DNA of 64,000 nt from Bacteroidota bacterium. Lineage in GTDB: Bacteria; Bacteroidota; Bacteroidia; Bacteroidales; PUMT01. Under the pieces are notes generated by a model. That model ran no database searches. It was given only the letters and a program-made list of their open reading frames with translations, and was not told the DNA's origin. Below are positions 1 through 64,000 of the stretch, piece after piece. Position 1 is the stretch's first letter, and every line of letters begins with the position of its first letter. The stretch is from the NCBI GenBank assembly GCA_003554865.1, contig PWHJ01000122.1, positions 122,398-186,397 of the forward strand. Direction: 5' to 3'. The position numbers and the translations under genes are program-made.

Positions 1-43
1 AATCCTGTACACGGAACTCGTACGGTTTTTTAAGTAATATAAC

Positions 44-66
44 ATACTGTAACGGCGTTACAGTAT
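44..66. promoter_or_regulatory. Perfect 10-bp inverted repeat with 3-nt centre (ATACTGTAAC-GGC-GTTACAGTAT), 17 bp before exbD
   Basis: Read directly from the sequence; either an operator-like palindrome or an intercistronic hairpin. Confidence 0.6.
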
Positions 67-83
67 AAAAAACAAATACTATT

Positions 84-662
84 ATGGCAAGAGAAACTCC
101 AGAAGTACCTATGGCCTCACTGGCAGACATCGCGTTCATGCTGCTGATATTCTTCCTGGTGGCTACCACCATGGATATCGATCAAGGGCTGCAACGCGTT
201 CTGCCACCGATGCCGGATGAAGAAGAAATACCGGAGGATCAGCAGATAAGGGAACGTAACGTACTGGTGGTACTTGTTAACGCAAGGGATCAGTTGATGG
301 TTGAAGGTGAACCAACTCCTATTGCACAGCTCAGGGATAGAGCAAAAGAGTTTATAGAGAATCCAGAAGATGATCCTAACCTGCCTGAAAAGGAGACGAT
401 AGACGTTCCCTATCTGGGTGAGGTATATACCCCGACAACTGCAGTCATTTCACTGCAAAACGACCGGGGAACCTCTTACGGCATGTATATAAGGGTTCAA
501 AACGAACTTACTGCCGCATATAACGAACTAAGGGATGATTTGGCCATGGAACATTTTGGCCGCCCCTTCAATAGGCTTACTGATTCACAACAGGAAGCCA
601 TTCGTGAGGTTTACCCGATGACCATTTCAGAAGCTGAACCCAGAGAAGTAGGAGGAAACTAA
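84..662 (+). CDS. exbD: Biopolymer transporter ExbD/TolR family protein
   Basis: N-terminal PMASLADIAFMLLIFFLVATTM anchor typical of ExbD/TolR. Confidence 0.9.
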   Translation: MARETPEVPMASLADIAFMLLIFFLVATTMDIDQGLQRVLPPMPDEEEIPEDQQIRERNVLVVLVNARDQLMVEGEPTPIAQLRDRAKEFIENPEDDPNLPEKETIDVPYLGEVYTPTTAVISLQNDRGTSYGMYIRVQNELTAAYNELRDDLAMEHFGRPFNRLTDSQQEAIREVYPMTISEAEPREVGGN

Positions 663-664
663 CA

Positions 665-1147
665 ATGAGTACAAAAAAAGGAAAATTTAGAAAAAAAAGC
701 AAAAAAGTACCCACTATAAGTGCTGCATCACTACCCGATATAGTGTTCATGCTTTTGATCTTCTTTATGGTCAGCACGACCATGAGAGAGGTGAGAGTAA
801 TGGTTCAGCAATCATTACCTGAGGCAACAGAGGTGACAAACCTTGAAAGAAGGTCGCTTGTGAGTAACATATATATCGGATCTCCGCAGCCTGCTTATCA
901 GGACCTGTACGGTACATCACCACGTATTCAGCTTGACGACTCATTTGCCGATGTTGAAGATATTGCAGAGTTCATCGCAAGTGAAAGGGAAGAAATGGAT
1001 GAATCAGAGATCCCTCACATGACAACTTCTCTGAGGGTGGACGAATACACTACCATGGGAGTTGTCACCGATGTCAAACAAGCTCTTAGGCGGGCAAATG
1101 CCCTTAGGATAAATTATTCAACAAGAGAAACAGAAGCTGTATACTAA
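665..1147 (+). CDS. exbD: Second ExbD/TolR family protein
   Basis: ISAASLPDIVFMLLIFFMVSTTMRE anchor; tandem with the preceding exbD. Confidence 0.9.
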   Translation: MSTKKGKFRKKSKKVPTISAASLPDIVFMLLIFFMVSTTMREVRVMVQQSLPEATEVTNLERRSLVSNIYIGSPQPAYQDLYGTSPRIQLDDSFADVEDIAEFIASEREEMDESEIPHMTTSLRVDEYTTMGVVTDVKQALRRANALRINYSTRETEAVY

Positions 1148-1170
1148 TTATAAGCTTAATGTGCATGAAA

Positions 1171-1205
1171 AAGGGGGCGTCTCAAAAAGAGGCCCCCTTT
1201 TTTTG
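1171..1205 (+). terminator. Rho-independent terminator after the exbD pair
   Basis: GGGGGC..GCCCCC stem followed by T-run (ggggggcgtctcaaaaagaggcccccttttttt-type). Confidence 0.9.
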
Positions 1206-1383
1206 TCTGAATACCACATCTGCCTCAAAGATAAATAAAGTGGTAAGATAAAGTTTCACCCAAACAGCGGTACAATCCCGCCGGGTAAATCCTGAGATTT
1301 GTGACCCCGGCGGAATTGTCTCGCAAAACCCACAGGCCGCTCGACGATCCCGCCGTTTAAAATATCGTGATCATTGTATTCTG

Positions 1384-1457
1384 TGACCCCGGCGGGATTC
1401 AAACCCACGACCTTCAGAACCGGAATCTGACGTTCTATTCAGCTGAACTACGGGGTC
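1384..1457 (-). tRNA. tRNA-Arg (anticodon CCG)
   Basis: Reverse complement folds as cloverleaf GACCCCG..GTTC/GAAC..TCAGA-TTCCGGT-TCTGA..GTGGG/CCCGC..CGGGGTC-A. Confidence 0.93.
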
Positions 1458-1586
1458 AGTTAAAATGCGAAATTAATAAATTTTATCAGCTTGAGAAAAT
1501 GCTAAGTTTAAATAAAAAACTTGTATCCAAAATTTTGCCAAAGTTTTTCTAATTTCGCAGAAATAAATTCAAACCTGGAGTACAAG

Positions 1587-4370
1587 ATGGATTATAATTT
1601 TACTGAAATAGAAAAAAAATGGCAGGAATACTGGGAACAAAACCAGATATTTGAAGTTGAGATTGATAATTCAAGGCCCAAATATTACGTGCTTGACATG
1701 TTCCCATACCCTTCCGGTGCAGGACTTCATGTAGGACATCCGTTGGGATATATTGCATCTGATATATATTCAAGATACAAACGCCATTGCGGATTCAATG
1801 TTCTTCACCCTATGGGGTTTGACGCATTCGGATTGCCGGCAGAACAATATGCTATCCAAACCGGACAGCATCCTGCAATTACCACCAACAATAATATCAG
1901 TCGTTACCGCAAACAGATGCTGAAAATAGGGTTCTCCTACGACTGGAGCAGAGAGGTGAAAACATGTGACCCTAAATATTACAAATGGACGCAATGGGCT
2001 TTCATAAAAATGTTCAAGCACTGGTTCAACAATAAAACCAACAAAGCTGAACCTATTGATAAGCTGATCGAAATATTTGAAAAAGAAGGGAACCTAAACG
2101 TTGACGCAGCTTGTAACAAATGTCGCCAGTTTGACAGCCGGCAGTGGAAAACTATGAGCGAAAAACAGCGGCAGGAGATCCTGCTTCATTACCGGCTTGC
2201 CTATCAGGCCGAAACTATGGTAAACTGGTGCCCCGAACTCGGGACCGTTCTTGCAAACGACGAAGTAAAAGAGGGCGTCTCATTAAGGGGCGGTCATCCG
2301 GTGTTTCAAAAAAAAATGAAGCAATGGTTCCTGAGGGTTACGGCCTACGCTGAAAGATTGCTCGATGGACTAGAAGAGCTTCAATGGAGCGAATCACTTA
2401 AAGAGATACAAAGAAACTGGATAGGCAGATCCGAAGGGGCTTCCATCTGGTTTGAAATTGCACCTCTTGAGAGTGGAAAACAGATTGACGAAACTATAGA
2501 GGTATTCACAACAAGGCCCGATACCATCTTCGGTGCTACATACATGGTTTTGGCCCCAGAACACAGCCTTGTTGAAAAAATTACTGCCGGGGAATACAAA
2601 AATGGAGTAAAGAAATATATTGAAGAAACAAATAAAAAAACTGAAAGGGAAAGGCTGGAAGAAGCCGGCTCAATTACAGGCCAATTTACCGGGGCCTATG
2701 CAAAACACCCCTTTTCTGGAGATCTTATTCCGATATGGATCAGTGACTATGTGCTCTCCGACTACGGAACAGGAGCTATAATGGCTGTTCCTGCCCACGA
2801 CAGCCGCGACTACGACTTTGCAAAACATTTCAGCCTTCCGATAACCGAAGTAATTTCAGGGGGGGATATATCAGAGGGTGCCTATGACAGCTTAGAAGGG
2901 ACCCTTGTAAACTCAAACTTCCTTAACGGCCTGAAAGTAGTGGACGCCATCAACAAGGTGATTTCCGAACTTGAGAGGCAGGGAATAGGTGAAAAAAAAA
3001 TAAATTACCGCATTCGCGATGCAATATTCAGCAGGCAGCGCTACTGGGGCGAACCTTTTCCCGTGTACTACAAGAATGATATACCCTATGTACTTGAGGA
3101 GGATCAACTTCCCCTTGTACTGCCGGAAGTCGACTCTTATCAGCCGACCGAAGAAGGGGAGCCGCCGCTTGCCCGTGCCAAAAACTGGAAAACAAAGGAA
3201 GGCTATCCCCTTGAAGTAAGCACAATGCCGGGATTTGCCGGCTCATCAGCCTATTATATAAGATATATGGATCCGCACAACGAAAAAGAGCTTGTTTCCA
3301 AAGAGGCAAATGAGTACTGGAGGGATGTGGATCTTTACATTGGAGGCACCGAACATGCTACAGGGCACCTTATATACTCACGTTTCTGGAATAAATTTCT
3401 CTACGATACAGGGATGGTCTGCAGAGAAGAACCATTTAAGAAACTCGTAAACCAGGGGATGATACACGGCAGATCAAACTTTGTTTACCGTATCAAAAAC
3501 ACAAATAAATTTGTATCCAGCAACCTGAAGGATAAATATGATGTCACCCCTATCCATGTTGACATTAACCTGGTACACAATGACATACTTGACACAGGGG
3601 CATTCAGGAAATGGAGCCCTGAATACAGAGATGCGGAATTTATACTCGAAGAGGATGGTAAGTACCATTGCGGCCACGCAATCGAAAAAATGTCAAAATC
3701 AATGTACAATGTCGTAACCCCTGATGAGATAATAGAACAATACGGAGCAGATACTCTGAGAATGTATGAAATGTTCCTGGGTCCGATTGACCAGTCCAAA
3801 CCCTGGGACACAAAAGGCATTGAGGGAGTTCATAAATTTTTAAAGAAAACCTGGCGACTCTTCCATGACAAAAATAATAAACCTAACATATCAGAAGAAA
3901 ACCCTACTGAGGAAGAATTAAAAATTTTGCATACTGCAATAAAAAAAGTAACAGAAGATATTGAACGTTTTTCTTTCAATACCTCTGTCAGCGCCTTTAT
4001 GATTTGCGTAAACCACCTTTATTCACTCAAATGTAACAAGCGCAAAATACTTGAGGATTTGATAATTATTCTTTCTCCTTTTGCACCGCACATCAGTGAA
4101 GAATTATGGAGAGTACTGGGTAAAAAAGAGAGTATAGCAGATGCTCCTTTCCCCGAATACAACCCTTCATACCTGAAGGAAGATCTCAAAAAATATCCGA
4201 TAACTTTCAACGGCAAGGTAAAACTCAATCTTGAGCTTCCAGCAGGACTCTCACCCGGTGAAATTGAAGAAAAAGTGATAAATGATGAAAATGTAAAAAA
4301 ATACCTGGGTGAGAAAAAAGTAAAAAAAGTAATAGTCGTACCTGATAAAATAGTAAACATAGTAGTTTAA
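1587..4370 (+). CDS. leuS: Leucine--tRNA ligase
   Basis: [12 protein letters not shown] (HIGH), KMSKS, class I editing domain; start chosen at [13 protein letters not shown] inside the longer ORF. Confidence 0.97.
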
Positions 4371-4617
4371 AAAAGTAACTTTGTCAGGTGTCTGATAATT
4401 AAACGCCGGATCTGCACAAATCAGGTTTACCAAGCTAACATTCAACAAGTTAACACAATATGTCAATTGGCCGTATTAACGCCCATTTTTGTTCATGTTA
4501 TTTTGTCTGACCTAGTTTGATGCGGTTTTTCACAGGCAAATGCCTTCAAGTTTGAAGAAGCTTTTGGTATTATTTTTCAAATAAAATCCAATAAACAAAA
4601 AAATTACACCTCTTAAT

Positions 4618-5472
4618 ATGAGAAACCTGTTTAAATGGGTACGTACCTATATAATTATAACTTTAGGCCTGTTCCTGCATGCACTTGGGTGGACAGCCTT
4701 TCTGATTCCTGCAGAAATTACCGGAGGCGGGATTACAGGTGTCGCTACACTTATTTATTATGCATCCGGTTTTCCCATTGGCTTAAGTTACTTTGTAATT
4801 AACTCCTTCTTTCTTTTAATCTCTTTTCGCTTACTGGGTATTGGCTTTGGAATAAAAACAATCGTTGCAGTTGCTTTGTTGTCTTTTATACTGGGACTTC
4901 TTCAGCAAATAATCACTGAACCTGTAGTACACGACACATTTTTGTCAACTGTAATAGGAGGCATGCTTGCCGGTGCGGGGGTCGGGGTTGTTTTTACCCA
5001 GGGGGGCAGTACCGGGGGTACCGACAATATTGCAATGATAATCAACAAATACAAAAACATAACACCCGGTAGAATAATACTTTATCTTGACCTGATAATA
5101 ATTTCCTCTTCTTATTTTATATTCGGATCAATTGAAAAAATTGTCTACGGCTACGTAACAATGGCTGTAGTAGCATATGCTATAGACATGGTGCTTTCAG
5201 GCTCAAAGCAAACTTATCAGCTTTTTGTTTTCTCACCCAAATATGAAGAAATTGCCAATAATATCGCCGAAAATGTAAAAAGGGGGATAACCCTCATTGA
5301 CGCTGAAGGATGGTACACCAAACAAAAAACAAAAATAGTTATGGTCATGATCCGCAAGCATGAAACCAATGATATCCTTAAAATAGTAAAAAAAATTGAC
5401 CCGGATGCTTTTGTTTCACAAAACAATGTTATGGGTGTTTACGGAAAAGGGTTCGATGTTTTGAAGCACTGA
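4618..5472 (+). CDS. YitT family membrane protein (DUF161 plus DUF2179)
   Basis: GWTAFLIPAEITGGGITGVATL and C-terminal DUF2179-like region. Confidence 0.9.
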   Translation: MRNLFKWVRTYIIITLGLFLHALGWTAFLIPAEITGGGITGVATLIYYASGFPIGLSYFVINSFFLLISFRLLGIGFGIKTIVAVALLSFILGLLQQIITEPVVHDTFLSTVIGGMLAGAGVGVVFTQGGSTGGTDNIAMIINKYKNITPGRIILYLDLIIISSSYFIFGSIEKIVYGYVTMAVVAYAIDMVLSGSKQTYQLFVFSPKYEEIANNIAENVKRGITLIDAEGWYTKQKTKIVMVMIRKHETNDILKIVKKIDPDAFVSQNNVMGVYGKGFDVLKH

Positions 5473-5478
5473 CAAGGG

Positions 5479-5511
5479 AAAAATTACGGTAAACCTCCGG
5501 TAATTTTTTTA
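5479..5511 (+). terminator. Probable terminator after the YitT gene
   Basis: AAATTACGG-taaacct-CCGGTAATTTTTTT stem with T-run. Confidence 0.75.
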
Positions 5512-5597
5512 ATCTGAAGAGTGATTTTTCCCCGTTTTTATGCAACCCACAACTGCTGAAATATGTAAAAGTTTATTATAGGCAAATTATACCTTAA

Positions 5598-6866
5598 ATG
5601 AACAAAAAAGGAAAGCTGATATTTTTATTTCTCGTCGCTGCATCTGTTATCATTGTGGTCCATTTTGTGCAAACCAATTTCACAAACGGACCCCTTGCAG
5701 AAGGTGATCTGCTTGTCAGTGCTGATACGGTTGAAACCGAAAATATCGAAATCGAAAAGGAATACGGTATAGCCGTTGATTCTTTCCATATTATAAGAGG
5801 GCGAATAAACCGCAATCAAAACCTCGCCTCAATACTTTCAAAATTTAACGTAAGTAATCTGACAATTCACAATATTTCCCTTTTACCTAAAGAGGTTTTT
5901 GATGCAAGGCGAATTCGTGCAGGCAATAATTATGCACTTTTTATTGACAGAATTGACAGCAACTCAGTTCACTACTTTGTTTATGAAAAAAACAATGTGG
6001 ATTTTGTACGTATTCATCTAAAAGACAGCATAATTGCCGAAACAGGAAGTAAAGAAATTAATACTGAACGTAAAACTGCAAGCGGAACAATAAAAACCTC
6101 GCTTTGGCATACCATAACCGGTAACGGCTTAGACCCGATGATTGCCATTAAACTCTCTGAAATATATGCATGGAGTGTTGATTTTTTCAGATTGCAGCCG
6201 GGAGATCACTTCAAAATAATATACGATCACCATTATGTGGAGGATAATCCCATTGGGATAGGCGATATACATGCCGCTTATTTTAACCACAGGGAAGAAT
6301 GTAACTATGCAATTCCATTTGAGCAGGATGGGGTTTTAAGCTTTTACGATATAGAAGGGAACAGTCTGAGAAGAACTTTTCTCAAAGCTCCCCTGCGCTA
6401 CAGCAGGATTAGTTCCGGTTTTTCCCATTCACGAATGCACCCGGTTCTGGGTGTACGCAGGCCACATCATGGAGTTGACTATGTTGCCCCTGCAGGAACC
6501 CCGGTTTACGCAATAGGGGATGGTGAAATAATTGAAACTTCATACCGTCGTGCAGAAGGCCGCATGATAAGAATAAGACACAACAGCGTTTACACTTCCG
6601 GCTATCTGCATCTGCAAAATTTCGCAGAAAATATTAAGCCGGGAGTTGAGGTCAAACAGGGAGATGTTATCGGATATGTCGGCTCAACTGGAGTTTCAAC
6701 AGGCCCTCATCTTGATTTCAGAATGTGGAGACACGGCCAGCCTGTTAACCCCCTTAGCATTGAATCACCTCCTGTTGAACCGGTAAGGATAGAAAAAATG
6801 GAAGCATTTGAAAATGTCAGGGAAAAATGGCTGAAAGAAATGGAAAAGTTAAATCTCAGCCATTAG
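5598..6866 (+). CDS. M23 family metallopeptidase (murein hydrolase-like)
   Basis: SRMHPVLGVRRPHHGVDYVAPAGTPV and GVSTGPHLDFRMW motifs; N-terminal signal/TM. Confidence 0.92.
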   Translation: MNKKGKLIFLFLVAASVIIVVHFVQTNFTNGPLAEGDLLVSADTVETENIEIEKEYGIAVDSFHIIRGRINRNQNLASILSKFNVSNLTIHNISLLPKEVFDARRIRAGNNYALFIDRIDSNSVHYFVYEKNNVDFVRIHLKDSIIAETGSKEINTERKTASGTIKTSLWHTITGNGLDPMIAIKLSEIYAWSVDFFRLQPGDHFKIIYDHHYVEDNPIGIGDIHAAYFNHREECNYAIPFEQDGVLSFYDIEGNSLRRTFLKAPLRYSRISSGFSHSRMHPVLGVRRPHHGVDYVAPAGTPVYAIGDGEIIETSYRRAEGRMIRIRHNSVYTSGYLHLQNFAENIKPGVEVKQGDVIGYVGSTGVSTGPHLDFRMWRHGQPVNPLSIESPPVEPVRIEKMEAFENVREKWLKEMEKLNLSH

Positions 6867-7418
6867 TTTTTCTATAACTTCCGGGTAATATTTATGCTCC
6901 AGTTCTTTTATCCTGGCCGAGAGGGTTTCAACTGTATCCCCTGGCAGCACTTCACAAGTGGCCTGAAAAATTATACTCCCTTTATCATACTCCTCGTTAA
7001 CGCAGTGAATGGTTATACCGGAAATTTTTTCGCCACTCTCAAGCACACTCCGGTGAACCTTATCACCATACATTCCCTTACCTCCATACTTGGGTAGAAG
7101 AGCAGGGTGAACATTAACTATACGGCCCTCAAACTCAGATATTAACCCCGGGGGTAAAAGCCATAAAAAGCCGGCAAGTGCAATAAAATCAATTTTATTT
7201 TTTCGAAGTATGCCGGTTATTTTATCCGTTTCATAAAACTCCTTTCTTGTAAAAACAACTGCGGGGATATTTTCCCTTTCTGCTCTCTCAATAACATACG
7301 CATCTGCGCGGTTGCAGAGAAGCAAGCTCACCTCAATACTGTCATGTTTTCGAAAATGGTCAACAACAGACTGAAAATTTGTGCCTGAACCTGAGGCAAA
7401 AACAGCAATACGCTTCAT
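6849..7418 (-). CDS. purN: Phosphoribosylglycinamide formyltransferase
   Basis: IAVFASGSGTNFQSV, FIALAGFLWLLP, VNVHPALLPKYGGKGMYG. Confidence 0.95.
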   Translation of the reverse strand: MKRIAVFASGSGTNFQSVVDHFRKHDSIEVSLLLCNRADAYVIERAERENIPAVVFTRKEFYETDKITGILRKNKIDFIALAGFLWLLPPGLISEFEGRIVNVHPALLPKYGGKGMYGDKVHRSVLESGEKISGITIHCVNEEYDKGSIIFQATCEVLPGDTVETLSARIKELEHKYYPEVIEKLMAEI

Positions 7419-7579
7419 TAAATTATTTATATTTTAGTAATAGTTTGCAAATGAATTTTATTAAACAATCCATATAAAGAGCCCAGAGGATTAAAAAAAA
7501 AATAAAAATGTTTGATAATTTTGCTTTATTGTATTTCTTTGCAAAGTTAAAATTTATTACTAATTAAAATTTTAAAGTT

Positions 7580-7816
7580 ATGTCAGACATTGCATCAAGA
7601 GTAAAAGCAATTATTGTAGATAAGCTTGGAGTTGATGAAAATGAGGTTACACCCGAAGCAAGCTTTACCAATGATTTAGGTGCAGACTCCCTGGATACGG
7701 TTGAATTGATAATGGAGTTCGAAAAGGAATTCAATATGTCTATACCGGACGACCAAGCTGAAAATATCGGCACCGTAGGCGAGGCTATCAAGTACCTTGA
7801 AGAAAACTCGAAATAG
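7580..7816 (+). CDS. acpP: Acyl carrier protein
   Basis: [19 protein letters not shown] phosphopantetheine site. Confidence 0.97.
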
Positions 7817-7955
7817 TATTACAGTCAGTTTTCAAATCAACCCTTTCGACAGTTTTTAAAAACACACGGGCGGTAAAATATCTTTGTCGCTTTTGTTTAT
7901 GAGCTGTTGAATATGTTTTATAAAACTTTTAATCTGTTATAAAAATTTTTTTAGA

Positions 7956-9209
7956 ATGGAATTAAAGCGAGTAGTAGTAACGGGTCTTGGAGCAATTACT
8001 CCACTGGGAAATAATGTGGAATCATATTGGAATAGCCTGAAAAACGGGGTAAGTGGTTCAGAGCTCATTACTCGCTTTGATACCACAAAATTTAAAACAA
8101 AATTTGCCTGCGAGGTTAAACAATACAAATCAACAGATTATTTTGACCGCAAAGAATCCAGAAAACTGGACCTTTATGCCCAGTATGCATTAATTGCAAC
8201 AGATGAAGCCGTAAAGGATTCAAAACTGGATATAAAATCGCTTAATGCTGATAAGGCTGGAGTTATATGGGCATCCGGAATAGGTGGAATTAATACTTTC
8301 CTGGATGAGATAAAAGGGTTTGTAAACGGGGATTATACACCCCGTTTCAACCCTTTCTTCATACCAAAGATGATATCGGATATCGCATCAGGTCATATTT
8401 CAATTAAATATGGATTTGAAGGGCCAAACTTCAGTACAGTATCAGCTTGTGCATCATCCACCAATGCTTTGATAGACGCTATGAACTACATCAGGCTTGG
8501 AAAAGCCGATCTATTTATCGCAGGAGGTTCGGAAGCCGCTATCAACGAAGCCGGAGTCGGCGGTTTCAATGCAATGCAGGCGATCTCGACAAACAACGAA
8601 AACTTTAAAACTGCATCAAAACCCTTTGATGCTTCGCGGGACGGATTTGTAATGGGAGAAGGAGGAGGTGCATTAATTCTTGAGGAATACGAGCATGCAG
8701 TTCGCCGTGGTGCACCTATTTACGCTGAACTGATCGGCGGGGGAATGTCGGCAGATGCCTACCATCTTACCGCACCGCAGCCGGAGGGCATAGGCGCCAC
8801 TAAAGTAATGAAATCAACAATTGCAGATGCAAACATCCGCCCTGAAGAGATAGACTACATTAATGCTCATGGAACGGCCACCCCACTGGGAGATATTGCC
8901 GAGACAAAAGGGATACTTAATGTATTTGGCGAGCATGCCTACAATTTGAATATCAGTGCGACCAAATCCATGCACGGGCACCTTCTGGGAGCTGCAGGAG
9001 CAATTGAGGCGATTGCAGCAATTTTTGCAATTAAAGAAGGAATCATCCCTCCAACTATAAATTTTGCCAACGAAGATCCCGAACTGGACAATAAATTGAA
9101 TTTCACTTTCAATGAAGCCCAGAAAAAGGATGTTAAAATGGTCCTGAGCAATAATTTTGGATTCGGTGGACACAACACCTCCGTAATCTTCAAAAAGTTT
9201 GAAGAATAA
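7956..9209 (+). CDS. fabF: Beta-ketoacyl-ACP synthase II
   Basis: VVVTGLGAITPLG, VSACASSTNAL, NAHGTATPLGD, SNNFGFGGHN. Confidence 0.97.
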   Translation: MELKRVVVTGLGAITPLGNNVESYWNSLKNGVSGSELITRFDTTKFKTKFACEVKQYKSTDYFDRKESRKLDLYAQYALIATDEAVKDSKLDIKSLNADKAGVIWASGIGGINTFLDEIKGFVNGDYTPRFNPFFIPKMISDIASGHISIKYGFEGPNFSTVSACASSTNALIDAMNYIRLGKADLFIAGGSEAAINEAGVGGFNAMQAISTNNENFKTASKPFDASRDGFVMGEGGGALILEEYEHAVRRGAPIYAELIGGGMSADAYHLTAPQPEGIGATKVMKSTIADANIRPEEIDYINAHGTATPLGDIAETKGILNVFGEHAYNLNISATKSMHGHLLGAAGAIEAIAAIFAIKEGIIPPTINFANEDPELDNKLNFTFNEAQKKDVKMVLSNNFGFGGHNTSVIFKKFEE

Positions 9210-9222
9210 TAGATTTTTTTGC

Positions 9223-9241
9223 CCAAATTGACACAATTTGG
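9223..9241. repeat. Perfect 8-bp inverted repeat CCAAATTG-aca-CAATTTGG between fabF and the next gene
   Basis: Read directly; preceded by a T-run, could be a weak terminator or processing hairpin. Confidence 0.5.
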
Positions 9242-9252
9242 AAGTCGGTTAA

Positions 9253-9684
9253 ATGAAAAAAAAGGTACACAAACTGTCAGAGCCTGTCGAACTCCCCTTC
9301 AGCCTGATCGGTGTTTCCTGTCATGAAAGCGACTACAGGCTGACATGGGCAATAAACCGCAAATTGGGTTTATCTTTTGAAAAAAAAGAAAATCATGTTA
9401 TAATTCACCCAAAATCCGGAGAAAAACTTGAGTTCTCAATGTTCTCCCATACAGATCCTGAAAAGTATCTTAAATTCAATATAATTTCAAACCGTTGCCA
9501 TAACGGCTTTCTCCTGGAAAAAATAAAGAACATAGATTATTTGATACAGATAATTGGTGATATATCGGATGCATCAATTAACACACTGGTATCAAATATC
9601 AGGAAAATCGATTTGATCTCAGCAGCTTTCCCTCTTACAGGAGATGAAAAGCAGAAATTTTCCCCCTTGCTTCCCTTGGAATAA
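9253..9684 (+). CDS. IPExxxVDY family protein
   Basis: Position after fabF and sequence style (FSLIGVSCHESDYRLTWAINRKLGL..). Confidence 0.75.
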   Translation: MKKKVHKLSEPVELPFSLIGVSCHESDYRLTWAINRKLGLSFEKKENHVIIHPKSGEKLEFSMFSHTDPEKYLKFNIISNRCHNGFLLEKIKNIDYLIQIIGDISDASINTLVSNIRKIDLISAAFPLTGDEKQKFSPLLPLE

Positions 9685-9791
9685 GGATAATACCTTATAA
9701 TTAAACATATAATTTTTTGTATCTTAAGAAAAATGAAGGGATGATCCTCCATTATCAATACAATTGCATGAAAAAATCAACGTTTAATATT

Positions 9792-9848
9792 TAAAACACA
9801 ATAATATACTGTAAAGTGTTTTATTTGAATGTGTTAAAAAGTGTTAAA
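9792..9848 (+). promoter_or_regulatory. Cluster of GTGTTWWA half-sites upstream of the two-component operon
   Basis: TAAAACAC (9792-9799), GTGTTTTA (9816-), GTGTTAAA (9831-), GTGTTAAA (9841-); last two exactly 10 bp apart. Confidence 0.55.
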
Positions 9849-9874
9849 TAACAATTAAACGAAATTTCCAAAGT

Positions 9875-9882
9875 TATATTTG
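9875..9882 (+). promoter_or_regulatory. Bacteroidetes -7 box TATATTTG before the histidine kinase
   Basis: Matches TAnnTTTG; 7 bp before the ATG; no TTTG -33 seen. Confidence 0.45.
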
Positions 9883-9889
9883 TAATAAC

Positions 9890-11488
9890 ATGGGAAAAAA
9901 GTTAATATGGATGCTGATTGGGATTATGGCTGTAGCCATAATCGGACTGGTCATAATTCAAAGCTACTGGATCAGCAACGCCATTGACGTAAAAAACCAG
10001 CAATTCCGTCAACTGGCCTACCGCACACTTTATAACATAGTTCATGAGGTAGAGAAACAGGAAGTGCGTACTATTGTTTTAAGTGAAATGCGGCCTAATG
10101 TAAGAGACAGCACATTTATGCATACTCAGGGGTTCAGAAGTTTTCTTAATCCCAATTTCCCTGACCTGGAAAGTGAGGGGGGAATCTTCAGGGAAAGGGG
10201 CAGTTTATACACCGGAAGGTTTACCCAAGGAAGCGGAGGCGGTTCGGAGACATTTCACTTAGGTGAAGAAGAGATACTAAACATAGCACTTCCCGAAATT
10301 GATTCTGTTACATTTTTTTCACACGGAATTTTTTCATCTGCTCAAATGGGGAACTTCAATATTACCGGTACTTTTTCACAAAGGGATATTGTGGAAAAAG
10401 TGATGAGACACAGCATAAAAAACCCAAATAAAACAATTGAGGAGAGAATAAACAAGTCTTTTCTCGACTCAATCATAAGCAGGAAGATGAGCAATGCCGG
10501 TATAAACACCAAATGCGAGTTTGGAGTCAGAGACGAGTCCGGAGATTATGTAATTAAATCGGAAAATTTTAAGGAAAATCCGAATATGCTTGTAAGAAGG
10601 CTTTTCCCAAATGATGTTTTTCCGCGCCACAATTACCTTGCAATATATTTCCCCGAACAAAAATCATACATATTCCAGTCACTCGGGTTCATGGTTAGTT
10701 CATCAATCTCGCTGATACTTGTTATACTTGGAACTTTTTCATTTACAATTTACATAATAATCAGGCAGAAGAAACTTTCCCAGATGAAGAGCGATTTTGT
10801 AAACAATATGACCCATGAACTAAAAACACCCATATCTACTATATCACTGGCCTCGCAGATGCTTCACGACAAATCCATTCCCGTTGAGCAAAAAAATATT
10901 GAAAGTATTTCGGGTGTTATACAGGACGAAAGCAAAAGACTGGGCTTTCAGGTTGAGAAAGTGCTGCAGATGTCCATTTTCGAACAGGGCAAACTCAATC
11001 TCAAACCACAAAAAGTGGACGTACACGAACTAATAGGCAATGTGGCAAATAATTTTGACATACAGGTCAAGAATCAGGGAGGTGAAATTGTACAGAAACT
11101 AAAGGCCGAAAATTGCGTTCTGAGGGTAGACGAGGTCCATTTCACAAACATCATGTTTAATTTGCTTGACAATGCACTAAAATACAGCAAGGAAAATCCA
11201 CTTATAAGTATTGAAACAAAAAGCAACAGGTCTAACTTTATACTAATTTTTCAGGATAACGGAATAGGTATACGAAAAGAAGAACAAAAACGAATTTTTG
11301 AACAATTCTACAGGGTTCCCACAGGCAACATCCATAATGTCAAAGGTTTCGGTCTGGGATTAAGCTATGTGAAAAAAGTTGTAGAAGGACATGGCGGCAC
11401 TATTTCAGTCAGCAGCGAACCCAAGAGAGGGACCCGTTTTGAAATTACACTTCCAATAAAAAACAACCAGCAAAATGAAGGAAAATAA
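9890..11488 (+). CDS. Sensor histidine kinase
   Basis: Two TM segments, H-box FVNNMTHELKTPISTISLA, N-box NLLDNALKYS, GFGLGLSYVKKVVEGHGG. Confidence 0.95.
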   Translation: MGKKLIWMLIGIMAVAIIGLVIIQSYWISNAIDVKNQQFRQLAYRTLYNIVHEVEKQEVRTIVLSEMRPNVRDSTFMHTQGFRSFLNPNFPDLESEGGIFRERGSLYTGRFTQGSGGGSETFHLGEEEILNIALPEIDSVTFFSHGIFSSAQMGNFNITGTFSQRDIVEKVMRHSIKNPNKTIEERINKSFLDSIISRKMSNAGINTKCEFGVRDESGDYVIKSENFKENPNMLVRRLFPNDVFPRHNYLAIYFPEQKSYIFQSLGFMVSSSISLILVILGTFSFTIYIIIRQKKLSQMKSDFVNNMTHELKTPISTISLASQMLHDKSIPVEQKNIESISGVIQDESKRLGFQVEKVLQMSIFEQGKLNLKPQKVDVHELIGNVANNFDIQVKNQGGEIVQKLKAENCVLRVDEVHFTNIMFNLLDNALKYSKENPLISIETKSNRSNFILIFQDNGIGIRKEEQKRIFEQFYRVPTGNIHNVKGFGLGLSYVKKVVEGHGGTISVSSEPKRGTRFEITLPIKNNQQNEGK

Positions 11489-12161
11489 AACTAAAATAAT
11501 GCTTGCGGAAGATGACGAAAACCTTGGTATGCTACTGAGGGAATATCTAAATGCCAAAGGATTTGAAACCAAGCTTTTTATCAATGGAGATACCGCATTC
11601 CGGGACTTCATAAAAAACAGCTACGAACTGTGTATTCTTGATGTAATGATGCCGGTCAAGGATGGTTTTACCCTTGCGCGGGAAATAAGACAAACAAACA
11701 CTGAAATACCGATCATTTTCCTCACAGCCAAATCGATGAAAGATGATGTTATTAAAGGTTTCACCCTCGGCGCAGACGATTATATAACAAAACCCTTCAG
11801 CATGGAAGAACTGCTTTTCAGGATCGAGGCCATACTTAGAAGGACCAGTAACAAGAGCGAGATTCCCGAAAAATTCAATATAGGTAAATATGTTTTTGAT
11901 ACTAAAAAGCAAACCCTTCAGTTAGAAGACGAGGTAATACGCCTTACCACCAAAGAATCTGAATTGCTTAAACTTCTCTGCAACAATAACAACAAGATAC
12001 TTGACAGGAATTTTGCCCTCAAAAGCATATGGATGGAAGATAATTACTTCAATGCCCGCAGTATGGATGTATATATAACAAAGTTGCGCAAATACCTGAA
12101 AAATGACCCTTCTGTAGAGATTATAAATGTCCACGGCAAAGGGTTCAAGTTGGTAATGTAA
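11475..12161 (+). CDS. OmpR/PhoB-family response regulator
   Basis: Receiver CILDVMMPVKDG, KPFSMEEL; C-terminal winged helix; overlaps the HK by 14 bp. Confidence 0.95.
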   Translation: MKENKTKIMLAEDDENLGMLLREYLNAKGFETKLFINGDTAFRDFIKNSYELCILDVMMPVKDGFTLAREIRQTNTEIPIIFLTAKSMKDDVIKGFTLGADDYITKPFSMEELLFRIEAILRRTSNKSEIPEKFNIGKYVFDTKKQTLQLEDEVIRLTTKESELLKLLCNNNNKILDRNFALKSIWMEDNYFNARSMDVYITKLRKYLKNDPSVEIINVHGKGFKLVM

Positions 12162-12312
12162 CCAATCCGACAATTTTTTTCCTCAACGTATTATGGTATA
12201 ATAAACACCTTTATCAAAATATTTCCGGCCCTATTTTAATATCCGGGCTGTAAAACCTTAAAAAGTGTTATTTTTGACAAAAAATCATTTTGGTTAATTA
12301 TTTCTATAACAG

Positions 12313-13524
12313 ATGTCAGTAAAACTTATTATTATAATCTCATTTTTAACTGTTTTAAATTGGGCCAGTTTAAACGGCTCTTCTCTTCCTTCACCAAATC
12401 TTACAGAAGATGCGCGAATAACAATGCTCACCTGCTCACCCGGTGATGAGCTTTACTCTGTATTCGGCCACAGCGCCATACGCGTACAGGATGAAGAGCT
12501 GAATCTCGACTGGGTTTTCAATTACGGAACATTTGACTTTGCCGACCCCAATTTTTACCTAAACTTCGTTAAGGGCAGGCTTAACTATGTTCTCTCTGTT
12601 GTAGATTATCCTTATTTTGAATTTGAATACAAAGCTGAGGGAAGATGGATATGGGAACAGGAGTTAAACATTGACCACCGGGAAAAACAGGAATTGTTTG
12701 ACTCACTGGTAATAAATTACAATGTGCCCGAATACCGTTACTATCTCTACGACTTTTTCTTTGACAACTGTGCCACACGTATACGTGACATATTTACAGA
12801 AGCCATTGACAGAGACATAGAATTTGACTATTCCACCCTTGAAAAAGGTCAATCCTTCAGAGACCTTATCCAACCCTATCTGAAGGAAAAACCGTGGACA
12901 AAGCTTGGTATAAATCTTGTGCTGGGAAGGCCGGCAGACAGAACAGCAGAACCCTGGGAATATATGTTCCTGCCCGATCATATGATGGAAGCTTTTGAGC
13001 ACGCCAGCTTTGTTGATAATAATGAAACAATCCCCTTTACCCCCGGCAGCAATATAATACTGGAAGGAAGTGAAGAAAGCAATAATATATTGGGAATTCC
13101 CCCACTTATTATACTGGCACTTATATTAGCATCGGGTGTGGTATTCTCTTACCTTGATATAAGAAAGAAGAAGCACACCAGGTGGTTTGATATTGCCATA
13201 CTTGGCATTGCAGGCCTGCTTGGATTGCTTTTTTTATTTATGTGGGCATTCTCCGATCACCACGTAACCAACTGGAATTTCAATCTGCTGTGGGCACATC
13301 CTTTACATTTGGTTATGGTATTTTTACTTTTAGCCCGGAAAAGGCTGGTTAATGTTAAAAGGTACTATTTTATGGCAATATCCTTATTAACACTCCTGGT
13401 GCTTTTATTATGGCCTGTTTTCCCACAGGACCTGCCTGCAATTATAATACCTTTTTTACTTGCAATAATTGTACGGTCTGTAACAATTTTCCTGAATCTC
13501 AGAGAGGTGTCAATTTCGTCATGA
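12313..13524 (+). CDS. DUF4105 (Lnb N-terminal periplasmic-like) membrane protein
   Basis: MLTCSPGDELYSVFGHSAIRVQD, YNYGTFDF-type motif, FFDNCATRIRD, C-terminal TM helices. Confidence 0.85.
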   Translation: MSVKLIIIISFLTVLNWASLNGSSLPSPNLTEDARITMLTCSPGDELYSVFGHSAIRVQDEELNLDWVFNYGTFDFADPNFYLNFVKGRLNYVLSVVDYPYFEFEYKAEGRWIWEQELNIDHREKQELFDSLVINYNVPEYRYYLYDFFFDNCATRIRDIFTEAIDRDIEFDYSTLEKGQSFRDLIQPYLKEKPWTKLGINLVLGRPADRTAEPWEYMFLPDHMMEAFEHASFVDNNETIPFTPGSNIILEGSEESNNILGIPPLIILALILASGVVFSYLDIRKKKHTRWFDIAILGIAGLLGLLFLFMWAFSDHHVTNWNFNLLWAHPLHLVMVFLLLARKRLVNVKRYYFMAISLLTLLVLLLWPVFPQDLPAIIIPFLLAIIVRSVTIFLNLREVSISS

Positions 13525-13611
13525 CTTTAGTTCCCCTCCGGTTTTTTTGCATGAATTTTGAAGGGTCAGGTGATTCAGGAATTTATCAGTTAAAAGCTAA
13601 AGAAATTCTAT

Positions 13612-15729
13612 ATGGCAAAACTTAAAAAGGAACTGGGGTTAAAAGATGTTGTAGCTATCTGCACTGGGTCAATGTTCAGCTCCGGTTTTTTCCTGCTTCC
13701 CGGAATTGCAGCATCTGAAGCAGGTCCGGCTGTATTCTTGAGCTATTTCCTGGCGGCAATTCTGATAATGCCCGCTATATTCAGCATGGCGGAGCTGGCC
13801 ACAGCCATACCCAGAGCGGGGGGAGACTATTATTTCATTGACAGGAGCCTGGGGCCGCTTGCAGGGACTCTTGGTGGTGTAGGTACCTACTTTGCCCTTG
13901 TACTTAAAACTGCCTTTGCACTGGTAGGAATTGGAGCTTATGTGGAAATATTTTATGATATACCGATAAAGCTTACCGCACTTTCATTTACCGGAGTGTT
14001 TATGGTTATGAATATACTTGGTGCCAAAAAAGCCTCCGGAGTTCAAAAAATATTTGTACTTGTATTGATCCTTGTACTGTTGTTTTTTCTTCTCGAGGGT
14101 ATGCGTGAAATATTCTTTTCACAAAGCTCAGGGTCATACAGACAAAATTATACGCCCTTTCTTCCACATGGCTTTGAAGGAATGATATCCACGGCAGGTC
14201 TTGTATTTGTTTCCTACCTTGGGTTAACAAAAATTGCCAGCATGTCGGAGGAAATAAAAAAACCTGAAAAAAATATTCCCCTTGGCATGGGCATATCATT
14301 GATAATAACCACAATCATATATGTTGCAGGTGTTTTTATTATTGTAGGTGTTTTGCCTGCTGACGAATTGTGGGGTGACCTCGCTCCCGTATCCAGTGCG
14401 GCCGAGAGGGTTTTTTCTTTAATACCGCCCCGCGCGGGAGCTCTCATGATTATGGCTGCAGCTGTTGCAGCTTTTGCTTCAACCGGTAATGCGGGGTTGA
14501 TGACAGCTTCACGGTATCCGCTTGCAATGGCAAGGGACAAAAAATTCCCCTCCACTTTCGCCATCCTCAGCAGGTTCAGAACGCCTTTGCTTCCGATAAT
14601 TGTCACTACTGCCATTATTGCTGTTATAATTTTATCAGTAAGCGAGAAGGAAATAGCACGTCTGGCCAGCAGTTTCCAGCTGATCATTTTCATGCTGATA
14701 AACCTGGCCGTCATAGTAATGCGCAACAGCCGTATTGAAACATATGACCCGGGCTACCTCTCCCCTCTTTACCCCTGGATGCAGATCTTTGGAATAATAT
14801 CCTGTATAGTACTCTTTACTTTTCTCGGCTGGGGAGCAGTACTGTTCAGCCTTGGTATTGTTGCCATAGCACTGATTTGGTACTGGAAATATGTACGTAA
14901 ACAAGTTATTCCGGGGGGAGCTATATACCACTGGTTTGCACACCTTGGGAAGAATCAGCGAAAAGAGCTGGAAGGTGAATTCTTCCACATATTGAAAGAT
15001 AAAGGACTAAGGGAAGGTTATCCCTTTGATGAGATGATCGTAAAGGCAAAGATCACCCGGCTTGGTGATAAAAATGTTCCTTTTGAACAGCTTGTCAGGG
15101 ATGTTGTAAAACAATTCGAGGAAGATCTTGACATAAGATTTGACAAGGATGCACTAACAACCGAATTTATTAATGTAACCAGCATTGATCCTGCACAGAT
15201 AATCCCGGGAGTTTCGGTTCTTTATGGAAAAGTTGACAATATTGAGTGTCCTTCACTTCACATAGTGCTTTCGGATAAAGGCATCAAAGAACCTGTTGTA
15301 AAGGGTGAAGTGGAATACGAAAATCATATAAATGTTATGTTTTTCCTGGTCAGCAAAAGTGATTACCCGCGTCAGCAATTGAGACTTCTTTCAAGGCTGA
15401 TGGATGTAGTAGAGCGCAAAAAATTTGTAGAAAAAATTTCAAGCCTGAAAAATGATCGCGAGATAAAAGAGTATCTCCTTCACAACGAAAGATATATCTC
15501 TATGCACCTGACTGAAGGTGCACCGCAGGGAGAATTGATAGGCAAAAAAGTTAAAAAAATCCGATTCACGCATGGAGTTTTGCTTGCACTGGTGCAAAGA
15601 AAGGAGCAGATATTTTGCCCCGACGGAGAGACAGTACTTCAAAAAGACGATATTGTAACATTCATAGGTAAGCCTGAAGGTATAAGTACACTTTTCAACA
15701 AATACATTCACAGAGAACCCGATCAATAA
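13612..15729 (+). CDS. APC-family permease with C-terminal EIIA-like and RCK_C/TrkA_C-like domains
   Basis: N-terminal about 430 aa APC (STGSMFSSGFFLLPGIAASEAGPAVFLSYFLAA); C-terminal region resembles PTS EIIA type 2 then TrkA_C. Confidence 0.8.
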   Translation: MAKLKKELGLKDVVAICTGSMFSSGFFLLPGIAASEAGPAVFLSYFLAAILIMPAIFSMAELATAIPRAGGDYYFIDRSLGPLAGTLGGVGTYFALVLKTAFALVGIGAYVEIFYDIPIKLTALSFTGVFMVMNILGAKKASGVQKIFVLVLILVLLFFLLEGMREIFFSQSSGSYRQNYTPFLPHGFEGMISTAGLVFVSYLGLTKIASMSEEIKKPEKNIPLGMGISLIITTIIYVAGVFIIVGVLPADELWGDLAPVSSAAERVFSLIPPRAGALMIMAAAVAAFASTGNAGLMTASRYPLAMARDKKFPSTFAILSRFRTPLLPIIVTTAIIAVIILSVSEKEIARLASSFQLIIFMLINLAVIVMRNSRIETYDPGYLSPLYPWMQIFGIISCIVLFTFLGWGAVLFSLGIVAIALIWYWKYVRKQVIPGGAIYHWFAHLGKNQRKELEGEFFHILKDKGLREGYPFDEMIVKAKITRLGDKNVPFEQLVRDVVKQFEEDLDIRFDKDALTTEFINVTSIDPAQIIPGVSVLYGKVDNIECPSLHIVLSDKGIKEPVVKGEVEYENHINVMFFLVSKSDYPRQQLRLLSRLMDVVERKKFVEKISSLKNDREIKEYLLHNERYISMHLTEGAPQGELIGKKVKKIRFTHGVLLALVQRKEQIFCPDGETVLQKDDIVTFIGKPEGISTLFNKYIHREPDQ

Positions 15730-15798
15730 TACACCTTTATTCTGCCACACTCCTTCCTTTATTGGGTGAGAGAACATAATTATTGATATATTTACAAC

Positions 15799-17925
15799 AT
15801 GGGGCTGATAAAAAATAATAAGCTAAAAAAGGACCTGAAATTAATTGACGTTATAGCCCTGAGCACCGGTGCCATGTTCAGCTCCGGATTTTTCCTTTTA
15901 CCCGGTATCGCCGCACAGCATGCAGGACCAGCCGTTTTTTTAAGCTACCTTTTGGCAGCAATCCTTATTCTTCCGGCAATGTTCAGCATGTCTGAGCTGG
16001 CTTCCGCAACACCCAAAGCCGGAGGCGGATATTTTTTCATTGACAGAAGCCTTGGCCCCTTATTCGGAACATTAGGCGGACTCGGTAATTATCTCGCCCT
16101 GGTTATGAAAACATCCTTTGCACTTGTAGGAATAGGCGCATATGCAGCACTATTTTTTGAAGTTCCAATAAAGCTGACCGCCATTACTTTTGCAATTGTA
16201 TTCATGATATTGAATATTGTAGGGGTGAAAAAAGCTTCCGGAATGCAAAAAACATTTTTTTTCGTGCTGGTGGGAATTCTTGTTTTTTTTATTGCCGAAG
16301 GAATGCGGGAGATATTTTTTTCCGAAAACACCGGTGAATACATTAAAAATTATTCCCCTTTCCTGCCCAATGGATTTGAAGGTTTGTTCTCAACAGCCGC
16401 ACTTGTATTTGTATCATACCTTGGGCTTACAAAAATTGCAAGCATGTCAGAGGAGATATATAAGCCGGAGCGCAACATTCCGTTGGGGATGATACTTTCG
16501 CTTGTCATAACAACAGTCATATATGTGCTGGGAATTTTTATAATGGTCGGTGTCATACCGGCAGAACAATTGTGGGAGGATCTTGCACCGGCATCCACTG
16601 CCTCCGAAAAAGTTTTTTCACTGATATCCCCCACAATGGGCACTTTGCTGATTGTAATCGCTGCAGTTATGGCATTTGCCTCAACCGGAAATGCCGGGCT
16701 TATGACCGCCTCCCGCTATCCCCTGGCAATGGCAAGAGATAAAATACTGCCCGAAGCTTTTGGAACAATAGGTAAATTTAAAACACCTGTAGTATCTGTT
16801 ATAGTAACTTCCGGAATACTTATACTGGTTATATTGACGGTAAGCGAAAGCGGAATTGCAAAACTGGCAAGCAGTTTTCAGCTTTTGATATTTATTCTCA
16901 TAAATGCCTCGGTAATTGTAATGCGAAAAAGCAAAATAGAAGCATACGATCCCGGTTATCATTCTCCTCTCTATCCATGGATGCAAATATTTGGTATATT
17001 AACCTCCTTTTTCCTTATCATTTACCTGGGCTGGGGTCCGGGACTTTTCACAATGGGAATTTCAGCGCTGGCCTTTGGCTGGTACTGGTATTACGGCAGA
17101 AAGCACACAAGGCGCGAAGGGGCAATATACCATTGGTTTGCCCTGCTGGGTCATAAAGAGCACAAAGCACTTGAAAATGAACTTCTTTATATTCTAAAAG
17201 AAAAAGGGCTGCGCGACGGAGATCCGTTCGGTGAAATGGTCGTCCAATCGAGAATAACAGATATTGGAAATAAAAGAGTTTCATTTAAATCCCTTGTCAC
17301 TGAGGTAACAAAAAAATTCGCACAGGATATTGGCAGCTCTGACAAGGGTTTACTGAAAAAGGAATTTCTCTCTGTTACGGGCATTGATCCTGCTCTGGTT
17401 ATCCCAAGAGTTTCCATTCTTTACGGTAAAATTGACAATATTGAAAATCCCATGCTTCATGTGGTCCTTTCGGAAAGAGGAGTGAAGAAACCTGTTATAA
17501 AAGGTGAAATATCCTCAGAAGATAATATAAGGGTCTTTTTCTTCCTCCTCTGCAGAAGCGATCAGCCAAAGCTTCAGCTGCGCCTGCTATCGAGATTGAT
17601 GGATATTGTAGAGAGGGAAATGTTTGTTGAAACCATAACCGCCATTAAAAATCAGCGTGAAATTAAAGAATATCTGTTGCACAATGACAGATACATAACC
17701 CTTCATCTTGAAAAAGTTACAAAACAGGCTGAACTTATAAACAAATCACTCAGGGAAATCAGGTTGCCTAATGATGTCCTTGTTGCAATGGTGCAGAGAA
17801 AAGACCACATATTTACACCAAGAGCCGATACTGTTCTCAGGGAAAACGATATTGTAACCATAATAGGGGAACCTAAGGGTATAAAAACATTATTCAACAA
17901 GTATCTCCATACCCGGTCATCATAA
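15799..17925 (+). CDS. Paralogous APC permease with the same C-terminal architecture
   Basis: Collinear with the preceding ORF over the whole length; tandem duplicate. Confidence 0.8.
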   Translation: MGLIKNNKLKKDLKLIDVIALSTGAMFSSGFFLLPGIAAQHAGPAVFLSYLLAAILILPAMFSMSELASATPKAGGGYFFIDRSLGPLFGTLGGLGNYLALVMKTSFALVGIGAYAALFFEVPIKLTAITFAIVFMILNIVGVKKASGMQKTFFFVLVGILVFFIAEGMREIFFSENTGEYIKNYSPFLPNGFEGLFSTAALVFVSYLGLTKIASMSEEIYKPERNIPLGMILSLVITTVIYVLGIFIMVGVIPAEQLWEDLAPASTASEKVFSLISPTMGTLLIVIAAVMAFASTGNAGLMTASRYPLAMARDKILPEAFGTIGKFKTPVVSVIVTSGILILVILTVSESGIAKLASSFQLLIFILINASVIVMRKSKIEAYDPGYHSPLYPWMQIFGILTSFFLIIYLGWGPGLFTMGISALAFGWYWYYGRKHTRREGAIYHWFALLGHKEHKALENELLYILKEKGLRDGDPFGEMVVQSRITDIGNKRVSFKSLVTEVTKKFAQDIGSSDKGLLKKEFLSVTGIDPALVIPRVSILYGKIDNIENPMLHVVLSERGVKKPVIKGEISSEDNIRVFFFLLCRSDQPKLQLRLLSRLMDIVEREMFVETITAIKNQREIKEYLLHNDRYITLHLEKVTKQAELINKSLREIRLPNDVLVAMVQRKDHIFTPRADTVLRENDIVTIIGEPKGIKTLFNKYLHTRSS

Positions 17926-18032
17926 CAGACCTGCTTACGTCTCATTCCCGGTCTCTGACGCATCTGACAGAAAGCCTGTTTCCCTCTCCGGTATTTAACC
18001 TGCAGACACCCGCGCAATTATGGTTCATGCTA

Positions 18033-18362
18033 TTAATCTGACGGGGGTTGCCATGTAAACGTATAAGTTTGATTTGCCTCCAAATGTGCATCATAACTTG
18101 CCCAAACATAACCTTCTTCATCAATTTTTCCCCAAATTACTATATCTCCTGCCGGCACATTCTCATAAGTGGTCTCACTTCCGTTACCTATGGTCCTTTG
18201 ATCATTCTCGGAAATGTCTCCCCATCTTACATCTACAATGGCACTAAAGCCGGTTTCGTTTTTCACGATCACAGTTCCGCGATCATCATCGTCTTTTTCA
18301 CATCCCGTAATTGCAAAAAGCAATCCTAAGGCAACTGCAGATATTAAAACAAGTTTTCTCAT
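18033..18362 (-). CDS. Small putative lipoprotein
   Basis: Lipobox LLFAITGCEKDDDD. Confidence 0.7.
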   Translation of the reverse strand: MRKLVLISAVALGLLFAITGCEKDDDDRGTVIVKNETGFSAIVDVRWGDISENDQRTIGNGSETTYENVPAGDIVIWGKIDEEGYVWASYDAHLEANQTYTFTWQPPSD

Positions 18363-18649
18363 AATTAAAAAAAATTAAATAACAATATATATTAAATTTT
18401 ACGATAATAATATGAAAAAGTTGAACCATTTTATAATTTAAGAGATATTAAATTATTTAAAAACCATATATTTGAGAAAAATAACGAAACACCTAAGCAA
18501 TTGATGCAATATCTTGACAATAAGAATTTATAAGATTTTTACTTTTTTGGAACACCTGACTTTATTGTTGATTATCAGTATTTTTCGATGCAAAATCAAC
18601 TAAGTATATGTTATTTTTTTAAAACTCAGCTATTTTTTTTGAAAAATTA

Positions 18650-18680
18650 TTTGCTAAACCCATGTAATCCCCTACATTTG
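18650..18680 (+). promoter_or_regulatory. Bacteroidetes-type promoter of the HU gene
   Basis: TTTG (18650-18653), 19-bp spacer, TACATTTG (18673-18680). Confidence 0.65.
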
Positions 18681-18716
18681 CTATGTATAACATTTATAAC
18701 CTAAAATTCCTTTATT

Positions 18717-18989
18717 ATGAACAAAGCAGAACTAATTGATGCAATTGCTCAAAAAGCAAACCTAACAAAAGCAGACGCAAAAAAAGCACTTGATGCTTTT
18801 ATGGAAACCACAACTGATTCACTTAAAAAAGGTGACCGTGTCGGTCTTGTAGGTTTTGGATCTTTCTCCGTTTCAAAAAGAGATGCCAGAACCGGAAGAA
18901 ATCCCCAAACAGGGAAGCCAATGACAATTAATGCCAAAAAAGTTGTAAAATTCAAGCCCGGCAGTGAACTAGACAACGCTGTACAATAA
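18717..18989 (+). CDS. hup: HU family DNA-binding protein
   Basis: MNKAELIDAIAQKANLTKADAKKALDAF, GFGSFSVSKRDARTGRNPQTGKPM. Confidence 0.97.
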   Translation: MNKAELIDAIAQKANLTKADAKKALDAFMETTTDSLKKGDRVGLVGFGSFSVSKRDARTGRNPQTGKPMTINAKKVVKFKPGSELDNAVQ

Positions 18990-19010
18990 ATATCAAAAAC
19001 AAAGCGCAGA

Positions 19011-19047
19011 AAAAAGGGGCTGTCTCAAAAGAGCAGCCTCTTTTTTT
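19011..19047 (+). terminator. Rho-independent terminator after the HU gene
   Basis: GGGGCTG-tctcaaaagag-CAGCCTC followed by T7. Confidence 0.9.
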
Positions 19048-19169
19048 GTGGCCGGATATTACCAATCATGGAGTGGTCACTTAAAAAAGCGCTTTGAAAC
19101 TTAAATTGTGGTGCAATTTTGGTGAAGCTCTAAAAACCAAAAAACGCAACCGATTGGGTTTTGCCAAAG

Positions 19170-19244
19170 TCGGGGTGGGAGGATTTGAACCTCCGACCTC
19201 GTCGTCCCGAACGACGCGCGCTAACCGGCCTGCGCTACACCCCG
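19170..19244 (-). tRNA. tRNA-Pro (anticodon CGG)
   Basis: Reverse complement CGGGGTG..CGTCG-TTCGGGA-CGACG..GGAGG-TTCAAAT-CCTCC-CACCCCG-A. Confidence 0.94.
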
Positions 19245-19340
19245 GTTTGTAACCGAATTGTTTTTCTGCAAAATTAGAAAAAATTCCTGTATCTGAACAA
19301 ACGGTCGTCAAAAGCATTATTGTACAAACAAAAAGATATT

Positions 19341-20144
19341 TCACCTCTTTTTAAAGCCCCGCTGCCTGAGAGCTTCAAAAAGAACAACAGCTGCGCTTAC
19401 CGACACATTCATTGAATCGACTTTACCAAACATTGGAATAATTATGTTCTCGTCGGATCTTTCAATCCATATTTCACTCACACCCCTGTCCTCGGCACCG
19501 ACAACAAGCGCTAAAGGCAGCTTAAAGTCGGTTTCATGATAAGGCCTTGAAGCGTTCAGTGCAGTTACCGCAACACGTATTCCCCGCTCTTTTAGCCAAT
19601 CCAGTGCCTCACCGGTTGTGCAGGCAACAACATTACTGGTAAAGACGCTGCCCAGACTTGAACGGATAATATTGGGATTGTAAATGTCAGTGCCCGGATC
19701 ACATACAATTACCGCATCAACGCCTGCAGCATCTGCCGTCCTCAACATTGCGCCGATATTGCCGGGTTTTTCAACCGACTCAGCTACAAGAACAAGAGGA
19801 TTTTCAGAAAGCTCCACCTGATCTAGCTGCAATCTTTTGGGTACCATCAGTGCCAGCACTCCATCAGAACCCTCACGGCAGGCAATCCTCGAATAAACCT
19901 TACGGGGCACCTCATAGAGAGGGTGACCGGGCAATATTTTCCTTATACGTGCATATTTTTCTTCCCCGGTCAAGCTGGGAGAAACAAAAATTGTATGAGT
20001 TTTAAACCCGCCGGAAACGGCAAGCTGAACCTCCCTGAACCCCTCAACTATAGTTAGGTTCTCTTTTTTTCGCTCAACCCCCTTGCGTAAGTGCACTGCC
20101 TGTTTGATACGGGGATTTTGTAAACTGCTGATTCTGTGGTTCAT
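19341..20144 (-). CDS. TrmH/SpoU-family RNA 2'-O-methyltransferase
   Basis: KPGNIGAMLRTADAAGVDAVI, NPNIIRSSLGSVF, MNVSVSAAVVLFEALRQR. Confidence 0.92.
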   Translation of the reverse strand: MNHRISSLQNPRIKQAVHLRKGVERKKENLTIVEGFREVQLAVSGGFKTHTIFVSPSLTGEEKYARIRKILPGHPLYEVPRKVYSRIACREGSDGVLALMVPKRLQLDQVELSENPLVLVAESVEKPGNIGAMLRTADAAGVDAVIVCDPGTDIYNPNIIRSSLGSVFTSNVVACTTGEALDWLKERGIRVAVTALNASRPYHETDFKLPLALVVGAEDRGVSEIWIERSDENIIIPMFGKVDSMNVSVSAAVVLFEALRQRGFKKR

Positions 20145-20445
20145 TTTCTGTTCTCCTTTTAAGGCCGTGTTAATGCAAAATTAAGAAATTCAACATCCGA
20201 AAAAAGCTAACAAATATGCAAGCATTACATTGTCCGGCAAATAAACACGCCCGCAGGCAAATATTCGGCAAAATCAGTATGCCGATATCTTTGGTTTTTA
20301 AATTAAATTCCTTAATTTTAGAAACAGGAAGATATGTTAATATATTATTAAAAACCTTATCAGAGCTTCTTTTAAGCTGCATTTGAAAATTGCCGGTTAA
20401 CCGGATTAGTTTTTTAATTTCATTTTAAAACATAAAATTAAGTTT

Positions 20446-21516
20446 ATGGAAAGAAATCTGATCAGGAAGATACAGGGATATAATCAATATCCCTCGGTTT
20501 CAATTTTTCTGCCTACGAGCAGAACTGTCCCCGATAACAATAAAGACAAGCTTGCACTGAAAAAACTCTGCAGGGATGCTGAAAAAAGACTCCTTAATGA
20601 ATTTGACAAACGTCAGATGAACGGACTGATCAAAAAACTGAAAAAAAATGTGGAATCGGTTGATGTAAGGCATAATCTTGATGGATTGGCTGTTTTCGTG
20701 AACAACGACTTTGAAAAAATAGTACGACTTCCTTTCCCGGTAAGGGAAAGGATTGTAATTGACCATAATTTTGCAACACGGGACCTAATAAGGGCAATGA
20801 ACAGAAGCATAAAATATTACACTCTTTCGCTAAGCTCGGACTTTGTAAGGCTTTTTCAAGGCTACCGTGATACACTCATTGAAATAACAGAAAAAGGGTT
20901 CCCCTTTGCGAATCCATACCCGAGAGGATCCAACCTGGAGCTTTCCACATCATTTAAGGAAGCAAGACTTAAAGAGTTCTTCAATCAGGTGGACAAATCT
21001 TTTCAGAACATATACAACAGCAATCCGATGCCGCTTGTACTTACCGGGGTTGAAAAAAATATTGCCTCCTACAGAGAGGTAGCCGACAATAAAAGCATTA
21101 TTTTAACCTCGATTGAAGGAAACCACGATCACACAACCATCCATGAACTGGAAAAAAAAGTATGGCCTGTTGTTAGAGAAAAAATGGCAGAAAAAAGAAA
21201 ACAAATAATGGAGAGGGTCAGCAGGGCAATAAGTGCCCGAAAATTTGCCAGCGGACTTAATGAGGTGTGGCAACTGGTAAAAGAGGAACGCGGCGAGCTT
21301 CTGCTGGTGGAAGAGGATTTTTACCAGCCGGTTAAATTCACAAATAACGGTAAATCTCTTATTTGCGTTGACAACTGTGAAGATCAAAAGGATATTGTGG
21401 AAGACATTGTAGATGAAATCTCAGAAAAAATAATCTCCAGCGGAGGACGTGTTGTTTTTATGGAAAACGGTTCACTTGACAGTTACGACCGGATTGGACT
21501 TATACTTAAATATTGA
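20446..21516 (+). CDS. baeRF3-like (bacterial archaeo-eukaryotic release factor family) protein
   Basis: NQYPSVSIFLPTSRT..DNNKDKLALKKLCRDAEKRL; PLVLTGVEKNIASYREV; overall fold-family resemblance. Confidence 0.7.
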   Translation: MERNLIRKIQGYNQYPSVSIFLPTSRTVPDNNKDKLALKKLCRDAEKRLLNEFDKRQMNGLIKKLKKNVESVDVRHNLDGLAVFVNNDFEKIVRLPFPVRERIVIDHNFATRDLIRAMNRSIKYYTLSLSSDFVRLFQGYRDTLIEITEKGFPFANPYPRGSNLELSTSFKEARLKEFFNQVDKSFQNIYNSNPMPLVLTGVEKNIASYREVADNKSIILTSIEGNHDHTTIHELEKKVWPVVREKMAEKRKQIMERVSRAISARKFASGLNEVWQLVKEERGELLLVEEDFYQPVKFTNNGKSLICVDNCEDQKDIVEDIVDEISEKIISSGGRVVFMENGSLDSYDRIGLILKY

Positions 21517-21568
21517 AAATAATAATACGCTACTTTCTCTAGATATAGCTTTCACAGGGATTACCATA

Positions 21569-23359
21569 TTATGAATCGATCTTGAGTACGGCAAGAAATG
21601 CTTGTTGGGGAACTTCCACATTGCCCACATGACGCATTCGTTTTTTACCCTTTTTCTGTTTTTCAATCAACTTTCGCTTGCGTGTAACATCACCACCGTA
21701 ACATTTTGCCGTAACATCCTTGCGGATTGCCTTTACCGTTTCACGGGAAATGATCTTGGAGCCTATGGCAGCCTGTATTGCAATATCAAACTGTTGACGG
21801 GGAATAAGTTCTTTTAGCTTACTGCATATTTTTTTACCGAAACTGTAGGCATTATCGCGATGAATAAGTGTTGACAAAGCATCAACCGGCTCACCGTTAA
21901 GCAAGATATCAAGCCTTGTAAGATTGGCTTGTTTATAACCCGACTGGTGATAATCAAGGGAGGCATAACCCCTTGTAGCGCTTTTCAAGCGATCATAAAA
22001 ATCAAATACAATTTCCGCCAGAGGCATCTCAAAAGTGAGTTCAACCCTGTCACTTGTCAGATACTGCTGATATTTTAAATTGCCTCGCTTGCTAATACAT
22101 AAATTCATGATTGAACCAACAAACTCGGACTTGGAAATTATCTGTGCAGTAATAAAAGGCTCCTCTATATAATCAAGCTCATTGGATGCGGGCAAATCAT
22201 AAGGGTTGTTGACAATCAGTGTTTCCCCGCTTTTGGTATGAGCCCTGTATGAAACATTGGGAACTGTTGATATAACAGACATGCCGAACTCCCTTTCAAG
22301 GCGTTCCTGCATTATCTCCATATGCAGCATACCCAGAAAACCGCAACGGAAACCAAACCCAAGAGCAAGAGAAGACTCCGGTTCATATGACAGCGAAGCA
22401 TCATTCAATTGAAGTTTTTCAATGGAAGTTCTCAATTCTTCATAATCCTCAGAATCTACTGGATATATGCCTGCAAACACCATCGGCTTCACAACTTTAA
22501 AACCGGGTATTGAATTCTCACAAGGCTGTTCAACGTGGGTTATCGTATCTCCAACCTTTACCTCTTTTGAACTTTTAATCCCCGATATTAAATATCCCAC
22601 ATCCCCGGCCTTTAAAACATCCCTGGAAACCTGCTTAAGCTTAAGGACCCCAATTTCATCTGCAGTGTATTGCCTGCCGGTAGAGACAAATTTTACAAGA
22701 TCACCTTTTCGTATCTCCCCGTTCATAACACGGAAAAGAACATTTATGCCCCGATAAGGGTCGAAAATCGAATCAAAGATCAAAGCCTGCAAAGGGGCAT
22801 TCATATCACCCTTTGGAGGGGGTATACGAGTAATGATACTCTCCATTATCCTCTCTACACCCATTCCCGTTTTACCGCTGGCTTCAATAATGTCGTCACG
22901 GTCGCAGCCTATAAGCTCCACAATCTGATCTTTCACCTCCTCCGGTTTGGCCACATCAAGGTCCATCTTGTTGAGAACCGGGATTATCTCCAGATTATGA
23001 TCAACAGCCATATACAAATTGGAGATGGTCTGTGCCTGTATTCCCTGGGTTGCGTCAATGATAACCAAAGCACCTTCGCAGGAATATATGGAGCGGGAAA
23101 CTTCATAGGAAAAGTCAGCGTGACCGGGTGTGTCTATCAGGTTAAACACGTAATTTTTGTCCCCGCTTACATACTCCATTTGTATTGCATGGCTTTTTAT
23201 AGTTATGCCCCTCTCTCTTTCAAGATCCATACTGTCAAGAACCTGATCCCGGGCCTCCTTATCCGAAACTGTTCGGGTGAGCTCCAGCAATCTGTCAGCC
23301 AACGTACTTTTACCGTGATCTATATGCGCTATTATACAAAAGTTTCTTATATGCTCCAT
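21569..23359 (-). CDS. lepA: Elongation factor 4 (LepA)
   Basis: [38 protein letters not shown]-terminal [23 protein letters not shown]. Confidence 0.97.
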
Positions 23360-23385
23360 CTCTTATAATCCCTATTTTGAAGCTA

Positions 23386-23393
23386 CAAATATA
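23386..23393 (-). promoter_or_regulatory. -7 box TATATTTG upstream of lepA
   Basis: Reverse complement of CAAATATA, 26 bp before the lepA ATG. Confidence 0.5.
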
Positions 23394-23538
23394 TTTGTTT
23401 TATCTAAAAAAATAATTACGCAGCCATTTAATAAGATGTATTTAAAAATAACCGTAAATGCATGGGAAAAATTGCAAGCTTTGAGCAGAAATCAAAAGAG
23501 TGTGTAAAAGCTGCTTAACACGATAAAAACGGGGAATT

Positions 23539-24357
23539 CTACCACTTTATCAATCCGAGCTTGTCAATGCTGACATGCTCGTAATCGGGAGACGGGGAAA
23601 ACTCCTTACGGGGGATATCCTTTTGCTCAACATCGACTACTTCAGTGCTGTATACAGATCCGTCCTCAAAATATTCAACCGACCTTAAAACCAACCCTTC
23701 TTTCATTAAGTGAATATATTCGGGTGTTGACTGATAATCGAAATCCATCAAATCCCAGGCCATATCATTTATAAACATACGGAACTCTTCTGTATCAAAA
23801 TCCTCACAAAGATTAACCTCATTTGTCAGCCAGAGCTCTTCCCTGAGGGAGCCTTCAACAAAAACCTCGTATTTCCTGGCCTTATAATCCAGTATTGTCT
23901 CTGTTTCATCTGTCATTACTATTTCCATCTGAACATCCGGCTGAAAAACTACAGGCTCGTCAGGCTGCTCAAGTTCTGTCTTTAAATTTTCATAAATTGC
24001 CAGGTAAAAAGGTTTGTCTTCGGGCGAAGCAGTTTCCACCTCCTGCTTGAAATGTTCCAGGGTAAGTTTCCTGATCTCATAAAGACATGAATCCAGGCTG
24101 CCTCTCCAGTAGGTTTTATCTGCAGGATTAGTAAAGGTTATTTCTCTTTTTTCAAGATCAAATATAACGGTATGCGACTCTTCAACTGACTTAAACAAAT
24201 TATCCTGGAAATACATCCTGCTTTCACTTGGCAGGCCTCTGCCAGGTTCGTGTATAACTTCAGTGATAACCAGGCCTCCTTGTACCGGTAAATAAAATAC
24301 AGCCAATATAACCGGCAAAATCAAAAGTATCCTGCAGTTGGCAACAAACTCTCTCAT
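23539..24357 (-). CDS. Secreted DUF4412-like/hypothetical protein
   Basis: Signal peptide; VITEVIHEPG..MYFQDNLFKS..HTVIFDLEKREITFTNPADKTYW. Confidence 0.6.
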   Translation of the reverse strand: MREFVANCRILLILPVILAVFYLPVQGGLVITEVIHEPGRGLPSESRMYFQDNLFKSVEESHTVIFDLEKREITFTNPADKTYWRGSLDSCLYEIRKLTLEHFKQEVETASPEDKPFYLAIYENLKTELEQPDEPVVFQPDVQMEIVMTDETETILDYKARKYEVFVEGSLREELWLTNEVNLCEDFDTEEFRMFINDMAWDLMDFDYQSTPEYIHLMKEGLVLRSVEYFEDGSVYSTEVVDVEQKDIPRKEFSPSPDYEHVSIDKLGLIKW

Positions 24358-25373
24358 AATCCATTTTCATCTGTTTCCAGTTCAAGTGTATAAAGAACCG
24401 CTTCCATTTCCCTTATGAGATCTCGCTTATCTGTCTCGGGTGAAAAAACAAAAGCTTCAACGGTTACTACCCTGTCCCTTTCCTCATCTATTGTTGTAAG
24501 GCTAACAAACGGACCGCCCATAAAGTGGTTCTCAACCCTCCAGAGGCCACGAATTTCTGCAAATTCACGACCTTCATGCTCAAACGTCTTAAAGTGCGGC
24601 TGATAATATCTCATCTCGGTGGTCATCCACGTGTCCGGACGCGGACCGGGAACGTAAGACTTTAAAAATTCATTCCTCCTCTCTATTAAGTAATCAGCCG
24701 TAAGATCTTCAAGTTTTGGATTATCCCGTTCGTAATGATAAACAAACACCCCTTTTATTTTCTCTTTTGGGGTAACCTCGTGCTTAGCTATCCAGGCAAA
24801 ATTGGTTGTATCGACATCCATCCTGAAACCCGGAGGAACTGAAAGCGAAAGATTATGATTCCGGGAAAGGCGATCTGATATTTCTCTCTTTTTATATCTC
24901 TCAAAGGACTGAATATGTCTTTCCCGTTCGGCTTTGAACAAATGGTCAAGGATTCTGTCTTCATATTTCTCAACAAATGAATACAGGGACTGGGAGTCCA
25001 TTGTATTTATCTCGATAACCAATTGCGGTCTTGCCCACACATTCCTTCTTACAACCATCCTGGTCTCTTCATACCGGGGTGATACGTTCACCATTACTAC
25101 ATTGCGGTGAGACCTGAAAACACTTTTAAAAGCTTCATGCTCAATTCTGGCAAGATTAAACATAGGCTCTACCTGAGGCAGTGCAGGCTGAGGCTGCCTG
25201 AACAGTTCATTGAGCTTTTCCCCGCCCTCAGTTTCCCATATGGGATCGTTAATTACCAAAACAGCTTCACCGGGTCTGCCTGTAACACTTGGCATCCTTC
25301 CGGTACCTTCAGTGTCACATGAACTGAAAAAGCCGACAATCAAAGCTGCCAGGATAAGTAATATATACTTCAT
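24354..25373 (-). CDS. DUF4837 family lipoprotein
   Basis: Lipobox GFFSSCDTEG; start moved to MKYILLILAALIVGFFSSC within the longer ORF. Confidence 0.8.
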   Translation of the reverse strand: MKYILLILAALIVGFFSSCDTEGTGRMPSVTGRPGEAVLVINDPIWETEGGEKLNELFRQPQPALPQVEPMFNLARIEHEAFKSVFRSHRNVVMVNVSPRYEETRMVVRRNVWARPQLVIEINTMDSQSLYSFVEKYEDRILDHLFKAERERHIQSFERYKKREISDRLSRNHNLSLSVPPGFRMDVDTTNFAWIAKHEVTPKEKIKGVFVYHYERDNPKLEDLTADYLIERRNEFLKSYVPGPRPDTWMTTEMRYYQPHFKTFEHEGREFAEIRGLWRVENHFMGGPFVSLTTIDEERDRVVTVEAFVFSPETDKRDLIREMEAVLYTLELETDENGL

Positions 25374-25520
25374 ATTTTTTAATATTGATTTACTTTGACT
25401 TTTTGTTAGAAACGAAAAAAGCGGCAGAAAAAGTACTCTCTTTAATTCAAATATACAATACCAGCAAAGGCAAAATGCAATTGTGCCGAAAAACACTTCC
25501 TGTTATCTAATGTAATATAA

Positions 25521-25733
25521 TCACTCTTTATCATTCTTCCGATCATCTCTGTCTTCCTCTTCATTCTCCCCACCAATGTCTTTTGAAGCTTTTTTGAATT
25601 CTTTTATCCCCTGGCCCAGACCTTTCATTAATTCGGGTATTTTCTTTCCTCCAAAAAGTAACACAATTACCAGTAGTATAATTATTATCTGCCAGGGACC
25701 CGGCGCTCCAAACAGTAAAAAATTAAATGTCAT
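25521..25733 (-). CDS. tatA: Sec-independent protein translocase TatA/E
   Basis: [38 protein letters not shown]. Confidence 0.93.
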
Positions 25734-25801
25734 AATTTTACCTTTTTAATTAAACAAATATACAAAATATTTATCCCGCCACTACAGCTGAAAAAAATTA
25801 T

Positions 25802-27121
25802 CTAATTGAACAACCTTACAATATCACTGGCATTTGCATATATTAGAAGTGAAAATAGAAAGAGCATGCCTATTATCTGGGCATATTCCATAAACTTTTC
25901 ACCTGGTTTCCGGCCAGAGATGATCTCATATAAAAGGAACATAACATGGCCTCCGTCAAGGGCAGGAATAGGAAGCAAGTTCATAATACCCAAAATAATT
26001 GAAAGAAAAGCCGTCCAATACCAAAAAGCCTGCCAGTCCCACTCCCCCGGGAAAATACCTCCAATCGTTATGAACCCGCCTATAGACTCATACGCTTTAG
26101 TTTGCGGTGAAAATATTAACCTTAATTGTTTAAGGTAACTTGTAAAGGTTGAAACACCTCGATCAAACCCTGCTGGTATTGATTGTGCAAAATTGTATTC
26201 GGTACGTTCAAGATCGAAAAATCTGCTCATGTCTCCTTTGGGGTAAACACCAAGCAAACCGGTTTCCGGAACTGTAACAGGAATATCAACCCTTGATCCT
26301 TCCCTCGCGACGGTAACTAACACTTCCTGATTTTTATGCTGCTGCAGCTTATTGCGAAATTCATTGAAAAAAGGAACCTCTTCTCCATCTAATTTCAAAA
26401 TACTGTCATTTTCCTTAAAGCCTGCCTCTTTTGCCGGTGAATCATCGGTAAAGCCATCGACAATAAAAGGAAACCGGGGAGAAATAAAGGGTTTTCCCTG
26501 CAATATCTCAGGTAAAGCTTCCTCGGGAAAGTGCAGATCTTTTATCTCACCATTGCGCTCTACTGTTATTGTGCGAACATTCTCAAGCACTAATGTCGGG
26601 ACAACCTGATTGAAGTCTTCCACCTGCTCACCGTCAAGAAACAATATCTTATCCCCGCTCTGCAGCCCGACTTCCCGGGCAAGCGAATCGGCGTGAATAC
26701 CATATTGCAAATTGGAAGTTGGCAAATACTGATCTCCCCACACGAAGAGTATAGAGGAAAAGATCAAAAAGGCCAGGACAAAATTGGTCAGCACACCCCC
26801 AAGCATAATCAAAAGGCGTTGCCATGCAGGCTTGGATCTAAATTCGTAGGGCTTAGGAGGCTGTTTCATCTGCTCTTTGTCCATTGACTCATCGATCATG
26901 CCCGATATCTTCACATAACCGCCCAGGGGCAGCCATCCCAAACCGAACTCTGTTTCACCAAACTTCTTTTTGAACAATGTTGCACCCGGATTGAAAAAAA
27001 GATAAAACTTTTCAACCCTGGTTTTAAACAGCTTGGCAAACAAAAAATGTCCGAATTCATGAAAAATTATAAGTATGGACAAGCTTAGAAGAAACTGTAT
27101 GACTTGTATCAATATTTCCAT
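25802..27121 (-). CDS. rseP: RIP zinc metalloprotease RseP
   Basis: HEFGHFLFAKLF, two PDZ regions, NLLPIPALDGGHVMF. Confidence 0.95.
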   Translation of the reverse strand: MEILIQVIQFLLSLSILIIFHEFGHFLFAKLFKTRVEKFYLFFNPGATLFKKKFGETEFGLGWLPLGGYVKISGMIDESMDKEQMKQPPKPYEFRSKPAWQRLLIMLGGVLTNFVLAFLIFSSILFVWGDQYLPTSNLQYGIHADSLAREVGLQSGDKILFLDGEQVEDFNQVVPTLVLENVRTITVERNGEIKDLHFPEEALPEILQGKPFISPRFPFIVDGFTDDSPAKEAGFKENDSILKLDGEEVPFFNEFRNKLQQHKNQEVLVTVAREGSRVDIPVTVPETGLLGVYPKGDMSRFFDLERTEYNFAQSIPAGFDRGVSTFTSYLKQLRLIFSPQTKAYESIGGFITIGGIFPGEWDWQAFWYWTAFLSIILGIMNLLPIPALDGGHVMFLLYEIISGRKPGEKFMEYAQIIGMLFLFSLLIYANASDIVRLFN

Positions 27122-27132
27122 TTAATTTACCT

Positions 27133-28293
27133 TTATCTGTTTAAATTACCAATCACCTCTTCAGCATACAAACGGGCTTCCCTGTCGCTTTCCCTGTAAT
27201 CATCCAGTGAGGGTTGCCTGACAAGCGAAACCTTCCGCATTGTCTTTTCAACTATTAAGGGAATATCAAGAAACCCTGCGCGACTACCAAGAAACGCCTC
27301 CACCGCCACTTCATTTGCAGCATTCATAACACAGGGCATTGTTCCCCCGGCATACATCGCCTCGTAAGCCAGCTCAAGATTTTTGAAGCGATCAGTATCA
27401 GGTGCTTCAAAAGTAAGACTGGGATAATCGGTAAAACTGAAACGGGGAAAATCTGTTTTTAGTCTCTCAGGATAGGAAAAAGCATATAAAATTGGCAGCT
27501 TCATATCGGGCAACCCCATTTGTGCTTTAATAGAACCGTCTTCAAACTGCACAAGTGAATGGACGATAGACTGAGGATGAACTATTACCTCAATCTGGGT
27601 GGGTTCAAGGTTAAACAACCATCTGGCCTCAATTGCTTCCAGTCCTTTATTCATGAGAGTTGCAGAATCGATCGATATTTTCGCTCCCATATCCCAGTTA
27701 GGATGCTTAAGCGCTTCACCGGAAGAGACATTTTTTAAAAAATCATTATTTTTTTCAAGAAATGGTCCGCCGGAAGCTGTCAGGTAAATCTTCTCTATTG
27801 CATTTAACTCTCCCGCAAGACACTGAAATACTGCAGAGTGTTCTGAGTCGACCGGTATCAGGAGCACATTTTTCTCTGAAGCCATTTTAGTGATCAGTTC
27901 ACCTGCAATTACCAAGGATTCCTTGTTGGCCAGAGCTATATCCTTACCTGACTTTATTGCACTTATTGCAGGCATCAATCCTGAATACCCCACCAATGCA
28001 GACAGCACCATATCTATATTCTCATTCTGAACAACCTTTTCAACCGCCTCGTATCCTGAATAAACCCTGACCGGGTATCCAGAAAGTGCACCCGAAAGCT
28101 CACCGAATTTTGACTCGTTGGCTATGACAACCTCCGCGGGTTGATATTTAATTGCCTGCTGAATGAGAAGCTTTACATTGTTGTTGGCAGTTAACACAGT
28201 AATTTCAAATCTGCCGGGATACCTGTCAATAACTTCCAACGCCTGCGTTCCGATCGATCCTGTAGATCCTAATATAGCTAAACGTTTCTTCAT
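27133..28293 (-). CDS. dxr: 1-deoxy-D-xylulose-5-phosphate reductoisomerase
   Basis: LAILGSTGSIGTQALEVID, ALANKESLVIAGELI, MNAANEVAVEAFL. Confidence 0.96.
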   Translation of the reverse strand: MKKRLAILGSTGSIGTQALEVIDRYPGRFEITVLTANNNVKLLIQQAIKYQPAEVVIANESKFGELSGALSGYPVRVYSGYEAVEKVVQNENIDMVLSALVGYSGLMPAISAIKSGKDIALANKESLVIAGELITKMASEKNVLLIPVDSEHSAVFQCLAGELNAIEKIYLTASGGPFLEKNNDFLKNVSSGEALKHPNWDMGAKISIDSATLMNKGLEAIEARWLFNLEPTQIEVIVHPQSIVHSLVQFEDGSIKAQMGLPDMKLPILYAFSYPERLKTDFPRFSFTDYPSLTFEAPDTDRFKNLELAYEAMYAGGTMPCVMNAANEVAVEAFLGSRAGFLDIPLIVEKTMRKVSLVRQPSLDDYRESDREARLYAEEVIGNLNR

Positions 28294-28326
28294 TTTACCT
28301 GGCGGGACAATTGTAACCTTGACAAA

Positions 28327-29193
28327 TTAAAAATCTATATAGTCTTCGGGATTTAACGGAACCCGGTTATGCCACAATTCAAAATGGAGATGAGGACCTG
28401 TTGTAAGCTCACCGGAATCCCCCACAATGGCAATGGTTTCACCGGCTTTAACTTCATCCCCGGAACTTTTGACCAGCTCCTCATTGTGCTTGTAAAAAGA
28501 AATAAAGTTATTATCATGCTGGATTTGTATCACATAACCGATTTCTCTTGTCCATGTAGCAAGCAAAACGGTCCCGTCCATCACTGCATTAACCGGTTCA
28601 TTGGGCTCGGCCACTAAATCAACCCCGTAATGGCCTTTATCCGGATCAAACCTGTTTGTGATCAACCCTCCCTCTAAAGGAGCAACAAAATGCATAGCCG
28701 GAATGTCATCAGGCAAATCCGAGTAATCAGAGCCATCTACGTTAATTCTGCCGGATGTTTCAATTTGCCGCCGCAACAAATCATCATATTCGGAGCGGCT
28801 GAAATCAAGTCCTTCATACCTCATTGCCGTATCCGGCCTTTCATAACTTCTGGGTTCACGACCCGACAAAATATCGTTTATGCTGGAATAATACTGTTCC
28901 TGCATTCGAAGCTCATTTTCCAGAGAATCAACCAAGAGTGCGTTCATCATGATCTGTCTTCTGACCTCTGCTGTAGGGTAACCCGGGATAAACTCGCGAA
29001 CAGGGGTAAATGCAATTATGAGGCTTACAGCAACAACTATCAATATAACTGAAGAACCTATAAGTGATATCAAATTAAGCTTGGTAAGCTTAACCGAGAC
29101 AACCTCCTCGTAACTGTGGTCATTGAATATTATTAACCTGTATTTATACTTAAGCCTTTTAAAAAAACCTAAACGCTCTATATTGCTTGACAT
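28327..29193 (-). CDS. M23 family metallopeptidase, membrane-anchored
   Basis: GHYGVDLVAEPNEPVNAVMDGTV, TTGPHLHFELWHN. Confidence 0.92.
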   Translation of the reverse strand: MSSNIERLGFFKRLKYKYRLIIFNDHSYEEVVSVKLTKLNLISLIGSSVILIVVAVSLIIAFTPVREFIPGYPTAEVRRQIMMNALLVDSLENELRMQEQYYSSINDILSGREPRSYERPDTAMRYEGLDFSRSEYDDLLRRQIETSGRINVDGSDYSDLPDDIPAMHFVAPLEGGLITNRFDPDKGHYGVDLVAEPNEPVNAVMDGTVLLATWTREIGYVIQIQHDNNFISFYKHNEELVKSSGDEVKAGETIAIVGDSGELTTGPHLHFELWHNRVPLNPEDYIDF

Positions 29194-29413
29194 GGCACAG
29201 ATATTGCTTGATTAATATGGCAAATATAATAAGTTTTTACCGGATGTAAGCCATATTTATCTCAATTAGACTTTAAAACTTTTTTGAGATTAATAAAAAA
29301 CGCAATTAAAAATGCATATGTGTAATTTAACGCAAAAAATTTTGCAAAGAGTTCAACTAATGCTATTTTTGCATTCGAATCTCAAAGAGGAAAAAAGTTA
29401 TTTGAAAATATAT

Positions 29414-29485
<72 letters not shown>

Positions 29486-29492
29486 CAATTTT

Positions 29493-30419
29493 TTATTGAG
29501 AATCGCATAACTTTTTTATAAACTCTTCAGCAGGGTTAAATCCCAAATCCGCAGCTTCCCTAAAATCCGAACATGCCCCTTCAATATTTCCAAGGTTAAA
29601 ATTTGCAACTCCCCTGTTATAATATGCTTCGGCAAAATCGGAATTGTGTTCAATTGCCTTTGAATAATCATCTATTGCCGATTGTACATTGCCTTTTTCA
29701 AACCTTATGTTGCCCAGCTTATAATATGATTCGGAAAGCTTTGAACCGGTTTCAATTACATTTTTAAAATCCTCTACTGCCCCCTGGTTATCACCAAGGT
29801 CAGTTTTTGCCATAGCACGGTTATAAAATGCTTCTGCATATGCTGAATCTATTTCAATAGCTTTGGAAAAATCATCTATTGCATCCCCGATATCACCCTG
29901 CCTGTGTCTTGTCAGCCCCCGGCTATTGAAAGCCCTGGCATACTCCGGATTGTTCTCTATGGCCTTACTGAAATCCTCAACAGCTTTATCCAGTTTATCC
30001 ATTTGTTTCTTAGTGCGGCCCCTGTTGTGATATGCCTCAGCATTATAAGGGTGCAGCTCGATTGCACGCGAGTAATCCTCAATAGCCGACTCATACTCAC
30101 CAAGTATTGTCCACACTACCCCTCTGTTATTGTAAGCTCTTACATAAAACGGATCCAGTTCTATTGCACGGGTGAAATCCTCGATTGATTCCTCATAATA
30201 ACCAAGATGCGACTTGACAAATCCGCGGTTATAGTACGCCATTATATAAGAGGAATCTTTTTCAATGGCTTTTGTATAATCGTCAATAGCCCCGTAAAGA
30301 TACCCGTGGTCAAACTTGATATTTCCCCTTTCATGAAATTCTTCGGCAGTTTGTCCGGAAACAAACGCAGATGCAATTGTAAGAAAAAGTAAGCAAAGGC
30401 AGTATATTCTCATATGCAT
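29493..30419 (-). CDS. Tetratricopeptide repeat protein, secreted
   Basis: Signal peptide plus repeated AIDDYTKAIEKDSSYIMAYYNRG-type 34-aa units. Confidence 0.95.
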   Translation of the reverse strand: MHMRIYCLCLLFLTIASAFVSGQTAEEFHERGNIKFDHGYLYGAIDDYTKAIEKDSSYIMAYYNRGFVKSHLGYYEESIEDFTRAIELDPFYVRAYNNRGVVWTILGEYESAIEDYSRAIELHPYNAEAYHNRGRTKKQMDKLDKAVEDFSKAIENNPEYARAFNSRGLTRHRQGDIGDAIDDFSKAIEIDSAYAEAFYNRAMAKTDLGDNQGAVEDFKNVIETGSKLSESYYKLGNIRFEKGNVQSAIDDYSKAIEHNSDFAEAYYNRGVANFNLGNIEGACSDFREAADLGFNPAEEFIKKLCDSQ

Positions 30420-30451
30420 AAATTTTATATGCCATAAATTAAAACCTCATA

Positions 30452-30895
30452 TTAGCGGCTCCAGAGCCTCCATTCAATTTTCCTGTTTTCATCGTCATAC
30501 CGCTTCATCCTTAAGTCCCCATAGGCAAGCCGCTGAATAGTCCATACCCAGGTAAACTCCTCATCTACATGCTCAGTGAAATGCATTTTCAGCTTTGTAT
30601 CACTTTCGGCAAACTCCCAGGTGCCTCCAATGCCATACCAGTCACGAGGATTATCATCCTCATAACCCTGTATCCACCCCAGGTCACCGTCACCCATTAT
30701 TTCGATCGACTGATCAGCATATTCTTCAGTTTTATCAACCCCGTCAACTTTAACAAGATCAAAGCGCCAATTAGCTGTAACTCTTTCTTTCCTGGTATAA
30801 ATACTGAACCACGGACCGTCTTCATATTTTTTACACCCGGTTGGTATTAAAAAAAACAAAGAAAACAATATTGCCAATACCCTAATACTCTTCAT
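30452..30895 (-). CDS. Putative lipoprotein (lipocalin-like)
   Basis: Lipobox LIPTGCKKYEDGPWFS; start at MKSIRVLAILF within the longer ORF. Confidence 0.65.
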   Translation of the reverse strand: MKSIRVLAILFSLFFLIPTGCKKYEDGPWFSIYTRKERVTANWRFDLVKVDGVDKTEEYADQSIEIMGDGDLGWIQGYEDDNPRDWYGIGGTWEFAESDTKLKMHFTEHVDEEFTWVWTIQRLAYGDLRMKRYDDENRKIEWRLWSR

Positions 30896-31281
30896 GTTAA
30901 AAATTTTTATAAAAACTCTTTTCCTGTATAATTTATCATCAGATAATCCGGTTACCTTCACCATTTATATTAACGTAAATTATTACCCAAAAATTAAGTG
31001 AAGTTAAAATATTCAATAATTAAACAGATTAATTTAACAAATGTAACAATATAAACACATTTTCAAATCGAGTTGAAAAGATTGATGCTGCCTGAAGCAG
31101 GACAAATAAATATTATCTAGCCTGTTGATCAGAGTTACAAAAACATTGGCAAAAAAAGATTTGCCGGAGGTTGTGATTATTTTATTTTTGTATGGACAAT
31201 GATGCCGGAAAAAATACACAGCTCTTTAAAGACGTTCGATGAGCTCAATTGATATTAGTTTAATTAACCTTATTTGCAGGG

Positions 31282-31893
31282 ATGCAATTATTTTATACCA
31301 ACCAGGTTGACGAAGCCGGTTGCGACGAGGCCGGGCGGGGGTGTCTGGCGGGACCGGTTGCAGGTGCGGCCGTTATTCTCCCTCCCGGATATTATAACCC
31401 TCTGCTGAAAGATTCAAAAAAACTGCCGGCAAAAACACGTAAAAAATTGAGACTTGAAATAGAAAAAAATGCTTTGGCATGGGCGGTAGCAATGGTACCT
31501 CCCGAAAGGATTGACAAGATAAATATTCTAAACGCTTCAATCGCTGCAATACATGAAGCTTTAGACAGGCTAAAAACCAAACCCGGGCATATTATAGTCG
31601 ACGGAAACCGCTTTAAGGGATATAAGAACATTCCTCACAAATGTATCGTCAAGGGAGACTCCAGGTACCAGTCGATCGCCGCAGCTTCAATACTTGCAAA
31701 AACACACAGGGATGAACTTATGGAAAAGCTTCACAAAAGCTTTCCCACATACAAGTGGGTAAAGAACAAAGGGTATCCAACCAGGGAGCATGTAAATGCA
31801 ATCTTTGAACACGGCATCAGCGAATACCATCGTAAATCATACAATATTAAAGAGATGCAGCTGAACCTGAAATTCCAGGATAACCAACACTAA
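31282..31893 (+). CDS. rnhB: Ribonuclease HII
   Basis: AGCDEAGRGCLAGPVAGAAVIL, DSKKLPAKTRKKL, VKGDSRYQSIAAASILAKTHRD. Confidence 0.96.
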   Translation: MQLFYTNQVDEAGCDEAGRGCLAGPVAGAAVILPPGYYNPLLKDSKKLPAKTRKKLRLEIEKNALAWAVAMVPPERIDKINILNASIAAIHEALDRLKTKPGHIIVDGNRFKGYKNIPHKCIVKGDSRYQSIAAASILAKTHRDELMEKLHKSFPTYKWVKNKGYPTREHVNAIFEHGISEYHRKSYNIKEMQLNLKFQDNQH

Positions 31894-31904
31894 TCCTATA
31901 AAAA

Positions 31905-32390
31905 ATGCCAAAACCACCTAATGTAATTATATATACAGACGGGGCAGCCCAGGGGAATCCCGGACCAGGAGGCTACGGAATTGTGTTAATTTCAGGAAAT
32001 CACCGCAAGGAGCTTTCCCAGGGATTTGAGCACACCACCAATAACCGGATGGAACTTATGGCCGTCATCGTTGCACTTGAATCACTCAAGATTCCGGGCA
32101 GCAAAGTTACCCTTTACACAGATTCCCGTTATGTTGCAGATGCAGTCGAAAAAGGATGGGTATTCGAATGGGAAAAGAAAAATTTCAAAAAGAGAAAAAA
32201 TCCGGACCTTTGGAAGCGCCTGCTAAAGGTCCTCAAAAAACACGATGTTAAATTTGTGTGGGTAAAAGGCCATTCAAACAATGTTGAAAACGAAAAGTGC
32301 GACCGGTTGGCAGTTGAGGCTTCACAAAAAAACAACCTTCTCAAGGATAAAGGATACTTTAACCAGGAAGACCCAAGAAACGGGGAATAG
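31905..32390 (+). CDS. rnhA: Ribonuclease HI
   Basis: [62 protein letters not shown]. Confidence 0.95.
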
Positions 32391-32680
32391 CAAATCCTGA
32401 AGGAAAAAAGTTGTCTCCCCGGCAGTTGCCCTAATGCAAGGGCTGATAAAGAAGGCTGCAACTGCAATATAAAAAGTCCTTCTTTTTCAAAAGTGACCGT
32501 ATATTATCCGTTTCCGTACAGCTTTGATTCACTGCAATAACGGCAACCATCTCCAAATATTACATTAGTGCCTGTATGTCAGCACCTTTAACTTAGTGGC
32601 ATAATAGTTGACTGAAAAATATAAGAAAAAATATTCAATATAATTCAACTTTATATAACCGGCATTAACTTAATTTTAAA

Positions 32681-35029
32681 ATGACCAGAAATTACTTTTT
32701 AATGGCTTTAAGGGCTCTTGCCGGAAATAAAACAACTGCCCTTATCAACATTTTTGGAATGGCCACAGGACTGGCAGCCTCTATCATCATTATGATGTAT
32801 GTTTTCACAGAAATCCGGACAGACAGATTTAATGAGAAATGCTATCAGATACACAGGCTTGATGTTGCCGATTTTTCAGTGATGGGGGCAGGCGTCGCCG
32901 GTCTCTTCAGGGATACCTACCCTGAAATTGAAGAATCGGTCAGGTTCAGCTTCGGCTTTTCCCCAGTTTTAAGATACAACGGCAATAACATCAGAGCCGA
33001 AGATTTTGTATTTGCCGATTCAACACTAAACAGGATTTTTACAATTGAATTTCTGCAAGGAGATCCTAAAGCGGCCCTTTCTGCTCCGTTTTCAATGGTG
33101 CTTACCCGTTCAGCCGCAGAGAAAATGTTTGGCAGGGATGCTGCCATTGGCAAAACCGTAAGGTTCAATAACAGCCACGATTTCACTGTTACCGGAGTAA
33201 TAGAGGATTACAAAAATTCACATATTTCAATGAACATAATTGGATCTTTTACCAGTCTGCCTGAGATATACAATGATCCCCAATTTGATGAATACCTGTT
33301 CAGCAACATGAATTACCCAACCTACTTTCTTCTTGGAGAGGGTGCTAATACCACAGAGCTTGCAGAAAAACTTGACACTCACATAAAGGATAGCTTCCCG
33401 GATCATTTCTCTATTAATCCGGGTTTCAGATTCAGTCTGAAAGGGCTGCACGAAATTTACTTTGACAGAAACCAGGAAGCAGGGTATTCGAAAACCGGCA
33501 ATCTTCAATTGATTTATATGTTATCAGCAGTGGCACTTTTTATAATACTTATAGCGGCCCTAAATTTTATTAACCTCTCAACAGCAAATGCTACAAACAG
33601 GGCAAAAGAGATAGGAATACGAAAGATGCTTGGAGCAGGCAGGAAAAAGATCATACTGCAATTCCTTACCGAATCCGTAATAATGTGCCTTGCCGCATTT
33701 ATTTTTGCAGTTGTGCTGGTGGAGCTTTTTATACCTGTTTTCAACAACCTGACCTCGGCAAATTTCACAACCGAACTGATAACAAAGCCTTCCACACTTT
33801 TAATATCTCTGGCTGGTGTAATTATTGTCGGTATACTTTCAGGTATTTATCCTGCATTCTACCTTTCATCTTTTGTGCCGGCTTCAATTTTAAAAGGTGA
33901 AAAAACAAGGGGAGAGGGGGCAATAAATTTCAGAAGGTTTTTCATTATACTGCAATTCACAATTTCAGTAACGCTAATAATCGGCACACTGGTTGCAAAT
34001 TCCCAGGTAAATTACCTTAAAAACAAAGAGCTTGGGTTCGATAAGGAAAATGTGGTAACACTGAGACTTAACAGTCAAATACTCGATAACTCGGATGCTT
34101 TCAAAGATGCAGTTTTAAGTTATCCCGGAGTTGAAAAATACTCCATGTCTAACAATATTCCCGGATTTATAAGTTGGTTCGAATCGTGGATTATAGATGA
34201 TGAGCTAAAACAGTTTAAATTCATGTCAGTTGACCCTGACTATCTTGATCTGATGGAGATAGAAATCCTCGAGGGAAGAAACTTCTCATGGGACAGGATA
34301 TCAGATGTCAATAACGGCTTTATAATAAATGAAGAGGCAGCAAGATATTTCGGATTTGACTCGCCATCAGGCAAAGAATTTGAAGTTGGAACGGGTAACC
34401 CTGCAAGGATACTGGGGGTTGTAAAAGATTTTCATTTCCGCTCGCTGCATGAACCTATCGGTCCGTTTGTAATGAATTGGAACCCCGACAACCTGCGGGT
34501 AGCCAACATAAAAATCAGCGGGGGCAACAACGGTGAAACCATAGAGCATATAAAAAAGGAGTGGGGAAAGTTCTCCCCTGCCTTTCCCTTTGAATTCGCA
34601 TTCCTGGAAGATCAAACCGATAATCTTTATCAAAGCGAAATGCGAATGGCAACTCTTTTCAGCTCCTTTGCCATTCTTGCCATAATAATTGCCTGTTTAG
34701 GTCTTTACGGTATTGCATCCTTTGTTGCCAACCAGCGAAAAAAGGAGATAGGTATCAGAAAAGTTATGGGTGCTTCTCCTGCCAGTATCATGCTGATGCT
34801 CTCAAGAGAGTTTGCCGTATGGGTGCTTATAGCAAACATCCTTGCCTGGCCTCTTGCCTATTTCATTGCAGGCAACTGGCTTGAAAATTTCCCCTACAGG
34901 ATATCACCCGGTCCGTCAATTTTTATTATAGCCGGTCTAATTGCCTTTGTTGTTGCAGTTGCAACGGTTGCCACAAGAGCTTTCAAAACGGCAAATATGA
35001 ATCCCGCACTTACTTTAAGGGATGAGTAA
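32681..35029 (+). CDS. ABC transporter permease (FtsX/MacB-like)
   Basis: MacB periplasmic core and two FtsX blocks (GIRKMLGAGRKKIILQFLTES; GIRKVMGASPASIMLMLS). Confidence 0.93.
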   Translation: MTRNYFLMALRALAGNKTTALINIFGMATGLAASIIIMMYVFTEIRTDRFNEKCYQIHRLDVADFSVMGAGVAGLFRDTYPEIEESVRFSFGFSPVLRYNGNNIRAEDFVFADSTLNRIFTIEFLQGDPKAALSAPFSMVLTRSAAEKMFGRDAAIGKTVRFNNSHDFTVTGVIEDYKNSHISMNIIGSFTSLPEIYNDPQFDEYLFSNMNYPTYFLLGEGANTTELAEKLDTHIKDSFPDHFSINPGFRFSLKGLHEIYFDRNQEAGYSKTGNLQLIYMLSAVALFIILIAALNFINLSTANATNRAKEIGIRKMLGAGRKKIILQFLTESVIMCLAAFIFAVVLVELFIPVFNNLTSANFTTELITKPSTLLISLAGVIIVGILSGIYPAFYLSSFVPASILKGEKTRGEGAINFRRFFIILQFTISVTLIIGTLVANSQVNYLKNKELGFDKENVVTLRLNSQILDNSDAFKDAVLSYPGVEKYSMSNNIPGFISWFESWIIDDELKQFKFMSVDPDYLDLMEIEILEGRNFSWDRISDVNNGFIINEEAARYFGFDSPSGKEFEVGTGNPARILGVVKDFHFRSLHEPIGPFVMNWNPDNLRVANIKISGGNNGETIEHIKKEWGKFSPAFPFEFAFLEDQTDNLYQSEMRMATLFSSFAILAIIIACLGLYGIASFVANQRKKEIGIRKVMGASPASIMLMLSREFAVWVLIANILAWPLAYFIAGNWLENFPYRISPGPSIFIIAGLIAFVVAVATVATRAFKTANMNPALTLRDE

Positions 35030-35078
35030 CAATGAATTTTTTGATATCCCCGCTCCTGCAAAAAAATAACCATCGATT

Positions 35079-35372
35079 CTATACGGTTTCCTCAACCTGC
35101 CAGACAAAGGCTCTGAGGCCCTGCTTTTCGGAGACGGAATTCAGCTTTTTAAGCATATCCAGCAGGGCAGGTACCGTTTCTTCTTCAACAACCGTAAGGG
35201 TGGCCGAATTCATTGCAGGCCAGGTGTGTGTGCCGTAATGGGGCTCGCCTTTGTCGCTCCCCCTTCCCTGAACATCCTCCCACATTGTAAACCCTCTTAT
35301 ATTTAAACGGTCAAGAATATGCATAACCTTTTCCATCAATGCCTGATTGTAAACTATAAAAACTGTCTTCAT
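35079..35372 (-). CDS. PII-like protein
   Basis: About 98 aa; MKTVFIVYNQALMEKVMHILDRLNIRGFTMWEDVQGRGS.. resembles the PII/GlnB fold pattern; downstream of the RND operon. Confidence 0.65.
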   Translation of the reverse strand: MKTVFIVYNQALMEKVMHILDRLNIRGFTMWEDVQGRGSDKGEPHYGTHTWPAMNSATLTVVEEETVPALLDMLKKLNSVSEKQGLRAFVWQVEETV

Positions 35373-35392
35373 ATATACTTAATTTATTTAAA

Positions 35393-35443
35393 ATGGAACA
35401 CTCATTGATAATCAATATATTATGATTACCGTGAGTGTTCCAT
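35393..35443 (-). repeat. Composite hairpin: 12-bp perfect inverted repeat enclosing a 6-bp inverted repeat
   Basis: ATGGAACACTCA (35393-35404) / TGAGTGTTCCAT (35432-35443); inner TAATCA/TGATTA. Confidence 0.8.
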
Positions 35444-35454
35444 GGGCTTATTGA

Positions 35455-38400
35455 TTACTCTCCGTTAAACCCCATTTCATGAGCCATTCGCTTTCTTTCA
35501 CGGCGAAGCCTGTTGGCACCGAAAGCCGAATATACCACGGGGATAAACAAAAGTGTCACCAGTGTTGAAAAGGCCAATCCGCCAATAATGGCAATACCCA
35601 TAGGCTGCCATATTTCTGCACCTTCTCCGATCCCGATTGCAAGAGGCATCATAGCCAGAATAGTTGTCAATGTTGTCATCAGAACAGGGCGTAACCTTGA
35701 TTTTCCTGAAATTATTATCGCCTGGGAAATTGCAAGGCCCCTGTCGCGCATAAGATTTATAAAATCTACAAGCACGATCCCGTTCTTAACCACTATACCT
35801 ACAAGCAGAACCGAGCCGATCAGTGATATAAGATTAAGAGTTGTCCCTGTTATAAACAGTGCAAGGAAAACACCGGTAAATGCAAACGGCAGTGAAAGCA
35901 TAATGATAAAAGGCGAGCGGAATGACTCAAACTGGGAGGCCATAACTATGTAAACAAGCATAATAACCAGAAGCAGTAATGTGAAAAGATCGGAAAAAGC
36001 TTCCTGCTGATCTTCCACAGTTCCTCCAATCTCAATGGTAGTGCCCTCCGGAGTATCTACCTGCCCCACTACTTTTTCAATATTCTCCACAGCTTCACCA
36101 AGGGCAACACCATGCAGCGACGAGCTTACCGTTATTGTACGCTGACGGTTCAGGCGCTCAATAACAGGTGGAGAAAGCCTTTCCTCAACCCATCCCAGCT
36201 CACGAAGGCGAATGGTCTCCATCCGACCTTGCGGGTTTTCATTGCCTTGCGGGTTTTCATTGTAGAAGAGGATGTTTTCAATATCCTCAATATTCTGCCG
36301 GTGCTCCTCACCATATCTTACAACAACATCAAACTCCTCCCCTGCTTCCCGGAAACGTGTGGCAGTGAAGCCTGCAATCCGGTTTCTGACATAATCTGCA
36401 GCCGTCGAGTACCGCAACCCGTGATCAGCAAGTTTCTCGCGGTCAAATTCCACCTCAAGCTGGGGACGGGGTCGATCCATACTTATCTCAATATCCCTTG
36501 TACCCTCAACTTCATCTATCCTTTCCGAAAGGACTTCTGCCAAATCCATGCTTGCATCAATATCATGGCCGGAAATTATAACCTCTATCTCACTTCCTCC
36601 CATCATCATTTGGCCCCCGCCAGGACCACCTCCCGGATAAACGCTGTATTCTACAATTTCGGGATACCGGGCCAGATCCTCCCTCATAAGATCGGCAATC
36701 TCAAAAATATCCCGATCTCGCTCGTTAATGGGAGTCATTCTAAATGTAAACTCAATAACATTCGGACCTGAGTCGTCAAAAATACCCTCACCCTGCCCTG
36801 CACTTGTGGATATAATTTCAATCTCGTCAGAATATTTTTCTCCTATATCCTCTTCAAGAATACGGGCAAACTCGGCAGTCTTTTCCACCTTATATCCCAT
36901 GGGCAGTTCTATTTCAGCTGATATTCGATCATTGTCGGCCATAGGCATAAATTCAGTTCCTACCACATTAAGCAACCCAAGACTGCCACCAAATGCAGCA
37001 ACAGCAATAATAACTACAACAATTCTTCTTCTCAGCGTCCAGCCCAAAATATTGCCATAAAATGAGTCAAGCCTTTTAAGAATATTTTGTGAAAAATCAG
37101 TAATCTTTCCCCCATATCCCTCTCTGCGATTATTCATGCGCAGCAGCTGGGAGGATAGCATCGGCGTCAGAGTAAGAGCGGCAATGGTTGAAATTGAGAC
37201 AACAAGTGTAACAATAAACCCAAGCTGGCGGAACATAATACCGCTAAGTCCGCCAACCATAGTTAGAGGCAAAAACACGGCAATAACAGTAAGAGTAGTT
37301 GCAACAACGGCAAGTCCCACTTCATTGGTACCGTAAACAGCCGCTTCCTTTGGAGTACTTCCCCTTTCTATATGCTTGGTTATATTCTCCAGTACCACTA
37401 TCGCATCGTCAACTACCATTCCGATAGCAAGTGTGAGTGAAGAAAGAGAAATTATATTAATAGTGTTTCCTGTTAGGTTAAGGTATATAAATGAAACAAT
37501 GAGCGATACAGGAATGGTAAGAATAATAATGAAGGTGGCCCTCCATCTTCCAAGAAAAAACAGCACTACAAGGACAACAAAAATCCCCGCATACAAAACT
37601 GTCTGCGTCAGACTGTCAATTGAATCAACAATGAATTCAGAGGTGTCCACAATAGTTGTCAGCTCCACATCGGGGGGCAGGGCCCCTTTTATCTGAGGTA
37701 ACCGCTCCATAATCTCACTTGATATTTCCACGGCATTAGCCCCCGATTGCTGCTGAACAGATATACGGGCACCGCGCTCACCATCGGTGCGCTCATCAAC
37801 CCTCATTTTTTCAAGAGTATCGTTTATCTCTGCAACATCTTCCAGCAACACTCTCCTTCCACCAAATGAAGATACAACCAGATCATTGAGCTCTTCGCTA
37901 AGATCAAAACGGCCTTCCACACGCACCGGATAATTCAGAGATCCGATATCCATATCACCTGCCGGACGATCAATATTCTCCTGACCTATCACTGCCCCGA
38001 GCTGTTCAACCGTCATATTGTAAGCTTCGAGCCTTTGGGGGTCGACGTTCACCTGTATTTCTCTTGTGGGACCGCCTCTGATATTAACAGCGCCCACACC
38101 GTCTATACGGTTGAGTTCATTTACAACCCGGTCGTCGAGTATTTGCCTCAAAGCGGGGTAGCTTTCATCAGCAGTAGCTGAAAGCACCATAACAGGGATC
38201 ATCCCCACGTCAAACTTGAAAAGATTAGGCTTTTCTGCCTCCTCAGGCAAAAAACGCTCAACACGGTCAATTACGTCCCTGATCTCATTGGCAGCCTCAT
38301 CCATATTAATGCCCCACTCGAACTCAAGAAATATTGTTGAATTGTTATCACGCGAAGTCGAGGATATTTCCCTTAAATTGCTCACCATTACAAGGTTATC

Positions 38401-38604
38401 CTCCAACACACGGGTTATATTCTCTTCAATATCCTCGGCATTGGCACCATCATATGTAGTATTTACAGTAATTATGGGAGGCTCGATTTCCGGATACAAA
38501 TCAATTGGCAAATAGAGATACGAGTAAACTCCAAATACCATTAACCCGACAAATACCAGCAGAGTGGTAATGGGCTTCTTTACGGAACTTTTTGTTATTT
38601 TCAT
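35455..38604 (-). CDS. RND efflux transporter permease (HAE1/AcrB-like)
   Basis: Full-length RND: KKPITTLLVFVGLMVFGVYSY, LAIGMVVDDAIVVLENI, GIVVKNGIVLVDFIN. Confidence 0.96.
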   Translation of the reverse strand: MKITKSSVKKPITTLLVFVGLMVFGVYSYLYLPIDLYPEIEPPIITVNTTYDGANAEDIEENITRVLEDNLVMVSNLREISSTSRDNNSTIFLEFEWGINMDEAANEIRDVIDRVERFLPEEAEKPNLFKFDVGMIPVMVLSATADESYPALRQILDDRVVNELNRIDGVGAVNIRGGPTREIQVNVDPQRLEAYNMTVEQLGAVIGQENIDRPAGDMDIGSLNYPVRVEGRFDLSEELNDLVVSSFGGRRVLLEDVAEINDTLEKMRVDERTDGERGARISVQQQSGANAVEISSEIMERLPQIKGALPPDVELTTIVDTSEFIVDSIDSLTQTVLYAGIFVVLVVLFFLGRWRATFIIILTIPVSLIVSFIYLNLTGNTINIISLSSLTLAIGMVVDDAIVVLENITKHIERGSTPKEAAVYGTNEVGLAVVATTLTVIAVFLPLTMVGGLSGIMFRQLGFIVTLVVSISTIAALTLTPMLSSQLLRMNNRREGYGGKITDFSQNILKRLDSFYGNILGWTLRRRIVVVIIAVAAFGGSLGLLNVVGTEFMPMADNDRISAEIELPMGYKVEKTAEFARILEEDIGEKYSDEIEIISTSAGQGEGIFDDSGPNVIEFTFRMTPINERDRDIFEIADLMREDLARYPEIVEYSVYPGGGPGGGQMMMGGSEIEVIISGHDIDASMDLAEVLSERIDEVEGTRDIEISMDRPRPQLEVEFDREKLADHGLRYSTAADYVRNRIAGFTATRFREAGEEFDVVVRYGEEHRQNIEDIENILFYNENPQGNENPQGRMETIRLRELGWVEERLSPPVIERLNRQRTITVSSSLHGVALGEAVENIEKVVGQVDTPEGTTIEIGGTVEDQQEAFSDLFTLLLLVIMLVYIVMASQFESFRSPFIIMLSLPFAFTGVFLALFITGTTLNLISLIGSVLLVGIVVKNGIVLVDFINLMRDRGLAISQAIIISGKSRLRPVLMTTLTTILAMMPLAIGIGEGAEIWQPMGIAIIGGLAFSTLVTLLFIPVVYSAFGANRLRRERKRMAHEMGFNGE
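36227..36262. repeat. Perfect 2x18-bp in-frame tandem duplication in the RND permease gene
   Basis: ccttgcgggttttcattg repeated twice; encodes NENPQGNENPQG region. Confidence 0.95.
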
Positions 38605-38670
38605 TTTACTATTCCTTCTTACTTATTTTTCCACTCAAACCAACCTCGACTTAAGCCTGGCTGCACATTT

Positions 38671-39705
38671 TTATTCCTCAACAATCACAGCAGATTCGTC
38701 AATTAGACGGGCCTGTCCGGCAACCACCAGTTCTTCGCCAACTTCAACTCCACCGTGGATAGCTATTTTTTCATCACCCAAACGCCCGGTCTCAACGGTA
38801 CGCCTTTTAGCTATTCCATCCTCAACAACAAAGACATATCTGTCGTCTGTCCCTCTCTGTCTCATAACAGCCACATCGGGAACTGTTATCATTTCCTGTT
38901 TTCCGAAATCAATCCCCACCCTTGAAAACATTCCGGGTCTTACAGTAAAATCATCGTTGTACACCTTCACCTCTATTGTAAAAGTTCTGCTGGCACGGTC
39001 AATCGTGGGATGAATATTATATACAGTGCCTTCAAATGTATTATCAGGATAAATGTCAAGATTTATCTTTGCGCCCATATTTTTCTCAACACGGGGAAAA
39101 TATACCTCCGAGATATCAATAAAAACTTTTAACGGGTTAAGCTTTTCGACCGTCAGTATTGCTGTTTTCCCTTCCTCAGTAGTAGGACTTCCGGTAAACA
39201 TCTCTCCATCGTCAAAAAACCTTCCTGTCACGAACCCGTCAACCGGCGAACGCAGCTGCGTGTTCCTGAGAAGATTCTCATAGTTTGCTTTTATTCTTTC
39301 ATGCTGATTCTCAACACGGTCGTATTCCTGTTGGGAAACCGAACCCACTTCAAGCAAAGTATCCAGGCGGGCAAGCTCTCTTTCAAGCTCATTTAACTGA
39401 ACCCTTGTATCATGGAGCTGAGTTTCGTCCATTTGCACAAGCAGCTCTCCCTCAGACACACGATCCCCCTCTTTCACAAAAATCTCGTCAATCCTGCCGG
39501 GATTTGCCGGACTGATATGATTCTTGTAAAACGGTTGTATGGTCCCGGTAAACCATGCCACCTCGTCAACTTCAGATTTTGTTACCTCCTCTGTTCTTAC
39601 CCTGATCGCTTCCTCTTCTTCCACTTCACCGTTCTCTGCCGGTGAACAGGAGGCCAATGCAACCACAGCAAAAAGAATTAGATTAAATAGTAAAGACTCT
39701 CTCAT
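38671..39705 (-). CDS. RND efflux membrane fusion protein (periplasmic adaptor), lipoprotein
   Basis: Lipobox ALASCSP; NHISPANPGRIDEIFVKEGDRVSEGELLVQMD; HlyD pattern. Confidence 0.95.
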   Translation of the reverse strand: MRESLLFNLILFAVVALASCSPAENGEVEEEEAIRVRTEEVTKSEVDEVAWFTGTIQPFYKNHISPANPGRIDEIFVKEGDRVSEGELLVQMDETQLHDTRVQLNELERELARLDTLLEVGSVSQQEYDRVENQHERIKANYENLLRNTQLRSPVDGFVTGRFFDDGEMFTGSPTTEEGKTAILTVEKLNPLKVFIDISEVYFPRVEKNMGAKINLDIYPDNTFEGTVYNIHPTIDRASRTFTIEVKVYNDDFTVRPGMFSRVGIDFGKQEMITVPDVAVMRQRGTDDRYVFVVEDGIAKRRTVETGRLGDEKIAIHGGVEVGEELVVAGQARLIDESAVIVEE

Positions 39706-39751
39706 TTCTTAAATATTATTTATTTTATTATTCTGTAAGCTCGTATTTTAT

Positions 39752-41092
39752 TTACTTTATTATTCCTGTAACTTTTTTGTATTCGGTCATTTCTGAAAGA
39801 TATTCAAACATTGCCTGTTTTAAGCTGAGTCTTGCCTCGGTAAGATCAGTCTCGCTGTCTCTGAGCTCCGTAATATTCCCGGTTCCTGATCTGTACCTTG
39901 TACGTGCAATTTCGTATCCCCTTTCGGCAAGCTCTACATTCTCTTTTCTGGATTCAACCTCCTCAATAGCTTTTTCCATATTTTTAAGGGAGTTTGTCGC
40001 TGCCATACCAAGGTTATCTCTCATATACTCTTTTTGCATCTCTGCCTGTTTCATTGAAACTTTCATTTGCTGCTCCCTGTTTCTATAAGTAAATCCGGTA
40101 AATATGGGTATATTAATACTGAAGCCAGCTGACACGGAAGTAACCCAGTTATAATCCATAACATCCAAGTCATCACTCTGGGCCTGTGTCTGTAAATTAC
40201 CGAATCCACTAACAGTAGGCAGTCTTTGCCTGCGTAACATTTCGTATTGCCTCTCAAGCATCTGCTTCTCAAGATCCATTTGTTGTAACTCACTGCTGGC
40301 GGTCACGTCAATATCTTCCTGGGTATCTGCAATAACATGAATATACTCATCTTTATATTCATCCAGTTCGCCATCTAGTTCAATCTCAACTTCATTGCTT
40401 ACCCCCATAAGTATCTGCAATCTTAGAACAGCCATACGAAAATTATTTTCGGCATCGACAACCGAGGGCTCTAGATTTCTAACTCTCACCTCAGCACTTA
40501 TCTTATCATATTCAGAAACCACACCCTGCTCATACATGCTTTTCACATTTTCCAGGTTAGTTTTGGCATTTTCATAGCTGGTTTTCATAACCTTTTCTGC
40601 TTCCCTGGCAAGCAGGGCTGAAAAAAAAGCATCCATAACATCTGCTGTAAGCTCTTGTCTGTTGCCCCGTGCAGCTTCAACCGCCATCTCAATATCCTTT
40701 TCACTGATTTCAATACTTTTGAGCAGGGGTGCCGAATACAAGGGCATTGAAGCACTAAACCCGGCATCATAACTGTGTTTTGATCCGATCTCAATATAAT
40801 CTCCCATCGGATGGCCTGGCTCGAGAAATATAACAGGTCTTTTTATATTGCCTGTATAACTGGCACTTGCATCCACATGAGGTAAAAACTCCCCTCTGTT
40901 TTCACTCAGTGCATACTCTTTTTTCACAATTTCCTGTTCAGCGATCTTCACGGTAGGATTCTCTGAAATTGCAATTTCAATCGCCTCTTCAAGATCAATT
41001 GACAATTTATCTTGCTGGGCATAAACCGTTCCGAATATAAGGAACATTAAAAAAGCTGCTATTATGTATTTTTTCGAGATACTTAAGCACAT
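39752..41092 (-). CDS. TolC family outer membrane efflux protein
   Basis: LSIDLEEAIEIAISENPTVKIAEQEI, paired TolC repeats; start chosen at MCLSISKKYI. Confidence 0.93.
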   Translation of the reverse strand: MCLSISKKYIIAAFLMFLIFGTVYAQQDKLSIDLEEAIEIAISENPTVKIAEQEIVKKEYALSENRGEFLPHVDASASYTGNIKRPVIFLEPGHPMGDYIEIGSKHSYDAGFSASMPLYSAPLLKSIEISEKDIEMAVEAARGNRQELTADVMDAFFSALLAREAEKVMKTSYENAKTNLENVKSMYEQGVVSEYDKISAEVRVRNLEPSVVDAENNFRMAVLRLQILMGVSNEVEIELDGELDEYKDEYIHVIADTQEDIDVTASSELQQMDLEKQMLERQYEMLRRQRLPTVSGFGNLQTQAQSDDLDVMDYNWVTSVSAGFSINIPIFTGFTYRNREQQMKVSMKQAEMQKEYMRDNLGMAATNSLKNMEKAIEEVESRKENVELAERGYEIARTRYRSGTGNITELRDSETDLTEARLSLKQAMFEYLSEMTEYKKVTGIIK

Positions 41093-41216
41093 ATTTAAAT
41101 GATTTAATATTATGACTGCAAAAAAAGGTTTTTGCTGAAGGTGAAATCCATTCTTTTTAAAAGAAGTCAGCGGGCAAGATAACAAACCCTGCAGGTTTTC
41201 TTAACCTTAATCCCTC

Positions 41217-41864
41217 TTATTTGGCGGATACCTGTCTTTTCTTTTTATCTTCGACTACCACCTCATCCCCAATATGTTTATCGATCAGGTTTATTCCCTC
41301 TGGTGTTGCCAGACCACGGGTAAAAGTCAGCACCATATTCCTGAAAACCTCAGTTAATGAAAATTTTTCCGGCGGGAAAACCTCTTCATCCGACAAAATA
41401 TTCAGCTGTTCAATAATAATGCAGGCGACTATATCCACATTTATGTCATTGCGGTAAAATCCCTCTTCAATTCCCTTATCCAGCATTATTTTTATGATAT
41501 TGTAACTGTTTACATTGTAAAGCTCGATTTTTTCTCTCCAGATATTGGGATACAGTCTTCTGAGATCACTGAAAAAAAGAGGATTGACCGCCCGAAGCAC
41601 TTCTGTTCCCTTAGCCAGAAATGCAATTACTGTCTTAACAATATTATTGCTTTCCCTTAAAATTTTTTCATTTTCTTCACTTTGTTTTTCAATATCATAA
41701 TCCAGACAACTGCGGATTAACTCATCTTTATTGGTGAAGTATTCATAAATGGTACGCTTGGAGATACCCATACACCTTGCAATATCATCCATTTTTACCT
41801 TCTTTATGCCCTCTTTCAAAAAAAGTGCACCCGCAGTTTCAATAATGTTAATTCTCACATCCAT
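41217..41864 (-). CDS. TetR/AcrR family transcriptional regulator
   Basis: IIETAGALFLKEGIKKVKMDDIARCMGISKRTIYEYFTNKDELI; start at MDVRINI. Confidence 0.93.
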   Translation of the reverse strand: MDVRINIIETAGALFLKEGIKKVKMDDIARCMGISKRTIYEYFTNKDELIRSCLDYDIEKQSEENEKILRESNNIVKTVIAFLAKGTEVLRAVNPLFFSDLRRLYPNIWREKIELYNVNSYNIIKIMLDKGIEEGFYRNDINVDIVACIIIEQLNILSDEEVFPPEKFSLTEVFRNMVLTFTRGLATPEGINLIDKHIGDEVVVEDKKKRQVSAK

Positions 41865-41888
41865 TGCTGTTATTTTAAAAGTTGGGTG

Positions 41889-41920
41889 CAAAAGTAAGTT
41901 AAAACTATTTTAATTACAAA
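41889..41920 (-). promoter_or_regulatory. Promoter of the TetR/RND operon
   Basis: On minus strand TTTG, 20-bp spacer, TACTTTTG (+ strand CAAAAGTA 41889-41896; CAAA 41917-41920). Confidence 0.6.
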
Positions 41921-42099
41921 AGTTTTCGACAAAAACTTAAGTTAAAAAATCTTAATGGCAATCTGTAAATTAATTAGTTATTACAACCTGGAGTTGTTGG
42001 AGTTAAAAAAAGAGGTGTTTTTGTAACATAGTTAAAACACTGCCGTAAACTTGTAAAAATCTATGGATTAATTATACAAAAACCCTTAATGTGTATGTC

Positions 42100-42243
42100 A
42101 TGAAATTAAAAAGAGTGCTGATATTTATTGCAATAACTATTTCAATGGGATTACTTATGTCTTCATGTTACTTTAACCGCCCGGTATGTCCTGCATATGC
42201 CGAATCAGCTGAATCAGAGCAGATTGAAAATGAGGCCACGTAA
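42100..42243 (+). CDS. Small 47-aa putative lipoprotein
   Basis: MKLKRVLIFIAITISMGLLMSSCYFNRPVCPAYAESAESEQIENEAT; lipobox LMSSC; below the size cut-off of the ORF track. Confidence 0.65.
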   Translation: MKLKRVLIFIAITISMGLLMSSCYFNRPVCPAYAESAESEQIENEAT

Positions 42244-42254
42244 CACATTAGCGA

Positions 42255-42674
42255 TTAGTTGGTTATATACAATACTCCGCCTGAAACATAAGTTCTGTAT
42301 TTCTTCAGTGGTCTGCTTGCCGGACTGCGATCCGGTGAACCGCAAGTTACAACAAACCTCGAATTACAGCAGGGGCAAACCGCAAAAAGGTTATCTTCCA
42401 ATTTAACTATGCAGTTGTGTGAGGGTTCATACGGACATGTACGATCGTAGGCCTTGAAAACGTTATCGGGTTCCCGGTAAATAATAATTCCGTTCAACCC
42501 TCCGTTTATTGTGTCAGAGCTCCCTACACCAAGATGAGCAAGGTCGGTATGTATGTCAAGGCGAATGTCGACCTTTACATAAGGAAACCAATCGTCTCCA
42601 TCATCACATGAAATAAAAAAAACAGGGATTAATAAAAAAAATAAAATATTTATTATTTTTGCTATAAGTGTCAA
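42255..42674 (-). CDS. Rieske-like lipoprotein with altered cluster ligands
   Basis: Lipobox FFISCDDGDD; TCPYEPSHNC and VCPCCNSRFVVT in place of CxH / CPCHGS. Confidence 0.7.
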   Translation of the reverse strand: MTLIAKIINILFFLLIPVFFISCDDGDDWFPYVKVDIRLDIHTDLAHLGVGSSDTINGGLNGIIIYREPDNVFKAYDRTCPYEPSHNCIVKLEDNLFAVCPCCNSRFVVTCGSPDRSPASRPLKKYRTYVSGGVLYITN

Positions 42675-42780
42675 GATGCCGAAAGTTTAAAAACTGTACT
42701 AAATTAAGGCTTTTTAATTACAATGCTTACTTTAGGAACGGTTTTTTTTATTATATTGCTTAAACTTTACCGCTTAAAAT

Positions 42781-43206
42781 ATGGAAGGATTAGTTGAGAG
42801 TCTTATTTATCTTTTAATTGCCGTTGTAGTGCTTGTTATGAGCATGAAAGGTGGCAAAAAGAAGGAGCCCGCTGTGGAAACAACGGAGGAGTATCCAGCA
42901 GGAGATGATGTATATGAGCCTGCCGTAGAAAAGCAGAAGCCTCAAACTGTTAAGCAGCCGGTTACTTCAGCCCCAAAGGGTGAGAAAGAATCGCCCTGGA
43001 TAAGCGATAAGGAAGCCAAGGATTCAGTATTGGATGCCGAATCAGTACTGAAGGAAGCAAACACTAATCCCATTGCACAAAAGGAAGTGCAGGAGGAAGA
43101 CTCGAAAGATCACTACGGAGAAAATAAAAAGAAACGGCAAGTATTCGAATTCGATTTAAAAAAAGCTGTTATTTACAATGCCCTGCTTGATCGCCAGGAG
43201 TACTGA
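42781..43206 (+). CDS. Hypothetical membrane-anchored acidic protein
   Basis: N-terminal TM LVESLIYLLIAVVVLVMSM followed by charged low-complexity region. Confidence 0.65.
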   Translation: MEGLVESLIYLLIAVVVLVMSMKGGKKKEPAVETTEEYPAGDDVYEPAVEKQKPQTVKQPVTSAPKGEKESPWISDKEAKDSVLDAESVLKEANTNPIAQKEVQEEDSKDHYGENKKKRQVFEFDLKKAVIYNALLDRQEY

Positions 43207-43420
43207 AACTCTTCATTTTCCCTGATTTTCTTTATATATATAAATCCATTTAACCCAATTTAACTATTATTTTAAGGTCGTAAAAAACAACTGTTAAGCA
43301 TTTTATTTGCTTTAAGTGACGATTTACTTATTTTTTAAGTAAAAAAAACAATTTTATCTTAATCAGAAGAGGTTACAGTGTGCAAAGCACTTTTTTATTT
43401 AAATAACAAAAAAAATAAAA

Positions 43421-43894
43421 ATGAACAAAGTTTCTTATTTAACACAGGAGGGATTGTCAAAGCTGAAGGCTGAACTGGATCATCTGAAAAATGTTGAGCG
43501 CCCCTCCATATCCAGAGAGATAAGTGAAGCCAGAGAAAAGGGAGATCTGTCTGAAAACGCTGAATACAATGCTGCAAAGGAAGCTCAGGCCATGCTGGAG
43601 TTAAAAATATCAAAGCTTGAGGACAGCATTGCAAATGCAAGAGTTATTGACGAATCTTTGATAGACCTGAACAAAGTTCAGATCTTTAACAGGGTTAAGA
43701 TCGCCAACAAGAAAAACAATGCCATAATGGAATATGTCATTGTGTCGGAAAGTGAAGCTGACCTGAAAGCAGGCAAACTTTCAGTCACCACCCCCATTGC
43801 AAGAGGACTTCTGGGTAAGAAAGTGGGAGATGTGGTTAAAATAAACGTGCCCTCCGGTACCGTTGAAATCGAGATACTTGAAATATCACGATAA
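43421..43894 (+). CDS. greA: Transcription elongation factor GreA
   Basis: LTQEGLSKLKAELDHLK, AREKGDLSENAEYNAAKE. Confidence 0.97.
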   Translation: MNKVSYLTQEGLSKLKAELDHLKNVERPSISREISEAREKGDLSENAEYNAAKEAQAMLELKISKLEDSIANARVIDESLIDLNKVQIFNRVKIANKKNNAIMEYVIVSESEADLKAGKLSVTTPIARGLLGKKVGDVVKINVPSGTVEIEILEISR

Positions 43895-43910
43895 TCTTAA
43901 ATATTACAAT

Positions 43911-44303
43911 ATGTCAACATTATTTACCAGGATCATCAAAGGGGAGCTTCCCTCCTACAAAATTGCAGAAGATGACAATTATTTTGCATTTTTAGATATA
44001 TATCCGCTGGCAAAAGGACATACCCTGGTTATCCCCAAAAAAGAGATTGATTATATATTTGATCTTGACGACGAGACCCTGGCCGGAATTAACGTATTTG
44101 CCAAGGGTATTGCCAAAGCAATCGAAAAATCAGTTCCCTGCAGGCGTGTGGGAATTGCAGTGCTCGGACTTGAAATTCCTCACGCACACATTCACCTAAT
44201 ACCCATTAATAAACTGGAAGATATAAACTTTGGGCGCCCCAAGCTTAAGCTTTCAGAAAAAGAATTGGATGATATTGCGGGAAAAATCAGGAATAATCTT
44301 TAA
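43911..44303 (+). CDS. HIT family protein
   Basis: LFTRIIKGELPSYKIAEDD, HAHIHLIPI; start at MSTLFTRI. Confidence 0.95.
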   Translation: MSTLFTRIIKGELPSYKIAEDDNYFAFLDIYPLAKGHTLVIPKKEIDYIFDLDDETLAGINVFAKGIAKAIEKSVPCRRVGIAVLGLEIPHAHIHLIPINKLEDINFGRPKLKLSEKELDDIAGKIRNNL

Positions 44304-44355
44304 ATATCTGTTCAAAACATTAAGATCAACCCTTTACAATTACATCTTATAAAAG

Positions 44356-44910
44356 TCACTTTTTCAATCTGTCCCTGTTTTTGTTAACATAATCCTTCCA
44401 GGTTTTATAGCCCGCCTTTGTTTCAGAAAAAGGGGAGCGGTAAAAGTGGCACAGGGCCGCTGCAAGTCCATCGGTAGCATCCAGATTGACAGGCAACTCA
44501 TCCATCTTTAACTGACGTTTTAAAACAGATGCAACTTGTTGCTTGGAGGAATTACCGTACCCTGTTATGGAAAGCTTTATTTTAAGAGGGGCATATTCAA
44601 ATATGGGTACAGAACGGTACAGGCCGGCAGCCATAGCCACTCCCTGAGCTCTGCCCAGCTTAAGCATTGACTGTACATTCCTGCCGTAAAATGGAGACTC
44701 TATAGCAATTTCATCGGGAAGATACTGATCTATAAGCTGCAATGTGCGTTCAAAAATCTTTTTAAGTTTTAGGGGATGATCCTGCAATTTGGCCAGATCT
44801 ATATATCCGAGGGTTACAACCTCAGGCACACCTGCGGTTTCCCTTATAACTCCGTATCCCATGATAGTTGTACCGGGATCTATCCCCAATATTACTCTTT
44901 CATTTTCCAA
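44356..44910 (-). CDS. ruvC: Crossover junction endodeoxyribonuclease RuvC
   Basis: ILGIDPGTTIMGYGVI, IAIESPFYGRNVQSMLKLGRAQGVAM, DATDGLAAALCH. Confidence 0.96.
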   Translation of the reverse strand: MENERVILGIDPGTTIMGYGVIRETAGVPEVVTLGYIDLAKLQDHPLKLKKIFERTLQLIDQYLPDEIAIESPFYGRNVQSMLKLGRAQGVAMAAGLYRSVPIFEYAPLKIKLSITGYGNSSKQQVASVLKRQLKMDELPVNLDATDGLAAALCHFYRSPFSETKAGYKTWKDYVNKNRDRLKK

Positions 44911-44970
44911 GCAAACTTCCGTTTTTATTGTTCAACTTACCTGCTCCTAAACAGAAATCATGGATAATTC

Positions 44971-46266
44971 CTAATGTGCACCGATGATCCTGCGCATCCC
45001 CCTCATCTGCAACATTGGTTGATGGTAAAAATCAAGCATCTTGGTAGCGGGAGAGAGGGAAAAAGTTCCTGTCTCTATATAATTCAATGCTTCCCTGAGG
45101 CTAAGTTCTTCGGGATCACCAAACATTCTGCTCAGATCATCATCAACGTATCCATCGGCCGGCAATCCGTCAAAATACTCCCCCTCACCGTTGGCATTGA
45201 CTATCTTAAAGGTAATGGGAACAAAGGCATATTCCCTGTAATACCAGCTGTTCATTCCCATAGGCTTTCCTGAAGTATTGTTCCCTACAACCACTACAGG
45301 CAAATAGGGTTTCAACCCGTTAATAACCATCTCACTGGCCGAGGCAGTTGAACGGGTGGAAATAACTACAAGCTCTTCAATATTTAAAGGATAATCGGGG
45401 ACCTTGAAACTGTCAATAAAATTGCTTTCGCTTTGCTGATCATTGTAGACATATTCTGTAAAAGACTGATCTATAACCGAAGACCCGCCAATGGTCGAAG
45501 CTATGTAATTGGCAACATCTGTCTGGCCACCGGAATTATACCTCAAATCCAGTATCAAATTATCAATACCTTCCTCCAGAAAATAGGAAAAAACAGTGTC
45601 TGCCTCGTCCCGGGAGGGGCCTGTAAAGCCTTTGTAAACAATGTAGCCGGTTTTCCGCCCCCCATGTTCAAACACCTCCTTATGCAACACGGAATTCATT
45701 ATTATTTCTTTCTTTTCATCAGTTACATCAACAATATCATTACCGGGGGAAATAAACCTGAAACTATTTGTAATACCTACATCATTGGGTCCCAAAAGTT
45801 CATTAATATTTGTGTTTCGCGATATCTGACGGTCATTAATTCTTTCAATTATCCAGCTGCGACGCACCCCAAATTCGAAAAGAGCTGTATTTTCAAATAC
45901 AAAGGTGACCCTGAGATTATCCTGAGCATCCCACCCGCTGCCAAATCCATGCCCAATAAATTTCGAATCCCTGTAGTAAGACTCAAACTCTTCCCTTGTA
46001 GTGACAAAACTCCACGGGTCTTTGCTGTAACGTACCGCTTCCAGAACCCGGTAAGGAGACTGGTAAACGGAGGGATCAATGTCGGGCATCTTGTCATACC
46101 AAAAATACCAGTCTTTCATCAGATCGAGAAAAGTAGTGTTGTCAACAACCCTTTGATCATAATCATTATCATTGTCATCTTTCCTGCAGGAAGCAACAAA
46201 AAGCAAAGCTCCAACAAGAACAGACAGGGTAAGCTGTCTGAAAAAGGGCAAAAATGAATTTTGCAT
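44971..46266 (-). CDS. S41 family (C-terminal processing) peptidase, lipoprotein
   Basis: Lipobox LFVASCRKDD; NLILDLRYNSGGQTDVANYIAS; STRSTASASEMVINGLKP. Confidence 0.92.
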   Translation of the reverse strand: MQNSFLPFFRQLTLSVLVGALLFVASCRKDDNDNDYDQRVVDNTTFLDLMKDWYFWYDKMPDIDPSVYQSPYRVLEAVRYSKDPWSFVTTREEFESYYRDSKFIGHGFGSGWDAQDNLRVTFVFENTALFEFGVRRSWIIERINDRQISRNTNINELLGPNDVGITNSFRFISPGNDIVDVTDEKKEIIMNSVLHKEVFEHGGRKTGYIVYKGFTGPSRDEADTVFSYFLEEGIDNLILDLRYNSGGQTDVANYIASTIGGSSVIDQSFTEYVYNDQQSESNFIDSFKVPDYPLNIEELVVISTRSTASASEMVINGLKPYLPVVVVGNNTSGKPMGMNSWYYREYAFVPITFKIVNANGEGEYFDGLPADGYVDDDLSRMFGDPEELSLREALNYIETGTFSLSPATKMLDFYHQPMLQMRGMRRIIGAH

Positions 46267-46395
46267 AACACAAGCTGGATTAATATGATTATTATGTTGA
46301 CTTGCCTGTTAATGCCAAAATACGATATTTAAAACGTTTTGACTTCAGGATTTGTTCATCATTTATACATATCTTTTTGTGAGTCTTTAGAATCA

Positions 46396-47310
46396 TTATA
46401 AACCACCTTTCCGTTTTTCAATCCTTTTCTGCATAAAAATTCCTCCGATTATAAAAAAAAGCCCCAAAAGAGTTGTCATATGTATATATTCATCCAGAAT
46501 AAGGCTAATAAGCAGCAACGCGAAGAACGGAGTAAGGTAAATCAAATTGCTTACCTTATCGGTCGAACTTGAAAACTGAAGGGCCTTCAGCCAGAAAACA
46601 AAAGTGAACCCCATCTCAAAAGCCCCTATATAAACTCCCCCAAAAACACCAAACATGGGGAAAGCCTCGAACCCAGAGACAGCAAACATAAGCAGCGTGG
46701 CAAATAAGGTAGCAAAAAAGAAATTCAAAAACAATTTTACAATCTCATTTCTTTGATCCCTTACATTGTATATCCAAAACAAAGCCCATACCAACGAGCT
46801 GCCAAGGGCAAGAAAAACACCCAGGGGATCTGAAAACTTCATGTCGAAGGGATCACCTTCGGACGAAATTAAATAAACACCGGCAAAACTGATCAACATT
46901 GCCAGCAGACTGTAAGGGGGTACTTTTTGCTTCAAAAGTGGCACTGACAGCAAAACAAGCATTATCGGCCAGGTAAAATTAAGTGGCTGAGCAATTTGAG
47001 CAGGCAAAATTGAATATGCTTTCAGTAAAATCACATAATAGAGGAAGGGATTCAAAAACCCCAAAAATGCCGAAAACATAAACTCTCTTTTGGTGGAGGT
47101 CAAAACTGCAGATATTTTACCCTGAATTGAGAGTATGCAAAACAGGATCAGGGTACTTGTCAGGGAAGCAAGGAAAACTATTTGTATAAAGCTTACATAA
47201 TCAAGGGTAAGCTTAAATGCGGACGCGGCAGTCGACCAGAACAATACTGAAAGAATGGCAAAAAAATATGCTTTGCCCTGATTTTTTTGGTGTTTGTTTT
47301 TCGTCATCAA
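46396..47310 (-). CDS. DMT/EamA family transporter
   Basis: Ten TM pattern with EamA repeats. Confidence 0.9.
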   Translation of the reverse strand: MMTKNKHQKNQGKAYFFAILSVLFWSTAASAFKLTLDYVSFIQIVFLASLTSTLILFCILSIQGKISAVLTSTKREFMFSAFLGFLNPFLYYVILLKAYSILPAQIAQPLNFTWPIMLVLLSVPLLKQKVPPYSLLAMLISFAGVYLISSEGDPFDMKFSDPLGVFLALGSSLVWALFWIYNVRDQRNEIVKLFLNFFFATLFATLLMFAVSGFEAFPMFGVFGGVYIGAFEMGFTFVFWLKALQFSSSTDKVSNLIYLTPFFALLLISLILDEYIHMTTLLGLFFIIGGIFMQKRIEKRKGGL

Positions 47311-47314
47311 CGAA

Positions 47315-48592
47315 TCATTGTCCGATCATTTCGAAACCGGTATATGGCAACAGTACTTCCGGAATTTTAATCCCCCCGGAAGTCTGGTTATTTTCAAGCA
47401 TTGCTGCCACCAGTCTTGGCAGCGCAAGAGCACTTCCGTTCAGAGTGTGAGCCAAAAGTGAATTTTTTTCACCTTCTTCCCTAAATCTGAGCTTTAACCT
47501 GTTGGCCTGGAAAGAAGTAAAATTTGAAACCGAGCTTACCTCAAGCCACCTTTCCTGTGCTGAGGAAAAAACCTCAAAATCATATGTTTTTGCAGCTGCA
47601 AAGCCCATATCCCCGCCACATAACAACATTATCCGGTAAGGAAGCTCAAGTTTGTTTAAAAGATATTCCACATAAGAGGTCATTTCCTCAAGAGCATCAT
47701 AAGATCTGTCGGGATGTTGAACCTGAACTATCTCCACCTTGTCAAACTGATGAAGGCGGTTCAATCCTTTTACATCCTTTCCGTAAGAACCCGCTTCTCT
47801 GCGAAAACAAGGAGTGTATGCTGATATTTTAATTGGCAGGTCGGAGGAGTTCAAAATGTTGCCCCGGAAAATATTTGTAAGGGGTACTTCGGCTGTAGGG
47901 ATAAGATACAGATTATCAGATGACACATGATACATCTGCCCTTCCTTGTCGGGCAACTGCCCTGTTGCAAACCCCGACTCCTCATTTACCAGAAGGGGAG
48001 GAAAATATTCTGTATAACCCTCTCTGGAAGCCTCATCCAGAAAAAACTCTATCAGTGCACGCTGAAGGCGGGAGCCCTTTCCTTTATATAGAGGAAAACC
48101 CGAGCCGGTTATTTTATTTCCAAGGTCAAAATCTATTATATCATATTTTTTAGCCAGATCCCAGTGTGCAAGAGCATTATTCCCAAGCCCCGGGAACTCC
48201 CCCCCGCTGCGCACCTCCACATTGTTCTCTTCACCGGTACCCCGGGGAACAGACTCATGCGGCACATTGGGAACTTGCACCAGCAGCTCATTTAATTTCT
48301 CCTCAATGTTGTTTAAATCTGCTGTGAGAGATCTTATCTCTTCCTTGATCTTTGCAGTTTGATCTTTAGCGGCATCGGCCTCATCTCTCTTCCCTTGCCT
48401 GAAATACTCTCCAATATCCCTGGAAATCCTGTTAAGTGAAGCTTTAAGTTCCTCCACCTTTGTAAGTTGAGCTCTCCTTTCAGAATCAAGCGAAATAATC
48501 TGATCAATAATAGCGGCGTCATTAAAATTTCTGACCGAGAGAAGATCTACAACAGCATCCCTGTTTTGGGAAATATATTTAACAGTTAGCAT
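47315..48592 (-). CDS. serS: Serine--tRNA ligase
   Basis: Class II motifs: IPTAEVPLTNIF, CFRREAGSYGKDVKGLNRLHQFDKVE, LNGSALALPRLVAAMLENNQ. Confidence 0.97.
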   Translation of the reverse strand: MLTVKYISQNRDAVVDLLSVRNFNDAAIIDQIISLDSERRAQLTKVEELKASLNRISRDIGEYFRQGKRDEADAAKDQTAKIKEEIRSLTADLNNIEEKLNELLVQVPNVPHESVPRGTGEENNVEVRSGGEFPGLGNNALAHWDLAKKYDIIDFDLGNKITGSGFPLYKGKGSRLQRALIEFFLDEASREGYTEYFPPLLVNEESGFATGQLPDKEGQMYHVSSDNLYLIPTAEVPLTNIFRGNILNSSDLPIKISAYTPCFRREAGSYGKDVKGLNRLHQFDKVEIVQVQHPDRSYDALEEMTSYVEYLLNKLELPYRIMLLCGGDMGFAAAKTYDFEVFSSAQERWLEVSSVSNFTSFQANRLKLRFREEGEKNSLLAHTLNGSALALPRLVAAMLENNQTSGGIKIPEVLLPYTGFEMIGQ

Positions 48593-48630
48593 AGGAAAGG
48601 GTTATAAAAAAAATTATGTGAATAAAAATA

Positions 48631-48676
48631 AAAAAATCTCCTGTAATAACACTAAAAATATTTAGCCCTACAGGAG
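48631..48676 (-). terminator. Terminator after rpmA
   Basis: CTCCTGTA..TACAGGAG stem; on minus followed by a T-run. Confidence 0.75.
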
Positions 48677-48698
48677 ACTTGACTAAAGCCTGAAAAAT

Positions 48699-48959
48699 CT
48701 ATTCACTCACAGGGTCAACCTGAACCACTGACTTGTCGCCCCTTGTTCTTTTAAACATTACCTTACCGTCAACGAGTGAAAATAGGGTATGATCCTTGCC
48801 CATTCCTACATTGAGGCCCGGGTAATGCTTTGTTCCGCGCTGACGTACAATTATATTGCCTGCCTTGACTCTGCCTCCTCCGAATATTTTAACTCCAAGG
48901 CGTTTGCTTTCCGAGTCGCGGCCATTTCTCGAACTGCCTGATGCTTTCTTATGTGCCAT
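48699..48959 (-). CDS. rpmA: 50S ribosomal protein L27
   Basis: [28 protein letters not shown]. Confidence 0.97.
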
Positions 48960-49020
48960 GGTATCCTGATTTATTTTTTTTAACCTTCCTACTGTATAAA
49001 CTGCAAAATACAATACAGTA

Positions 49021-49332
49021 TTATGCAACAATCTCCTCTATCTGGATCTGAGTAAGGTATTGACGATGTCCGGTCAACTTCTTGTATCCCTTTCTTCTCT
49101 TCTTTTTGAATATTTCAACCTTGTCTCCTTTCAAGTGCTCCAGAATCTTGGCTTTCACCAATGCATCCTTTACAACCGGTTTTCCAACTTTGACCTTACC
49201 ATTGTTGTCAACCAGCAACACCTTGTCTAAGTCAACCTGTGAGCCTTCCTCGCCTTCAAGACGATGAACGTAAAGCCTGGCATCTTTTTCAACCTTGAAC
49301 TGCTGTCCTGCTATATCTACTATTGCATACAT
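49021..49332 (-). CDS. rplU: 50S ribosomal protein L21
   Basis: [50 protein letters not shown]. Confidence 0.97.
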
Positions 49333-49370
49333 CTGTTTAGCCGTTACTGTGTTATTAAAGTTTGGGAGTG

Positions 49371-49401
49371 CAAAAGTAAAAAAGTTTTAACTAATTCCAA
49401 A
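49371..49401 (-). promoter_or_regulatory. Promoter of rplU-rpmA
   Basis: On minus strand TTTG, about 20-bp spacer, TACTTTTG. Confidence 0.6.
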
Positions 49402-49737
49402 CTTTTTTAAGCTCAAAAACCAAAGGGCACCCCCTGGCAGCTCGTTTTTACCTGCAGGCAAACAGTGTAATGGCTAGTTTTGCCAATATTAAGGGGAAAG
49501 AGAAAATATCTTATTTAATGTATGAAACTGTTTTCGTTTCTTAAATACATTTATAAATTTACATTTGATTATAAAAAGGTGAATTTGATTTGCCGCTTAC
49601 GCGGCAGCCTCAATTTTACAATTTTTCCGGAATGCTTAAATAATTACACGGGAACCGGGTATGATCAAAAGTAATTGTTATTTTTGTGTAAACAGAGATA
49701 TTTAAAAATACCGGTTTTCTATTTATCTTTTTCAGTT

Positions 49738-50349
49738 ATGAGCAAAATAAAGTTGAATGTCCTTGGAATATCATACAGCCAGACTCAGTCTGGAGCATAC
49801 GCACTTGTTCTGGCAGAAGAAAACGGAGAGCGCAGAATCCCGATCATTATCGGGGGCTTTGAAGCCCAGGCCATAGCCATTCAACTGGAAGGGCTAAAGC
49901 CTCCGCGTCCACTTACCCACGATCTGTTTTTGAGTTTCGCCTCAGCTTTTAGCATTTCAATAGTTGAAGTCAATATATACAAGCTTGAAGAGGGTGTTTT
50001 TTATTCCAGGCTTATATGCGAGGACGGAGAAAAGCAAGTAACGGTTGACGCCCGTACCAGCGACGCCATAGCTCTGGCCCTCAGGTTTAAATGTTCGGTT
50101 TACACAACTGAAGATATTCTTTCAAAATCGGGCATAGTTATAGAGCAGGAAGAAACAAAAGAAGGGGAGTCTTCCGCCAAATCCCAATTTTTTTCTGGCA
50201 CCTCACAAAAATCGCACAAAGCTGGCGACGAGCTTCGTGATTTTACCATTACCGAGTTAAAAGAAATGCTTCAGGAGGCGGTAAAAAATGAAAATTACGA
50301 AAGAGCTTCCGAGATAAGGGACGAAATTAACCGCAGGAAAAAAAAGTAA
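49738..50349 (+). CDS. Bifunctional nuclease family protein (DUF151) with C-terminal UVR motif
   Basis: MSKIKLNVLGISYSQTQSGAYALVLAEENGERRIPIIIGGFEAQAIAI; ELKEMLQEAVKNENYERASEIRDEINRR. Confidence 0.92.
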   Translation: MSKIKLNVLGISYSQTQSGAYALVLAEENGERRIPIIIGGFEAQAIAIQLEGLKPPRPLTHDLFLSFASAFSISIVEVNIYKLEEGVFYSRLICEDGEKQVTVDARTSDAIALALRFKCSVYTTEDILSKSGIVIEQEETKEGESSAKSQFFSGTSQKSHKAGDELRDFTITELKEMLQEAVKNENYERASEIRDEINRRKKK

Positions 50350-50350
50350 C

Positions 50351-51691
50351 CTACATTTTAAGCCTTTCTCTTATACGTTTTGCATCCTCTTCAAAGCCAG
50401 GCTTCCCAAGCAAAGCAAACATATTCTTCTTGTATGCCTCAACACCCGGCTGATTAAAGGGGTTTACACCAAGCATGCAGCCGCTTATGGCACAGGCTTT
50501 TTCAAAAAAATAAATTAGACGCCCCAGATAGTGCTCATCCAAAAAGGGTATTTTAACCTCAATAACCGGCACTTCCCCATCAGAATGTGCAAGGGCGGTG
50601 CCGGCCACAGCCATCCTGTTTATGTGGGAAATTCGTTTGCCTGCAAGATAATTCAGATTGTCTGCGTCTTCTTTTTCTGCAGGTATTGAAAGACGCCTTT
50701 GGGGTGCTTCAACCGAAATTATGGTCTCAAAGAGGTGTCGTTCCCCTTCCTGGATATACTGGCCCATAGAGTGAAGATCCGCAGTATAATTGACACTTGC
50801 CGGGAATATACCTTTATTTTCCTTACCTTCACTTTCTCCGAACAACTGCTTCCACCATTCGGCAAAAAAAGCAAGCTTGGGATGAGAGGCGGCCAAGACT
50901 TCAATTTTCTTTCCCGAGAGATATAACATATTGCGATAAGCCGCATACATGACCGAAGGGTTCTCCTTTAAAGAAACGCCTCTGCCGGTAAGCTCCTCCA
51001 TTTTGGCTGCCCCTCCCATTAACCTGTCAATGTCAACTCCTGCAACAGCAACAGGCAAAAGTCCCACCGCTGTTAAAACAGAAAAGCGTCCCCCCACATC
51101 AGGGGGAACCGGGAACAACCTGTAGTTTTCCCTGCGGGCCATTTCACACAAAGCGCCCTTTGAAGGATCGGTTATGGCGACAATTCTTTCTGCCGCCTCG
51201 CTGCTGCCATATTTCATCTTCAAGTGGTTCCTTAGTATGCGGAAGGCAACGGCAGGTTCAGTTGTAGTGCCAGATTTGGATATTACAATAATTGCATAAG
51301 ACTTGTCATTTAATACCTCAACAAGTTCGGAAAGATTATCTTCACTCAAATTATGGCCGGCAAAGACAACAAGGGGGTGCCTCTCATTTTGGATCACTTC
51401 CTTAAAACTGTGAGATAGTGATTCTATGACCGCCCTGGCACCCAGATATGATCCACCGACACCGGTTACAACCACCACTTCAGTTTTTTCTTTTAAAAAG
51501 GAAGCAGTTTCCCTGATCCTCTCAAACAACTCTTCATCCTTGCGGGAAGGCAGGTTAAGCCATCCAAGAAACTCTCCTCCCCTGACTTTCCCATCATGGA
51601 GCATCTTCAGGCAATCCCCCGCCCGGTCAAGCATCTTTTCTGCTTCATCGCCGGCTACAAAAGGGTGAACATATTCAAAATTTATCATCAT
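50351..51691 (-). CDS. pgi: Glucose-6-phosphate isomerase
   Basis: VVTGVGGSYLGARAVIE, VISKSGTTTEPAVAFR, NPFNQPGVEAYKKNMFALLG. Confidence 0.95.
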   Translation of the reverse strand: MMINFEYVHPFVAGDEAEKMLDRAGDCLKMLHDGKVRGGEFLGWLNLPSRKDEELFERIRETASFLKEKTEVVVVTGVGGSYLGARAVIESLSHSFKEVIQNERHPLVVFAGHNLSEDNLSELVEVLNDKSYAIIVISKSGTTTEPAVAFRILRNHLKMKYGSSEAAERIVAITDPSKGALCEMARRENYRLFPVPPDVGGRFSVLTAVGLLPVAVAGVDIDRLMGGAAKMEELTGRGVSLKENPSVMYAAYRNMLYLSGKKIEVLAASHPKLAFFAEWWKQLFGESEGKENKGIFPASVNYTADLHSMGQYIQEGERHLFETIISVEAPQRRLSIPAEKEDADNLNYLAGKRISHINRMAVAGTALAHSDGEVPVIEVKIPFLDEHYLGRLIYFFEKACAISGCMLGVNPFNQPGVEAYKKNMFALLGKPGFEEDAKRIRERLKM

Positions 51692-52683
51692 GCCAGTTCC
51701 TCCGTTAAAAGTTTAATCTCAATACCGGGTGAAATGCGCTCATAAAGAATATTGTATACAGCATCGGTTATGGGCATATGCACCTTATATTTGCGGTTTA
51801 TCTCATTGATGCATTTAACTGCATAATAACCCTCTGCCACCATATTCATCTCAAGTATGGCCGATTTAACCGAGTAACCTTTACCTATCATCATACCGAA
51901 AGTGCGGTTACGGCTGAATTGCGAGTATGATGTAACCAGCAGGTCACCAAGGTAAGCCGAGCTGTTTATATTTCTCTCACTTGGATATGTACGGTCCAGG
52001 AACCGTTTTATTTCCCTTATTGAATTGGAGATCAGCACAGCCTGAAAATTATCCCCGTATCCCAGTCCATGACATATCCCCGCGGCTATGGCAAAAATAT
52101 TCTTAAGGACCGAGGAGTATTCCGCACCGTAAATATCATCAACTATAACAGTTTTAATAAAATGAGTTTCCAGATAGCTTGCTATATTACGGGCACTGCT
52201 TTTGGTCTTGGAAGCAATTGTTACATAGGAAAGTCTTTCAAGAGCCACTTCTTCGGCATGACAGGGACCTGTAATAGTGCCTATCGAATCAAAACCGACC
52301 CCGTAATGCCTGTTGAAAAATTCGGCAATAGTGAGATTGTCTTCCGGTATTATACCTTTTATAGCAGAAATCACAAATTTCCCTTCCAGGTTGATCGAAT
52401 GGGCAAACAGAAGATCTTTTAAAAAAACCGAAGGGACAGCAAAGAAAAGTATATCAGAATCCCCGATTGTCTTTTCGAGGTTATCATACATTATTATCCT
52501 CGACACATCAAAGGTTACCGAGCTCAAATATCTGGGATTGTGATGATACTTGCGCATATAGGAAATCGACCCGGGATTTCTGAAGTACCAGTTAATCTGA
52601 GCTGTATTGTAAAGCAGCATTTTGGCAATAGCCGTTGCCCAGCTCCCACTCCCGATTACAGCTATTTTTGGATTATCCGACAT
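51688..52683 (-). CDS. gpsA: NAD(P)-dependent glycerol-3-phosphate dehydrogenase
   Basis: IAVIGSGSWATAIAKML, KNIFAIAAGICHGLGYGDN; overlaps pgi start. Confidence 0.94.
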   Translation of the reverse strand: MSDNPKIAVIGSGSWATAIAKMLLYNTAQINWYFRNPGSISYMRKYHHNPRYLSSVTFDVSRIIMYDNLEKTIGDSDILFFAVPSVFLKDLLFAHSINLEGKFVISAIKGIIPEDNLTIAEFFNRHYGVGFDSIGTITGPCHAEEVALERLSYVTIASKTKSSARNIASYLETHFIKTVIVDDIYGAEYSSVLKNIFAIAAGICHGLGYGDNFQAVLISNSIREIKRFLDRTYPSERNINSSAYLGDLLVTSYSQFSRNRTFGMMIGKGYSVKSAILEMNMVAEGYYAVKCINEINRKYKVHMPITDAVYNILYERISPGIEIKLLTEELA

Positions 52684-52701
52684 AAAAGGTAGTTTTGGAG
52701 C

Positions 52702-54426
52702 TTAGTTTTCAAGCCATTTTTTAACCTCCTCAGGTGAAGGGTTTTGCAGTCCAAGCTTATTTTTTTTGTTATACCCGCAAAGCTCGTTGTGCAATTTGCC
52801 GGGTTTGTTATTTTTAAAACTCTCAACCGTAGTGTACCCCATTTTGCGAATCACATCCACCCATTCTTCAGGGATGCCAAGTGCGGTAAACTGGGCGTTA
52901 TCATCTTCCTTTTCCTTTTTCAGGGGCCTCATCTGCGGAAAGAAGATCACCTCCTGAATAGAAGCGGAATTTGTCATAATCATAACAAGGCGGTCAATCC
53001 CAATTCCCAGTCCGGCTGTAGGAGGCATCCCAAATTCAAGGGCTTTGAGAAAATCTTCATCGAGAACCATAGCCTCCTCATCTCCCCGTTCGCCTAGCTT
53101 CAGTTGCTGAATAAATCGTTCCCGCTGATCCAGGGGATCGTTCAGCTCTGAGAAAGCATTGCACAACTCCTTTCCGTTAACAATAAGCTCAAAGCGCTCA
53201 ACAAGTCCGGGCTTACTTCTGTGCTTCCTTGCCAGGGGTGACATTTCCAGCGGATAATCTGTTATAAATGTAGGTTGCACAAGGTATGGCTCACACTTTT
53301 TCCCGAAAATTTCATCAATGATCTTTCCTTTTCCCATTGTTTTGTCAACTTCTACACCAAGATCACCGGCCACGGAAAAAAGCTGCTGCTCATCCATCTG
53401 GGAAATCTCAAATCCGGTATATTCTTCAATAACCTCATACATTGTATACCTTTTCCAGGGCCGCTTAAAACTTATGACCTTATCATCAACCCTGACTTCG
53501 GTTGTTCCCTGAACATCAACTGCAACCTTTTCCAGCATCTCTTCAACAAGATCCATCATCCAGATATAATCCCTGTATGCCACATACAATTCAACCATTG
53601 TAAATTCCGGGTTGTGAAAGCGGCTCATTCCCTCATTCCTGAAGTCCTTTGAAAACTCGTAAACCCCTTCGAACCCTCCCACAATTAAACGCTTCAGATA
53701 TAATTCATTGGCTATGCGAAGATAGAGCCTGGTGTCAAGTTTATTGTGATAGGTTGTAAAAGGCTTTGCCGCTGCCCCGCCATAGAGAGGCTGAAGCACA
53801 GGTGTCTCCACTTCAAGGTATTCCCTGGCATCCAGGAAACCTCGGATTGAATTTATAATACCCGTTCTCTTGATAAATACTTCCTTCACATGAGGATTAA
53901 CTATTAAATCAAGGTACCGCTGACGGTACCTTTGGTCGGGATCGCTGAAGGAGTCATAGACCTTACCTTCCTTTTCCTTGACAACAGGCAGGGGTCTGAG
54001 TGATTTGCTCAATAAGACAAGCTCCTTTACATGTATGGAGGTCTCACCCATCTTTGTCACAAAAACAAACCCCCTCACACCTATAATATCCCCTATATCA
54101 AGCAATTTTTTAAAAACGGTGTTGTACATAGTTTTGTCCTCGCCTGTGCATATATCGTCACGGCGGACATATATCTGGATACGACCCTTTTCATCCTGAA
54201 TTTCCGCAAATGATGCATTGCCCATTATCCTGCGTGTCATTATCCTGCCTGCGAGGCTAACATCAGAGAAGTTTTCCTTCTTGGGATTAAAATTTTCAAG
54301 AATTTCTGTAGTTGTTGTATTTACCGGGAACGATCCCGCAGGATAGGGATCTATGCCAAGGGCGCGCAATTCATTCAATGCTTCTCTTCTTATGGCTTCC
54401 TGTTCACTCAAATGTTTATCTTCCAT
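52702..54426 (-). CDS. lysS: Lysine--tRNA ligase (class II)
   Basis: [61 protein letters not shown]; start at MEDKHLSEQ. Confidence 0.96.
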
Positions 54427-54588
54427 AGCGCGAATTTTCTGCAAATATAAAATATTATTTGATCTTATGTATAAATCAGATATGGAGTATGCTTAAAGGT
54501 TTACAAATGTTCAGAATATTTAACCCGTTAGCTAAAAAAATTTCAAATTTTTAATGTAATTTTATGTTCTGAATTAGGAGGGGCCGTC

Positions 54589-55509
54589 ATGAAAAAAAGA
54601 ACGAAAAGACAATTGCCGTCGTGGATGAAGATGAAGATGCCCTCCGGCTATAATTACTCGAGGGTAAGAAACCTTGTTGATCACCATGGCCTGCATACAA
54701 TATGCACCAGCGGCAAATGTCCCAACATGGGTGAATGCTGGGGAAACGGAACGGCAACATTTATGATACTGGGGAATATATGCACCCGGGACTGCAAATT
54801 CTGCGGGGTTGAAACAGGCAAGCCACTGGCTCCCGATCCCGGCGAACCGTCCCGCATAGCCCGCTCCGTACAAACACTGGAATTGAAGCACTGTGTGATC
54901 ACATCGGTTGACAGGGACGATCTGAAAGACGGCGGCGCATACATCTGGGCTGAAACTGTCAGTGCGGTCAAACAGCTCAACCCCGACACAACAGTTGAAG
55001 TTCTGATTCCCGACTTTAACGGAAAAGAATCACTTGTAAAAATGGTTATAGATGCTCAACCGGAAGTGATCTCGCACAACCTGGAAACGGTAAGAAGGCT
55101 CACTCCCCGGATCAGGAGCCGGGCCGACTACCAAACCAGTCTTAAGGTTATCAGGTTAATCTCACAGGCGGAAGCAGTTTCCAAATCCGGAATAATGCTG
55201 GGTATGGGCGAGGAAGAGGAGGAGGTCCTTGAAACAATGGACGATCTGATTGCCGCCGGATGCAAAGTTTTAACCATAGGCCAGTACCTTGCTCCCACCA
55301 AAAACCACATACCGGTAAAGCATTTTGTAAAGCCGGAAACATTTGAACTCTACAGGAAAAGAGGACTGGAAAAAGGCTTCCGTTTTGTGGAAAGTTCCCC
55401 CCTGGTACGCTCATCCTACCGGGCAGAAAAACATGCGGAACTGGCAAAGGAAAAAAATAATACAAAATATAATGAAAAAAGTAATTTTTCAGGATCTAAA
55501 ATCAATTGA
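54589..55509 (+). CDS. lipA: Lipoyl synthase
   Basis: CTSGKCPNMGECWGNGTATFMILGNICTRDCKFCGVETGKP. Confidence 0.97.
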   Translation: MKKRTKRQLPSWMKMKMPSGYNYSRVRNLVDHHGLHTICTSGKCPNMGECWGNGTATFMILGNICTRDCKFCGVETGKPLAPDPGEPSRIARSVQTLELKHCVITSVDRDDLKDGGAYIWAETVSAVKQLNPDTTVEVLIPDFNGKESLVKMVIDAQPEVISHNLETVRRLTPRIRSRADYQTSLKVIRLISQAEAVSKSGIMLGMGEEEEEVLETMDDLIAAGCKVLTIGQYLAPTKNHIPVKHFVKPETFELYRKRGLEKGFRFVESSPLVRSSYRAEKHAELAKEKNNTKYNEKSNFSGSKIN

Positions 55510-56185
55510 CTATAAAAAAGCATGGGACTATCAGGAAAAACTCTTTAACAATGTAGTAGCAAACAAAAAAGCGGCCGTTAATCCCGGCACAAAAATGGAA
55601 GAAGTGCCTGCCGGGTATCTCCTGTTTTGCGAACACCCCCATGTTTACACACTCGGGAAAAGCGGCACGGAAAACAATTTGCTGATAGATCCCGCATTTC
55701 TTGATAAGATCAATGCCACATATTACAGGATAAACCGCGGAGGCGACATAACTTACCACGGGCCGGGGCAAATCGTGGGATATCCGATAATTGACCTGGA
55801 GCGTTTCGGGCTGCAGGTAAAACAATATATATATCTCCTGGAGGAATCAATAATTGAGACTCTTAAAAAGTTCGGCATATATTCGTCAAGACTTCAGGAT
55901 TCCACGGGTGTATGGCTTGATCCAGATATTAAGGGTAAATCCAGAAAAATATGCGCCATAGGTGTTCGTGCAAGCAGATATGTAACAATGCACGGATTTG
56001 CATTTAACGTTAATACTGACCTTAATTACTTCAATTATATCAATCCATGCGGACTAAATGACAAGGGAGTGACTTCCCTTGAAAAGGAACTGGGAGCAAA
56101 GCAGGATATTGAAACGGTTAAAAGGGAGCTTGGAAAACAATTATCTGCACTTTTCGGCTTCAATATGGAAGATGAAAGCAAGTAA
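55472..56185 (+). CDS. lipB: Lipoyl(octanoyl) transferase
   Basis: EHPHVYTLGKSG, RGGDITYHGPGQIVGYPIIDL, KICAIGVRASRYVTMHGFAFNV; start at MKKVIFQDLK. Confidence 0.95.
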   Translation: MKKVIFQDLKSIDYKKAWDYQEKLFNNVVANKKAAVNPGTKMEEVPAGYLLFCEHPHVYTLGKSGTENNLLIDPAFLDKINATYYRINRGGDITYHGPGQIVGYPIIDLERFGLQVKQYIYLLEESIIETLKKFGIYSSRLQDSTGVWLDPDIKGKSRKICAIGVRASRYVTMHGFAFNVNTDLNYFNYINPCGLNDKGVTSLEKELGAKQDIETVKRELGKQLSALFGFNMEDESK

Positions 56186-56205
56186 TATTGAAATAACAAC
56201 AGCAG

Positions 56206-57927
56206 ATGGAAAAAAAATGGGTAATAAAAGAACAGGGAACGGCTGAGGAAGTCAACAAGCTGGCTTCACAACTCGGTATAGACACCGTTTTGGCCAACCT
56301 GCTGGTACAGAGAAATATCAAAACATTCGACCAGGCAAGGTTGTTTTTCAGACCCGATCTGAAAGACCTGCACGACCCGTTTTTGATGAAGGACATGAAT
56401 AAAGCCACCGAGCGCATACTGTCAGCCTTCAGAAAAAACGAAAAGATACTGGTTTACGGTGACTATGATGTTGACGGAACAACCTCTGTAGCTCTTGTCT
56501 ACTCCTTCCTGAAAAAATTCTACTCCAACCTTCTTTATTATATACCTAACCGTTACACCGAAGGATACGGAATAAGCTACGAGGGGATCGAATTTGCCGA
56601 ACAAAACAATGTAGGCCTGATTATTGCACTTGACTGCGGAATAAAGGCGGTTGAAAAGATAGAATACGCCAAGGGTAAAAATTTAGATTTTATTGTCTGC
56701 GACCATCACCTGCCTGACGAAAAATTGCCCCCGGCAGTAGCAATACTTGACCCGAAGCAATCCGATTGCCATTACCCCTTTAAACACCTTTCCGGCTGTG
56801 GCGTAGGGTTTAAGCTGCTGCAGGGAATTTCACTCAAAAACGGGATCCCCTTTCAAGAGCTTATTCCATTCCTTGACCTTGTAGTGGTCAGTATAGCTTC
56901 CGACATAGTTCCCATTACGGGTGAAAACCGTATACTTGCCCATTTCGGATTAAAACAGCTGAATGAAAACCCCTGTTCAGGGTTGAAGTCAATAATTAAT
57001 ATATCGGGTCTTGACAGCAAGGAAATAGCCATAGACGATATAGTCTTCAGAATCGGTCCGCCGATAAATGCAGCAGGCAGAATGAAGTCGGGCAAAAAAG
57101 CGGTTGAACTTCTCGTTGCACACAAGGATGACCTGGCGCGTGAGATAGGTGATGCAATAAATATTTTTAACAACGACCGCAAAAACGTTGACAGGCGAAT
57201 TACTCAGCAAGCCATAAAAATGATGGCATCTGACAATGACTTTTTTAGCCGTAAATCTACCGTTTTATATAATCCAAAATGGCACAAAGGTGTTATCGGT
57301 ATAGTTGCATCAAGGCTGATTGAAACATATTTCAGGCCTACCGTGGTGCTAACCGAATCAAACGGTTTGGCCACAGGGTCGGCCCGCTCAGTCCCGGGAT
57401 TTGACCTTTACCGGGTAATGGAAAACTGCAGCGATCTGCTTGAAGATTTCGGAGGGCACACCTATGCTGCAGGAATGACAATGAAAGTGGAAAACGTCCC
57501 CTTGTTCAGGGAAAGATTTGAAAATGAAGTATCAAAGACCATCACCCCTGACCAGCTAGTACCGAAAATAGAAGTTGATTCATTTATTTCACTTGACAAA
57601 ATAACCCCGCAGTTCTTCAAAATACTGCGTCAGTTTCAGCCTTTCGGGCCCGAAAATATGTCTCCGGTATTCATGACTGAAAATGTGGTTGATAACGGCA
57701 CGATAAAAATTGTGGGGCCAACAAAGGAGCATCTGAAACTTGGCCTGTTTTCAGAAAACAACCCAAGAGTTGTTTTCCCCGCAATAGGTTTCAACCAGGC
57801 ACACCATTACAACCTCATAAACGCAGGCATGCCCTTCGACCTTTGTTTTACAATTGAGGAAAACAATTTCAGAGGCAAGAAAAACATCCAGCTTAACATA
57901 AAAGATATAAAAACACGCGAATATTAA
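56206..57927 (+). CDS. recJ: Single-stranded-DNA-specific exonuclease RecJ
   Basis: ILVYGDYDVDGTTSVAL, VCDHHLPDEKLP, DVVVVSIASDIVPI-type DHH/DHHA1 motifs. Confidence 0.95.
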   Translation: MEKKWVIKEQGTAEEVNKLASQLGIDTVLANLLVQRNIKTFDQARLFFRPDLKDLHDPFLMKDMNKATERILSAFRKNEKILVYGDYDVDGTTSVALVYSFLKKFYSNLLYYIPNRYTEGYGISYEGIEFAEQNNVGLIIALDCGIKAVEKIEYAKGKNLDFIVCDHHLPDEKLPPAVAILDPKQSDCHYPFKHLSGCGVGFKLLQGISLKNGIPFQELIPFLDLVVVSIASDIVPITGENRILAHFGLKQLNENPCSGLKSIINISGLDSKEIAIDDIVFRIGPPINAAGRMKSGKKAVELLVAHKDDLAREIGDAINIFNNDRKNVDRRITQQAIKMMASDNDFFSRKSTVLYNPKWHKGVIGIVASRLIETYFRPTVVLTESNGLATGSARSVPGFDLYRVMENCSDLLEDFGGHTYAAGMTMKVENVPLFRERFENEVSKTITPDQLVPKIEVDSFISLDKITPQFFKILRQFQPFGPENMSPVFMTENVVDNGTIKIVGPTKEHLKLGLFSENNPRVVFPAIGFNQAHHYNLINAGMPFDLCFTIEENNFRGKKNIQLNIKDIKTREY

Positions 57928-57932
57928 ATGAT

Positions 57933-60011
57933 TCAAAACCTGATCCTTATCTGTGCCTTAGCCTGGGAACGCCTGTTGCCATCAATTTCATCCAGACCTG
58001 ATCCCATTGTAGTTCTCCCGGGCAAAAGTGTGGTAGCATAACGCAGCCACAGGTCAACAGAACCGCTTACCCCATACCGTGCCGTTATATATGTACGGTA
58101 TCCGCTGTCAAAATAAGCCGGGAAAGAAAAACCGTAAAGCACGTCATTTTCATATGCATAAATGCGTGCATTGTAAGAATCGGTATCAAATAAACCATAC
58201 CTGAAAGCAAAAGAGAGGGGGCCTGCAGAAGGGTTGTATATAATATCATGATAAATTAAAAAACCTTTTTCGGATGCATTTTGCTCTGTTTTGTACCTTG
58301 CAAACTCTATTCTGTTGCGAAACTCAACTGAAGGGGAAATATTATAGGCTATATGGTAACGAATCCTGGTATTGTCGTTTTCCATAAGATACCTTACATT
58401 GTTATAGCCCACAGGGGAGTTGACCGGTTTTGACCTGTGTCTCAAACGTGCATACATTTGCACATTTCGGGAAAGAGTATAGTCGGCCTGAACCAGAAAG
58501 TCGGTTCCCGCCGAAGGGGCATATGCACCGTAGCGAAGCCACGGGAAAGAATAGTTATCGTAATAGGCGGAGACTTTGATTCCCTGGGGCAAATAAACTT
58601 CCGCACCCAGGTAAATCCCCTTTTCATTGACCGGGCTGGTGCTTTCACTAAAGGCGCTGCCGTACCACGCATGGTAATCCCTGTCATAATCCCTGTACAA
58701 AACTGCAACATTCAACCCGGGGGAAAGATCCCACAATACACCGGTCAACATTGCCATACCTCTTCCGCCGGCTGCAATCTCCCCGAAAAAACTAATATCA
58801 TAATAATTGAAACGGTAATTGAACCCAATGTTGATATTCTCCCTGCCTCTGAACACAAACTGGTTGTATTGCCGTAAAGGCCTGTTAAAGGGAGCGGAAT
58901 AAAAATAATGCAAAGCCGTTACTCCCACCTTGAAATTCTTGTGATTGTAGGTTATATCCCCCCCAAAGATAGTCTCGCCCAGCACATTCTTGTTTTCAAC
59001 CTGAGAAGGAGTAGCATGAAGGCCGGTATTTGGAAGCGAAGAGACCTCAAGTATATTTCCGGTTGTATCAGCGGCGGAAACTCTGGCATCTATTTTCTTC
59101 CGCGAAAAAAAAAGGCTTAAATCGGTATTTGCTGTTACACCGTATGTAGCCCCAACCCCTCTCATAAACATATTCTCGTCGGTGCTTGAATATTTTTGAA
59201 TGCCGCGGGGATTTTTCGCAATATTCATTGATGCGGCAGATTTTCCGAAAGAAAAGCCGGACCATAAAACCAGTCCCTGCCCAAACTGCATGCGGTAATC
59301 CCCCAGGGCAAGCGTTCTTAAACGTCCGGCATCATTGATCTGAAAATGAAAAGAGTGATAATCCATCCCGTAAGGATTGGAGCCGGTGAACATCTCCTCA
59401 CCCGAGTCTTTTTCAGCGACAAATCCCCAGTATATCCGATTACTCAGGTTATACTGGTATCGGGTATAAAGCTTCAACGGACCGCCCAGATACCGGGAAT
59501 TGGGATTTTGGGCAAGAACCGAGTCACATATTGACCTGTAACCTTTCTGCTGCTGAAGAATCCCCTGCGCCCTCAGAAAAATCTGATGCCTTCCGTAACG
59601 GAGCGATTCCCTCTCAGGCAGCAGCAAATAAGGCTGAGCCTCTTCAGTTGTAACAAAAGGGAGGATCTTTAATATTATATCCCCGGTAAAGCCGTCAACA
59701 TAGCCAAGTTCGTGGACAGAAGCCATTTTGCCGTACTCGCCTATATAATCCAACAGGTTGGTTATCTGTATATCGTTTAGGATATATAACCTGTGGAGCT
59801 GATCCCTTGTGGCGGTGTTAAGGTTTAGGGGATTGTCCGTGAAATAGGTCAGGTCATCGTAAATGCGGGAGTGGTCAAACTCTGTTCCGGCAGCAACAAG
59901 CTCTTCCACAACATCCTCCACTGTCATCTGAAAGCATGTAGTCTGACTATTCAGTCCGATAAATCCGGAGAGAAGATAAACAAAAAATATATGAGCAGAT
60001 TTTCTCATCAA
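57933..60011 (-). CDS. Helix-hairpin-helix (ComEA-like) N-terminus fused to a predicted outer-membrane beta-barrel
   Basis: NPLNLNTATRDQLHRLYILNDIQITNLLDYIGEYGKMASVHELGYVDGFTGDIILKILPFV then aromatic beta-strand-rich region ending RIRF. Confidence 0.75.
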   Translation of the reverse strand: MMRKSAHIFFVYLLSGFIGLNSQTTCFQMTVEDVVEELVAAGTEFDHSRIYDDLTYFTDNPLNLNTATRDQLHRLYILNDIQITNLLDYIGEYGKMASVHELGYVDGFTGDIILKILPFVTTEEAQPYLLLPERESLRYGRHQIFLRAQGILQQQKGYRSICDSVLAQNPNSRYLGGPLKLYTRYQYNLSNRIYWGFVAEKDSGEEMFTGSNPYGMDYHSFHFQINDAGRLRTLALGDYRMQFGQGLVLWSGFSFGKSAASMNIAKNPRGIQKYSSTDENMFMRGVGATYGVTANTDLSLFFSRKKIDARVSAADTTGNILEVSSLPNTGLHATPSQVENKNVLGETIFGGDITYNHKNFKVGVTALHYFYSAPFNRPLRQYNQFVFRGRENINIGFNYRFNYYDISFFGEIAAGGRGMAMLTGVLWDLSPGLNVAVLYRDYDRDYHAWYGSAFSESTSPVNEKGIYLGAEVYLPQGIKVSAYYDNYSFPWLRYGAYAPSAGTDFLVQADYTLSRNVQMYARLRHRSKPVNSPVGYNNVRYLMENDNTRIRYHIAYNISPSVEFRNRIEFARYKTEQNASEKGFLIYHDIIYNPSAGPLSFAFRYGLFDTDSYNARIYAYENDVLYGFSFPAYFDSGYRTYITARYGVSGSVDLWLRYATTLLPGRTTMGSGLDEIDGNRRSQAKAQIRIRF

Positions 60012-60862
60012 AATTTGTAACTGAGTGAAATATGAGGGGTAAAGCCCAGCACCTGATGATGTGTAAACGCCATATCGGCATTAATTCCCCTGTAAACATA
60101 ACCCAGTCCGAAAGAATTTTGCACCGGGTCTGACAAAATGCCTGTACGCAAATAAAATGAATCAAAAAAACCTGCCTCCAGTCCGGCCCTGAACACCGCT
60201 TTCCTCTCCAGTTCCTTTTCGGCTTCAATAGTTGCAGATATTTTTCCGCCAAACATATATCCCACCCCGAACCTAAAAATTGTGGGAAGAACCTGACGAG
60301 ACGGGTTGCCGATCTTTTCCCGCGAGGGATTGTAAACATGGGCAGCCACTCTGAAACCTTCTGCCAATTCGGCAATAAATCCTCCTTCAACAGTAAGATT
60401 CCTTGCATCGCCGTATTCCTCGGCTATATATATTTGTAAATAATTTAAACGTATACCTGCAGCCACATTTTCACCAAAAAAGCGTCCGAATGCCAGGCCA
60501 AAACTATTTTCATTATAGGAGGGAAACCCGAAATAGCTGTAGCTAAACCCTATTGTACCGGGTCTTGCCGGCACTGCCAGAGCAACAGCACGAAGAGCAA
60601 ATTCGGAAACATTAAATTTATTTTCATAATGGATACCTGCACTAACGGAAGAAACACCTGCCAATCCGGCCTGGTTGTGGTAAACCGACCACAGATCATG
60701 AAACGTTACTGCAGCGTTAGCCATTGAAGCGGCTCTGCTCCCGGAAGAGTAGTTGCCGGCGGGGTTTGCACTAAGGCAAAAAGCAAAAAAAAGCAGCAGG
60801 GCTGCTCCTTTTCTGAGCGAAAAGAGCCCTGCTGCCAAAAGTTGTACCAAACTGAATTTCAT
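60008..60862 (-). CDS. PorV/PorQ-like outer membrane protein
   Basis: SGSRAASMANAAVTFHDLWSVYHNQAGLA; beta-strand repeats; C-terminal SLSYKF; 4-bp overlap with downstream CDS. Confidence 0.8.
   Translation of the reverse strand: MKFSLVQLLAAGLFSLRKGAALLLFFAFCLSANPAGNYSSGSRAASMANAAVTFHDLWSVYHNQAGLAGVSSVSAGIHYENKFNVSEFALRAVALAVPARPGTIGFSYSYFGFPSYNENSFGLAFGRFFGENVAAGIRLNYLQIYIAEEYGDARNLTVEGGFIAELAEGFRVAAHVYNPSREKIGNPSRQVLPTIFRFGVGYMFGGKISATIEAEKELERKAVFRAGLEAGFFDSFYLRTGILSDPVQNSFGLGYVYRGINADMAFTHHQVLGFTPHISLSYKF
60785..60835 (-). terminator. Intrinsic-terminator-like hairpin plus U8 inside the N-terminal coding region of the PorV-like gene
   Basis: Minus strand GCAGCAGGGCT-CTTTTC-gctca-GAAAAG-gagc-AGCCCTGCTGC-TTTTTTTT. 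Confidence 0.85.
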
Positions 60863-60950
60863 TAACTTAGATTAAGAAAAATAAAACCCCAAAAGGGAAA
60901 ACCTTTTTATTAATAAACCCGATTCCTTAACCTAAGATAATAATTTTTTT

Positions 60951-61463
60951 TTAATTAACCTTAAAAGGGAACTTTATTTCTGAAAGTTCTTCGTTGGCTT
61001 TCAGAATTTTCCCCTTAAGCTCTTCCTTAAATTTTTCCACTTTGCCATATGTGCTCTCATCTCCGGTCCCGAGTATCTGTGCTGCAAGGATACCCGCATT
61101 GCGGGAGCCGTTCAGCGCAACGGTAGCAACCGGAATACCGCCCGGCATTTGAAGTATTGACAAAACTGAATCCCATCCGTCAATTGAGATCGAAGATTTA
61201 ATAGGCACACCTATGACCGGCAGCGGTGTTACTGCCGCAATAACGCCCGGAAGGTGGGCGGCACCGCCGGCACCTGCAATAACAACCCTGACTCCCCTGT
61301 CATAAAGACCCTTTGCAAACTCCATAACCCTGGCAGGGGTACGGTGGGCTGAAAGAGCATTTATCTCAAAAGGTATTTCAAAATCATTAAGTATCTTTGC
61401 AGCTTCTTCCATTACAGGCATATCTGATGTACTGCCCATTATAATACTAACTTTTGGCTCCAT
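60951..61463 (-). CDS. purE: 5-(carboxyamino)imidazole ribonucleotide mutase
   Basis: VSIIMGSTSDMPVMEEA, SAHRTPARVMEFAKG, AGAGGAAHLPGVIAA. Confidence 0.97.
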   Translation of the reverse strand: MEPKVSIIMGSTSDMPVMEEAAKILNDFEIPFEINALSAHRTPARVMEFAKGLYDRGVRVVIAGAGGAAHLPGVIAAVTPLPVIGVPIKSSISIDGWDSVLSILQMPGGIPVATVALNGSRNAGILAAQILGTGDESTYGKVEKFKEELKGKILKANEELSEIKFPFKVN

Positions 61464-61548
61464 AGTTTTGAAATAATTTGTTTAGAAAGGTTTTGTTATA
61501 GTTTTTTAATAATTTCGCAAGATACAGAAAATCCTTCGATGAGAAAAA

Positions 61549-62085
61549 ATGGAAAAAATTAAAATACACGGTAAGAATTTTTCCGTTTTAATTAAGTCTG
61601 AAGAGATAAACAAAGCTATAAAAAGGCTTGCTTCAGAAATAAAAAGTGATTATACAGAAGGAATGCCTCTTTTTATAGGTGTTCTTAATGGTGCATTTAT
61701 GTTTGCTTCTGATCTGCTCAGGGAAATAAACATGAACTGCAGGGTTTCGTTCATCAAGCTCTCTTCCTACAGCGGAGGTTCTACCACAGGTGAGGTTACC
61801 GAGCTGCTGGGGCTGAATGAAGAAATAGCAGGCAAGGATGTTATAGTCCTTGAAGACATTGTTGAAACGGGAACGACACTTGAGAAACTGATTGAAAGGC
61901 TAAAGGCAAAGCAGCCGAAAAGTTTAAAAGTGGCTACAATGCTTTTCAAGCCAGAGGCGTTCAAGAAAAAAGTCCATATTGATTACATTGGTTTTAAAAT
62001 TCCCAACAATTTCATAATAGGTTACGGACTTGATTATGGTGAGCTGGGAAGGAATTACAAAGACCTGTACAGTATGGAAAATTAA
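61549..62085 (+). CDS. hpt: Hypoxanthine phosphoribosyltransferase
   Basis: VIVLEDIVETGTTLEKLIERL PRPP motif; VLNGAFMFASDLLR. Confidence 0.95.
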   Translation: MEKIKIHGKNFSVLIKSEEINKAIKRLASEIKSDYTEGMPLFIGVLNGAFMFASDLLREINMNCRVSFIKLSSYSGGSTTGEVTELLGLNEEIAGKDVIVLEDIVETGTTLEKLIERLKAKQPKSLKVATMLFKPEAFKKKVHIDYIGFKIPNNFIIGYGLDYGELGRNYKDLYSMEN

Positions 62086-62173
62086 TTGCTGATATTTATC
62101 AGTATAGTAAAAGTTTGATTTTGACTTAAAAAGAAATAAATTTATTTTTTATAATAAAAAAGCTTTTTCAATA

Positions 62174-62758
62174 ATGCTAAATATTGTTCTTTATGGTCCA
62201 CCCGGCGCGGGAAAAGGAACGCAGTCAGGCAAGATAATTGAGAAATACGGGCTTGTTCACGCATCAACCGGTGATATGCTGCGTGGGGAAATTGCCGCCG
62301 GTACACAGCTGGGTAAAGAAGCCAAAAAATATATTGACAAGGGCAAACTTGTCCCCGACGATGCTGTTATTGGAGCACTTGAACATTTCATTCAGGAGAA
62401 CTTCAACCCGAAAGGCTTTGTTTTCGACGGCTTCCCTCGCAACCTCAACCAGGCAGAATCACTCGATTCAATGCTGGCAGAAAGAGGAACTTCAATAACT
62501 GTTATGATCGCCATTGAAGTTGAAGAGCAGGAGCTGATGAAACGCCTGAAAATACGGGGTGAAAGCGAGAGCCGCTCCGACGATGAAAATGCGGTTATTC
62601 GAAACCGGCTTAAGCTTTACAGGAAAACTACCGACATCATAAAGAGCTATTACGAAAAAAAGGGAAAGTTCAGATCTGTTGACGGTATAGGTACCGTTGA
62701 AGAAATCTTCTCCCGCATCTGCTCGGTAATAAACGAAGCATACAAAATCAAGGCATAA
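62174..62758 (+). CDS. adk: Adenylate kinase
   Basis: [49 protein letters not shown]. Confidence 0.97.
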
Positions 62759-62771
62759 GTCCGCGATTCTG

Positions 62772-63761
62772 ATGGCAGGCTCAAATTTCGTTGACTACGT
62801 TAAGATTTTTTGCCGCTCCGGCAAAGGCGGAGCCGGTTCGGTGCATTTGCACCGTGACAAGTTCACGCAAAAAGGGGGACCGGACGGCGGTGACGGCGGC
62901 AACGGCGGAAATATTATACTCAAAGGTAACAGTCAGTTGTGGACCCTGATACACCTGAAATATAAAAAGCATGTTTTTGCAGGGGACGGTCAGCCGGGCA
63001 CTTCCGGAGAAAGAACCGGAGCCGACGGGAAAGACAATATATTGGAAGTACCTCTCGGTACAGTTGTTAAAGAAGCCGAAAGCGGGAAAATACTTTTTGA
63101 AATAACCGGGCACGAAGAGAGTAAAGTTCTGGTCAAGGGCGGTCGCGGGGGACAAGGTAATGCAAAGTTCAAGTCCTCTACCATGCAAACCCCACGTTTT
63201 GCACAGCCAGGCGAAAAAGCCGAAGAAGGATGGTTCATTATGGAGCTTAAAATCCTCGCCGATGTTGGTCTCGTGGGATTCCCAAATGCAGGCAAATCAA
63301 CATTGCTTTCGGTTGTCTCTGCCGCCAAGCCAAAAATTGCCGATTACCCTTTTACTACCCTCCAACCGAATCTGGGAATAGTAAAATACCGTGACAGCCG
63401 CTCCTTTGTTATGGCAGATATTCCGGGAATAATTGAAGGAGCCCATGAAGGGCGGGGATTGGGCCTGCGCTTTTTGCGCCACATTGAGAGAAACTCCATG
63501 CTTTTGTTTATGGTGCCTGCTGACAGCCGCGATATTGCCGGGGAATACCACACTCTGCTCTCAGAGCTGAAAAAATACAATCCTGAGTTGCTTGACAAAA
63601 AAAGGCTCCTTGCCATATCAAAATGCGATCTCACAGATAATGAACTGAAAAGGGAAATGGAAAGGGAACTCCCCCCCGTTCCTTATCTTTTCATTTCATC
63701 CGTGACCAATGAAGGAATAGTAAAACTGAAAGACACGCTTTGGAAAGAGCTTAATTCATAA
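62772..63761 (+). CDS. obg: GTPase ObgE/CgtA
   Basis: [65 protein letters not shown]. Confidence 0.97.
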
Positions 63762-63925
63762 TCCGGGCACCACTGGTTTCTTTTCATTACATGCGGCTTA
63801 GTTTTACAATAACTTAACTTAGAGCCCGAAAAACAGGTAATCATCTGTATAAAGTGTGTTTAATTATCTGTTTAACAGTATTTTATGATTACACTTTAGG
63901 ATATTAAGTGTTTCAATTCCGATGG

Positions 63926-64000
63926 ACCTCCGGGTAGAGCGGTTTGTTGCCTCCCCGCTCCCCCACAGATCCGGACGAGCGCCGTTAACGCATCCGGTTC
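63926..64000 (-). mobile_element. 3' end (domain V/VI-like) of a probable group II intron, truncated by the window edge
   Basis: Minus strand GAACCGGATGCGTTAACGGCGCTCGTCCGGATC hairpin followed by GTGGGGGAGCGG..CCGCTCTACCC stem with bulged A; resembles DV/DVI of bacterial group II introns. Confidence 0.65.

Follow-up and report, generated by a model that had tools for sequence, protein, structure and literature searches.

A hairpin with the look of a transcription terminator, placed within the signal-peptide codons of a porV-like gene, raises the question of whether it is an accident of coding, the terminator of the preceding gene, or a regulatory element of the gene that contains it. When a terminator falls within the coding sequence of a gene, it is usually taken to be an accident that ribosomes suppress. 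In the 64,000-nucleotide stretch of Bacteroidota DNA analysed here (the window), the hairpin, H2, lies on the minus strand at 60793-60835 and consists of an 11-bp lower stem, a 4-nt bulge, a 6-bp upper stem and a 5-nt loop, with a U8 tract (60785-60792, minus strand) directly 3' of it within Leu-Phe-Phe codons. The minus strand from 60835 to 60785 reads GCAGCAGGGCTCTTTTCGCTCAGAAAAGGAGCAGCCCTGCTGC TTTTTTTT, giving the RNA GCAGCAGGGCU-CUUUUC-gcuca-GAAAAG-(GAGC bulge)-AGCCCUGCUGC, then UUUUUUUU. The stem corresponds to nt 28-70 of the ORF 60862-60008 (codons 10-24) and the U8 tract to nt 71-78. Folding of a 66-nt segment gave a minimum free energy of -29.7 kcal/mol (z = -3.3), with 1 of 200 dinucleotide shuffles equally good. 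H2 and U8 together have the anatomy of an intrinsic (Rho-independent) terminator, i.e., a GC-rich stem directly before a U-rich tract, and a d'Aubenton-Carafa score (d-score, calculated with the generally known formula) of 54.7. Sequence and folding confirmed the hairpin of the original prediction in every detail, from the 11-bp and 6-bp stems, 4-nt bulge, 5-nt loop and U8 to its place at codons 10-24; that prediction did not include the upstream hairpin (H1), the promoter-like motif or the conservation throughout the family, all described below.

The host ORF (60008-60862, minus strand) encodes a 284-aa PorV/PorQ-like outer-membrane protein with an N-terminal signal peptide. It matches the NCBIfam model NF033709 (PorV_fam) with an E value of 1.3e-11 and 44.7 bits against a curated cut-off of 90, and is accordingly PorV-like only, short of membership in the PorV/PorQ proteins of the T9SS at that cut-off. 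The protein had no match in Pfam and no relative by sequence in the PDB. Downstream, a 692-aa outer-membrane-like ORF (57933-60011, minus strand) overlaps the porV stop codon and is presumably co-transcribed with porV; it adjoins porV in the family, matches nothing in Pfam or NCBIfam, and is a still uncharacterised, outer-membrane-like companion to the PorV-like protein. Upstream lies purE (60951-61463, minus strand), which precedes porV at 9 of the 11 orthologous loci; L006 is counted as purE-linked from a purE tail at the contig end.

We considered whether the Ala, Leu and Phe codons of a signal peptide simply happen to yield a hairpin and a T run, as GCA and CTG codons and TTT favour such sequences. 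The N-terminus was recoded synonymously 500 times using the gene's own codon usage, and none of the 500 recodings matched H2 as a terminator. Against a genome baseline consisting of the first 40 codons of 238 genes in a 323-kb sample of the window genome, H2 ranked first of the 238 gene starts at -27.0 kcal/mol, the next best reaching -17.6 kcal/mol with a poor tail, and its d-score of 54.7 compared with 12.1 for the runner-up gene start, with values above zero in 6 of 238 genes. None of 1823 internal coding windows in the same sample reached -20 kcal/mol. The failure of the recodings, the uniqueness of H2 among the 238 genes and its conservation with covariation in all 11 orthologues leave a chance origin scarcely credible, and the family comparison rules it out. 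The runner-up in-gene hairpin near a start (-17.6 kcal/mol) lies within codons 5-20 of L129:3539-4762 and has a poor tail (TATTTATG).

Ortholog searches placed the window genome in a Bacteroidales family of two genera (g1 and g2), the named records of its relatives being sediment MAGs with the labels CSSed16, CSSed10 and T3Sed10, which we take to denote soda-lake samples. The porV orthologues were recovered by an alignment-based contig scan, a single-protein query having given none, and the resulting set comprises 11 genomes from the two genera with porV including its start (51-64% protein identity). The contigs of G001, G006 and G009 contained no more than the final part of porV or the gene after it, and porV is probably cut by contig ends in these genomes. 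In all 11 orthologues the signal-peptide codons contain a hairpin followed by a U-rich tail, with differing sequences: the porV frame is open from the first ATG through H2 in each, the stem starts at nt 26-31 of the ORF and the tail at nt 61-70, while the stem arms change from GCAGCAGGGCU/AGCCCUGCUGC in the window to ACCGGCAGG/CCUGCCGGU in some orthologues and ACAGGGAUAAUGAUC/GAUCAUUAUCCCUGU in L011. The d-scores are positive throughout the family (13.9-54.7), and none of 33 PorV orthologues outside it scored above zero at the porV start. For 9 of the 11 orthologues, at most 3 of 500 synonymous recodings were equally strong. The hairpins of L002 and L004 are weak, being equalled by 46 and 64 of 500 recodings, respectively, and L005 and L008 have poor tails (UUCUUGUU and UUCCUGUU).

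In an alignment of the nine g2 sequences, 86.9% of cells pair and double compensatory changes occur at 9 of the 17 H2 pairs. The covariation score was 0.271, compared with 0.142 for shuffled alignments (0 of 500 as high) and at most 0.143 for slid structures, a control that somewhat favours the tested structure because the latter was derived from the same alignment. Using fixed codon windows for the tail (codons 22-27), we counted 129 T residues against a synonymous expectation of 116.3 (z = 3.36; z = 0.97 in the outgroup), and this enrichment supports termination over a bare hairpin. The original prediction had proposed to ask whether the hairpin is conserved to a greater extent than the protein sequence requires, and such conservation was found by the recoding nulls, the covariation and the T-enrichment of the tail, which together point to selection on the RNA. 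A conserved N[YHF] motif follows the ATG at a distance of 35-38 codons in family members versus 20-35 in outgroup proteins (those with a placeable motif and a credible start), and the signal peptide was therefore probably lengthened to house the 5' arm of H2.

Two readings of the element had originally been put forward, a purE terminator reused as signal-peptide coding sequence and a translation-coupled attenuator. The former draws support from the purE-linked loci, where the interval between purE and H2 contains no other strong terminator, and for this reason H2 may also end purE transcripts as a side effect. In G015 (L010) and G007 (L011), however, a divergent hpt gene adjoins porV and purE lies elsewhere, yet the hairpin, the U-tail and the TATCTTGA motif are kept, which indicates that the element belongs to porV and is not simply the terminator of purE. 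Furthermore, the hairpin is absent from loci of several outgroup genomes in which porV directly follows purE, and H2 sits 3' of porV's own promoter-like motif. The G007 and G015 loci and the outgroup pairs thus weaken the purE reading, which we now regard as very unlikely, and the attenuator is favoured. In G007 and G015, purE is found on a different contig from porV, and the purE genes of G006, G007 and G015 (L041, L042 and L043) share 59-63% identity with that of the window versus 77-85% for other family members, which suggests that purE was replaced or relocated.

The promoter-like motif, TATCTTAG (60932-60939, minus strand), was recognised by motif comparison as a putative Bacteroidota -7 element, a variant of the consensus TAnnTTTG (PMC7366714). 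TAnnTTTG occurs at 2.9 per kb upstream of genes and at 0.38 per kb in coding DNA of the window genome. The core TA[AT]CTT precedes the ATG in all 11 orthologues, by 32-36 nt in g2 and 76-77 nt in g1, and in its longer form, TA[AT]CTTGA, departs from the consensus. Between the motif and the gene, the predicted hairpin H1 (60868-60934, minus strand) fills the 5'UTR and ends 5 nt before the AUG. H1 is weak in the window genome (z = -1.7, not significant) and has a counterpart in g2, where it is strong in 8 of 9 members, seven of which gave z values of -3.1 to -6.6 when folded alone. It is also significant in L002, and folding found no stable H1 in L011. The H1 arms of g1 differ from the g2 palindrome and are longer. 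If TA[AT]CTT acts as the promoter, the transcription start would fall on or after part of the H1 5' arm, and the RNA actually made may contain a shorter H1 than the one drawn. We also considered H1 as the DNA operator of a regulon and rejected this, as the perfect palindrome was found at the porV locus of six g2 genomes, while a seventh has it at a single site elsewhere.

The location of the two hairpins on either side of the start codon allows a reading in which they control translation initiation, pausing or mRNA decay and the U-tract merely reflects the Phe-rich core of the signal peptide. The hairpin is indeed kept more tightly than a good U-tail (L005 and L008), H1 ends beside the AUG, and mRNA structure is known to tune translation initiation in Flavobacterium johnsoniae (PMC6847099). 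We nevertheless consider this reading improbable, given that the tail is enriched in T beyond the synonymous expectation and that terminator scores are positive in all 11 orthologues and in none of the outgroup.

Our preferred reading, held with moderate confidence and built on sequence comparison, is that H2 and the U-tract form an intrinsic transcription attenuator within the signal-peptide codons of the porV-like gene, with the ribosome as the likeliest means of release. We infer termination in vivo from the anatomy of the element and from the selection on stem and tail, and the promoter and the control of H2 by ribosomes are likewise proposals. Transcription would start near TA[AT]CTT and yield a short 5'UTR that would fold as H1 in most members. 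About 65-70 nt past the AUG, the polymerase would meet H2 and the U-tract, where a fraction would stop and release a leader RNA of about 100 nt (about 140 nt in the window genus); if H2 failed to form, transcription would run on to give a complete mRNA covering porV and the gene after it. This suggests premature ending of many porV-like transcripts, with the polymerase passing only when something, probably a ribosome, allows it. The likeliest blocker of H2 would be a ribosome that has reached about codons 5-10 of porV before the polymerase clears the U-tract. H2 is within reach of a ribosome translating the porV frame in all 11 orthologues, and because it lies inside this frame any closely following ribosome would have to open it. 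Bacteroidota lack Shine-Dalgarno sequences. The AUG-adjacent H1 would set the speed of ribosome loading, and the element would thereby read translation initiation into transcription, a role made plausible by the tuning of initiation by structure near the AUG within the phylum. Terminators opened by ribosomes have been described for pil1 (PMC3894217) and for pyr/pyrL constructs (PMC5021804). More tentatively, and with somewhat less than even confidence, we propose that the signal peptide serves as the leader peptide, its n-region having been lengthened and its amino acids drifting freely while the RNA maintains a constant spacing between AUG and terminator, such that transcription of the operon would continue only if translation starts promptly.

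Experiments in Escherichia coli raise a different possibility. A terminator placed 30 nt after the AUG works there, with translation costing only about 10% of its efficiency (PMC4824070), and by analogy a ribosome may arrive too late so near the AUG, leaving H2 a constitutive, unregulated terminator. Because of that small loss, this is the simplest alternative: H2 would end a constant share of transcripts, whether begun at the porV promoter or arriving as read-through from purE, and would lower two outer-membrane proteins irrespective of the ribosomes, with no sensing involved. It gains support from the efficiency of E. coli terminators in the first 100 bp of coding regions despite translation (PMC4824070), from the purE-H2 interval with no other strong terminator, and from the lack of a conserved antiterminator, the 5' arm of H2 having no common alternative upstream partner across the 11 orthologues. 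A weak promoter would, however, be a cheaper solution, and a connection to translation is suggested by the constant spacing of AUG and H2 and by the position of H1 next to the AUG; we therefore judge a constitutive terminator unlikely.

Several other regulatory designs were examined in addition to the ribosome-released attenuator. Pairing between H1 and H2 as an antiterminator was seen by eye just in the closely related pair L005 and L008 and is not general. An amino-acid leader-peptide attenuator of the trp/his type was rejected since codons 2-9 differ widely among the 11 orthologues and contain no shared residue run. Internal starts, which would make H2 a plain 5'UTR terminator, were set aside: they are possible in L004, L007, L010 and L011, but L003 has no other start in its first 30 codons. 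The leader RNA, comprising H1, the signal-peptide codons, H2 and the U-tail, might instead function mainly as a trans-acting sRNA with porV expressed by read-through. The promoter-like motif, 5' hairpin and terminator do resemble an sRNA unit, and 5'UTR-derived sRNAs are reported in Bacteroides thetaiotaomicron (PMC7366714), but it is mainly the pairing that is conserved, with no obvious seed sequence, and the region must encode a signal peptide as well, so that we assign this possibility a very slight probability.

The E. coli pyrBI (pyrL) attenuator offers a first comparison. There too an intrinsic terminator lies inside a translated frame near its start and a close ribosome prevents termination (PMC4824070; PMC5021804), but pyrL is a separate leader peptide, whereas the frame at porV is the signal peptide of the regulated gene itself; no UTP-sensing pause region was identified at porV, which does not belong to pyrimidine biosynthesis. 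In the pil1 leader of Streptococcus gallolyticus, a ribosome on the leader frame similarly opens a premature stem-loop terminator before surface-structure genes (PMC3894217), but pil1 has a separate leader peptide, GCAGA repeats and phase variation, whereas porV has no repeats and carries the terminator inside the structural gene. By analogy, the porV element would work like the pyrBI and pil1 leaders but without a separate leader peptide. ORF-internal terminators and 3' ends of E. coli also lie within coding sequence and are suppressed or used by translation, but in the available portions of the two sources they are not described as family-conserved, covarying or held at one start-codon distance (PMC7815308, PMC5021804). 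B. thetaiotaomicron, from the same phylum, has TAnnTTTG-type promoters, sRNAs derived from 5'UTRs, and leader ORFs for which attenuation is suspected, but these sRNAs and ORFs lie in 5'UTRs and not in a gene's own signal peptide (PMC7366714). In the open-access literature we found no conserved attenuator in a gene's own signal-peptide codons, which is not proof of novelty. At porV, compensatory changes preserve a putative in-gene terminator at a single position of the signal-peptide codons throughout a bacterial family. If the proposed mechanism is true, the element would provide a natural test of transcription-translation coupling in Bacteroidota and an example of RNA function shaping signal-peptide sequence, and annotation tools that seek attenuators only in 5'UTRs would miss such in-gene elements.

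The element is restricted to porV and to this family. A covariance model (R1) recovered each of the nine g2 porV leaders at an E value of 1e-12 or better in 16 family genomes and found nothing convincing elsewhere in them (best other E value 0.026). We therefore rejected a repeat or mobile element; as R1 failed to detect the two g1 members, it might also overlook a diverged copy at another site. In Rfam, no family matched at its gathering score, the best match over the element reaching 24.2 bits where 70 are required. A sub-threshold match to an Rfam group II intron domain (24.4 bits, E value 0.16) was observed at 63928-64000 on the minus strand, where it is cut by the window end, and is probably due to chance.
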